Source: Rhodospirillaceae bacterium
Lineage (GTDB): Bacteria; Pseudomonadota; Alphaproteobacteria; Rhodospirillales; JABHCV01
Length of the DNA: 43,765 bases
Assembly (NCBI GenBank): GCA_013204045.1
Contig: JABMOQ010000170.1
Location: 1 to 43,765, forward strand
Reading direction: 5' to 3'
Shown here: in pieces, positions 1 to 43,765 of the stretch
Numbering within the stretch: the stretch's first letter is position 1
Layout of the letters: each line of letters begins with the position of its first letter
Position numbers and translations under genes: made by a program
Notes under the pieces: generated by a model
Seen by the model: only the letters and a program-made list of their open reading frames with translations
The model's database searches: none
Told to the model about the DNA's origin: nothing

Positions 1-788
1 CCCTTGCGGATGGCGTCGCGGGCCTCGGAAATATAATCGATGCCGACGGTGGGGATGCTGGCCGGGTCTATGCCTGCCTTTTTCAGCGCCAACCGTGCAC
101 CAACGGCCATACTGTCGCTTTCGGCGTAAATGGCATCGAATTTCAATCCTTCCTGCAAGGCCTGTTCGACGGCGATAATGGCGTTCTTGGTGAGATAATT
201 GGCGGGTTTTATACCGGCGATATGAAAGCCCGAGTGATTTTTAATTTCATCAAGGAAGCCATTGGTGCGGTTTATCGCCGTGGTCGCCGTCGGCACCCCC
301 GCGAGGATCAAGATATGTTTGGCATCTTTGTGATTTTCCACCAGATGGCGGGCGGCGCGCTGGCCGATATCGTAATCATCACCGCCGATGAATATGGTGT
401 AGGCGTCGCTGTTGATTTGCCGGGTCAACAGAACCACCGGGATGCCTTTTTCGTAGACCCTGGTGATTGCCAGCGTCATCGCCGCACCGTCGCGGGGGCT
501 GGTGATCAGTAAATCGATGCCCTTGGCGACAAGGTTTTCGATGTCCAGAATTTGCTGCGCCGTGTTGCCCATGGCGTCCGTATGAATGAAACGGACACCG
601 GGGTAGGGTTTAAGCGCTTCTTCCGCATGGCGGACCTGGGTGGCGCGCCAGGCATTGGCCATGTTGTCCTGGGCGAAACCGATGACAAACGCCTGTTCCG
701 CCGCCCACACGGCGGGTGCCATAAGAACAGCAACGGCAAAGGCGAAGACCGACCCTGCAAGCGCAATAAATCTTTGGTAACTCATCAT
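1..788 (-). CDS. Sugar-type ABC transporter periplasmic substrate-binding protein (C-terminus cut by window edge)
   Basis: The frame is open to the left edge, so only about the first 262 residues are present. An N-terminal signal peptide is clear: a hydrophobic run of about 20 residues ending near AVWA-AEQ at residue 29 or 30. The mature part begins VIGFAQDNMANAWR and continues with GIDLLITSPRDG, KGIPVVLLTRQ and DDYDIGQRAARHL. This is the pattern of RbsB/YtfQ-like type 1 periplasmic binding proteins, which carry sugars to an ABC permease. Two ATG codons lie in tandem at 788-786 and 785-783, behind a G-rich Shine-Dalgarno-like run. The upstream gene on the same strand is a tartrate/malate-type dehydrogenase, 134 bp away. 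The ligand cannot be told from sequence, and permease or ATPase genes would lie beyond the window. Confidence 0.85.
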   Translation of the reverse strand, partial: MMSYQRFIALAGSVFAFAVAVLMAPAVWAAEQAFVIGFAQDNMANAWRATQVRHAEEALKPYPGVRFIHTDAMGNTAQQILDIENLVAKGIDLLITSPRDGAAMTLAITRVYEKGIPVVLLTRQINSDAYTIFIGGDDYDIGQRAARHLVENHKDAKHILILAGVPTATTAINRTNGFLDEIKNHSGFHIAGIKPANYLTKNAIIAVEQALQEGLKFDAIYAESDSMAVGARLALKKAGIDPASIPTVGIDYISEARDAIRK

Positions 789-803
789 CCCCCAACCCCC
801 ATT

Positions 804-830
804 CCCCTTTTATATAAGCATTCCAAGGGG
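804..830 (-). repeat. Inverted repeat CCCCTT/AAGGGG in the leader of the binding-protein gene
   Basis: CCCCTT at 804-809 and AAGGGG at 825-830 are perfect 6-bp arms around an AT-rich 15-bp spacer. They lie 16 bp upstream of the start codon of the substrate-binding protein. It could be an operator or an RNA hairpin near the ribosome-binding site. The arms are short, so chance occurrence is possible. The rest of the 789-922 gap shows nothing else I recognise. Confidence 0.25.
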
Positions 831-922
831 AGCCGGGGCAGATTAGGCCGTTTCACGAGCCAACGCCAGCTTGATTAGGTGACGCTAATATCTCGATTTT
901 GGCATTTGGTCGGGGCTTTGCT

Positions 923-1999
923 TCAGTCGTTGGCGCCGTGAATGGCGGCAATCACGGCGTCAGCCACTTCCAGGGTGGTGGCGGTTCCGCCCAGATCCCG
1001 GGGCAACGCCTTGCCGGCATTGGTGACCCGTTCGATCGCTGTCATCAGGCGACCGGCCGCCGCCGCCTCGCCCAAGTGCTCCAGCATCATCGACGCCGTC
1101 CACAGGGCGCCGATCGGGTTGGCAATGCCCTGCCCTGTGATGTCGAAGGCAGATCCATGAATCGGCTCGAACATGGAGGGGTAGTCGCCTTCCGGGTTCA
1201 GGTTGGCAGTCGGCGCAATGCCCATGCTACCGGACAGGGCAGCGGCAAGATCGCTAAGGATATCGGCATGCAGATTGGTGGCAACGACAACGTCGATGGA
1301 TTCCGGTTTCAACACCATGCGGGTGGTCATGGCGTCAACCAGCATTTTATCCGTTTTTACGTCGCCGTAATCGGCTTTGACGATTTCAAATATTTCATCC
1401 CACATTACCATGCCGTGGCGCTGGGCGTTGGATTTGGTAACCACGGTCAACATCTTGCGCGGACGCGAACGGGCAAGGTCAAAAGCGAAGCGCATGATTC
1501 GTTCGACGCCCTTGCGGGTAAAGACGGAAACATCTGTGCCGACTTCCAAAGGGGTGCCCCGATGACTGCGGCCGCCGATGCCGGAATATTCGCCTTCCGA
1601 GTTTTCGCGGACGATAATCCAGTTTAGCCGTTCCGGCCCGACGCCCCTAAGTGGGCTGGAAATACCGTCAAGCAGGCGTGACGGACGAACATTGGCGTAT
1701 TGATCAAAACCCTGGCAGATGGCAAGCCGGAGTTGCCAGAGTGTGATGTGATCGGGGACTCGGGGATCACCAGCCGAGCCAAAATAAATGGCGTCGAACT
1801 TTTCCAAGGCCTGAAGGCCACCTTCCGGCATCATGCACCCGTGTTCCAGGTAATGGTCCGAGCCCCACGGAAAGCTATCGACGGCAAGCCGGAATCCTTC
1901 TTCGCGCTCTTGCAGGGCATCCAGAACCCGAAGCCCGGCTTCGATGACTTCGGCACCGATGCCGTCACCGGGAATGGCGGCAATACGATATTCTTTCAT
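923..1999 (-). CDS. Tartrate dehydrogenase / isopropylmalate-dehydrogenase family oxidoreductase
   Basis: This is a 358-residue member of the isocitrate/isopropylmalate dehydrogenase family. These are NAD(P)+ and divalent-metal dependent enzymes that oxidise and decarboxylate 2-hydroxy acids. The N-terminus AAIPGDGIGAEVI is the family opening. The substrate-loop segment VRENSEGEYSGIGG and the metal/substrate segment LVDAMTTRMV followed by DVVVATNLHADILSD are present, as is the adenine-binding segment EPIHGSAFDI. The lack of isopropylmalate-specific features and the FPWGSDHYLEHG region fit the TtuC/DmlA (tartrate or D-malate dehydrogenase) branch better than LeuB. An AAGGAAGG ribosome-binding site precedes the ATG. 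Substrate choice among tartrate, D-malate and isopropylmalate analogues is inferred. It shares the strand with the binding protein downstream, which may reflect use of the same carbon source. Confidence 0.85.
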   Translation of the reverse strand: MKEYRIAAIPGDGIGAEVIEAGLRVLDALQEREEGFRLAVDSFPWGSDHYLEHGCMMPEGGLQALEKFDAIYFGSAGDPRVPDHITLWQLRLAICQGFDQYANVRPSRLLDGISSPLRGVGPERLNWIIVRENSEGEYSGIGGRSHRGTPLEVGTDVSVFTRKGVERIMRFAFDLARSRPRKMLTVVTKSNAQRHGMVMWDEIFEIVKADYGDVKTDKMLVDAMTTRMVLKPESIDVVVATNLHADILSDLAAALSGSMGIAPTANLNPEGDYPSMFEPIHGSAFDITGQGIANPIGALWTASMMLEHLGEAAAAGRLMTAIERVTNAGKALPRDLGGTATTLEVADAVIAAIHGAND

Positions 2000-2115
2000 G
2001 GCTCGGCCTTCCTTGCTGACACTCGAAAGCTTGTTTTAACCTGTCAATGAGGACTAAGAAAGTGTGCCGGACGTGTTTTTTCACGATCCGGGGCCGATAT
2101 ACAGATGAGGTTTTC

Positions 2116-2541
2116 TTGAAAACACCCCCGCCGGGAAAATCATGGAACGAATTCAGCCGCTGGTGCCGGTCCCGTGGACTGGTGCCGATGCCTGCCCATC
2201 CGTGGACAGTCGCCGCCTATCTGCGCTGGTGCGAGCCCCGTCACAAACTGCCGGCCATAATCGACGGCCTGAAGGCAATCGCGCGGCGTCATCTGTTGCG
2301 GGGCTGCCGCCCGCCTGACCGGCACCCGACGGTGATGAATACCCTGAAAAGGATCGAGCTAAAGTCGCAGGGAAACTTCGATCGATCGGCCCTGTTCAGG
2401 GATACGGATTTTGTCGAATCGGAAAAGCAGCCACAGAAAAAGGGCAAAGCCGGTGGCGGGGCACAGAAAAAGACACTCCGATCCATGCATACGATGCGAT
2501 CATCACCACGGCTGGTTACCCGGCGCACACAAGGCGACTGA
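2116..2541 (+). CDS. Small protein resembling a tyrosine-recombinase core-binding (SAM-like) domain
   Basis: No catalytic family is recognised. The middle of the protein (W-x-E-F-x-x-W-C, PWTVAAYLRWCE, IIDGLKAIARRHLLRG, HPTVMNTLKRIE) has the spacing of the N-terminal core-binding domain of phage-type integrases. That domain normally contacts DNA. There is no catalytic domain after it. The last 45 residues are basic and low in complexity (KKGKAGGGAQKK). I prefer the TTG at 2116 because GAGG sits 5 bp upstream. An ATG at 2047 would add 23 residues but has no ribosome-binding site. It diverges from the dehydrogenase gene and is convergent with the M23 gene, 14 bp away. It may be a remnant of an integrase or a domesticated DNA-binding protein. 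Confidence 0.55.
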   Translation: MKTPPPGKSWNEFSRWCRSRGLVPMPAHPWTVAAYLRWCEPRHKLPAIIDGLKAIARRHLLRGCRPPDRHPTVMNTLKRIELKSQGNFDRSALFRDTDFVESEKQPQKKGKAGGGAQKKTLRSMHTMRSSPRLVTRRTQGD

Positions 2542-2555
2542 AGGCAGCCAAAGCG

Positions 2556-3686
2556 TCAATTGACGTTAATGACCCGGACGACCGAGAATTCCTCGTCTGC
2601 GTCGGCTCGAATTAATTTGATCTCGCCCGTGTAAGATCCCTTCGGCCACGGATTTTCAGCCTTGCGAATACCGGCATAGGCGAAGCGGCGGGCCTGCTTT
2701 TTCTTCAGGGTCGTGGTGTGTGACATCATCGTCTCGCCGCTTGGCCCGGTAATCAGGAAGGAGACCTTGTCGCCTGGCTCGACCCAGAACATATCGGTCC
2801 AAAGGGCGATGACGGGTGATTGCTGCAACAGAATTTCTTCTCCATACAATCCTTCGCGGGCGATGCGGGCGTTGGGCGTTGTTGATGAAAATCCGGAATT
2901 GTAAAGAGCCGTTGGCTGGTACAGGAAAGACAGCAACGTGGATACCGGCCATAGCGGTTTTTTACCGACGCCGCATTTCTTGGTGCGCCCGATGCCGGCG
3001 AAGGGATCAACGATCTGGTCGTTGTATTTCACTTGCAGGTGAATATGGGGGAATTGGGTCAGGCCGGACAGGCCGACAAAACCCAGCGTTTGGTGTAGCT
3101 CTACCTTGTCTCCGGTAGCGACCTGGATGCTGCCCTTCATCATATGGCAATACTGGGTCGTCCAACCGTCTCCGTGATCGAGAAGAACCCCATTACCACA
3201 TTCCTTGCCCTTGACCGCTTCCGGGCCACCAATCATCGAAATGTCGATATCTTGCATGTCGTTACGCGTACCGATAACGGTTCCCGGTGCAGAAGCAAAA
3301 ACTTCCACCCCTTGGCGCATGCTTACGGCATCGACGATGGCGATATCAGTTCCCTTGTGGCCGTCGTAGGATGAGGCGCCGCAATTATAATCCATGACAC
3401 CGGATGTCGGGTCGACATCGACATAATTGACGATCCAGCAATCAGCGCCTTGCGTGCAATCAATCGGCATTTCCAGCTTGAAGGGCGGCGGCGGAATATC
3501 CGGTGCCGCAATCGGCGTCGCAACCGGTGCCGCAACCGGTGTCGTTTCCTGGCCGACGGCGGGCTGTGAAAGCATGACCAGAAGGGCGCCGGCAACGAGC
3601 GCCCACCGGACGCCCGGCAATATCTTGATAATGCCGGTGTAAAGGGCCGATGCCCCATCGGTGAATTTGTATTGAGACGCTTGCAT
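2556..3686 (-). CDS. Exported M23-family peptidase (LytM-like domain) with C-terminal extension
   Basis: The 376-residue protein starts with a signal-anchor or signal peptide (hydrophobic residues about 27-45, ending AVGQ), then a Pro/Ala-rich linker. The M23 domain follows, with zinc-binding H110-x3-D114 (GHKGTD) and the H214-x-H216 pair (PHIH). M23 enzymes cut peptide crossbridges of peptidoglycan in the periplasm. Five cysteines (77, 83, 102, 163, 180) could form disulfides. About 140 residues after the domain are unrecognised and look beta-rich. I chose the ATG at 3686, which has AGGA a few bases upstream. An upstream in-frame start at 3968 would run through the neighbouring promoter and gene. 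It is transcribed divergently from the phaJ-like gene. Confidence 0.8.
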   Translation of the reverse strand: MQASQYKFTDGASALYTGIIKILPGVRWALVAGALLVMLSQPAVGQETTPVAAPVATPIAAPDIPPPPFKLEMPIDCTQGADCWIVNYVDVDPTSGVMDYNCGASSYDGHKGTDIAIVDAVSMRQGVEVFASAPGTVIGTRNDMQDIDISMIGGPEAVKGKECGNGVLLDHGDGWTTQYCHMMKGSIQVATGDKVELHQTLGFVGLSGLTQFPHIHLQVKYNDQIVDPFAGIGRTKKCGVGKKPLWPVSTLLSFLYQPTALYNSGFSSTTPNARIAREGLYGEEILLQQSPVIALWTDMFWVEPGDKVSFLITGPSGETMMSHTTTLKKKQARRFAYAGIRKAENPWPKGSYTGEIKLIRADADEEFSVVRVINVN

Positions 3687-3760
3687 GAGTCCTAAATAGC
3701 AATTTGGCAGACAAAAGGAAATGTCCGGTAAAGGACAGATCTGGACAGGCTTATTCATTT

Positions 3761-3769
3761 TGCACTGCA
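3761..3769. promoter_or_regulatory. TGCACTGCA element in the M23/phaJ-like intergenic region
   Basis: This 9-mer reads TGC-N3-GCA and is palindromic apart from its central base. The reverse complement of the same 9-mer occurs at 3868-3876, inside the phaJ-like promoter, about 107 bp away centre to centre. TGC-rich half sites like this are known for PhaR-type regulators of polyhydroxyalkanoate genes. A role here is inferred. Confidence 0.35.
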
Positions 3770-3839
3770 CACTTTCGGCCCCTCGGGCGGAGATAGCAAA
3801 CCCATAGGTAGGGGCTTCAGGCTTAAATATATCAATTTC

Positions 3840-3868
3840 TTGTAAGAAGGTCATCAAAGGGATATATT
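3840..3868 (+). promoter_or_regulatory. Predicted sigma-70-type promoter of the phaJ-like gene
   Basis: TTGTAA at 3840-3845 and TATATT at 3863-3868 are separated by exactly 17 bp. A start near 3875 would give a leader of about 75 nt before the ATG at 3949. The -10 box and the expected start site are covered by the palindrome at 3864-3880. Confidence 0.5.
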
Positions 3869-3880
3869 GCAGTGCAATAT
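3864..3880. promoter_or_regulatory. 17-bp palindrome overlapping the phaJ-like promoter: candidate PhaR-type operator
   Basis: ATATTGCAGTGCAATAT is a perfect 8+1+8 palindrome. It covers the -10 box and the predicted transcription start, a classic position for a repressor. Its core TGCAGTGCA matches the element at 3761-3769 on the other strand, and a further half site GCAATAT lies at 3893-3899. The PhaR assignment comes from the TGC/GCA character and from the PHA-related gene it precedes; no regulator gene is in the window. Confidence 0.5.
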
Positions 3881-3948
3881 TAATGCTGCGCCGCAATATC
3901 AAGAAGCGGCTCTGCCACATGGATATAAATGGAAATGGAAGACGATTG

Positions 3949-4398
3949 ATGGACAAGCCAATGACCAACTTGAACGAGTTGCACGGTTATTATTTCGAGG
4001 ACCTGGAAGAGGGCATGACCGATGTCTACGGCAAGACCATCACCGATGCCGATATCGTCCTGTTTTCAGGAATATCCGGCGATATCAACCCGGTTCATCT
4101 GAACCACGAGTTTGCCGCCGAGACCATATTCGAGGGCCGCATCGCTCATGGCATGCTGACGGCGAGCTTTATTTCCACCGTCATCGGCACCAAGCTGCCC
4201 GGACCGGGGTGCATCTACGTCAACCAGAGCCTGCGTTTCAAGGCGCCGGTCAAGTCCGGCGATACGGTGATGGCCCGTGTCACCATCACCAAACTGATAC
4301 CGGAAAAGAAATTTGCCGAGCTGAAAACCGTGTGTACGGTTGCAGGCAAGACGGTAATAGACGGCGAAGCCACCGTCATGGTGCCCGTCAGGGCTTAA
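3949..4398 (+). CDS. phaJ: MaoC-like (R)-specific enoyl-CoA hydratase (PhaJ-like)
   Basis: The 149-residue protein has the single hot-dog fold length of PhaJ. These enzymes hydrate trans-2-enoyl-CoA to (R)-3-hydroxyacyl-CoA, feeding polyhydroxyalkanoate synthesis from beta-oxidation. The hydratase-2 motif is intact: D45 and H50 in SGDINPVH form the catalytic dyad, followed by GRIAHGMLTASF. The ATG at 3949 is preceded by GGAAG about 8 bp upstream. A second in-frame ATG at 3961 is possible. It stands alone between the divergent M23 gene and ribF, with its own promoter and palindrome. Other MaoC-type hydratases of fatty-acid metabolism look similar, so the PHA role is likely but not proven. Confidence 0.75.
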   Translation: MDKPMTNLNELHGYYFEDLEEGMTDVYGKTITDADIVLFSGISGDINPVHLNHEFAAETIFEGRIAHGMLTASFISTVIGTKLPGPGCIYVNQSLRFKAPVKSGDTVMARVTITKLIPEKKFAELKTVCTVAGKTVIDGEATVMVPVRA

Positions 4399-4463
4399 AT
4401 TTGACGCCCTAAAACCCGAAAACCCTTGACCCGGCAGGGGCTCACGGACATCTTCTTGCCGCC

Positions 4464-5408
4464 ATGCGTATTTTTCGCCATTTCGAGAACCTGCCTGTTG
4501 AGGCCCGAGGCGCATCCGTCGCCGTCGGCAATTTTGACGGAGTCCACCTGGGCCATCGGGCGGTCATTAACGAGGCCGGCCGTATTGCCCATGATGCCGG
4601 GGTTGGCTGGTCGGTGTTGACGTTTGAGCCGCACCCGCGCAGCGTTTTTGTGCCCGGTGGTGATCCGTTCCGCCTGACTCCGTTCAGGACCAAGGCCCGT
4701 CATATTGAAGAGATGGGGGTCGACAATCTGATCGTGCTGCACTTTGACCCGAAATTTGCCGCCCTTTCGCCCGATGATTTTGTCTCTCGGGTGCTGGTTG
4801 GTGGCCTTGGGGCGTGCCATGTGATTTCCGGTTATGATTTTGTGTTCGGGCATAAAAGGGCAGGGAACTGCGAACTGTTGTTACGCAAGGGCCAGGAAAT
4901 GGGGTTCGATTTTACCTGCGTCAGTGCCGTCGATGATGGCGAGGATGTATATTCCTCGACCCGTGTGCGTGATTGTCTGAGGAATGCGGATCCCCGCACC
5001 GCCGCCGGAGTCCTCGGTCGTCCGTTCGAGATCGAGGGCCGGGTCGAGCATGGTGACGGGCGCGGCAGCAGCATCGGTTTTGCGACGGCAAACTTGCACC
5101 TTGGCGAATATCTGCATCCGGCGACCGGTGTTTACGCGATCCGCGCCGGCATTGATGAGGGTATGGAAACCCGCTGGAATGATGGCGCCGCCAACTTCGG
5201 CAAGCGTCCGACATTTGACGGTAAAGACACGATTCTAGAGGTGCATTTGTTCGATTTTGATGGCGACCTTTATGGTCGTCACCTGCGTGTGCAGCTTATC
5301 GAACACCTGCGGCCTGAAAAGAAATTTGACGGCTTGGATGATTTGAAGGCACAAATCGCCCTCGACTGTGAACAGGCACGCCGTATTCTGGCGGCGGAAG
5401 GGAAATAA
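4464..5408 (+). CDS. ribF: Bifunctional riboflavin kinase / FMN adenylyltransferase
   Basis: The 314-residue protein makes FMN from riboflavin and then FAD from FMN. The N-terminal nucleotidyltransferase domain shows GNFDGVHLGHRAVI near residue 22 and a GYDFVFGHKRAGN segment. The C-terminal kinase domain begins about residue 185 with GRVEHGDGRGSSIGFATANL, where Ala takes the place of the Pro more usual in the PTAN motif. Y-x-I and ANFGKRPTF, then LEVHLFDF, follow as expected. It heads a compact plus-strand run: only 6 bp separate its stop from ileS. This ribF-ileS-lspA order is widespread in proteobacteria. Confidence 0.96.
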   Translation: MRIFRHFENLPVEARGASVAVGNFDGVHLGHRAVINEAGRIAHDAGVGWSVLTFEPHPRSVFVPGGDPFRLTPFRTKARHIEEMGVDNLIVLHFDPKFAALSPDDFVSRVLVGGLGACHVISGYDFVFGHKRAGNCELLLRKGQEMGFDFTCVSAVDDGEDVYSSTRVRDCLRNADPRTAAGVLGRPFEIEGRVEHGDGRGSSIGFATANLHLGEYLHPATGVYAIRAGIDEGMETRWNDGAANFGKRPTFDGKDTILEVHLFDFDGDLYGRHLRVQLIEHLRPEKKFDGLDDLKAQIALDCEQARRILAAEGK

Positions 5409-5414
5409 GCGCAC

Positions 5415-8279
5415 ATGGCTGTGGATTATAAATCGACCATCTATTTGCCCAAGACCGACTTTCCCATGAAGGCCGGGCTGGCGACGCGCGAGCCGGAAAT
5501 GCTGAAACGCTGGCACGCGCTGGATATTTATCGCCGCCAGCGTGACGCCGGTAAGGGCCGCGAGAAATTTATCCTGCACGATGGACCGCCCTACGCCAAT
5601 GGCGATTTGCACATCGGCACGGCCTTGAACAAGATCCTCAAGGACGTCATTTCCCGTTCGCAGCAGATGCTGGGCAAGGATTCTAATTACGTGCCCGGTT
5701 GGGATTGCCACGGCCTGCCCATCGAATGGAAGATCGAAGAAAAGTATCGCGCCGAAGGCAAGGACAAGGACGACGTGCCGATTGTCGAATTCCGCCAGGA
5801 ATGCCGCGAATTCGCTGATTACTGGATCGACCAGCAGCGCCAGCAATTCAAACGCCTGGGCGTCGTCGGGGATTGGGACAACCCCTATACGACCATGGCC
5901 CATGCGGCCGAGGCGCAGATTGTCCGCGAGTTGGGCAAGTTCCTGATGGATGGCTCGCTCTACAAGGGCGCCAAGCCGGTAATGTGGTCGATCGTCGAAA
6001 AAACCGCCCTGGCCGAAGCCGAGGTCGAATATCACGATCACACCTCGACCACTATTTTCGTGCGCTTTCCCGTGGCCGAGTCAAAAGTTACCGAACTGGC
6101 AGGCGCCAGCGTCGTGATCTGGACGACGACACCGTGGACCATCCCCGGCAACCGCGCCATCGCCTATGGCAGCGCCGTCGATTATGTGGTCATCAAGGTC
6201 ACCGAATGTGGCGAAGAAAGTCTGGCCCGGACCGGCGAAACCATGGTTATTGCCGAAGCGCTGATCGGCGAAGTTTGCAACGCCGCCGGCGTTACGGGTC
6301 ACGAAATTGTCGGCTCACTTAAAGGCGCCGATCTGGCCGGGACGATCTGCCGCCACCCGTTGCATGCTCAGGATGACTATTACGCCTACGATGTGCCGAT
6401 GCTGGCCGCCGGGTTCGTCGAAATTGACACCGGTTCCGGGTTTGTCCATATCGCGCCCGGCCATGGCGCAGACGACTGGGAACTGGGCATGGCCAACGGC
6501 ATCCCCGTTCCCGATACGGTCGGCCCAGGTGGAGAATTTCTTGATCATGTGGGCCTGTTCGCCGGCACCCCAGTGATGGCCATCGGCACCAAGAACAAGC
6601 CGTACTATCCCGGCAACAAGGGGGTGATCGAAAAGCTGACGGAAGGGGGCGGCCTGCTGGCGTCGGGCAAGCTGACCCATAGCTATCCCCATTCCTGGCG
6701 TTCGAAAGCCCCGCTGATTTTCCGCAATACGCCGCAGTGGTTTATTTCCATGGAAAAGAACGACCTGCGCGCCAAGGCCCTGAAAGCCATCGATGATACC
6801 CGCTTTATCCCCGAACGTGGCCGCAACCGGCTGGGCGGCATGATTGAGCAGCGGCCGGACTGGTGTGTTTCGCGCCAGCGCGCCTGGGGCGTGCCGATCA
6901 CCGTTTTCGTCAACAAGGAAAATGGTGAACCGCTACGGGATACGGATGTGTTTAACCGTATCGTAGAGGCGGTCGAAGCCGAAGGTGCCGATGCCTGGTT
7001 TGCCTCTGATCCGGCGCGTTTTCTGGGCGACAAATACAAGGTCGAGGACTTTGATCAGGTCACGGATATTCTGGATGTGTGGTTTGATTCCGGCTGCACA
7101 CATGCATTCGTGCTGGAAGCCCGCGACGACCTGCAATGGCCGGCGTCGCTGTATCTGGAAGGCTCTGACCAACATCGTGGCTGGTTTCATTCCTCGTTGC
7201 TGGAATCGTGCGGCACCCGTGGCCGGGCACCTTATGATGCCGTGCTGACTCACGGTTTCGTTATGGCCGAAGATGGCCGCAAGATGTCTAAATCTCTCGG
7301 CAATACAGTTCTGCCCGGGGATATTGTCGATGTAAACGGTGCCGATATTTTACGTCTGTGGGTGGTTGGTTCCGATTATTCGGAAGACCTTCGCATCGGG
7401 CCGGAAATTATAAAGAGTCATACGGATATCTATCGCCGCCTGCGCAATACGCTGCGCTTCCTGCTTGGCAGTCTCGACGGCTTCGAGGAAGCTGAACGCC
7501 TGCCTAGGTCAGAGATGCCGGAACTGGAGCGCTGGCTTTTGCACCGGCTTTGGGAAATGGATGCCATGGTGCGCCAGGCTTGCGACGATTTTCATTTTCA
7601 TCCGCTGTTTACCGAATTGCATAATTTTTGTTCTGTGGATCTGTCGGCGTTTTATCTGGATGTGCGCAAAGACAGTCTTTACTGCGACCGTGCCGACAGC
7701 ATCACACGCCGCGCCGCACGCACGGCACTGGACGAAATTTTCAACTGCCTGACCGCATGGCTGGCGCCGTTCATTTGCTTTACGGCGGAAGAGGCCTGGT
7801 TGCAACGTCATCCCGGCGACGAGGAAAGTGTCCATCTTCGACAGTTCCCGGATATTCCGGATGATTGGCGCGATGACGTCCTTGGCAAAAAATGGGAGAC
7901 CGTCCGTCATCTCCGCCGTGTCGTTACCGGCGCGCTGGAAGTTGAGCGCGCCGAAAAACGCATCGGCTCAAGCCTGCAGGCATCGCCGGTGATTTATGCG
8001 GACGAAGTATCTCGCAACGCTGTGGCTAACATGTCCCCGGAACAACTTGCCGATTTGTTTATCACATCGACGGCTCGTTTTGCCGATGGCCCGGCGCCGG
8101 AAGGTGCCTTCATGTTGGACGACGTTGCCGGCGTGGCCGTCATGCCGGCAACGGCAAATGGTGACAAGTGCATCCGCTGTTGGAAAATTACCGATGATAT
8201 TGGCGCAAACGCCGATCATCCGGAAACCTGCGGGCGTTGTGCGGATGCCGCCGACCATCATCCGGGAACCGCCGAATAG
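5415..8279 (+). CDS. ileS: Isoleucyl-tRNA synthetase
   Basis: A full-length 954-residue class I aminoacyl-tRNA synthetase that charges tRNA-Ile. The ATP-binding HIGH-type signature is in PPYANGDLHIGT near residue 58, and KMSKS lies at about 623-627. The editing domain (WTTTPWTIPGN, near residue 237) and the segment GWDCHGLPIEWK specific to IleS are present. The C-terminus keeps the zinc-binding pairs CIRC and CGRC, so this is the bacterial zinc-containing type. The stop codon shares one base with the GTG start of lspA. Confidence 0.98.
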   Translation: MAVDYKSTIYLPKTDFPMKAGLATREPEMLKRWHALDIYRRQRDAGKGREKFILHDGPPYANGDLHIGTALNKILKDVISRSQQMLGKDSNYVPGWDCHGLPIEWKIEEKYRAEGKDKDDVPIVEFRQECREFADYWIDQQRQQFKRLGVVGDWDNPYTTMAHAAEAQIVRELGKFLMDGSLYKGAKPVMWSIVEKTALAEAEVEYHDHTSTTIFVRFPVAESKVTELAGASVVIWTTTPWTIPGNRAIAYGSAVDYVVIKVTECGEESLARTGETMVIAEALIGEVCNAAGVTGHEIVGSLKGADLAGTICRHPLHAQDDYYAYDVPMLAAGFVEIDTGSGFVHIAPGHGADDWELGMANGIPVPDTVGPGGEFLDHVGLFAGTPVMAIGTKNKPYYPGNKGVIEKLTEGGGLLASGKLTHSYPHSWRSKAPLIFRNTPQWFISMEKNDLRAKALKAIDDTRFIPERGRNRLGGMIEQRPDWCVSRQRAWGVPITVFVNKENGEPLRDTDVFNRIVEAVEAEGADAWFASDPARFLGDKYKVEDFDQVTDILDVWFDSGCTHAFVLEARDDLQWPASLYLEGSDQHRGWFHSSLLESCGTRGRAPYDAVLTHGFVMAEDGRKMSKSLGNTVLPGDIVDVNGADILRLWVVGSDYSEDLRIGPEIIKSHTDIYRRLRNTLRFLLGSLDGFEEAERLPRSEMPELERWLLHRLWEMDAMVRQACDDFHFHPLFTELHNFCSVDLSAFYLDVRKDSLYCDRADSITRRAARTALDEIFNCLTAWLAPFICFTAEEAWLQRHPGDEESVHLRQFPDIPDDWRDDVLGKKWETVRHLRRVVTGALEVERAEKRIGSSLQASPVIYADEVSRNAVANMSPEQLADLFITSTARFADGPAPEGAFMLDDVAGVAVMPATANGDKCIRCWKITDDIGANADHPETCGRCADAADHHPGTAE

Positions 8280-8803
8280 TGGCCCCCAATAAACATTTTA
8301 TGATCGGCCTGATAACCGCCGTCGGGGTCATGGCGATTGACCAGTTTACGAAATGGTGGATCATCGTTGACGTCATGCAGCCGCCCCGGATCATCCCTGT
8401 GACACCATTTTTCAATCTTGTCCTGGGCTGGAATCGCGGCGTCAGTTTTGGCTTGTTCAACACAAACTCGCCGATAAACCAGTGGCTGCTACCCGGTCTG
8501 GCGCTGGCTATTTCCGCGGCCTTGCTGGTCTGGATGTGGCGGGTCGAAAACAGGCTGCTGGCCGTTTCCATCGGGCTGATTGTCGGCGGTGCCATCGGCA
8601 ACGTCATAGATCGCTTCAGATATGGCGCGGTCGCCGATTTTCTCGATTTCCATATGGCCGGGGTACATTGGCCTGCTTTCAATGCCGCAGACTCAGCTAT
8701 TACCATCGGTGCCATCTTTCTTGTGCTTGATTCCTTGTTTGGAGACGCCGAAAGGCATAAAAAAGAGGATGAAACCAGCGGAACGATAAATGACGAAGAA
8801 TAA
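8279..8803 (+). CDS. lspA: Lipoprotein signal peptidase (signal peptidase II)
   Basis: Inner-membrane aspartyl protease that removes the signal peptide of prolipoproteins after lipidation. Four hydrophobic segments are visible. The catalytic aspartates are D120 (in AVADFLDFH) and D138 (in FNAADSAI), with the family segment GGAIGNVIDR before them. The GTG at 8279 overlaps the ileS TAG and gives 174 residues; an ATG at 8300 would give 167 residues and is also possible. Its 3' end overlaps the next gene, itself a lipoprotein and so a substrate of this enzyme, by 14 bp. Confidence 0.96.
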   Translation: MAPNKHFMIGLITAVGVMAIDQFTKWWIIVDVMQPPRIIPVTPFFNLVLGWNRGVSFGLFNTNSPINQWLLPGLALAISAALLVWMWRVENRLLAVSIGLIVGGAIGNVIDRFRYGAVADFLDFHMAGVHWPAFNAADSAITIGAIFLVLDSLFGDAERHKKEDETSGTINDEE

Positions 8804-9407
8804 ACACCAACTGATTGCCGTAGTAACCGTGTGTCTGTCTGTGCTTGGCGCATGTACGGGGGAACGCGGCGTGTTTGGTGAAGATAAAAAGGCACCGGAC
8901 GAATTTGCCGTTTATTCCCGTGCGCCCCTCAGCCTGCCGCCTGAATTTGGCCTCAGGCCGCCGCAACCGGGCGCCACGCGACCCCAGGTGGTGGCCCCGC
9001 GCAACGACGCCAAGGAAGCGCTTCTGAGCAGCGGCGGCAACCCTGCCGGTCAGCCCCCGCCGCCGCCCGTGCAAGGGAATGAAACCCTTAGCCCGGGCAT
9101 GATTGCCCTGATCAAAAACGCTGGTGGCGACAAGGCTGAGCCTAATATTCGCGCCCTCGTCAACAGCGAAACAACCAGCCTTTCCAGCAGTGATGACTTT
9201 ACGGATTCAATTCTTTTCTGGCGTGACGGGAAAGCCCTTAAAGGGGCCGTTATCGATCCGGTCGCCGAAGAGAGGCGGATCCGCAACAAGCAGGCGACGA
9301 GCGGCTCCATCGAAGAGGGGGGGGCGATTATCCAGCGACGGGAAAGAGGCGGGGGAACGACAAGCCGAGGCGACGGAAAGGGATTCTGGGAAAGCCTTTT
9401 CGATTAA
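8790..9407 (+). CDS. DUF3035-family lipoprotein
   Basis: The 205-residue protein has a lipoprotein signal sequence with lipobox LGAC, lipidated Cys at residue 22. The segment PDEFAVYSRAPLSLPPEFGLRPPQ is the hallmark of the DUF3035 family of alphaproteobacterial lipoproteins. The rest is rich in Pro, Gly and Arg and probably disordered, ending GFWESLFD. Its function is not established. It overlaps lspA and precedes two M16 protease genes, a conserved order that suggests an envelope role. Confidence 0.8.
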   Translation: MTKNKHQLIAVVTVCLSVLGACTGERGVFGEDKKAPDEFAVYSRAPLSLPPEFGLRPPQPGATRPQVVAPRNDAKEALLSSGGNPAGQPPPPPVQGNETLSPGMIALIKNAGGDKAEPNIRALVNSETTSLSSSDDFTDSILFWRDGKALKGAVIDPVAEERRIRNKQATSGSIEEGGAIIQRRERGGGTTSRGDGKGFWESLFD

Positions 9408-9442
9408 TTGGTTCTTGAAATCTCCAGCAACGGTATTTTTAA

Positions 9443-10828
9443 ATGATGGCCTTCCCGGCTTTTTACTTACGCGCCCTAAGAACTTTATTCGTGCCGCTTT
9501 TGCTGGCGCTCATCCCCCCGGCATCCGCCGCCGACGGTGTTTTCAGGCCCGAAACCTTTACCCTTGATAACGGCATGCGGGTGGTCGTCGTTTCCAATCA
9601 CCGGGTACCTGTGGTCACCCATATGGTCTGGTATAAGGTCGGTTCGGCTGACGAGCCGCCGGGCAAGACGGGGGTCGCCCATTTGCTTGAACATCTGATG
9701 TTCAAAGGCACCAAGACACTCGCCTCGGGTGAATTTTCCAAGATTGTGGCCCGCAACGGTGGTTCGGAAAACGCTTTTACGTCGCTTGATTATACGGGCT
9801 ACTACCAGACCGTCGCCGTCGACCGCCTGGAACTGGTGATGGCCATGGAGGCCGATCGCATACGTAATCTGGTGTTTGATCCGAAGGAAGTCGAAACGGA
9901 ACGGTTGGTGGTTCTGGAGGAGCGTCGGCAACGCACGGACAACGATCCAGGATCGGTTTTACGTGAACACGTGAACGCGGCGCTGTACCTGAACTATCCG
10001 TACCGTCACCCCACCATCGGCTGGGAAAATGAAATACGCGCCCTCAACATCGAAGATCTGCGCGCTTTCTATGAAAAGTGGTATGTCCCTGCCAATGCTA
10101 TCTTGGTTGTCGCCGGTGATATCACGGCGGCGGAGTTGAAGCCGCTGGCCGAAAATACATATGGCCGGATTGCCCGGCTGCCCGCGCCGACGGCCGGGGA
10201 AACCCGGAATCGTCCGGCGGAACCCCCGCAAAAGGCATCGCGGCGCATCGAGCTTCAGGACCCGCGCGTTCGCCAACCATTGTGGAGCCGCACCTATCTG
10301 GCGCCCGGTATGATGACGGGTATTGCCGGAGGGGCGGGAACGGAACATGCCACGGCGCTTGAAATGCTGACCGAGGTTTTTGGCGGCCCCACCGGGCCAC
10401 TGTACCGGGCGTTGGTAATCGATGGAAAATTGGCTGTTTCGGCTGGAATTTCATACGGATCGGGCGGTCTGGGCCCGTCGCGACTGGTTTTCTATGCCTC
10501 GCCCCGACCCGGGGTGACCATGGCCGATCTGGAGGCGGCCATGGAGGCGGAAATTGAAAAGCTGCTGAAGGACGGGGTCGACGCCGACCGGATCAGGCGC
10601 GCCAAGATTCACATGAAGGCAGAATCCGTCTATGCCCGAGATTCCCTGAGCACCGGCGCCCGCATCTTGGGGGCGGCGTTGGCTTCAGGCCAGTCGATTG
10701 CCGATGTAGAGGGGTGGCCGGAGCGCATCGATGCCGTTACCCCCCAGGCGGTCAATGCGGCGGCCCGGGCCGTCATTCAGGGCCAACCATCGGTAACCTC
10801 ATTATTGCTGCCGGACGGGAAGGAATAG
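9443..10828 (+). CDS. M16-family zinc metallopeptidase, catalytic subunit type, exported
   Basis: The 461-residue protein begins with a signal peptide (hydrophobic stretch ending PPASAADG). The inverted zinc motif HLLEH lies at residues 80-84, and the distal Glu is in VETERLVVLEERR. The C-terminal half carries the second pitrilysin-like domain (GGPTGPLYRALV). It is followed after 3 bp by a homologue lacking the zinc motif. Such pairs act as heterodimers, like mitochondrial processing peptidase or bacterial PqqF-type pairs, probably in the periplasm. The substrate is unknown. Confidence 0.9.
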   Translation: MMAFPAFYLRALRTLFVPLLLALIPPASAADGVFRPETFTLDNGMRVVVVSNHRVPVVTHMVWYKVGSADEPPGKTGVAHLLEHLMFKGTKTLASGEFSKIVARNGGSENAFTSLDYTGYYQTVAVDRLELVMAMEADRIRNLVFDPKEVETERLVVLEERRQRTDNDPGSVLREHVNAALYLNYPYRHPTIGWENEIRALNIEDLRAFYEKWYVPANAILVVAGDITAAELKPLAENTYGRIARLPAPTAGETRNRPAEPPQKASRRIELQDPRVRQPLWSRTYLAPGMMTGIAGGAGTEHATALEMLTEVFGGPTGPLYRALVIDGKLAVSAGISYGSGGLGPSRLVFYASPRPGVTMADLEAAMEAEIEKLLKDGVDADRIRRAKIHMKAESVYARDSLSTGARILGAALASGQSIADVEGWPERIDAVTPQAVNAAARAVIQGQPSVTSLLLPDGKE

Positions 10829-10831
10829 ACG

Positions 10832-12178
10832 ATGGGTCCGTTAAGGCTTGTATTCATATTCGCCGCGTTTGCCGCCGTATTCGTGGCAGGCGGTGTAGGG
10901 GCCTCAAACGCAACCAAGAAAACCGTTCATGTGGAACGGGTTATCAGCCCCGGCGGTATCGAGGCATGGCTGGTCAGCGACCGGACCAACCCGATCATTG
11001 CCGTGCAATTTGCCTTTCGTGGCGGCGCATCACTTGATCCGTCTGGCAAGGAAGGGCTGGCGCGGATGGCGGCATCCTTGCTCGACGAAGGGGCCGGCGA
11101 TCTGGATAGCCAGGCTTTTCAGCGGCGGCTCGAAGATGATGCCATCACCCTTCGCTTCAGTACCCGGCGCGACACCTTTACCGGACAGGTTGGAACACTG
11201 ACCGAAAACCGGGCCGAGGCCTTTGATCTGTTGCGGCTGTCCCTGACCGCGCCGCGATTTGATACGGAACCGGTCGGCCGAATTCGTTCCCAGCTTCTGG
11301 CCAATCTTCGCAGTGAGCTTGAGGATCCGGATGTGGTTGCCGGACTCGCCATGTCGGCAGCCCTGTTCCCCGGGCATCCCTATGGCCGCCCGGTCGATGG
11401 TACGCGAGAATCCATTGAGGCAATCACCTCAGGCGATCTCAAGGATTTTTTCAAAGAACGGTTGGCCTTGGACAACCTTGTCATTGGTGTGGTTGGCGAT
11501 ATTGGGGCGGCAGAACTGGGGCGACAATTGGATATGACCTTCGACGGTCTGCCGAAAAAAGCAAAGCCCTATAAAATAGATGATGTGATGCCGCGCGTGA
11601 GCGGCGCCACCAGCGTCATCCGGATGGACGTGCCGCAAAGCGCCATCGTCTTCGCGCAGGCGGGAGTCAGTCGTGACCACCCGGATTTCTTCCCGGCCTA
11701 CGTGCTCAACCATATTCTGGGTGGCGGTGGCTTTACATCCCGACTCTACGATCAGATTCGGGAAAAACGCGGCTTGGCTTATTCCATCGGCAGTTATCTG
11801 TATCCGCTGGACCATTCCGCCCTGATTCTCGGATCAGCCGGAACCGCCAACAAAAGTACTGGCGAGACCTTGAAGGTGCTGAAGGAAGAATGGCAGAAGA
11901 TGGCTGAAAAAGGCACAACGCAAGAGGAGCTAAACGACGCCAAAACGTATTTGACCGGCTCCTACCCGTTGCGCTTTACGTCCAGCGACCGGATCGCCTC
12001 GATCCTTGTGGCCATGCAGCTTGATGATCTGGGGATTGATTATCTGGACCGGCGCAACGGCTATATCGAGGCGGTGACCCTCGAAGCGGTCAACGAGCTT
12101 GCCGGCCATCTGATCGATGTGGATAAACTGACGGTGGTCGTCGTCGGCAAGCCGGCCGGGGTTGTCTCGCTACCCTGA
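10832..12178 (+). CDS. M16-family peptidase, non-catalytic partner, exported
   Basis: The 448-residue protein starts with a signal peptide (FAAFAAVFVAGGVGA). It aligns with the M16 fold from FRGGASLDPSGKEGLARM, but where the zinc motif HxxEH should stand it has ARMAASLLDE, so the metal ligands are missing. It keeps the C-terminal substrate-binding Arg-Tyr region (GGGGFTSRLYDQIREKRGLAYS). This division of labour is the known one for tandem M16 genes. The gene follows its catalytic partner after 3 bp. Confidence 0.9.
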   Translation: MGPLRLVFIFAAFAAVFVAGGVGASNATKKTVHVERVISPGGIEAWLVSDRTNPIIAVQFAFRGGASLDPSGKEGLARMAASLLDEGAGDLDSQAFQRRLEDDAITLRFSTRRDTFTGQVGTLTENRAEAFDLLRLSLTAPRFDTEPVGRIRSQLLANLRSELEDPDVVAGLAMSAALFPGHPYGRPVDGTRESIEAITSGDLKDFFKERLALDNLVIGVVGDIGAAELGRQLDMTFDGLPKKAKPYKIDDVMPRVSGATSVIRMDVPQSAIVFAQAGVSRDHPDFFPAYVLNHILGGGGFTSRLYDQIREKRGLAYSIGSYLYPLDHSALILGSAGTANKSTGETLKVLKEEWQKMAEKGTTQEELNDAKTYLTGSYPLRFTSSDRIASILVAMQLDDLGIDYLDRRNGYIEAVTLEAVNELAGHLIDVDKLTVVVVGKPAGVVSLP

Positions 12179-12191
12179 ACGGCAGGGTTTT
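12173..12191 (+). terminator. Weak intrinsic terminator candidate after the M16 pair
   Basis: CCCTG (12173-12177) and CAGGG (12183-12187) can pair over a 5-base loop, followed by four T residues. The stem is only 5 bp and includes part of the stop codon. It would act between the M16 genes and pgi, so at most partial termination is expected. Confidence 0.3.
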
Positions 12192-12262
12192 CCCCCTTTC
12201 GCCATCCTGCGGCGTCTGTGTTAAGGTCTGACGGATTCTTTATTTCGGGATTTTGTTCATTC

Positions 12263-13573
12263 ATGCTTTACCGGCACGACACTGAAAATTGCTTCGCATC
12301 GGCGATCGGCGATCAGGGCTTGAGCGATGATGAGTTTGCATCCGTCCTCGATGAAGCGGCGACGGCGCTGGAAAATATAAAGGCGGATTATCGCTCTGGT
12401 GCGTTGCCGATGTTGTCGCTGGCCGAAGCCAAGGCCGATCTTGAGGGTTTAAAACTGGTCGCCGAGCGCTGCCGCCGGGATTTTGATAACGTCGTCGTCC
12501 TCGGTACCGGCGGTTCCAGCCTCGGCGGGCATACGCTTTGTTCCTTGGCCGATATCGGCTTCGGGCCGGAAGACGGATCGCCCCGTATCTATTTCATCGA
12601 TAACGTTGACCCCAACACCTTTGAAACCCTGTTCGGGCGGATCGGCCTTGTCCGTACCGGGTTCATCGTCATTTCCAAATCCGGCGGTACCGCCGAAACC
12701 GTAGCTCAATTTGTTGTCTGTCTGGATGCCTTGAACAGGGGCGTTGGCAAGGCAGCGGTAGCCGAACAGGTTATCGTCATTACTGAGCCTGGCGACAACC
12801 CGCTACGCCGTCTGGCCAGCAAGTGGGGGACACTAATCCTCGATCACGATCCCGAAGTGGGCGGACGTTATTCTGTGTTGTCACTGGTCGGCTTGCTGCC
12901 GGCGATGATTGCGGGCCTCGATGCCGCCGCCGTCCGCGCCGGCGCGGCAGATGTGCTGATGCGGGCCATGGAAGCCAATGCTCCCGGTGATTGTGAAGCG
13001 GCCGTCGGCGCTGCTATCGGTATTGGACTGCTCAGGCACCACGGCGCGGCGAGCACGGTACTGATGCCTTATGCGGATCGCCTGTCGATTTTCGGACTCT
13101 GGTTTCAACAGTTGTGGGCTGAAAGCCTGGGCAAAGACGGCACCGGCACGACGCCGATCCGGGCCATGGGAACCCGCGATCAGCACAGCCAGATGCAGCT
13201 GTATCTGGATGGCCCGCGGGACAAGATGTTTACCCTGGTGATGCTGGATGTGGCCGATTCCGGTCGCCCCGTTTGCTCGGGCGATTCATGTGACGAAGCA
13301 CTGGATTATCTGACCGGTCGCTCTATGGGCGATCTGTTGGCTGCTGAACAAACGGCGACGGCGGCAACCCTAGCCGCCAATGGCTGCCCGATTCGGGTGA
13401 TCACCATTCAGGAATTAAACGAGAAAACACTTGGCGGGCTGTTGATGCATTTCATGCTGGAAACCATGGTTGCGGCACGTCTGCTCGGCATCAATGCCTT
13501 TGACCAGCCTGCCGTCGAGGAGGGCAAGGATCGCACCCGGCGCTATCTGGCTAATATGAGGTTGCCGGAATGA
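12263..13573 (+). CDS. pgi: Glucose-6-phosphate isomerase (short form)
   Basis: Interconverts glucose 6-phosphate and fructose 6-phosphate in sugar metabolism. The sugar-phosphate binding segment [12 protein letters not shown], then [10 protein letters not shown], then [16 protein letters not shown] are the SIS-domain and active-site signatures of the family. With the ATG at 12263 the protein is 436 residues, closer to the shorter bacterial forms than to the roughly 550-residue E. coli enzyme. An in-frame start at 12218 would add 15 residues but has no better ribosome-binding site. The stop overlaps mutL by ATGA. Confidence 0.93.
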
Positions 13574-15366
13574 CAATCCGCCGTTTGCCGGAAACCATCA
13601 TTAACCGCATTGCCGCCGGCGAGGTTGTCGAGCGACCGGCTTCGGCGGTTAAGGAACTGGTCGAAAATGCCATAGATGCCGGGGCGTCGCGCATAGACGT
13701 GGTGGTTAGGGACGGTGGCCGGGCCCTGATTTCTGTTGTCGATAACGGTCGGGGCATGATGGCCGATGATCTGACCCTGGCGATGATGCGGCACGCCACA
13801 TCGAAATTACCTGAAGATGATCTTTTCAACATCTCGAGTCTTGGGTTCAGGGGCGAGGCGCTGGCTTCGATCGGTGCCGTAAGCCGCATGACCCTGACCA
13901 GTCGTCAGCAAGGGGCCGCTGAGGCCTGGAGTCTCTCCGTTGAGGGCGGAAAAATTGGCACCCTACAACCGGCGGCGCACCCGCCGGGCACCCGTGTTGA
14001 AATTTGCGATCTTTTCTATGCCACCCCGGTGCGTTTGAAGTTTTTGAAAACTGCGCGTACGGAACTTGACCACATCAACGATGCTATCAAACGCCTTGCC
14101 ATGTCCCATGAGGATATCGGTTTTTCCCTGAGTGACGGCGAACGGCACCTGATTCGGCTGGAGCCTTCCAGCGGAGATCTTCTCGATCAGCGAATAAAAC
14201 GCCTTGGTGCCGTCATGGGCCGGGAATTTGCCGATAACGCCATCCCTATCGATGCCGAACGGGAGGGCGCCCGACTCACCGGATACGCCGGATTGCCGAC
14301 CCTCAACCGTGGCAATACCGCAAAGCAGTTCCTGTTCGTCAACGACCGCCCGGTTCGTGACAAGCTGCTGTATGGCGCTTTGCGTGGGGCATACAGGGAA
14401 TTTCTGGCGTCCGACCGCCATCCGCTGGTCGCCCTGTTCCTGGATTTGCCGGCAGATATGGTCGATATCAATGTTCATCCGGCCAAGGCCGAGGTCCGTT
14501 TCCGAGATGCCGCCATGGTGCGAGGCCTGATTGTTGGCGCCGTCAGGCACGCATTGGCCGGGGCCGGACATCGGGCCTCGACGACGGTTGCCAGCGCCGC
14601 CCTTGGGGCTGTGCATGCGTCGGGCCTGTCGTTGGGCGGTGGGATGTCCGGCACAGGATATTCACAATCCATACCCGGCGAATTGGCCGAACAGGCAGCG
14701 GAGTTCTACCGGCCGCTGGCGGGATTGGACGGGCCGCCGTCGGCGCCCAGTGTCGTCATGGAAAATGCCGAAGAGCCGGCTAGCGATTTTCCGCTTGGCG
14801 TCGCCCGCGCCCAGCTGCACGAAACGTACATCGTCGCCCAGACGGTGGACGGAATCGTTATCGTTGACCAGCACGCCGCCCATGAACGGCTTGTTCACGA
14901 ACGAATCAAGCGCGGCATTGAAGAAGGAGGCGTCAACCGGCAGGGACTGTTGATTCCCGAAGTGGTGGAACTGGAAGAAATGTCGGTTGCACGTATCGAG
15001 GCCCATGGCGCCGAGCTGCTGGAACTGGGCCTGGCGGTGGAATCTTTTGGCCCCGGCGCCGTCGTCGTGCGCGAGATTCCGGCCCTGCTTGGTGAATGCG
15101 ATGTCCAGGGGCTGGTCCGCGACCTGGCGGATGACCTGGCAGAAAGCGCCGATGCGTTGACCCTTAAAGAGCGACTTGGCGACGTGGCGGCAACCATGGC
15201 CTGCCACGGCAGCGTCCGGGCCGGGCGGCGGCTCAATGGAGCTGAAATGAACGCCCTGTTGCGCGAGATGGAGGCAACTCCCCATTCCGGTCAATGCAGT
15301 CACGGCAGGCCGACTTATGTAGAACTCAAACTGGTCGACATCGAAAAACTTTTCGGACGGCGTTAA
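13570..15366 (+). CDS. mutL: DNA mismatch repair protein MutL (with endonuclease motif)
   Basis: The 598-residue protein links MutS recognition to strand removal. The N-terminal GHKL ATPase motifs are complete ([24 protein letters not shown]). The C-terminal domain has [12 protein letters not shown] near residue 434, which fits DQHA-x2-E-x4-E of nicking-competent MutL. The metal-binding [12 protein letters not shown] and GQCSHGRPT segments near the end also agree. It should therefore be an endonuclease, as in bacteria without MutH. It starts in a 4-bp overlap with pgi and is followed after 1 bp by the next gene. Confidence 0.96.
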
Positions 15367-15367
15367 G

Positions 15368-16174
15368 ATGCTGGTCGAGGCATTCCGGCATCTGATTACG
15401 CCGTGTCCACGCCATCTGCGCCGTATGGATTACCTGAAGGAAGCGATTGGCCTGAAGGCGCGCTATGGGCGCAACCGAGATGCCTGGGCGCCGCACTTAG
15501 GCGAAAGCCGCGAACTGATTGCCAGCGCAGCGGATATGTGTGCGGGCGGCGGTCGGGCCGTTGTTATTGGTTCAGGACTGCTGCTCGATATTCCACTGGA
15601 CGTTCTGTGTCGGCGTTTTGCCGACGTGGTGTTGGTCGATATCCTGCATATGCCAGAGGCCCGCAAGGCGGCGGCAAAATATCCGAACGTGTTATTTGAT
15701 CAACGGGACGTCACCGGCATTGTCGAGCCCCTGTATAGACAGGTTGTGGATGGCGTGGCGGCGGATATTCCAGCAGTTGCCTATCTTCCCCTTCAGGGCG
15801 CCGATCTGGTTGTTTCGTCAAATATTCTGAGCCAGTTGCCGATCCGGCCTTCGTTATTCGCAGGCCGGGCAAAAATACATTCGGCTCAGGCCATGGACAC
15901 ACTCGCCCGCCGGGTGATCGAAAAACATTTGGATGCCCTTGCTGCCTTTCCCGGGGCCGTCTGCCTGATCACCGAAACGCAGCATCAGTGGTCGGATGGG
16001 GAAACCGTGGTTGAAACAAGTGATCCGTTGCTGGGTGTGGATATTCCCGGCGGCCTGCGGCTAAATTCCCGGAAATGGACCTGGGACTTTGCACCCCACC
16101 CGGAGCGCGACCGACGCCTCGATCTCAGGTTCACGGTCGAAGGATTTATGCGTCCAGGAATCGCAGGAACATGA
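15368..16174 (+). CDS. Uncharacterised protein with a class I methyltransferase-like Rossmann fold
   Basis: The 268-residue protein has no family name I can give. AVVIGSGLLLDIPLDVL looks like the SAM-binding loop, DVVLVDILHMPEAR like the acidic end of strand beta-2, and GADLVVSSNILSQLP like motif IV. FPGAVCLITETQHQW would be a later strand. No catalytic residue set is recognised, and the substrate is unknown. It starts 1 bp after mutL and its 3' end overlaps the convergent rsmD gene by 29 bp. Confidence 0.6.
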   Translation: MLVEAFRHLITPCPRHLRRMDYLKEAIGLKARYGRNRDAWAPHLGESRELIASAADMCAGGGRAVVIGSGLLLDIPLDVLCRRFADVVLVDILHMPEARKAAAKYPNVLFDQRDVTGIVEPLYRQVVDGVAADIPAVAYLPLQGADLVVSSNILSQLPIRPSLFAGRAKIHSAQAMDTLARRVIEKHLDALAAFPGAVCLITETQHQWSDGETVVETSDPLLGVDIPGGLRLNSRKWTWDFAPHPERDRRLDLRFTVEGFMRPGIAGT

Positions 16175-16715
16175 TTTTGGCCGCGCCATAGGTGCGTTCG
16201 TCCAGCAATTGATAGCCGGGGGGTATGGGTAGCGTTTCATCGGCAGATATTTCGGCAACGACCATGGCGCCGGGTGCCAGCCAGCCTTTGGCCTCCAGCC
16301 CCATCAGGGCCGGGCCGGTCAATCCGGCGCTATAAGGGGCATCGAGAAACGCCAGGGGCAGCGGCCCGTTGGCGGTGCGTGGCGGCGGTGCCAGCCGGGT
16401 CGCATCGAGCTTCAGGGGCATGATGTTCTGTGCCTCGCCAAGGCTGTCGGCATTTTCACGGGCGAATTTCAGGGCTTCCATGTCGCTATCGATCAGTACA
16501 GCTTTGGCGGCGCCGCGTGACAGCGCCTCCAGCGCCAGCGCCCCGGTGCCGCAGAACACGTCAAGCACGGTAATGCCGTCGAAGCCGTCCCATTCGGTGG
16601 AATGGGCAAGAATATTGAATACGGATTCCCGCGTCCGGTCGGCGGTTGGGCGTAAGCTCCGGCCCTTCGGGGCGGCCAGAGGACGGCCGCGGTGTTTGCC
16701 GCCGACAATTCTCAT
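16146..16715 (-). CDS. rsmD: 16S rRNA (guanine(966)-N2)-methyltransferase
   Basis: The 189-residue class I methyltransferase opens with MRIVGGKHRGRPLAAPKG and has LRPTADRTRESVFNIL, typical of RsmD. The SAM-binding loop is LDVFCGTGALALEALSRGA. The catalytic motif IV, usually D/N-P-P-Y, reads D-A-P-Y here. The start codon overlaps the rluB stop as ATGA, so translation is probably coupled. Together with rluB it forms a small ribosomal-RNA modification operon. Confidence 0.94.
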   Translation of the reverse strand: MRIVGGKHRGRPLAAPKGRSLRPTADRTRESVFNILAHSTEWDGFDGITVLDVFCGTGALALEALSRGAAKAVLIDSDMEALKFARENADSLGEAQNIMPLKLDATRLAPPPRTANGPLPLAFLDAPYSAGLTGPALMGLEAKGWLAPGAMVVAEISADETLPIPPGYQLLDERTYGAAKIMFLRFLDA

Positions 16716-17506
16716 TTACGTGCCTTTTGTGGTTTCTTTTTCGCCCAGCCCTTCTTTTTCTTCATTTGTTTTGCGGGCTCGCCATTGGCGTCGAAAAGTT
16801 CCCTGACAATTTTGGCCGGGACATCGGCAACCGCGCCACGGCTCAGCGTGCCGAGCAGGAACGATCCATAGCCAATGCGGATCAACCGGTTAACTTCAAG
16901 ATCCAGAAGTTCCATAACCTTGCGAATTTCGCGGTTTTTGCCTTCACTCAAAGAAACGGTCAGCCAGGCGTTGGTGCGGGTTTGGCTGTCAAGCCGGGCG
17001 TTGATGGCGCCGTATTGAATGCCGGCGACGGTGACGCCGTCTTTCAAGTCATCGAGCCTTTTTTCATCGACCCGTCCCTTGACCCGGACCCGGTAGCGAC
17101 GCACCCATCCGGTCGATGGCATTTCCATCTTCCTTGCCAGCTCGCCGTCGTTGGTGAGCATAAGCAGGCCTTCGGAGTTGAGATCGAGTCTTCCCACAGA
17201 AATGACCCGGCCCAGTTCCTTTGGCAACCTGGAGAACACGGTCGGTCGGCCCTGGGGGTCGCTGTGGCTGGTCACCAGACCGGCCGGTTTGTGGTAACGC
17301 CAAAGGCGTGTTTCGGATGCTTGCGGCAGCGGTTTGCTATCAACCATAATCGCGTTGCCGGTACCGACAGTGACCGCGGGCGAGGTCAGTATCTTCCCGT
17401 CGACCTTGACCCGTCCGGCTTCAATCCAGCGTTCGGCTTCGCGCCGCGAGCACAACCCGGCGCGGGCCAGCACCTTGGCGATACGTTCCGGTTTATCTTC
17501 GCTCAT
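16712..17506 (-). CDS. rluB: rRNA pseudouridine synthase, RluB/RsuA family
   Basis: The 264-residue protein has an N-terminal S4 RNA-binding domain (RIAKVLARAGLCSRREAERWI) and a RsuA/RluB-type catalytic domain with GRLDLNSEGLLMLTNDG, where the Asp is catalytic. GKNREIRKVMELLDLEVNRLIRIGYG is the conserved C-terminal helix and strand. The last 20 residues are Lys-rich (MKKKKGWAKKKPQK), probably extra RNA contacts. RluB (23S rRNA) is favoured over RsuA (16S) but not settled. It overlaps both neighbours by 4 bp. Confidence 0.9.
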   Translation of the reverse strand: MSEDKPERIAKVLARAGLCSRREAERWIEAGRVKVDGKILTSPAVTVGTGNAIMVDSKPLPQASETRLWRYHKPAGLVTSHSDPQGRPTVFSRLPKELGRVISVGRLDLNSEGLLMLTNDGELARKMEMPSTGWVRRYRVRVKGRVDEKRLDDLKDGVTVAGIQYGAINARLDSQTRTNAWLTVSLSEGKNREIRKVMELLDLEVNRLIRIGYGSFLLGTLSRGAVADVPAKIVRELFDANGEPAKQMKKKKGWAKKKPQKARK

Positions 17507-18216
17507 TTGCGGGCCGCGGCGATAAAGGCAGCGAAAATTTTGCCGTCGCCGTCGTTGATGAGAAATTCAGGATGCCACTGCACACCTAGGCAGAAGCGGT
17601 AGCCCGGCGCTTCGATGCCTTCGAAAACGCCGTCGGGGGCGGTGGCGTTGACAATTACGCCTTCCGGTTCGTCCAGGGCTGCCTGATGATGGGCGCTATT
17701 CACGGCCAGGGTCTCGGCGCCGACGATTTTGTCCAGCAGGGTGCCGGATTTAATGGTCACATCATGCCCGGCCTCGTCGCGGGGATTGGGCTGTTCGTGG
17801 GCGAGGGCATCGCTGACCGTATCGGGGATATGCTGGATCAGTTTGCCACCCAGCACCACGTGCAGAAGTTGCTGGCCGCCGCAGATGCCAAGGACAGGCA
17901 TATCGCGGGCCAGGGCGCCTTTGGTCATGGCCCGTTCGAATCCTGTGCGCCGGTCCTTGGTTTTGACCGTTTCATGGCGTTTCCCTTCACCGAACAGGGA
18001 CGGGTCAACATCGAAGTTGCCGCCGGTCACCAGCAGACCGTCGATCAGGTCCAGATATTCCTCTGTCAGGGCTGTTTCGTGGGGCAGCGCCAACGGCACG
18101 CCACCGGCTTGGGCTACGGCGGCGGCGTAATTTTCACGCACCGCGTACCACGGAAATTTTGAATAGCCGCCAGCTTCTTCCGAATCCAGCGTAATGCCAA
18201 TGACAGGTTTGCTCAT
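17503..18216 (-). CDS. Class I glutamine amidotransferase-like protein (peptidase C26, PuuD-like)
   Basis: The 237-residue protein resembles gamma-glutamyl-gamma-aminobutyrate hydrolases. The nucleophile Cys is in VLGICGGQQLLHV and the catalytic His is in GVQWHPEFL. LLVTGGNFDVDPSLFGE is typical of the C26 family. These enzymes cleave gamma-glutamyl amide bonds in the cytoplasm. No putrescine-pathway genes are nearby, so the substrate is open. No ribosome-binding site is seen, and the predicted promoter would give a nearly leaderless transcript. It leads the operon with rluB and rsmD. Confidence 0.85.
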   Translation of the reverse strand: MSKPVIGITLDSEEAGGYSKFPWYAVRENYAAAVAQAGGVPLALPHETALTEEYLDLIDGLLVTGGNFDVDPSLFGEGKRHETVKTKDRRTGFERAMTKGALARDMPVLGICGGQQLLHVVLGGKLIQHIPDTVSDALAHEQPNPRDEAGHDVTIKSGTLLDKIVGAETLAVNSAHHQAALDEPEGVIVNATAPDGVFEGIEAPGYRFCLGVQWHPEFLINDGDGKIFAAFIAAARK

Positions 18217-18224
18217 AAGGGCGG

Positions 18225-18253
18225 AGATTAGGGGGCTTCACCCTAATCGGCAA
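18225..18253 (-). promoter_or_regulatory. Predicted promoter with an inverted repeat spanning the -10 box and spacer, upstream of the amidotransferase
   Basis: On the minus strand TTGCCG (18253-18248) and TAATCT (18230-18225) are 17 bp apart. GATTAGGG (18226-18233) and CCCTAATC (18241-18248) are perfect 8-bp arms with a 7-bp spacer. They cover the -10 box and the promoter spacer. Transcription would start about 1-2 bases before the ATG at 18216. The box matches are moderate; the repeat is unambiguous. Confidence 0.4.
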
Positions 18254-18298
18254 GTCGTTCTCTTGACGCGGCGGTGCATTGAGTCCGATCATGGTGCC

Positions 18299-18760
18299 AT
18301 GAATGATGATAGCGAAAATGCCTATATGATTCAGGCCCTGGGTGAGGCCCAGATGGCGGCGCATAGGGGCGAGGTGCCGGTCGGTGCTGTTTTGGTCGAT
18401 GGGTTAAGCGGTCAGGTTCTGGCCCGTGCCGGCAATCAGACGGAAGAATTGAACGATCCCACGGCGCATGCCGAAATCCTGGTGATCCGCGAAGCTGCCG
18501 ATATCAAGAGCAACCCACGGCTGACCCATTGCGACCTGTATGTAACGCTGGAGCCCTGCGCCATGTGCGCCACGGCGATCTCGCTGGCCCGTATTCGCAG
18601 ACTATATTTCGGCGCCTATGATCCAAAAGGCGGCGGCGTCGATCATGGCCCGCGCATCTTCGAGCAGCCGACCTGCCATCACCGCCCGGAGGTCATCGGC
18701 GGCATGGAGGAAACGGCGGCTTCAGAGCTGTTAAAAGAATTTTTTAAAGGGCTGCGCTAA
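18299..18760 (+). CDS. tadA: tRNA-specific adenosine deaminase
   Basis: The 153-residue zinc enzyme makes inosine at the wobble base of tRNA-Arg(ACG). The zinc and proton-shuttle motif H57-A-E59 (NDPTAHAEI) and the P86-C87-x2-C90 motif (EPCAMC) are intact. The ATG at 18299 gives the usual family length; upstream in-frame codons from 18194 would read through the divergent promoter region. Its stop abuts the stop of the convergent DUF1244 gene, forming TAATTA. Confidence 0.94.
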   Translation: MNDDSENAYMIQALGEAQMAAHRGEVPVGAVLVDGLSGQVLARAGNQTEELNDPTAHAEILVIREAADIKSNPRLTHCDLYVTLEPCAMCATAISLARIRRLYFGAYDPKGGGVDHGPRIFEQPTCHHRPEVIGGMEETAASELLKEFFKGLR

Positions 18761-19081
18761 TTATTTGTTGTGACCGCTGATGTCTGCATGCAGCGGCTTG
18801 GTTTCCTCGAACAGGCGCTTTTGATCTTCCGAAGCGTCCTTCTGATATTTACCCTTCCAGTCTGCGTAGGGCATGCCGTAAACGGCTTCCAAGGCGTCAT
18901 CGTAGGTGGTGTCCAGGCCCTGTTCCTTGGCCGCCGCCAGATACCATTTTGACAGGCAGTTACGGCAAAACCCGGCCAAATTCATAATATCGATATTCTG
19001 GGCGTCGGTACGTTTCTGTAAATGCCCGATCAGGCCGCGAAAGGCGGCGGCTTCGATTTTTGTGCGTGTCTGCTCGTCCAT
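18761..19081 (-). CDS. DUF1244-family protein
   Basis: This 106-residue protein carries the DUF1244 signature NIDIMNLAGFCRNCLSKWY, with a Cys-x2-Cys pair inside. The family is small, all-helical and of unknown function. The ATG at 19081 gives the usual family start (MDEQT) with GAGGA about 10 bp upstream. An ATG at 19090 is too close to that site. It follows purD on the same strand after 24 bp and is probably cotranscribed. Confidence 0.85.
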   Translation of the reverse strand: MDEQTRTKIEAAAFRGLIGHLQKRTDAQNIDIMNLAGFCRNCLSKWYLAAAKEQGLDTTYDDALEAVYGMPYADWKGKYQKDASEDQKRLFEETKPLHADISGHNK

Positions 19082-19105
19082 GTTTTGCATGTCCTCGTCT
19101 TAAAA

Positions 19106-20377
19106 TCAGCGATTGATGGCCCGCCAGCCGATATCGGTGCGGTTAAAGCCTTTTGTCCACGTGATTTTATCGATCGCTTTGTAGGCCAGTTTCTGGGCCT
19201 CGGCAACGGTCTTGGCTTGGGCCGCAATGCCGAGGACCCGGCCACCGTTGGCCAGCAACCGGCCGTCCTCTTCCTGTGTTCCGGCATGGAAGACAACGAC
19301 ACCGTCCAGCTTTTCGGCCTTATCGACACCTTTAATCTCGGAGCCTTTATCATAACGTCCCGGATAGCCTTCGGCGGCCATAACGACAACCAGAGTTGCC
19401 GCGTTGTGCCACGCCAATTCAGTTTTTTTCAAATTACCGCGGGCACTGTCCAGCAGGGCATCCAGGATATCCGATTTCAATGCCAACATTAGCGCCTGAC
19501 ACTCCGGGTCGCCGAAACGGACATTGTATTCGATCAGCTTCGGGCCATCTTCGGTGATCATCAGGCCGGCAAACAACACGCCCTTGTAGGGCATGCCCTC
19601 GGCACTCATGGCCTTGATGGTCGGCTTGATGATTTCATCCATAATGCGTTTCGACATGGCATCATCGATGATCGGGGCCGGGGTATAGGCCCCCATACCG
19701 CCCGTATTGGGGCCTTCATCGCCATCAAAGGCGGCCTTGTGGTCCTGGGCCGAACGCATGGCTAAGGCGGTTTCGCCATCGACGAGTACGAAGAAGCTGG
19801 CTTCCTCACCTTCGAGGAATTCCTCGATCACCACTTCGGCACCGGAACTGCCGAAGGCACGTTCGGTCATGATGTGATCAATGGCGGCGTAGGCTTCGTT
19901 CTTGTTGCAGCAGATGATGACGCCCTTGCCGGCGGCCAGTCCGTCAGCCTTGACGACGATCGGCGCTTGATGGCGCAGGATAAATTCCTTGGCCGCATCC
20001 GGCTCGTTAAACCTGCCGTAGTCGGCGGTTGGAATATTGTGGCGCGCGCACAGGTCCTTCATAAAGCCCTTGGACCCTTCCAGCGCCGCCGCCGCCGCAC
20101 TGGGGCCAAAAGCCTTGATTCCGGCATCCTCCAGCTTATCCACTAACCCGGCGACCAGGGGCGCTTCCGGGCCAACGACGACCAAATCGATGGCATTGGA
20201 AGTGGCGAATTCAACAATGTCATCTATATGGTCAGCAACAATGTCGACGTTGACAGCTATCCGGCTGGTGCCGGCATTACCAGGCGCGCAATACAACTTG
20301 GTGCACTTGGGTGATTTGGCAATCGCCCAACACAGTGCGTGCTCGCGTCCTCCGGAGCCGACAACCAGTATATTCAT
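19106..20377 (-). CDS. purD: Phosphoribosylamine-glycine ligase (GAR synthetase)
   Basis: The 423-residue ATP-grasp enzyme carries out the second step of purine synthesis. The N-terminal motif NILVVGSGGREHAL is diagnostic. IVVKADGLAAGKGVI is the ATP-binding loop, and GGMGAYTPAP and EYNVRFGDPECQ are the conserved catalytic segments. The ATG at 20377 has AAGGA about 11 bp upstream; an earlier TTG at 20386 adds three residues. It is divergent from xseA across 78 bp that must hold both promoters, in which I see no clear motif. Confidence 0.97.
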   Translation of the reverse strand: MNILVVGSGGREHALCWAIAKSPKCTKLYCAPGNAGTSRIAVNVDIVADHIDDIVEFATSNAIDLVVVGPEAPLVAGLVDKLEDAGIKAFGPSAAAAALEGSKGFMKDLCARHNIPTADYGRFNEPDAAKEFILRHQAPIVVKADGLAAGKGVIICCNKNEAYAAIDHIMTERAFGSSGAEVVIEEFLEGEEASFFVLVDGETALAMRSAQDHKAAFDGDEGPNTGGMGAYTPAPIIDDAMSKRIMDEIIKPTIKAMSAEGMPYKGVLFAGLMITEDGPKLIEYNVRFGDPECQALMLALKSDILDALLDSARGNLKKTELAWHNAATLVVVMAAEGYPGRYDKGSEIKGVDKAEKLDGVVVFHAGTQEEDGRLLANGGRVLGIAAQAKTVAEAQKLAYKAIDKITWTKGFNRTDIGWRAINR

Positions 20378-20455
20378 GGGGTTCAATATCCTTGGTTTGT
20401 TTTGGGGCGTAACTGGCGTTTGCGCCTTTAATGACTAACATACATACTATCGACC

Positions 20456-21880
20456 ATGACTGAAAAGCCAACCCTTGAAGAATCCGGCGATATTCTTCCG
20501 ATTTTAAGCGTCGGTGAAATTTCCAACGCCCTGAAACGAACCCTGGAAGGGGCATTTCCCCTGATTCGGGTGCGCGGCGAGATTACCGGCTTTAAGCGCG
20601 CACCGTCTGGACATTTTTATTTCAGGTTAAAAGACGATGATGCGGTGCTCGACGGCGTCTGCTGGCGCGGCACCGCAGAGCGCCTGAGCCTAAATCCACA
20701 AGATGGCATGGAAGTCGTGGCGACGGGGCGGATTACGGCTTACGCCGGTCGCTCCACCTACCAGATCGTCGTCGACAGGATGGAGTTGGCGGGCGAGGGG
20801 GCGCTGCTGAAACTGCTTGAGGAGCGGCGCAGGAAGCTCGCCGAAGAGGGCCTGTTCGATCTGGATAAGAAACGCGAGTTGCCGTATTTGCCGAAGGTCA
20901 TCGGTGTTGTCAGTTCACCGACCGGGGCGGTCATCCGCGACATTCTGCATCGACTGGACGATCGATTTCCCAGCCATGTCCTGTTATGGCCGGTGCTGGT
21001 CCAGGGCGCGGCGGCGGCAGATCAGATTGCGGCGGCCATCAAGGGCTTCAATAAACTGAAACCCGGCGGGGTGGTGCCGAAACCCGATGTGCTGATCGTG
21101 GCGCGCGGCGGCGGCAGTCTGGAAGATTTAATGGCATTCAACGAAGAAAGTGTGGTGCGCGCCGCTGCCGCCAGCCGTATTCCGCTGATATCGGCGGTCG
21201 GCCACGAAACCGATACGACCCTGATCGATTACGCCGCCGATGTGCGCGCTCCGACACCGACGGCCGCCGCCGAGATGGCGGTACCGGTGCGGGATGATTT
21301 GCTGGCCCAGGTGGCAAATAACGGCGCCCGGCTCCATGCCGCGATCAGGCGAAATCTGGGCGATGGCCGCCTCCAGGTGCGGGGACTGGCACGGGGGTTG
21401 CCTAATTTACGCCGTGTGATTGAAGATTCCTCCCAGCGCCTCGACGACTGGGCCGAACGGCTGGGCCACGGCCTGCACGGGGGGCTCGGCAGTCGTCGCG
21501 CCCGGTTGGCCGCCGCCGCCTTGCCCAGCCCGGCCCGGCGGATTGATCATGCCGGTGCCCTGCTGGTCGCTGAAATACGTTCTCTGTCGAAAGCGGGGCG
21601 ACGGCTGGTTGCCGACCACCGAACCCGACTGGCGCACATGGGCGCGTTGCTCGATAGTTTTTCCTATGAACGGGTGCTCGACCGTGGTTTCGCGTTGGTT
21701 CGGGACTCGGGCGGTGTTCCCGTCCTTTCTGCCGCAAAGATTAAAGCAGGTATGGGGCTGGGCATTCGTTTCCATGACGGCGAAGTGGCGGTTACCGCTT
21801 CCGGAAAGTTGCCGGCAAAATCAAAAAAGAAAAAAACCACGGCGCCGAAAGGTGGTGGTGCACAAGGAAGCTTGCTGTGA
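20456..21880 (+). CDS. xseA: Exodeoxyribonuclease VII large subunit
   Basis: The 474-residue protein has an N-terminal OB-fold (VGEISNALKRTLEGAFPLIRV, then APSGHFYFRLKDD) and the nuclease domain with GVVSSPTGAVIRDIL, ARGGGSLEDLMAFN and GHETDTTLIDYAADVRAPTPTAAAE. It degrades single-stranded DNA together with XseB, which is not in the window. The C-terminal tail is Lys-rich (KSKKKKTTAPKGGG). Its TGA overlaps the GTG start of the next gene. Confidence 0.96.
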   Translation: MTEKPTLEESGDILPILSVGEISNALKRTLEGAFPLIRVRGEITGFKRAPSGHFYFRLKDDDAVLDGVCWRGTAERLSLNPQDGMEVVATGRITAYAGRSTYQIVVDRMELAGEGALLKLLEERRRKLAEEGLFDLDKKRELPYLPKVIGVVSSPTGAVIRDILHRLDDRFPSHVLLWPVLVQGAAAADQIAAAIKGFNKLKPGGVVPKPDVLIVARGGGSLEDLMAFNEESVVRAAAASRIPLISAVGHETDTTLIDYAADVRAPTPTAAAEMAVPVRDDLLAQVANNGARLHAAIRRNLGDGRLQVRGLARGLPNLRRVIEDSSQRLDDWAERLGHGLHGGLGSRRARLAAAALPSPARRIDHAGALLVAEIRSLSKAGRRLVADHRTRLAHMGALLDSFSYERVLDRGFALVRDSGGVPVLSAAKIKAGMGLGIRFHDGEVAVTASGKLPAKSKKKKTTAPKGGGAQGSLL

Positions 21881-22698
21881 TTGGTCGATGGTTCGGATTA
21901 TTAGCAGTCAGTGTATTGATGGCAGGGCCGGCGACGGCAGGCGGATTGTTGCTGGAAGGAGATTTAGTGCAAGGTGGCCTGGTCATCGGACGCGCCGACG
22001 CGGGCAGCAAGGTATCCATCGATGGAAGCAGCTTGCCGGTCACGGATGGCGGGGTCTTCCTGATCGGTTTTGGCCGGGATGCCAATGCGCGGAGCATCCT
22101 TACCGTTACCGGAGCGGACGGGACCACGGAAACGCGGGAACTGGCCGTCCGTTCCCGTGAGTACAAGGTGCAACGCATCGATGGCCTGCCGGAGAACAAA
22201 GTAACGCCAAAACCTGAAGATATTGCCCACATTCAGGCCGATAACGCCCGCATTGGGGAAGCGCGTGGTCGCAAGACTCTCGATCCTTATTTCATGTCCG
22301 GCTTTGGCTGGCCGGTCACCGGCCCCGTATCAGGCGTGTTCGGATCGTTGCGCATCCTTAACGGCAAACCCAAAAACCCCCACAATGGAACCGACATCGC
22401 CGCCCCACAAGGAACATTGATCGTGGCACCGGCCGATGCCGTCGTCGCCCTGGCCGCCGGCGATATGTTCTATACCGGCATGACGGTGATGCTCGATCAC
22501 GGCCTTGGCCTGAACAGCGTCTACGCCCACATGAGTGAGATTATGGTTGCCGAAGGGGCGACGATCACGAAGGGAACGGCCATAGGCAAGGTCGGAAAAA
22601 CCGGGCGGGTGACAGGCCCGCATTTGCATTGGGGAGTAACGTTGGGGCGCACTCATCTGGACCCGGCGCTGCTCGCCGGCACCATGCCGAACGGCTGA
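21877..22698 (+). CDS. Exported M23-family metallopeptidase
   Basis: The 273-residue protein has an N-terminal signal peptide ending near GPATAGG. About 120 residues follow that resemble an Ig-like or beta-sandwich segment (GGLVIGRADAGSKVSIDG). The M23 domain has zinc ligands H169-x3-D173 (HNGTDIA) and the H249-x-H251 pair (HLHW). All residues needed for peptidoglycan endopeptidase activity are there. Translation starts at a GTG overlapping the xseA stop, so it is coupled to xseA. Its stop and that of lpxL abut as TGATCA. Confidence 0.88.
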   Translation: MIGRWFGLLAVSVLMAGPATAGGLLLEGDLVQGGLVIGRADAGSKVSIDGSSLPVTDGGVFLIGFGRDANARSILTVTGADGTTETRELAVRSREYKVQRIDGLPENKVTPKPEDIAHIQADNARIGEARGRKTLDPYFMSGFGWPVTGPVSGVFGSLRILNGKPKNPHNGTDIAAPQGTLIVAPADAVVALAAGDMFYTGMTVMLDHGLGLNSVYAHMSEIMVAEGATITKGTAIGKVGKTGRVTGPHLHWGVTLGRTHLDPALLAGTMPNG

Positions 22699-23583
22699 TC
22701 AATCAGGCCAGCGATTGTGCAGCCACAGCCATTGTTCCGGGCGCTCGCGGATCCATTCTTCAAGAATGTCGTTAACCTTGGCCGTGATCGTAGCGATGTC
22801 GGCATGGCGGTCGCCACTCGGCGTGATTTCCAGAGGCGGGAAATAGGTAACCCGGAAACGGCATCCGGAAAGCCGCTCGATTTTCCCCGGCACCACCGGA
22901 CAATCATATTTCAGGGCGAACTGCGCCAATGCCGGGGCGGTCATGGCGTCACGCCCGAAAAATGGCACGGCAATACCGTCATTCATTTTCTGATCGACCA
23001 GCATGCCCAGATGTCCGCCTTCACTCAGCAGCTTGATGGCTTGCCTGGCTCCCTTCGAACCTTTGGGGATTAACTCTCCCTCGCCCAACTGCCGCCTGTT
23101 GAACAGGCCTTTGACGTACGGGTTGTTGGGAGTCCTGTAAACGATGTGGAGGGGGATGCCGTTGCGGACGATGCCGAGCTGAGGCACTTCCCAGTTGGCC
23201 AGGTGGCCGGAAAAGAAAATGCCCGGTTTGCCGTCATCGCGCAGACGTTCAATGTTTTCAACGCCGATCAGTTCAACCTCTGCCCCTTGGCCTTCGAAGC
23301 GCAACCGATCACGTAACGGGTATTCGATGAAGGTGCGGCCCAGGTTATCCCACATGGCACGGACGATGGTTTCGATTTCATTATTACTCTTTTCCGGAAA
23401 GGCCCTTTTAAGGTTGTGGCGTGCCCTTTCCGTGACGCCCAGGTGCGGCCCAAGGGAGCGCCCCAGCCAGCCGCCGAATCCGGATGCCATGCCAAGGGGA
23501 AGCAACCGGATCAAAATGAAGAATATGTGACCGGCGAGTCCCTGAAGGGGGTGGATGATGTGATCGCGAAAATTAAGCGCCAT
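22699..23583 (-). CDS. lpxL: Lipid A biosynthesis lauroyl/myristoyl acyltransferase, LpxL/HtrB family
   Basis: The 294-residue inner-membrane enzyme adds secondary acyl chains to Kdo-lipid A. The catalytic motif H-x4-E is in FSGHLANWEVPQ, followed by YRTPNNPYV and GMLVDQKMNDGIAVPFFG, typical of the family. The N-terminus contains a hydrophobic anchor (GHIFFILIRLLPLGMASGFGG). The ATG at 23583 sits inside the end of lpxK (11-bp overlap) with AAGG upstream. A start at 23667 would lie well inside lpxK and is unlikely. LpxL versus LpxM cannot be told apart. Confidence 0.88.
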   Translation of the reverse strand: MALNFRDHIIHPLQGLAGHIFFILIRLLPLGMASGFGGWLGRSLGPHLGVTERARHNLKRAFPEKSNNEIETIVRAMWDNLGRTFIEYPLRDRLRFEGQGAEVELIGVENIERLRDDGKPGIFFSGHLANWEVPQLGIVRNGIPLHIVYRTPNNPYVKGLFNRRQLGEGELIPKGSKGARQAIKLLSEGGHLGMLVDQKMNDGIAVPFFGRDAMTAPALAQFALKYDCPVVPGKIERLSGCRFRVTYFPPLEITPSGDRHADIATITAKVNDILEEWIRERPEQWLWLHNRWPD

Positions 23584-24565
23584 GACCGGCGACCTTTTCA
23601 AGCAGCCTCGCGATGGCGGCTTCATCTTGCCAGACGATGGCGGCCCGAACCGGGGTAACTTTTTCACGGAACGCGTCCGGCAGGCGCACCCAGTCTTTTT
23701 CTGTGGTCACCAACCGGGCGCCTGATTTTTCTGCTTCGCCGGTCAATCGGTGGGTATCATCCGTCCCGTAGGGGTGGTGATCGGGGAAGCTGTGGAAAGC
23801 CAGAACGTCGGCCCCGATTGTTCGTAGGGTCGCCAGAAACTTGTCGGGGCGGCCAATGCCGGCGAAGGCAACCACGGGCTTGCCGGACAATTGCCCGGCT
23901 TCTGCATCCGGCTCAAGACTGGCGTGAAGAATTGGCATTTTTGCTGCGTGCTTGAGAATTGTTTCGGCGGTGCCGGTTTCATCCTTGCCGATGATGACGA
24001 CGGCATGGGCGCGATTCAGCCCGGCGGCCACGGTTTCGCGCAACGGCCCGGCCGGAATGACCCGGCCATTTCCGAAACCATAGCCGCCGTCGACGACGAT
24101 CAGCGACAGATCCTTGGCCACGGCCGGGTTCTGGAATCCATCATCCATGACGATGGCGCTTGCCCCGGCACCGGCGGCGGCTTCGCAGCCGGGTCGCCGG
24201 TCGCTGGAAACCCATGTCGGTGCGATGGCCGACAGCAACAAAGGCTCGTCTCCAACATCCCGGAAGCCGTGATTTTGCGGATCTACCCGCAAGGTTCCCG
24301 GCTTGCCGCCACCGTAACCGCGACTCAGGAAATGGGGGGTGCCGCCCGCCTCTATCAGCCGCCGGACAATGGAAATGGCGATCGGTGTTTTACCGGCGCC
24401 ACCGGCAACAAGGTTGCCGACGCAGATGACTGGCACGGCGGCTTTCCAGTGATTGCCTGTCATCATGCGGGTTTCGGTGACAAAACCATATATCCAGCCG
24501 AAAGGGGCCAGCATCATGGCGTTCAGTCCGCCGTGTCCCTGTCGCCAGAAATCAGGCGCCTTCAT
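23573..24565 (-). CDS. lpxK: Tetraacyldisaccharide 4'-kinase
   Basis: The 330-residue kinase phosphorylates the 4' position of the lipid A disaccharide precursor. The Walker A-like motif VGNLVAGGAGKTP and the segment MDDGFQN followed by VIPAGPLRE are diagnostic. I chose the ATG at 24565, which has AAGGTGAG upstream; a GTG at 24571 is close by. It overlaps waaA by 14 bp and lpxL by 11 bp, so the three are translated as a block. Confidence 0.94.
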   Translation of the reverse strand: MKAPDFWRQGHGGLNAMMLAPFGWIYGFVTETRMMTGNHWKAAVPVICVGNLVAGGAGKTPIAISIVRRLIEAGGTPHFLSRGYGGGKPGTLRVDPQNHGFRDVGDEPLLLSAIAPTWVSSDRRPGCEAAAGAGASAIVMDDGFQNPAVAKDLSLIVVDGGYGFGNGRVIPAGPLRETVAAGLNRAHAVVIIGKDETGTAETILKHAAKMPILHASLEPDAEAGQLSGKPVVAFAGIGRPDKFLATLRTIGADVLAFHSFPDHHPYGTDDTHRLTGEAEKSGARLVTTEKDWVRLPDAFREKVTPVRAAIVWQDEAAIARLLEKVAGHGA

Positions 24566-25835
24566 GATCACTCACCTTCGTCATGTATGGTTCGATCTCA
24601 GACATGACCGCATCCAGAACACCGGCCTCTGCCGTGGCCACACCAAGAGCGGCCCGGGCGAGTTGGCCGCGCGCTGCGTCGTCACTTAAAAGTCGCCCGA
24701 CGGCATCGGCCAGGGAGTTTTTATCGGTTACCTGTAGCGACGCCCCGGCGGTTATCAGTTTAGCCGAAATTTCGTCAAAATTGGCCATGTATGGCCCGGT
24801 AATGATGGCGCATTCCAGGCGCGCGGCCTCCAGCGGGTTCTGACCTCCCAGGGGCACCAGGGATTTGCCGATGAAAACGATCGGCGATAGGCGGTAAAAC
24901 AGGCCAAGTTCGCCAATGGTATCGGCGATATAGATGTCGGTATCCGCCGTCACCGGCTGTTTCGACGAACGCAGGGCGACGCTTAACCCTAACGATATCA
25001 GCTTATCGGCGATATCGCGTCCGCGCCCCGGATGACGCGGCACGATGATACTCAGCAGTCCCGGATGTTGTTTTTTCAGACGATCATGTGCGGTACCGAT
25101 AATCTGCTCCTCGCCGGCATGGGTGCTGGCGGCCAGCCACAGCGGCCTGCCGGCAAATATTTTACCGAGGGCTTCAAGCGCCTGCGTGTCGGCGGGCAGG
25201 GGCAGGGCGGCAAATTTAAGATTGCCAACGCATCTCGCAGTTTTGGCTCCCAGACTCTTCAGTCGCTCTGCATCGGCGGCAGATTGGCCCAGGCACAGGT
25301 CGAACCCTGAAAGAAGGGTTCGTATAAAGCCGGGAAAGCGCCGCCAACCTCTGAGCGAATTGGCTGAAATGCGACCGTTGATCAATATCATGGGAATTTT
25401 TCTTTGGGCCGGAACGCTGACAAGATTGGGCCAAAACTCGGATTCCGCCCACAGCACAAGATTCGGCCGCCAGTGATCCAGAAAACACCGAACATGGTCG
25501 TAACGATCGACGGGCACATACTGATGCATGGCCTTTTCCGGCAACCGTTCCTTCATCAGCGCCGCCGAAGAAATGGTCCCCGTCGTTACCAACACGTTCC
25601 ATGTTGGCTTGTCTTTGCGTAGTCGCTCGATCAGCGGCAGCATGGAAAGGGATTCGCCGACGCTTGCCCCGTGAATCCAAACCAGTGGGCCGTCTGGCCG
25701 GGGAATGCCGGCCCGGCCCAGTCGCTCGCCGAAGCGCTTGGCGTCTTCCTTGCCGTTCGCCATACGCCGGTTCAGGTAAAGCCGGATTAATGGCCAGCCG
25801 ATGGTGGTGACGGTTCTGTAAAGAGACAATATCAT
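24552..25835 (-). CDS. waaA: 3-deoxy-D-manno-octulosonic acid (Kdo) transferase
   Basis: The 427-residue GT30 glycosyltransferase joins Kdo to the lipid A precursor. WIHGASVGESLSMLPLIERL contains the catalytic Glu. LVTTGTISSA, LILINGRISANSLRGW and GGQNPLEAARLECAIITGPYMANF are conserved GT30 segments. An N-terminal hydrophobic anchor is visible. It starts in an ATGA overlap with the DUF374 gene. Whether it adds one or two Kdo residues is not evident. Confidence 0.95.
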   Translation of the reverse strand: MILSLYRTVTTIGWPLIRLYLNRRMANGKEDAKRFGERLGRAGIPRPDGPLVWIHGASVGESLSMLPLIERLRKDKPTWNVLVTTGTISSAALMKERLPEKAMHQYVPVDRYDHVRCFLDHWRPNLVLWAESEFWPNLVSVPAQRKIPMILINGRISANSLRGWRRFPGFIRTLLSGFDLCLGQSAADAERLKSLGAKTARCVGNLKFAALPLPADTQALEALGKIFAGRPLWLAASTHAGEEQIIGTAHDRLKKQHPGLLSIIVPRHPGRGRDIADKLISLGLSVALRSSKQPVTADTDIYIADTIGELGLFYRLSPIVFIGKSLVPLGGQNPLEAARLECAIITGPYMANFDEISAKLITAGASLQVTDKNSLADAVGRLLSDDAARGQLARAALGVATAEAGVLDAVMSEIEPYMTKVSDHEGA

Positions 25836-26545
25836 GATGCCGGCTCCTCAGCCGGTGCCGGCTTGACCGGTTCGTGACCGCACATGATATCGGCTTCGGC
25901 GGTAATGGCGTTGAGGCTGCTTTCAATTTTTTGGCGTACGCGCTCCAGTTCATTTTTGTCGGCGGTGTGGGGAACCTCTATTGGCTGTCCCCAGATGATG
26001 ACGCCCCTGGAAAATGGCAGGGCGAAAACGAAACGGTCCCACGAATTGATGACAATCCGCCGTCTGATCGAATAGGTGACTGGAATAACGGGCACGCCGG
26101 CCATGCGGGCAAGGCTGACGATGCCTTCGGACAGGCGCATACGCGGCCCACGCGGCCCATCCGGCGAGATGCCGATGTATTCACCGTCTTTGAGTTTGCC
26201 GATCATGGCGCGCAGTGCAGACGTGCCGCCTTTTGATGTGGACCCGGCCAGGGTATGAAAACCAAACATAGAAATGGTGTCGGCGATCAGGCGGCCATCC
26301 CGGTGCATGGATATCAGAAGATGAATGGGCTTCGATCTGTCCCAACACCAGTGGACCATCATCAGGCGGCCATGCCAGAAGCTGCTGATGAATGGAAGGT
26401 TGTGGCGCCAATAGTGCTTGGGGCCGTCGTCACCGAGGACGGTCCAGCGGGTCGTCAGCCGGACGAAGCGGATATAGACCGCCGCCAGCAGGCATATCAG
26501 GGAGCGCGTGAAATCGCTGTCGAGTATTCGTTTGTCGAGCCTCAC
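25832..26545 (-). CDS. DUF374-family lysophospholipid acyltransferase-like protein
   Basis: The 237-residue protein has one N-terminal membrane segment and the DUF374 core: FWHGRLMMVHW near residue 57, HRDGRLIADTI, GISPDGPRGPRMRLSEG and PVIPVTYSIRR. The family is related to LPLAT acyltransferases and is common beside waaA and lpxK, so a role in lipid A or envelope lipid acylation is likely though untested. The start is GTG with AGGGG about 8 bp upstream. It follows msbA after 17 bp. Confidence 0.85.
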   Translation of the reverse strand: MRLDKRILDSDFTRSLICLLAAVYIRFVRLTTRWTVLGDDGPKHYWRHNLPFISSFWHGRLMMVHWCWDRSKPIHLLISMHRDGRLIADTISMFGFHTLAGSTSKGGTSALRAMIGKLKDGEYIGISPDGPRGPRMRLSEGIVSLARMAGVPVIPVTYSIRRRIVINSWDRFVFALPFSRGVIIWGQPIEVPHTADKNELERVRQKIESSLNAITAEADIMCGHEPVKPAPAEEPAS

Positions 26546-26562
26546 GTTTCAGACCCCTGTCA

Positions 26563-28392
26563 TCACGAATTGGTGGCCGTAGATTCTTCATTAAACTGAA
26601 GGGCATACAGCTTGGCGTAAATACCGTCCTTGGCCACAAGTTCGGAATGGCGGCCTTTTTCGCGTACCTTGCCGTCCTCTATGACGTAGATCAAGTCGGC
26701 GTCAACGACGGTGGACAGTCGGTGCGCGATGACCAGTGAGGTGCGGCCGCTCATCAGTTCTTCCAGCGCTGCCTGCACCTGACGTTCCGATTCGGTGTCG
26801 AGCGCCGAGGTTGCTTCGTCGAGCAGCAGGATCGGTGCATTTTTAAGCATTGCGCGGGCGATCGCCAGGCGCTGGCGCTGGCCGCCGGAAAGCTTGACAC
26901 CCTGTTCACCGACAATGGTGTCGTAACCATCGGATAGTCCGACAATAAAATCATGGGCGACGGCATGACGTGCGGCATCGATAATTTCTTCTTCCGTGGC
27001 GCCAGCCCGGCCATAGGCAATGTTGGCCCTGACGGTGTCGTCGAAAAGCATTATTTCCTGACTGACCAGGGCGATGTTGGCATGAAGCGAAGCCATTGTC
27101 GCATCGCGGACATCGGTATTGTCGATCCGGACGCTGCCGCCGTCGACGTCATAAAAACGCGGGATCATGTTCAGGATCGTCGATTTCCCGCCCCCAGACA
27201 TGCCGACCAGGGCAACCCGCTGGCCGGCGGGAACGCTAAGGCTGATGTCATTAAGCGCCGGTCGGTCTGCCCCATCGTAGGAAAAGGTAACGTGGTCAAA
27301 TTCAATATTGCCTGAAACACCCGTAATATCTTTCGCGCCGGGTCGATCGATAATCGCCGGTTCCACGTCGAGCACGTTAAACAGGCGCTCGGCTCCGGCC
27401 AGTCCTTCCTGAACGCTGGCATTCAGGTTGGCCAGTCGTTTCATGGGCTCGTAGGCCATCAGCAATGCGGTGATAAACGAAAAGAAGGCGCCCGGCTTGA
27501 TGGCTTCGTCGATGACCTGGTTGCCGCCGTAAATGATGACAATGGCGACCGCGACCCCGCCCAGCGTCTCCATAATCGGGCTGGACAAGGCGCGGGTGCG
27601 CGCCGATTTGAAGGTCAGGTCGAACAGTTTATCAATCAGCCCGGTCATGCGATTTTTTTCGTATTCTTCCATGCCATAGGCCTTGACCACGCGGATGCCC
27701 TGGAATGTCTGCTCCAGAAGGGTCATGAACAGGCCGGTTTCAGCCTGGGTATTGGCCGTAACTTTACGCATACGCCGGCCCAGCTTGACGATTGGCAGAA
27801 AGGCGACAGGGAAGACGACGATAGCGATCAGTGCCAGTTCCCAGTTTTGGTAGAACATCACCGTGACCAACGCGATCAGGCTCATCAAATCCTTGCCGAT
27901 GCTGGTCAGCGCGTTTGAGACGACGGCGCGCATCTGGCCGATGTCGACGGTAAAACGTGAAATCAGCGATCCGGTCGCATTGTTGTGGAAAAACGACAAA
28001 TCCATACGCGAAAGATGCGCAAAAAGACGGTTCTGGTTATCGGCGATAACCCGCAACCCGACACGGCTGATCAGCGAAGCTTGCGCATAATTGGCCGCCC
28101 CCTTGACGGTAAAGGTCGCCAGCACGGCGATGCCGACCCATTTCAGGGCGTCACGGTTCTTGGCGATAAAGACATCATCGACGATGGGTTCCATCAGCCA
28201 CGCAGACATGCCCGTCGCCGCCGAAACCACGATCATGAAAAACACCGCCGCGAAGATCCACCCGGCATAGGGTTTGATGCTTTCGCGGATCAGCCGCCGC
28301 ATCAGGGCATAACTCGACTGGTGGTGACCACCGCTGGATAAAGTTCGGTCGTTCAAGGCCTTGAAAACCCCTGTTTTTAAGAGCCGGACCAT
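26563..28392 (-). CDS. msbA: Lipid A export ABC transporter (MsbA-like), permease and ATPase fused
   Basis: The 609-residue half-transporter has six predicted membrane helices in the first 320 residues and a nucleotide-binding domain. The latter shows Walker A (GMSGGGKST), signature (LSGGQRQ), Walker B (ILLLDEATSALD) and the H-loop (VIAHRLST). The lipid A gene context points to flipping of lipid A-core across the inner membrane. The ATG at 28392 is preferred over the TTG at 28416, though neither has a strong ribosome-binding site. It lies between tldE (36 bp) and the DUF374 gene (17 bp). Confidence 0.9.
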   Translation of the reverse strand: MVRLLKTGVFKALNDRTLSSGGHHQSSYALMRRLIRESIKPYAGWIFAAVFFMIVVSAATGMSAWLMEPIVDDVFIAKNRDALKWVGIAVLATFTVKGAANYAQASLISRVGLRVIADNQNRLFAHLSRMDLSFFHNNATGSLISRFTVDIGQMRAVVSNALTSIGKDLMSLIALVTVMFYQNWELALIAIVVFPVAFLPIVKLGRRMRKVTANTQAETGLFMTLLEQTFQGIRVVKAYGMEEYEKNRMTGLIDKLFDLTFKSARTRALSSPIMETLGGVAVAIVIIYGGNQVIDEAIKPGAFFSFITALLMAYEPMKRLANLNASVQEGLAGAERLFNVLDVEPAIIDRPGAKDITGVSGNIEFDHVTFSYDGADRPALNDISLSVPAGQRVALVGMSGGGKSTILNMIPRFYDVDGGSVRIDNTDVRDATMASLHANIALVSQEIMLFDDTVRANIAYGRAGATEEEIIDAARHAVAHDFIVGLSDGYDTIVGEQGVKLSGGQRQRLAIARAMLKNAPILLLDEATSALDTESERQVQAALEELMSGRTSLVIAHRLSTVVDADLIYVIEDGKVREKGRHSELVAKDGIYAKLYALQFNEESTATNS

Positions 28393-28428
28393 AGCATGCT
28401 CTTGGGCGTGGGCCAATGATTGCGGGTT

Positions 28429-29763
28429 TTAGCGCCCGGCCACCGTCATGCCATTGACGCGCACCGTCGGGGCGTCCGTACCGTAGCGGAATTCCAGGTC
28501 GTCGGCGGGGGTTAGTTCCCTGAACATATCTTTCAGGTTGCCGGCGATGGTGACCTCGCTGACAGGGTAGGCCAGTTTACCGTTTTCGATCCAGAAGCCG
28601 CTGGCACCACGCGAATAGTCGCCGGTGACCCCATTAACGCCGAAACCGATCAGCTCGGTGACATAGAAGCCCTGATCGATAGCGCCGATCAGATCTTGGG
28701 GGCTGATGTCTCCTGGTTCCAAATACAGGTTGCTGACCGACGGCGATGGCGGCGACGAGGTGCCGCGCGAGGCGTTCCCCGTCGTCTCTAGCCCCATCTT
28801 GCGGGCTGAGTGCAGATCGAGAATCCATGTGGTCAGTTCGCCACCTTCGATCAGGTGGCGCTTGCGGGTGGCAATACCTTCACCGTCAAACGGGCGCGAG
28901 CGAAGGCCGCGTTTTCGGTGCGGATCATCAATAATGTTGATGCCGTCGGCAAACAGTTTTTCGCCCATCTTGTCCTTCAGGAAAGAGGTGCCGCGGGCCA
29001 CCGCCGCCCCGTTTATGGCGCTCGACAGATGCCCGATCAGGCTGCGCGAAACCCGCGGGTCGAATACGATCGGAGCCTCGGCCGTTTCAACCTTGCGGGG
29101 GTTGAGGCGGCGGATCGTTTTTTCACCGGCGCTTTTTCCGATTGCCTCGGGCGCGGTCAGGTCATTCAGGAACACGGTCGATGAATAATCGTAATCGCGT
29201 TCCATTTCGGTGCCAGCACCTGCCAGCACCGAGGCGCTGATCGAATGATGGGAATTTGCATATTCTTGCGCGAAGCCGTTGGACGCGGCCATGGCCACCC
29301 GGCCCATGCCCCAGCCGGCATTGCCGCCTTCGGAATTGGTGATGCCGGGAACAGCGCGCGCCGCGTCTTCAGCGCGGAGTGCGCGTTCTTTAAGTTCGTC
29401 GGCAGTGGGCTCCGCCGGATCGAAGGACTCTATATCGGGAAAATCGGTTGCCAGTTGTTCCGGCTCGGCCAGTCCACAATCCGGGTCTTCCGGCACGGCA
29501 CGGGCCATGGCGACGGCGCGGCTGCAAAGCTCGTCCAGGGTATCTGGTGCGCTGTCGGAGGATGAGACGATGGCCTGGCGCTTGCCGATGAAAACGCGCA
29601 ACCCCAGATCGGAGCCTTCCGAACGTTCCAGATGTTCCGGTTTTCCTAAACGTACGGCCTGGCTCAGCGATACGCCGGTAACGGCAATGGCGTCGGCGGT
29701 ATCGGCTCCCGCTTTAAGGGCGCGGCCGATCAAGTCTTCGAGGAGGTTCAATTGTTCATTCAT
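28429..29763 (-). CDS. pmbA: TldE/PmbA, metalloprotease-related subunit
   Basis: The 444-residue protein belongs to the TldD/PmbA family. It has DLGLRVFIGKRQAIVSSSD near residue 52 and the C-terminal ELIGFGVNGVTGDYSRGASGFWIENG, which mark it as the PmbA/TldE subunit. It lacks the HExxxH zinc motif carried by TldD. The TldD-TldE complex processes unfolded or modified peptides, for example the microcin B17 precursor and CcdA in E. coli. Its partner tldD is at 36636-38069 on the other strand. It follows the large flavoprotein gene after 17 bp. Confidence 0.93.
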   Translation of the reverse strand: MNEQLNLLEDLIGRALKAGADTADAIAVTGVSLSQAVRLGKPEHLERSEGSDLGLRVFIGKRQAIVSSSDSAPDTLDELCSRAVAMARAVPEDPDCGLAEPEQLATDFPDIESFDPAEPTADELKERALRAEDAARAVPGITNSEGGNAGWGMGRVAMAASNGFAQEYANSHHSISASVLAGAGTEMERDYDYSSTVFLNDLTAPEAIGKSAGEKTIRRLNPRKVETAEAPIVFDPRVSRSLIGHLSSAINGAAVARGTSFLKDKMGEKLFADGINIIDDPHRKRGLRSRPFDGEGIATRKRHLIEGGELTTWILDLHSARKMGLETTGNASRGTSSPPSPSVSNLYLEPGDISPQDLIGAIDQGFYVTELIGFGVNGVTGDYSRGASGFWIENGKLAYPVSEVTIAGNLKDMFRELTPADDLEFRYGTDAPTVRVNGMTVAGR

Positions 29764-29780
29764 GTTTGCAAGATGGTCTT

Positions 29781-32700
29781 TCAGGGAACGTCATGCAAGC
29801 GCGCCATGCTGTGCATGATCCACTTGCGAGTCAGTTTTTCCTGCACCGCGTTCTGGCGCAGGCGCTGGCCCAGGGACGGGAAGACGACCTGATCAAGGGT
29901 CTGGTCCTGATTAAAGCACGAGAAAATGACTGTTTCCTCGCCGGTTTTCGGGTCCCGGTGCAGTTGCAGGCACTGGGCGCAGATCTCCTTCATCATGCAC
30001 TGCATCGGCGAATTGATCGAGCCGATAGCGATGTGACCGGGCTTCAGGTGTTCTTTTAGAACATCGTGACGGGCCTCGGCGACGGCCTTCATCATCATGT
30101 CGGAACCGATGACGATCAAGCGGTCGGCCTCAGGAAGGGCGATTTTAGCCTCCCCCAACTGGCCCGTGGCATAAGCTTGCATGGCCTGGACCACGTTGCC
30201 GACGAATGTCATATCGCCATCGCGGCCCGGCGTGAAACCGGGGGCCTCGTCGCAGCACCAGACGACGGTATCGGCGGCGGCCTCGATGTTTTCAATATGG
30301 TAGCGGTCGCCGGTTCCCTTGTAGGCGGCGAAATAAAGGACTTTCGAGCCTGCGGCACGCAATGCCTGGCCAATGGAAAACAGCACCGCATTGCCAAGCC
30401 CGCCCCCGATCAGCATCACCGTTTCATCGCCCGGTGTTTCTGTCGCGGCGCCGGTCGGCCCCATCAGGACCACATGTTCGCCCGGCCTTAACAGCTCGCA
30501 CAAAGAAGACGAGCCGCCCATCTCAAGGACGATGGTGGCGACCAGGCCTTTCTCGACATCGACCCAGGCACCGGTCAGGGCTTGGCCTTCCATGCCCAGT
30601 ACGGTGTCGTCGGTGCGCCGGGCGTTGGCTTCATAATTTTGCAGGCGGAAGAACTGCCCTGGCTTGAAAGTTTTGGCGGCTAGCGGCGCATGCAAAATGA
30701 CTTCGATGATATTCGGTGTCAGGCGGATGACCTTTTCAATGCGGGCCCGAAGTCCGTGATCGAGATCCCGGACAAGATCGGCGGCAGCAACATCTGTTGG
30801 CTGCTTTTTGGCGAGCAGGCGATTGACCACCGGATAGCCACGCTTGGCACTGCCGAAGGCCTTGACCACATTACCGGCGAACGACGGATGAAGATCGCCA
30901 AAGAAAGTAACGGCGCGGCCATCTTCCATAATCTGCATGGTCATATGCGGCGTATCGGGTTTCGACGACCATTCCGGGGTGACCGGGATGCCGTCTTCGT
31001 CGGTGGCCTGGAAATACTTGCCGTTCATGTCGATGCTGCCGGGGTATTCGCGGGCCAGTACCGTGTTGGGCTGGGTGCCGGCGGCAATCAAAATCGCGCG
31101 CGCCGGCAGTGACAATACGTCGGCGGTTGATTCCAGGCGGCCTTTTTCGTTTATTTCCTGTCGTTCCAGCCGGATCGCCTGGGCATGGCCATGTTCATCA
31201 ATATCGACGGCAACCGGCGACAGCAGTTCGGCGATGCGTACGCCTTGTTCGAAGGCCTTGGTGACTTCCTCGTGGTTGAGGGTATAGCTGGGGGCATCTT
31301 TCAGGCGGCGGCGATAGGCGATGGTGGCCCCGCCCCAGGAATTAAGAAGGGGGGCAAAATCGGGGCTGCGGTTTTCGGCCCTGGCCGCTTGGCGCTCGGC
31401 GCGGATGGCGCGGCCGTGCTCAAGAAATTCTTCGGCGAATTCCTGTTCTTCGGCTGTCCAGCCAGTATCGGCTTCGTCGGTGGCTTGCAGGGCTTCGTAT
31501 CGGGAGAGAAACTTTTCCACCTGGTTGACATAATAAGCCAGCGCCTCGGTCGCCGTGTCGATGGCGGTCAGGCCGCCGCCGATAACGACCACCGGCATGC
31601 GGATATTCAGGTTGGCGACGGAATTATTCTTCGCCGCCCCGGTCAGTTGCAAGGCCATCAGGAAATCGGAAGCCTGCCGGACACCGCGGGCCAGGCCGCC
31701 CGGAATGCCCAGCACCGTCGGCTTGCCGGCCCCCATGCACAACGCCACATGGTCAAAGCCCATGGCGAAGGCCGATTCGGTGGTGATGGCACCGCCGAAG
31801 CGGACGCCGCCGTATAGGGTATAACGACTGCGGCGCTCGAGCAGGATGCGGATCAGCTTCAGGAAGTTTTTATCCCAGCGAACGGTAATGCCGTATTCGG
31901 CGACGCCGCCGAAACCGGCCATGACCCGGTCATTGAGGGGCTCTTTAATGTCGTCAAAATTATGAATCGCGGCAAACGGCACCCGTTCGCCGCTTTGCGT
32001 AATACCGCTTAAGGAAGGCTCAAGCGGTTCAATTTTGGCGCCATCGATACCGACGATGGTGTGGCCTTCATTCATCAGGTGGTGGGCGAGGGAGAACCCG
32101 GCCGGGCCCATGCCGACGATGAGAACCTTGTAACCGCTACCCGACTTCGGGATCGGACGTTCGATATTCAGCGGGTTCCATCGAGTCAGCAGAGAATAAA
32201 TCTCGAACCCCCACGGCAGTTCCAGCACATCTTTCAGGGTGCGGGTCTCGGCTTGGGGAATGTCGACCGGTTCTTGCTTCTGATAGATGCACGATTTCAT
32301 GCAGTCGTTGCAGATTCGGTGTCCGGTGCCGGCTGCCAGTGGATTGTCGATGGCGATAATAGCCAGGGCGGCGACGGCATGGCCGTCAATTTTTGCCTGA
32401 TGGAATTCGGAAATTTTTTCTTCCAGCGGACACCCTGCCAGGGGCACGCCAAGCTCGTTGCTGGTAAAGGCAGCGCTTTGTTTATCGCGGATACCCTTGG
32501 AGCACGAATCCTTGCCGCGGTCATGGCAAATCACACAGTAATTGGCCTGATCCAATGCGCCAGTCAGATCGCACCCCTGGTCTGTCAGGGCAAAGCCATC
32601 GCGCGGGTGTTGCTTGGCCGGGTCCAGGCACAAAAAGTCGATGCCGTGGTCGGGGTCGTGGACGGTGTCGGCCTCGACCAGATGCTGAAAATCCATTTTT

Positions 32701-33275
32701 TCCGGCACCCGGAACAGGATATCGGTGCCGTGACGGGCTTTTCCGGCGTCCGTATGTAATGCCCATCCGGCGTAACGGGTGGCCATATCCAGATTTTTCT
32801 CGTTGGCGTCCTCATCGTCGAGCCAGCCCATGACGGTTTTGGCGAAGGACAATTGATCGAACCCACCCATCAGCGGGGTCAGCTTTGATTCCAGTGCCGC
32901 GCCGTCGATGGTTTCAGCCTCGTCCGGTTTTATTTTCTTGGCGGCCCGGCGCTGCACGAATAACCGCTTGCAGGTAAAAAGCGGTGCCAGATCCTGGTGA
33001 CGTTCGGCAAGGGCCCGAACTTCAGCCGCGATACCGAACAGCCCACCGATAAAATCATCCACATGGGGCGAGAGAGCCAGCAGCAGGTCGGACTGATCCT
33101 TGGCCGACAACCCATCGGCGGTATTGCGCGCCGCAATCAGTTGCGTTTTGAGGCCATCATCGACCGCGCCCAGATGGTCGAGGAAAAACCCATCGATGCG
33201 GCCCAGGCCTTTATCGTCATACAGGTCTTCGAATTCGAGGCCGTGGGCGAGGCTGAGATCGGGCATATTATCCAT
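29781..33275 (-). CDS. Large Fe-S flavoprotein fusion: NfnB/GltD-like module joined to NfnA/PyrK-like module, with unknown N-terminal domain
   Basis: The protein is about 1164 residues from the ATG at 33275; a TTG at 33299 would add eight. Residues 1-240 match nothing I know. A cysteine cluster follows (C247, C250, C258, C282, C322, C325, C329; including CPLEEKI and CNDCMKSCIY), like the Fe-S entry of GltD/NfnB/DPD proteins. Next come an FAD loop (VLIVGMGPAGF, about 384) and an NADPH loop (VVIGGGLTAID, about 563). About 60 charged helical residues are inserted after the latter. The C-terminal third is ferredoxin-reductase-like (FKPGQFFRL; VMLIGGGLGNA, about 953) and ends with C1093, C1099, C1102, C1120, the pattern of the PyrK/NfnA [2Fe-2S] site. 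An NAD(P)H/ferredoxin transhydrogenase role is inferred from the parts. Glutamate or sulfur metabolism is an alternative. Confidence 0.75.
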   Translation of the reverse strand: MDNMPDLSLAHGLEFEDLYDDKGLGRIDGFFLDHLGAVDDGLKTQLIAARNTADGLSAKDQSDLLLALSPHVDDFIGGLFGIAAEVRALAERHQDLAPLFTCKRLFVQRRAAKKIKPDEAETIDGAALESKLTPLMGGFDQLSFAKTVMGWLDDEDANEKNLDMATRYAGWALHTDAGKARHGTDILFRVPEKMDFQHLVEADTVHDPDHGIDFLCLDPAKQHPRDGFALTDQGCDLTGALDQANYCVICHDRGKDSCSKGIRDKQSAAFTSNELGVPLAGCPLEEKISEFHQAKIDGHAVAALAIIAIDNPLAAGTGHRICNDCMKSCIYQKQEPVDIPQAETRTLKDVLELPWGFEIYSLLTRWNPLNIERPIPKSGSGYKVLIVGMGPAGFSLAHHLMNEGHTIVGIDGAKIEPLEPSLSGITQSGERVPFAAIHNFDDIKEPLNDRVMAGFGGVAEYGITVRWDKNFLKLIRILLERRSRYTLYGGVRFGGAITTESAFAMGFDHVALCMGAGKPTVLGIPGGLARGVRQASDFLMALQLTGAAKNNSVANLNIRMPVVVIGGGLTAIDTATEALAYYVNQVEKFLSRYEALQATDEADTGWTAEEQEFAEEFLEHGRAIRAERQAARAENRSPDFAPLLNSWGGATIAYRRRLKDAPSYTLNHEEVTKAFEQGVRIAELLSPVAVDIDEHGHAQAIRLERQEINEKGRLESTADVLSLPARAILIAAGTQPNTVLAREYPGSIDMNGKYFQATDEDGIPVTPEWSSKPDTPHMTMQIMEDGRAVTFFGDLHPSFAGNVVKAFGSAKRGYPVVNRLLAKKQPTDVAAADLVRDLDHGLRARIEKVIRLTPNIIEVILHAPLAAKTFKPGQFFRLQNYEANARRTDDTVLGMEGQALTGAWVDVEKGLVATIVLEMGGSSSLCELLRPGEHVVLMGPTGAATETPGDETVMLIGGGLGNAVLFSIGQALRAAGSKVLYFAAYKGTGDRYHIENIEAAADTVVWCCDEAPGFTPGRDGDMTFVGNVVQAMQAYATGQLGEAKIALPEADRLIVIGSDMMMKAVAEARHDVLKEHLKPGHIAIGSINSPMQCMMKEICAQCLQLHRDPKTGEETVIFSCFNQDQTLDQVVFPSLGQRLRQNAVQEKLTRKWIMHSMARLHDVP

Positions 33276-33303
33276 GGGTCCGGGCCGACATATGGCCAAA
33301 AAG

Positions 33304-33332
33304 TTGTGATTGTGACTGTCAGGGTCTTATAT
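33304..33332 (+). promoter_or_regulatory. Predicted promoter of the rhodanese gene
   Basis: TTGTGA (33304-33309) and TTATAT (33327-33332) are separated by 17 bp. Transcription would start near 33339, about 40 nt before the GTG start, leaving room for the GAGGAG ribosome-binding site. The region is the only gap between this gene and the divergent flavoprotein fusion. Confidence 0.4.
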
Positions 33333-33379
33333 ATGGAGGATAATCGATTGCAAGTAAAACAGGGTGAGGAGCCAGGTCC

Positions 33380-33796
33380 GTGACATACGCCGGGGATATT
33401 ACATCACAACAAACATGGGACAGGCTGATGACCGATTCCCAGTCCGTGCTGCTTGACGTACGGACGCCGCCGGAATGGAGCTATGTGGGCATTCCCGATA
33501 TTTCATCCATGGGCCGTGAGCCGGTGCTGGTGCCGTGGCTGTTGTTTCCGTCCAACGAGCAGAACCCGGATTTTGTCGCCCAGATCGAGGCCGCCATCCC
33601 TGACAAGGATGTCCCGTTGCTGATCGTTTGCCGGTCCGGGGTGCGCTCGAAGGCGGCCGCCATCATGCTGACGGCGGCCGGGTTCAAGACCTGTCACAAC
33701 GTCGACCACGGTTTTGAAGGCGACAAGGATGGGGCCGGACACCGGGGCACGGTCAACGGCTGGAAAGTTGACGGCCTGCCCTGGTTGCAAGGTTAG
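33380..33796 (+). CDS. Rhodanese-domain sulfurtransferase
   Basis: The 138-residue single-domain rhodanese has LLDVRTPPEW near residue 24 and the active-site loop C84-RSGVRS, giving the persulfide-forming Cys. An insertion (VGIPDISSMGREPVLVPWLLF) before the active site is seen in a subgroup of bacterial rhodaneses. It starts at a GTG with GAGGAG upstream. It is convergent with metZ and divergent from the flavoprotein fusion, so a link with sulfur transfer is possible but not shown. A 13-bp tandem repeat runs over its stop codon. Confidence 0.88.
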   Translation: MTYAGDITSQQTWDRLMTDSQSVLLDVRTPPEWSYVGIPDISSMGREPVLVPWLLFPSNEQNPDFVAQIEAAIPDKDVPLLIVCRSGVRSKAAAIMLTAAGFKTCHNVDHGFEGDKDGAGHRGTVNGWKVDGLPWLQG

Positions 33797-33811
33797 GTTA
33801 CAAGGTTAGGT
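33788..33811 (+). repeat. Tandem repeat CAAGGTTAGGT, 13-bp period, at the end of the rhodanese gene
   Basis: CAAGGTTAGGT occurs at 33788-33798 and again at 33801-33811. The first copy contains the TAG stop codon. It looks like a small slippage duplication; no function is evident. Confidence 0.6.
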
Positions 33812-33817
33812 GCAGGG

Positions 33818-35020
33818 CTAAGCCGCGCCGAGCGCCCGGTCCAGATCCTCTTTCAAATCTTCCACATCTTCCAGACCCACCGATAGGCGGATCAGGCCGT
33901 CGCCGACGTTCATAAGGCTGCGCTCTTGCGGACTCAGCCGCTGATGGGTGGTCGTCGCCGGGTGGGTAATCAGGCTTTTGGCATCGCCCAGATTGTTGGA
34001 GATGTCGATTATGTCGACCCCGTTCAGCACCCGGAACGCTTCGTTCCGTCCGCCGGGAACCTCAAACGAAACAATGGTCGAGCCTGAGTTGTTCATCTGC
34101 CGCATGGCCAGGTCGTGTTGCGGGTGGCTGGCCAGGCCCGGATAGATCACCCGGGCGATGCCTTTTTTGCCTTCCAGATGGCTGGCCACGGCAAGGGCGT
34201 TTTCAGACATTTTGTTGACGCGCAGGTCCAGGGTCTCGAGACCCTTCAGCAAAATCCATGCATTGAATGGGCTTAAGGTCGGCCCTGTGTTGCGCAGGAA
34301 AGGGCGCAACTGGTCCATGGCAAACTCCTCGTCGTTGCTGAGGATCGCGCCGCCCATGGTTCGCCCCTGACCGTCGATGTGCTTGGTCGCCGAATAACAA
34401 ACGATGTCGGCCCCAAGTTGCAACGGCTTTTGCAGAACCGGCGTTGCGAACACGTTGTCGATAACGACCCGGGCCCCGGCCTTGTGGGCCAATTGGGAAA
34501 CGGCAGCGATATCAATAATTTCAAGGGTCGGGTTCGACGGAGTTTCCATAAATACGGCATTCGCCGGTTTCGACAGGGCTCTTTCCCATTCGCTTAAATC
34601 CGTGCCGTCAATAATTTCCGTTTCGATGCCATAAGTGGGCAGCAATACGGTGACGATGTAATGACACGAGCCGAACAGGGCGCGCGACGAAACCACCCGG
34701 TCGCCGGTCTTTAACTGGCTCATCAGGGCGGCGCTGACGGCGGCCATGCCGCTGGCTGCAGAGGCGCAATACTCGGCGCCTTCGAGCAGCTTCATGCGGT
34801 CTTCGAACATGTTTGTGGTCGGGTTATCGTAGCGCGAATAGACAAGCCGGTCGATGTCGCCCTTGAAGGCGCTCTCGGCCTCTTCTGCTGATGCATAAAC
34901 ATAGCCCGAGGTTGGGAAAATAGCCTCGGATGTTTCGTCAAAATGCGAACGCTGGGTGCCGCCGCGAACCATCTGGGTCGCCGGTCGCCAGTTTTTTGGG
35001 TCTGTCTTGTCTTCGCCCAT
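33818..35020 (-). CDS. metZ: O-succinylhomoserine sulfhydrylase (PLP-dependent)
   Basis: The 400-residue enzyme makes homocysteine directly from O-succinylhomoserine and sulfide for methionine synthesis. It belongs to the Cys/Met-metabolism PLP family: YSRYDNPTTNMFEDR near the N-terminus, SGMAAVSAAL, and the PLP lysine in CYSATKHIDGQGRTMGG. NWRPATQMVRGGTQRSHFDETSEAIFPTSGYVY is typical of MetZ. The ATG at 35020 is preceded by a purine-rich AAAGAGAG sequence; a longer start at 35071 would fall in the riboswitch leader. Expression is probably controlled by the SAM-II riboswitch and terminator just upstream. O-acetylhomoserine as substrate cannot be excluded. Confidence 0.92.
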   Translation of the reverse strand: MGEDKTDPKNWRPATQMVRGGTQRSHFDETSEAIFPTSGYVYASAEEAESAFKGDIDRLVYSRYDNPTTNMFEDRMKLLEGAEYCASAASGMAAVSAALMSQLKTGDRVVSSRALFGSCHYIVTVLLPTYGIETEIIDGTDLSEWERALSKPANAVFMETPSNPTLEIIDIAAVSQLAHKAGARVVIDNVFATPVLQKPLQLGADIVCYSATKHIDGQGRTMGGAILSNDEEFAMDQLRPFLRNTGPTLSPFNAWILLKGLETLDLRVNKMSENALAVASHLEGKKGIARVIYPGLASHPQHDLAMRQMNNSGSTIVSFEVPGGRNEAFRVLNGVDIIDISNNLGDAKSLITHPATTTHQRLSPQERSLMNVGDGLIRLSVGLEDVEDLKEDLDRALGAA

Positions 35021-35057
35021 TGTCTTTCTCTCTTTCCTGTCACTCGATGTATTAGCC

Positions 35058-35083
35058 GGGGCTTTGACCAATAAAAAAGCCCC
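35058..35083 (-). repeat. Inverted repeat GGGGCTTT/AAAGCCCC overlapping the metZ leader terminator
   Basis: Perfect 8-bp arms (35058-35065 and 35076-35083) surround a 10-bp spacer. On the metZ transcript the first arm is the 3' end of the terminator hairpin plus part of its U tract. It is therefore a third, mutually exclusive pairing for this leader, possible only once transcription has passed the terminator. Confidence 0.5.
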
Positions 35084-35094
35084 GACCGGTCGGG
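35072..35094 (-). terminator. Intrinsic terminator in the metZ leader
   Basis: The minus strand reads CCCGACCGGTCGGG (35094-35081), a perfect palindrome able to form a five-pair GC-rich stem, then GC and six U residues. It lies between the SAM-II aptamer and metZ. Its 5' arm is complementary to the 3' edge of the aptamer. Confidence 0.7.
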
Positions 35095-35111
35095 TCAGGG
35101 CTCTACGAGCG

Positions 35112-35167
35112 CCGACCGTTTAGCGAGTTTTTAAAGTGGCCGCAAGCAGGTCGTGCAAATCGCCACA
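35112..35167 (-). promoter_or_regulatory. SAM-II riboswitch upstream of metZ
   Basis: Read on the minus strand, the sequence has the SAM-II layout. GTGGC (35166-35162) pairs with GCCAC (35140-35136) to form P1. GATTTG opens the loop, TGCTTGC closes it, TTTAAAAA follows P1, and CGCTAAA precedes the 3' strand. The loop bases CGACC (35153-35149) can pair with GGTCG in the 3' segment (35117-35112) as the pseudoknot. SAM-II aptamers are known upstream of methionine genes in alphaproteobacteria and repress when SAM binds. Confidence 0.88.
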
Positions 35168-35176
35168 TGTGGGTTT

Positions 35177-35205
35177 GTCTTAATCCGACAATGCCAAGGG
35201 GTCAA
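35177..35205 (-). promoter_or_regulatory. Predicted promoter of the metZ leader
   Basis: On the minus strand TTGACC (35205-35200) and TAAGAC (35182-35177) are separated by 17 bp. Transcription would begin around 35170, immediately before the SAM-II aptamer. It lies in the gap just after the DUF3422 stop codon. Confidence 0.5.
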
Positions 35206-35211
35206 GAAAAT

Positions 35212-36534
35212 TCAATCATCCTTAGGGGCCGCCAACGCCCGGCGCAGGCGTCGGATGCCAAACCAGATCACCCCGATGACGATGGGCAATGACAATCCGG
35301 TGACCATGTCGGAATTGATCGGAAGTCCGGCTGCCTTGACCGATTTTGCGGCATAATTAACCATCCCCAGCAGGTAATAACTGATGGCGACGACAGAAAG
35401 CCCTTCGACAGTTTCCTGCAGGCGAAGCTGTGTTCTGGCCCGGCGGTCCATTGATTCGAGCAAATCCCGGTTTTGTTCCTCCAGCGCCACGTCGACCCGG
35501 GTGCGCAGCAGGGCGCTGGCCCGACCGATGCGTTCCGACAGGGTGGTAATGCGTTCTGCGGCGGCACGGCAAGTATCCATGGCCGGGGCGAGGCGGCGAA
35601 TAACGAATTCGCCCGGCGGCTGCAGGCCACGGACCTGACTGATGTCTTCAATCCGTACTTCACGCAGTTCCTTGATGCGGCGCGTGACCAGCGCGTGATA
35701 GGCGCTGGATGCGGTGAACCGATAGTTGACATCAAGGGACAGGCCTTCAATGCGTGCCGCCAGCGTTGTCAGGGTCTTCAGTGTCTGGCGTTCATCCTCG
35801 CTACCATCATTTTCAGCCATGCCGTTGATCAGGTCGCGCAGTGTGCGTTCGGCTTCAGCCACTTTGGGAAACAGATCGCGGGCCAACGGAAACGACAGCA
35901 TTGCCATCATGCGATAGGTGCCGACCTCAAGCAGTCGTTGCACCAGCCTGCCAGCCTGACGTTGATTCATGCCGTTGTTGCGGACAAGAATGCGGTTGAA
36001 TCCGTCTTCATGGACACGAAAATCCGTCCACACCAGGGCTTGGCCGCCGCGCATACCGCTGCCGGTGACCGTATTGTTGGCGAACAGGCTTGCCAGACTG
36101 GCGAAGTCGCGTTCGGGCATATCTTCCGATTCAAGCACCAGATGGGTGGCCGATAGCACCTGGCCCGGAAGGTTGCTCATCCAGTCGGCGGGGATGCGGC
36201 CGATAACCGGGTCAGCGAAGGGGTCTTTAAAGGCGCCGTCGGCATAGAAGGTGATGGAAGAAAATTCCGTATGGCGTTCCCATTTAAAGCGAAGCTCAGA
36301 GCCTGATCCGCTTTCCAAGACGCCGGAATGGTGGGTGGCCCCGGTATCCGGTCCCGGTGCGCCGAAAGAAGCGCACAGGCTGGTAATATGGCGATGGTCG
36401 GCGGCGGTCTGGCCTTCCCCCGACAGCACCACCAGATGGGAAACCCTGATTGGCGGGCGGACAAGACCATAGGGCCGGGCGTGGACTTCTTCAGCCAGTT
36501 CCTTGCGTAGGGTATGTTCGGGAAAGGGGTTCAT
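35212..36534 (-). CDS. DUF3422-family membrane protein
   Basis: The 440-residue protein begins MNPFPEHTLRKELAEEVHARP, the characteristic DUF3422 opening, with RVSHLVVLSGE next. The middle is helical with long coiled-coil-like segments. The C-terminus has two likely membrane helices (SVVAISYYLLGMVNY and LSLPIVIGVIWFG), suggesting an inner-membrane protein with a large cytoplasmic domain. The function of the family is not known. The ATG at 36534 is chosen for the family start; a GTG at 36582 would add 16 residues. It diverges from tldD across about 100 bp with no clear shared operator. Confidence 0.85.
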   Translation of the reverse strand: MNPFPEHTLRKELAEEVHARPYGLVRPPIRVSHLVVLSGEGQTAADHRHITSLCASFGAPGPDTGATHHSGVLESGSGSELRFKWERHTEFSSITFYADGAFKDPFADPVIGRIPADWMSNLPGQVLSATHLVLESEDMPERDFASLASLFANNTVTGSGMRGGQALVWTDFRVHEDGFNRILVRNNGMNQRQAGRLVQRLLEVGTYRMMAMLSFPLARDLFPKVAEAERTLRDLINGMAENDGSEDERQTLKTLTTLAARIEGLSLDVNYRFTASSAYHALVTRRIKELREVRIEDISQVRGLQPPGEFVIRRLAPAMDTCRAAAERITTLSERIGRASALLRTRVDVALEEQNRDLLESMDRRARTQLRLQETVEGLSVVAISYYLLGMVNYAAKSVKAAGLPINSDMVTGLSLPIVIGVIWFGIRRLRRALAAPKDD

Positions 36535-36635
36535 CTCGATATTCTCTGAAAACTTCCTATATTCAGCTAGTGTATCCGTCACCGGGGCGCTATGAAACCC
36601 CTTGCGACGGCAATTATGAACGATAAAGGACGACT

Positions 36636-38069
36636 ATGAGCGACCTTTCCCAAACGGACGATCTTTTTTTCAACCGCACCGGCATGGACCGCGCCCGCGT
36701 CGAGGGCCTGACGGATGAAGCGCTGAGCGGCGCCGATGACGGTGAGCTATTTTTGGAATACAGCCAGTCGGAAGCCGTTGTTTTTGATGACGGCAGGTTG
36801 AAAAGCGCCAGTTTTGATACTTCGCAAGGGTTCGGACTGCGCGCCGTTGCCGGTGAGGTGACCGGCTATTCCCATGCTTCGGAGCTGAGCGAAGATGCCA
36901 TTCGGCGGGCCGGAGATACGGTCAAAACCGTACATGCGGGCCACGGCGGAACTTTGGCCGCCCCCCCGACCGGGACCAACGCCCATCTGTATGTGGATGA
37001 TAATCCCCTTAGCCTTGTCGAATTTGAGACCAAGGTGAAACTGCTGGCCGATATTGACGCCTATGCGCGCGCGAAAGACGAACGGATCGCCCAGGTTTCG
37101 GCGTCGTTGCTGGGAAGTTGGCAGGCGGTACAAGTATTGCGTCCGGGCGGGATACATGCCGCCGATATCCGCCCCCTGGTGCGGCTGAATGTATCGGTCG
37201 TCGTCGCCGTAGGTGACAGAATGGAATCGGGCAGCTTCGGCACTGGTGGCCGGGTGCCTTACGATGAGTTTCTTAAACCTGAATGCTGGAAGAAGGCCGT
37301 CGATGAGGCCCTGCGTCAGGCTTTGGTTAATCTGGAATCAGTGCCCGCGCCGGCGGGCGAGATGGATGTGGTGCTGGGTCCGGGCTGGCCGGGAATTTTG
37401 TTGCATGAAGCCATCGGCCATGGCCTGGAAGGCGATTTCAACCGCAAGAAAACCTCTGCTTTTTCCGGCTTGCTTGGTGAACGGGTAGCGTCACCGGGTG
37501 TTACGGTGATTGACGACGGCACCTTGATGGACCGGCGCGGCTCGATCACCATTGATGATGAAGGGACGCCGGGACAGCGCAATGTGCTGATCGAGGACGG
37601 CATCTTGAAAGGATACATGCAAGATCGCATGAATGCCCGCCTGATGGGGGTGCGCCCGACCGGTAACGGGCGACGGCAGAGTTATGCCTACGCGCCGATC
37701 CCGCGCATGACCAACACCTGCATGCTGGCCGGGCCGGACGATCCGGCGGAAATTCTAAAGTCAGTCAAAAAAGGTCTCTACGCCACCAACTTTGGCGGCG
37801 GACAAGTCGATATCACCTCCGGCAAGTTCGTTTTTACCTGCACCGAGGCCTACATGATAGAGGACGGCAAGATCGGTGCCCCGGTCAAGGGCGCGACCCT
37901 GATCGGCAACGGCCCCGATGTGCTGACTCGCGTTTCGATGATCGGCGACGACATGCAGCTTGATCCCGGCGTCGGCACGTGCGGCAAGGATGGGCAGGGC
38001 GTTCCCGTCGGCGTCGGCCAGCCGACCATACGCATCGACGGGTTGACCATCGGCGGCACGGCGGCCTGA
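36636..38069 (+). CDS. tldD: TldD metalloprotease subunit
   Basis: The 477-residue protein carries the zinc motif H257-E-A-I-G-H262 in LLHEAIGHGLEGD. The N-terminal domain has AVVFDDGRLKSASFDTSQGFGLRAV and the C-terminus has NFGGGQVDITSGKFVFTCTEAYMIEDG, both standard for TldD. With PmbA/TldE it makes a heterodimeric protease in which only TldD is catalytic. AAGGA is placed 7 bp before the ATG. It is not next to pmbA, and no peptide-modification genes are visible in the window. Confidence 0.95.
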   Translation: MSDLSQTDDLFFNRTGMDRARVEGLTDEALSGADDGELFLEYSQSEAVVFDDGRLKSASFDTSQGFGLRAVAGEVTGYSHASELSEDAIRRAGDTVKTVHAGHGGTLAAPPTGTNAHLYVDDNPLSLVEFETKVKLLADIDAYARAKDERIAQVSASLLGSWQAVQVLRPGGIHAADIRPLVRLNVSVVVAVGDRMESGSFGTGGRVPYDEFLKPECWKKAVDEALRQALVNLESVPAPAGEMDVVLGPGWPGILLHEAIGHGLEGDFNRKKTSAFSGLLGERVASPGVTVIDDGTLMDRRGSITIDDEGTPGQRNVLIEDGILKGYMQDRMNARLMGVRPTGNGRRQSYAYAPIPRMTNTCMLAGPDDPAEILKSVKKGLYATNFGGGQVDITSGKFVFTCTEAYMIEDGKIGAPVKGATLIGNGPDVLTRVSMIGDDMQLDPGVGTCGKDGQGVPVGVGQPTIRIDGLTIGGTAA

Positions 38070-38084
38070 CTTCACAGATGATGG

Positions 38085-39350
38085 CTATTTGGCCTTCTTG
38101 CCCTTGAGGTCCAAGGCGATGACGTTTTCTCCGTCGATGAGTTCCCTGGCAAGGGTATTTTCGTGCCCCAGTTTATCGATGATTTTTTCCAGATCACGTT
38201 CGACGATACGCGAGACCTCTGCATCGACGACATCTGAATATTCAAGGAATATGCGGGTAGCTCGGGAAATGTCCCGCGTTCCCGACCGGTCGCGGATGGA
38301 TTTGATCAGTGACGCCCCGGCCGCGTGCATCAGGCGGTGTGGCTCTTCCAGTTGCTTGAATTCGCGCCGTGTATTGCCGCCTTCGCCGACTTCGCCCATG
38401 TACCATTGGCTTAAACGGCAACGGGCCGGACTGTGGGCAAGGTCCATCTTGGGCAGGCCGGCCCATTCGTCCGGGTGGGTCATGGCCAGGGTCAATGCTG
38501 CATCCAGAACCTTGCGGCGATAAGAGATATGATTGACCCATGCATTGTACAGCAGCCCGAAGGTCGATCCGGGCCAGCGCGGTTCGTCACTGCACAGTTT
38601 TGTGTATTCTTCGATCCCGATCGCCGGGCTGATCCAGTGTCCCTGCACTTCGTTGCATCCAGCGGACATCAGGTAGGTGTAGGTGCCCTTGCTTTCGACG
38701 CCTTCGGCGATGGTCTTGATCGACAGTTCCCGTGCCATGTAAAGACTGGAGCGCACAATATGGGTGCTTTTGACATCCTTGGTCATGCGCAAGACGACGC
38801 CCTGGTCCAGTTTCAGTGCCGATATGGGCAAGCGACTCAGAAGATCCAGCGACGAATAGCCGGTGCCAAAATCATCCATGGCGATTTCAACACCAAGCGC
38901 CACCAGATCAAGCAGCGACGTCATGATACGGTCCGAATTGTCGACGACGGCGGTCTCGGTGATTTCAACCTGGATGTTGCCGGGATTGATGCGCTTGGAG
39001 CCGATGAAACTACGCAGCATTTTCACCAGATAGGGCGAATCAAGGTCGCGGGCGGATATATTGAAGGCGATCTGGATGTCGGCCTTGGTTTTGCGGATGG
39101 TCTCGATGTTTTCTATCAGCTCAGGCAGCATGACCGCCGTTATATTGGTGATGAAACCAGAACTTTCTGCCAGCGGTAGAAACTGCCCGGGAAAGATAAC
39201 GGTGCCATCCGGCTTGATCCACCGGAGCAGGGCTTCGCCGCCAACGATTTCGCCACTGACAAATGAAACTTTCGGCTGGAAATGAAAACAGAATTCACCG
39301 TGATGCAGGGCGCGTTCTATTTCACTGGTGTCAATTTTATGTTTCGTCAT
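38085..39350 (-). CDS. EAL-domain c-di-GMP phosphodiesterase fused to a CZB zinc-binding domain
   Basis: The 421-residue protein has an N-terminal EAL domain (about 10-250) with the metal and catalytic residues in place: E39-A-L-L, N97, E129, D159-D160 (DDFGTGYSS), K180, E216 and Q236. It should hydrolyse cyclic di-GMP to pGpG. The C-terminal part resembles the chemoreceptor zinc-binding CZB domain, with the expected 3His/1Cys ligands: H274, C311 (HSPARCRLSQWYMGE), H338 and H342 (EEPHRLMH). CZB in the diguanylate cyclase DgcZ senses zinc, so zinc-dependent control of c-di-GMP hydrolysis is a reasonable inference. About 70 helical residues follow. No membrane segment is seen. It is convergent with tldD. 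Confidence 0.85.
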   Translation of the reverse strand: MTKHKIDTSEIERALHHGEFCFHFQPKVSFVSGEIVGGEALLRWIKPDGTVIFPGQFLPLAESSGFITNITAVMLPELIENIETIRKTKADIQIAFNISARDLDSPYLVKMLRSFIGSKRINPGNIQVEITETAVVDNSDRIMTSLLDLVALGVEIAMDDFGTGYSSLDLLSRLPISALKLDQGVVLRMTKDVKSTHIVRSSLYMARELSIKTIAEGVESKGTYTYLMSAGCNEVQGHWISPAIGIEEYTKLCSDEPRWPGSTFGLLYNAWVNHISYRRKVLDAALTLAMTHPDEWAGLPKMDLAHSPARCRLSQWYMGEVGEGGNTRREFKQLEEPHRLMHAAGASLIKSIRDRSGTRDISRATRIFLEYSDVVDAEVSRIVERDLEKIIDKLGHENTLARELIDGENVIALDLKGKKAK

Positions 39351-39428
39351 GAAACCGAAGCCGCCTATTCATTCCCTATCGACGGAATCTTTATAGCCTG
39401 CCATGACGGGGCGGGCAAAGGCCTGAGA

Positions 39429-40796
39429 TCAATATGCATACTCCTTGAATACCGGATCGATGCATCTTTTCCATCGACGGTTATAGGCGCTGAGCAACTC
39501 TTCGGCTGGCGATATCCCTGATTCTGCTATCTGAAACAATGGGTTAAGGAAGTGAGTCTCATCGAGGCCAACCCAATCCAGAACGTTTCTTCGTGACAGG
39601 CCGCCGTGAGAAATTTCCAGGGCGTCGAGGGCAATATCGCCAACGGTGCCATTTCTGAACGGGGTGCTCAGGGCCTGCTTCGGCACATCGCGGCGGAGCG
39701 CCAGATGTTCCTCCGGGGTCCAGTCCTTCACCAGTTCCCAGGCGGCCTCGCGGGCCTGGCTATCATAAAGAAGTCCGACCCAGAAAGCCGGCAAGGCACA
39801 CAATCGATTCCACGGCCCGCCATCGGCACCGCGCATTTCCAGAAATTTTTTCAGGCGCACTTCCGGAAAGGCGACGGTCAGGTGATTCTCCCAATCGGTC
39901 ATGGTCGGTAGCTCGCCGGGAAGGCCGGGTAGTTTAGCGTCCATGAAGTCGCGGAACGATTGCCCGGAGACATCAATGTATTCGCCATTTCGATAAACGA
40001 AATACATGGGTACATCGAGCATGTAATCCACGTAACGCTCGAAACCGAAGCCATCTTCAAAAACAAAAGGCAGGGTACCGCAACGGTCGGGATCGGTGTC
40101 GGTCCAGATGTGGCTGCGGTAGCTCAAATATCCGTTCGGCTTTCCGTCCTTGAACGGGGAATTGGCCCATAACGCCGTGGCGATTGGTTGCAGGGCCAGG
40201 GATATGCGAAACATCTGGACCATGGTCGCTTCGCTGTCGAAGTCCAGATTGACCTGCACCGTGCAGGTTGACTGCATCATTTCCAGACCCATGCTGCCTT
40301 TCTTCGGCATGTAGTTGCGCATAATTCCGTACCGCGATTTCGGCATCCACGGCATTTCCGCGTGGGGCGTGCGCGGATGATAACCAAGCCCGATAAAACC
40401 AATGCCCAGATCTTTGGCAATTTCCTTGACCTGTTTCAGGTGTTCGGCGACTTCGCTGCATGTTTGATGAATGTTTTCTAGCGGCGCGCCGGACAGCTCG
40501 ACCTGTCCTGCCGGCTCAAGGGTAATCGAGCTGTTATCGGGCTTGGTCAAGGCGATCGGTTTGCCGTTTTCCAGTACCGGCTGCCAGCCGAATTTTATCA
40601 TGCCTTCCAGCAGTGCCCGGACGCCGCGCTCCCCTTCATATTGCAGCGGGCTCAGATCATCCACAAGGTAGGCAAACTTTTCGTGTTCGGTGCCGATGCG
40701 CCATTTCTCGGGCGGCTTGCACCCGGATTCCATGTATTCGAGCAGGTGATTTTTGTCGGCGATGGTGTCGCTGGTAGGGGTGCTATCTGCGGGCAT
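39429..40796 (-). CDS. gshA: Glutamate-cysteine ligase (GCS2, plant-type)
   Basis: The 455-residue enzyme makes gamma-glutamylcysteine, the first step of glutathione synthesis. [10 protein letters not shown] near residue 37, [34 protein letters not shown] and [17 protein letters not shown] are typical of the alphaproteobacterial and plant branch. I prefer the ATG at 40796 (GGA about 10 bp upstream); an ATG at 40805 adds three residues. An in-frame start at 40985 would lie inside rsmE. It overlaps the rsmE end by 14 bp and is probably cotranscribed with it. Confidence 0.94.
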
Positions 40797-41577
40797 TGAA
40801 TACATATCCGTTGTTGAAACGTGGTGATGACGTCCAGTCACCGATGAGGGCTTGCCAGCATGAAACGACAGCCAATGCTGCGGTTTCGGCGCGAAGAATT
40901 CTGGGGCCCAGGCCGATGCGTCTAACAAAGGGTAGTTTTCCAAGGGCGTCAAGTTCCGCGGCGGAAAAGCCACCCTCTGGTCCAATCAGGAAACCGGCGG
41001 ACATCGTCGTTTTGGTATTGCCGAGTTCGGCCACCACATCGACCAGTGGCGGACCGCCGCCGGTTTCGTCAGGCACCAGCAGCCACCTGCTGGCCGGCCA
41101 GTTCTCGATCAGTATGCTCAATTTTACCGCGTCTGCCACCTCCGGGACGCTCAGGCGATCACACTGCTCGGCGGCTTCTATGGCGATTCCGGCCAGCCTT
41201 TCGGATTTAACCCTTTCCGTATTGGTGTGTTCGGTGAAAACCGGGAGCAGTCGCGCGACACCAAGTTCGGTCGCTTTTTCGATGATAAAATCGGTGCGGG
41301 CTTTTTTTAGCGGTGCGAAAGCCAGCCACAGATCCGGCTCGGATATTTGAGGACGAAGTTGAGACATGACGGCGAGGCGGCAGGTTTTCTTGTTTGCGTC
41401 TTCAATCCGCGTCAGCCAGTCGCCGTCACTGCCATTGAAAAGCACCACGCCGGCGCCATTGCCAAGACGCATGACATGCAACAGATAATGGGCCTGTCCT
41501 GGGTTCGGCTCGACGGCGGCACCCTCGGTCAGGGCGGCGGCGGTGAACAGGCGGGCCTGTGGTATTTCTTCGGACAT
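40783..41577 (-). CDS. rsmE: 16S rRNA (uracil(1498)-N3)-methyltransferase
   Basis: The 264-residue SPOUT-family methyltransferase acts on the 30S subunit. The N-terminal PUA-like part begins PQARLF. The knot region carries [16 protein letters not shown] and [16 protein letters not shown], the RsmE signatures. The ATG at 41577 matches the family start; one at 41613 would add 12 residues and overlap the divergent ubiA start. It leads gshA. The last 15 residues are not typical of the family and hold the gshA start. Confidence 0.92.
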
Positions 41578-41611
41578 GACAGCATCATAGGCGACGGAGT
41601 AATCTTCGACC

Positions 41612-42526
41612 ATGACAAGTGTATATAAAAGTGCTGCCAGCGATATGCCGGAAGCGACCTGGGTCGACCGCTGGATGCCGAAAAAATTAAGGCCCTACCT
41701 GCATCTGGCTCGCGTTGATCGACCGATTGGCACATGGTTGCTGCTGCTGCCGTGCTGGTGGAGCGTCGCCCTGGCCAGCGACGGCTTGCCTGATATAAGG
41801 CTCATGGCGCTGTTCGCTATCGGCGCGGTAATCATGCGGGGCGCCGGTTGCACCTTGAACGATATCGCCGACCGGGATTTCGACGCCCGGGTCGCGCGCA
41901 CCGCTACCCGGCCGATCCCGTCGGGCGCTGTTTCCACCGGTCGCGCGATCGGATTCCTTATTGCGTTGCTCTTCCTGGGCCTTGCCGTGCTGCTGCAATT
42001 CAACCTGTTCGCCGTCAAAATCGGCGCCGCCTCGCTGGCCATTGTTGCCATTTACCCATTTATGAAGCGCATCACCTACTGGCCGCAGGTCGTCCTCGGG
42101 CTGGCCTTTAACTGGGGGGCGTTACTGGGCTGGGCCGCGGTCAGGGGCGATCTGGCGGCGCCGGCCGGGGTTCTGTATCTGGCCGGGCTTTTGTGGACGC
42201 TGGGGTATGACACCATCTATGCCCACCAGGACAAGGAAGACGACATCCTGGTCGGCATCAAGTCGACGGCCCTTAAATTAGGCCAGCAAACCAAGCCGTG
42301 GCTGATTGCCTTTTATGGCGGCGCTATCGTGTTGATCGCATGGTCAGGGATGCTGGCTGATTTAAATTGGCCATTCTATATGGTGTTGCTGGGCGCCTCT
42401 GCCCATCTGTTCTGGCAGGTTAGGGGGCTCGACATCGATGATCCAAAGGATTGCCTGAGCAAGTTCAAGTCGAACCGTCATTTCGGCTGGATCACTCTGG
42501 CTGCTGTGCTTGCCGGGAAATTCTAA
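41612..42526 (+). CDS. ubiA: 4-hydroxybenzoate polyprenyltransferase
   Basis: The 304-residue integral membrane prenyltransferase of ubiquinone synthesis carries the first Asp motif N83-D84-x2-D87-x3-D91 (NDIADRDFD) and the second DTIYAHQDKEDD. About eight hydrophobic helices are visible (for example GTWLLLLPCWWSVALA). YLHLARVDRPIG is the conserved N-terminal segment. GGAG lies 12 bp upstream of the ATG at 41612; an ATG at 41645 is an alternative. It is divergent from rsmE, and its stop overlaps the convergent next gene. Confidence 0.95.
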   Translation: MTSVYKSAASDMPEATWVDRWMPKKLRPYLHLARVDRPIGTWLLLLPCWWSVALASDGLPDIRLMALFAIGAVIMRGAGCTLNDIADRDFDARVARTATRPIPSGAVSTGRAIGFLIALLFLGLAVLLQFNLFAVKIGAASLAIVAIYPFMKRITYWPQVVLGLAFNWGALLGWAAVRGDLAAPAGVLYLAGLLWTLGYDTIYAHQDKEDDILVGIKSTALKLGQQTKPWLIAFYGGAIVLIAWSGMLADLNWPFYMVLLGASAHLFWQVRGLDIDDPKDCLSKFKSNRHFGWITLAAVLAGKF

Positions 42527-43242
42527 ACCGCAATAACGCTGAATCCGCCGAATGCGAAGGGTAGGGAGCCCCGGGCCAGTTTTTCCGTGCGCGCCAGTCG
42601 TACATCGGGGCTGTCGATATGTTCCCTGATGAAAATGTCGATGTGGCTCTCCGGTTGCAGCCGATCGCGGGTCATGTGCAGGACGTCGGTCTGGGTCATC
42701 GCCGTCCACCGCCGGGCCGTTGCCGGCACCTCGGCTAGGGCCAGCGGTTCGCCCTGGTGGGTTAACGATCCGCGCCTGCCGATATAGGCATAGGCCCAGT
42801 GCAGGGTGTCGCCGCCTTCGGTTTCCATGTGGATGCCGTCAAGGCGACCGAAGTCGTAGTTCATGCCGACCGCCTCGGTTTCATGCATGCGGGTCAATTC
42901 CTCTTCCGTCAGCCAGTTGGCGAACAGTTCCACGTGGGTGCCCGGCGTATGATGCAGGGTCGCCGGAACCGATCCGTAATTGCTGAAATGGGGCGAATAA
43001 ACGGCGTCAAAATCTTTTACCGTGACCTTCAGGACGGGGATCGGGCCGCGAGATTTGTCGGAAAATTTGCGGCCCAGTTGTTCTGGTGACTGGTTGGAGC
43101 CACAGGCAATGACCGGAAAGCGTCCGGCAAGGTCGGGCATGGGCTCGCCTTCCAGTAACTCGCGGTGACCATCGCCGTGCAAGACATATGAACGGGCTGG
43201 AATATGGAAGGGGTAGGCCTTGGCGTGATCGACGGGGGCCAC
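42523..43242 (-). CDS. Gamma-glutamylcyclotransferase-like protein of unknown function
   Basis: The 239-residue protein is not clearly assigned. VIACGSNQSPEQLGRKF near residue 44 resembles the GSN glycine loop of the gamma-glutamylcyclotransferase fold. HHTPGTHVELFANWLTEEELTRMHETE further on has the usual pattern, including possible catalytic acids. Enzymes of this fold turn gamma-glutamyl compounds into 5-oxoproline. The start is GTG, four bases after the end of the HD-GYP gene on the same strand. gshA lies 1.7 kb away, which makes a glutathione link attractive but unproven. Confidence 0.55.
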   Translation of the reverse strand: MAPVDHAKAYPFHIPARSYVLHGDGHRELLEGEPMPDLAGRFPVIACGSNQSPEQLGRKFSDKSRGPIPVLKVTVKDFDAVYSPHFSNYGSVPATLHHTPGTHVELFANWLTEEELTRMHETEAVGMNYDFGRLDGIHMETEGGDTLHWAYAYIGRRGSLTHQGEPLALAEVPATARRWTAMTQTDVLHMTRDRLQPESHIDIFIREHIDSPDVRLARTEKLARGSLPFAFGGFSVIAV

Positions 43243-43245
43243 GTT

Positions 43246-43765
43246 TTAACTGCCGCCGTTATCCAGATACTGCGAGATATCAACATCGTCGATCTGTGAC
43301 GGCATCAGGAATTTTTCGGCATAGATTTTGTACACGCCGGACTTCAGGAACAATTCGAACAAATCCGGGTCGATGTGCTGATCCTTTTTCATGAATGACA
43401 GAATCTTGATGCTTTCGCTCAATGTCTTGGCCTTCTTGTAGGGCCTGTCGCAGGCGGTCAGCGCCTCGAAGATGTCGGCGATGGCCATCATGCGGGCGGG
43501 TAGCGACATATCCTTTTTGCTTAATCGCTTGGGATAGCCGGTACCGATCATGGTTTCGTGATGGCCGCCGGCGATTTCGGGAACCTTGAGCAGGTTCTTC
43601 GGAAACGGCAACTGGCCCAGCATGGTGACGGTCTGGACCATGTGGTGGTTAATTTTGTAGCGTTCCTCAGGTGTCAGGGTGCCCTTCTGGATACACATGT
43701 TGTAAAGCTCGCCCCGGTTATACATGCTGGTCGGCTCGTCCATCTTGAAGCCGAAGGGATTGTCG
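43246..43765 (-). CDS. HD-GYP-type domain protein (N-terminus cut by window edge)
   Basis: The frame is open to the right edge; about the last 172 residues are present. They contain the second half of an HD-GYP domain: LTPEERYKINHHMVQTVTML, VPEIAGGHHETMIGTGYPKRL and ARMMAIADIFEALTACDRPYKKAKTL. The family hydrolyses c-di-GMP to GMP. The consensus HHE-x2-DG-x-GYP reads HHE-TM-IG-T-GYP here, with Ile where Asp is usual. The HD dyad and any sensor domain are outside the window, so activity cannot be judged. The downstream gamma-glutamylcyclotransferase-like gene starts 4 bp after its stop. Confidence 0.85.
   Translation of the reverse strand, partial: DNPFGFKMDEPTSMYNRGELYNMCIQKGTLTPEERYKINHHMVQTVTMLGQLPFPKNLLKVPEIAGGHHETMIGTGYPKRLSKKDMSLPARMMAIADIFEALTACDRPYKKAKTLSESIKILSFMKKDQHIDPDLFELFLKSGVYKIYAEKFLMPSQIDDVDISQYLDNGGS

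Follow-up and report, generated by a model that had tools for sequence, protein, structure and literature searches.

Introduction

Putative terminators follow many SAM-II aptamers, with a promoter just before P1 (Corbino 2005, PMC1273637), and among riboswitch classes in the alpha- and beta-Proteobacteria it is SAM-II that most often comes with a terminator (Barrick & Breaker 2007, PMC2258182). Both accounts are general statements, and the passages covered here give no single antiterminator register. The metZ riboswitch of Sinorhizobium meliloti has been predicted to terminate transcription, and with SAM in vivo an sRNA of ~100 nt goes up and the mRNA goes down, with promoter activity and RNA stability also shifting (PMC9373788, 2022). 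RNA-seq in Gluconobacter oxydans covered the SAM-II 5'-UTR of this gene 20-fold more deeply than the ORF (PMC5756330, 2018), and the same paper cites a terminator/antiterminator prediction for this leader. The structurally studied example, metX from the Sargasso Sea (PDB 2QWY, PMC10907184), hides its ribosome-binding site in the pseudoknot.

Here, we describe a SAM-II riboswitch upstream of metZ in a 43,765-nucleotide contig of a Rhodospirillaceae bacterium, the whole of which is referred to as the window. Its aptamer, promoter and terminator are arranged as in the general accounts for alpha- and beta-Proteobacteria, as far as the passages covered go (PMC1273637, PMC2258182). It shares the aptamer class, the gene, an upstream promoter, a downstream terminator and a predicted RNA of ~100 nt with S. 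meliloti metZ and its RZ sRNA (PMC9373788); that organism belongs to a different order and provides in vivo data, whereas the switch in the window is predicted from sequence, and the likeness concerns the layout of the elements and the predicted outcome. The leader of the Gluconobacter oxydans O-succinylhomoserine sulfhydrylase gene, likened here at the level of gene and aptamer, has the same gene and aptamer, and the RNA-seq data suggest termination within it. With Sargasso Sea metX, the window shares the aptamer class and a switching strand in the pseudoknot, but not the hidden ribosome-binding site. The kind of switch is known, metZ is a known target and the arrangement has already been described in this bacterial class. 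A preliminary description of the window had presented SAM-II attenuation as notable, a novelty that the statement of Barrick & Breaker, as seen in the passages covered, contradicts; its premise that SAM-II switches usually act on translation mirrors the Sargasso Sea metX example. Control of termination by SAM-II is widely predicted and has little direct biochemical proof. The window leaves the overall picture of these riboswitches unchanged, and it adds a clean, readable example together with an alignment of its relatives.

Architecture of the metZ leader

All elements of the leader lie on the minus strand, in the order DUF3422 stop codon, promoter-like motif, SAM-II aptamer, intrinsic terminator, Shine-Dalgarno-like AGGAAAG and metZ. 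The metZ gene (33818-35020) encodes an O-succinylhomoserine sulfhydrylase, with a TIGR01325 score of 562.7 bits (cut-off 510) and a Cys_Met_Meta_PP match. Its likely start is the ATG at 35020, picked by AGGAAAG (35038-35032) and by homologues.

The aptamer (35176-35100) matches RF00521 over the full length of the model (positions 1-79 of 79) at 54.7 bits and an E value of 1e-9 by cmscan, where the gathering threshold is 36 bits; a second RF00521 match was not found in the genome. It lies where a SAM-II aptamer is expected, upstream of a methionine-synthesis gene that scores above the TIGR01325 cut-off. P1 pairs GUGGC (35166-35162) with GCCAC (35140-35136), and the aptamer loop CGACC (35153-35149) is complementary to GGUCG (35117-35113), forming an H-type pseudoknot. 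Across relatives, loop and strand pair better with their own partners than with swapped ones (z -5.3). The 3' strand of the pseudoknot, GGUCGG (35117-35112), is near-invariant in relatives and is common to the antiterminator described below. We infer that this copy of the aptamer binds SAM.

Upstream of the aptamer, the promoter-like motif (35206-35177) comprises CTTGACC (35206-35200), a 17-nt spacer and TAAGAC (35182-35177). A TTGAC/TTGCC-like -35 element occurs 40-62 nt before the aptamer's GATTTG in 41 of 45 order-level leaders; a consensus promoter scan did not report the motif of the window. Judged by these motifs, the promoter is probably used and would start transcription just before the aptamer. 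Downstream, as expected of an attenuator, an intrinsic terminator lies between the aptamer and the gene. It consists of GAGCCCUGACC (35103-35093), the loop CGACC (35092-35088), GGUCGGGGCUU (35087-35077) and a U-tract (T6, 35078-35073), and its 11-bp stem has a predicted energy of -20.4 kcal/mol. An independent terminator scan found the same hairpin. The preliminary description had placed GGTCGG, CGACC and the T6 of the terminator at these positions, and CCGACCG at 35093-35087, and all of these are where it put them.

The hairpin could simply terminate the upstream DUF3422 gene, which is on the same strand and ends at 35212. We give this reading hardly any credence: between the stop codon and the hairpin come the full aptamer and, before it, a promoter-like motif that is conserved, and a hairpin is kept in that place in most metZ leaders of the class. 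The layout also bears on whether SAM acts on translation, with the ribosome-binding site hidden in the pseudoknot as in metX. This is the best-studied mode for SAM-II (PMC10907184), and some metZ leaders of other families have no terminator. In the window, however, the likely ATG comes ~92 nt after GGUCGG, which does not resemble a Shine-Dalgarno sequence, so that the pseudoknot strand holds no ribosome-binding site near the start codon; AGGAAAG is outside the aptamer, on the far side of the terminator. We regard translational control here as very unlikely.

A predicted transcription attenuator

The pseudoknot strand has a second potential partner in the 5' arm of the terminator. In the antiterminator hairpin (35117-35093), GGUCGG (35117-35112) pairs with CUGACC (35098-35093) and GCUC (35110-35107) pairs with GAGC (35103-35100), with a C35111/C35099 mismatch between the two helices and a GUA loop. 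This hairpin, GGUCGG-C-GCUC-GUA-GAGC-C-CUGACC, has a predicted energy of -14.5 kcal/mol and masks all but one of the 11 bases in the terminator's 5' arm. It excludes both the pseudoknot and the terminator, as the antiterminator of an attenuator should. When nascent RNA was folded from 35119, the antiterminator was the first fold, appearing once the 3' end reached 35095-35093, and the terminator appeared only once 35079 had been made.

On this basis, the SAM-II riboswitch very probably shuts down metZ by attenuating its transcription. RNA polymerase would start just before the aptamer. Without SAM, GGUCGG and GCUC would pair with GAGC-C-CUGACC as soon as this is transcribed, and the polymerase would go on to transcribe metZ. 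When SAM is bound, the CGACC loop of the aptamer would keep GGUCG in the pseudoknot and leave the terminator 5' arm free, whereupon the terminator would form and a leader RNA of ~100 nt would be released. The antiterminator is predicted to be ~6 kcal/mol less stable than the terminator, so that kinetics probably decide the outcome: it forms first and would have to last only until the polymerase clears the U-tract. In these folding models the terminator would win at equilibrium even without SAM, and the switch would depend on kinetics. The preliminary description had likewise proposed that a SAM-bound pseudoknot frees the terminator arm and halts transcription, and this core idea is supported by the anatomy of the leader, its conservation and the published orthologous leaders. 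SAM-dependent termination at this leader is what would be predicted from the elements, which exclude one another, and from their predicted energies, folding order and conservation; the locus is real and conserved, and it is very probably a SAM-dependent transcription attenuator.

The register of the antiterminator

The same attenuation could operate through a different register, in which CGGUCGG (35118-35112) pairs with CCGACCG (35093-35087). This 7-bp helix, which the preliminary description had proposed as the antiterminator, does exist, with a predicted energy of -11.2 kcal/mol alone and -15.0 kcal/mol with the inner GCUC:GAGC helix, equal to that of the conserved register; because of the latter value, it may form as an alternative fold in this window. 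For a short stretch of transcription, with the 3' end at 35086-35083, it is the fold of lowest energy. However, it forms later, and CCGACCG lies largely in the terminator loop rather than in the 5' arm to which it had been assigned: bases 35092-35088 are the loop of the most stable terminator, and only the end bases 35093 and 35087 are in the stem. Besides this window, only a few leaders have the pairing; most relatives lack it and have retained GGUCGG opposite a CUGACC or CCGACC in the 5' arm of the terminator. We consider it unlikely that the switch in the window uses the CCGACCG register, and as a general antiterminator CCGACCG was rejected, relatives keeping CUGACC instead. The register is corrected to CUGACC (35098-35093), extended by GCUC:GAGC, which supplies exact positions for compensatory mutations.

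Conservation of the complementarity

In the window alone, the complementarity between the pseudoknot strand and the terminator is marginal when the hairpin is permuted with its structure preserved (p 0.11 scored by the best contiguous helix, p 0.06 scored by hairpin energy), since both are GC-rich. The contiguous-helix permutation test is similarly weak for each leader (median p 0.13). The complementarity stands out only once relatives are added. RF00521 is present in 43 of 60 searched relatives and in 190 of 385 genomes of the class. Among metZ-type leaders, 170 were parsed, and a U-tract terminator lies within 45 nt of the aptamer in at least 136 of them; the detector overlooks some hairpins that are set off from the U-tract by spacer bases, as in leader L019. 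When the stretch running from the pseudoknot strand through the terminator 5' arm was folded in 59 distinct leaders, most of them from the order of the window, at least four bases of the strand paired with the arm in 53. The loss of this complementarity in homologous leaders, against which the preliminary description had staked its model, is not what we observed.

Across 105 distinct metZ leaders, the strand pairs with its own terminator at an average of -9.4 kcal/mol, versus -6.6 kcal/mol with 41 unrelated terminators from the same loci (Mann-Whitney p 9e-8, uncorrected for kinship of the leaders). With arms of at least 70% GC, the unrelated terminators average -7.0 kcal/mol against -9.4 kcal/mol for the own ones. 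These comparisons bear on the possibility that the terminator is constitutive and outside aptamer control, giving a low basal level of metZ and a leader sRNA; S. meliloti metA is followed by a terminator for which this has been proposed and for which no response to SAM is predicted (PMC9373788). The hairpin is indeed more stable than either antiterminator, but the pseudoknot strand is complementary to the arm in most leaders, far beyond what unrelated terminators give, and we judge a constitutive terminator improbable. Conservation of the complementarity, as read from these alignments and predicted energies, is strongly supported and favors an attenuator controlled by the aptamer.

Covariation contributes less. 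The preliminary description had pointed to covariation in related metZ leaders as a check: the aligned set yielded none, and a class-level comparison gave a faint signal. A fixed alignment of 47 leaders has paired bases in 89.0% of its antiterminator cells versus 88.5% in shuffles, with no covariation above shuffles, so at the order level the pairing is kept by invariance. In a swap test on 105 distinct class-level leaders, own pairs were better than swapped ones (z -3.6; 0 of 5000 shuffles). After de-clustering to 47 representatives below 85% identity, the observed value was reached in 126 of 5000 shuffles (p~0.03), and with 14 or fewer representatives the swap-test signal was lost. Two leaders fit compensation as single cases, and are suggestive only: in L176, the pseudoknot strand carries GACC, the terminator 5' arm GGUC and the 3' arm GGCC, and in L181 the three read GGCC, GGCC and GGUC. 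Covariation of the aptamer strand with the terminator arm is likewise suggestive only.

A mismatch kept in the antiterminator

The pseudoknot strand and the bases that follow it, GGUCGG-x-GCU, nearly duplicate the terminator 3' arm, GGUCGG-G-GCU. Of the 35 order-level leaders with GGUCGG-x-GC, 34 have A, C or T at x and one has G (a count uncorrected for relatedness of the leaders), whereas the matching base of the terminator 3' arm is G in 47 of 47 aligned leaders; one mismatch is therefore kept in the antiterminator. We tentatively speculate that the metZ SAM-II switches of the order share a kinetic design, in which the non-G position makes the antiterminator always the weaker, earlier competitor. 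If so, selection for the mismatch would be a tuning rule, one not found in the literature on SAM-II riboswitches covered here. As a class-wide rule the mismatch was rejected, as many class-level leaders have GGUCGGG at this place, and it may be at most a habit of the order of the window.

Related leaders and neighboring genes

Several metZ SAM-II leaders (L091, L094, L095, L096, L099, L102 and L106), from Magnetospirillum, Nitrospirillum/Azospirillum and Acetobacteraceae, are without a U-tract terminator and may use another expression platform. A common SAM-II-like variant, GATTTGGACTGCTTGCC...CCACG...GCGCTAAGTGGGCT, precedes metK in L042, L046, L047, L050 and L051, also without a U-tract terminator. 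Only L042 among these five scores above the Rfam threshold, and the variant could be a translational relative of SAM-II. In L044 and L045, SAM-II-like leaders with a terminator lie before an ABC-transporter ATPase gene resembling metN. Two weak SAM-II-like leaders share a contig in L048 (G004:C27), ~1.06 kb apart; downstream of each come a GC hairpin with a U-tract and then small ORFs.

In the window, a rhodanese-like ORF on the plus strand (33380-33796) with weak sulfurtransferase matches converges with the end of metZ. As a rhodanese-looking ORF in L063 lies directly 3' of a separate SAM-II match, the ORF in the window may be part of a methionine/sulfur regulon.
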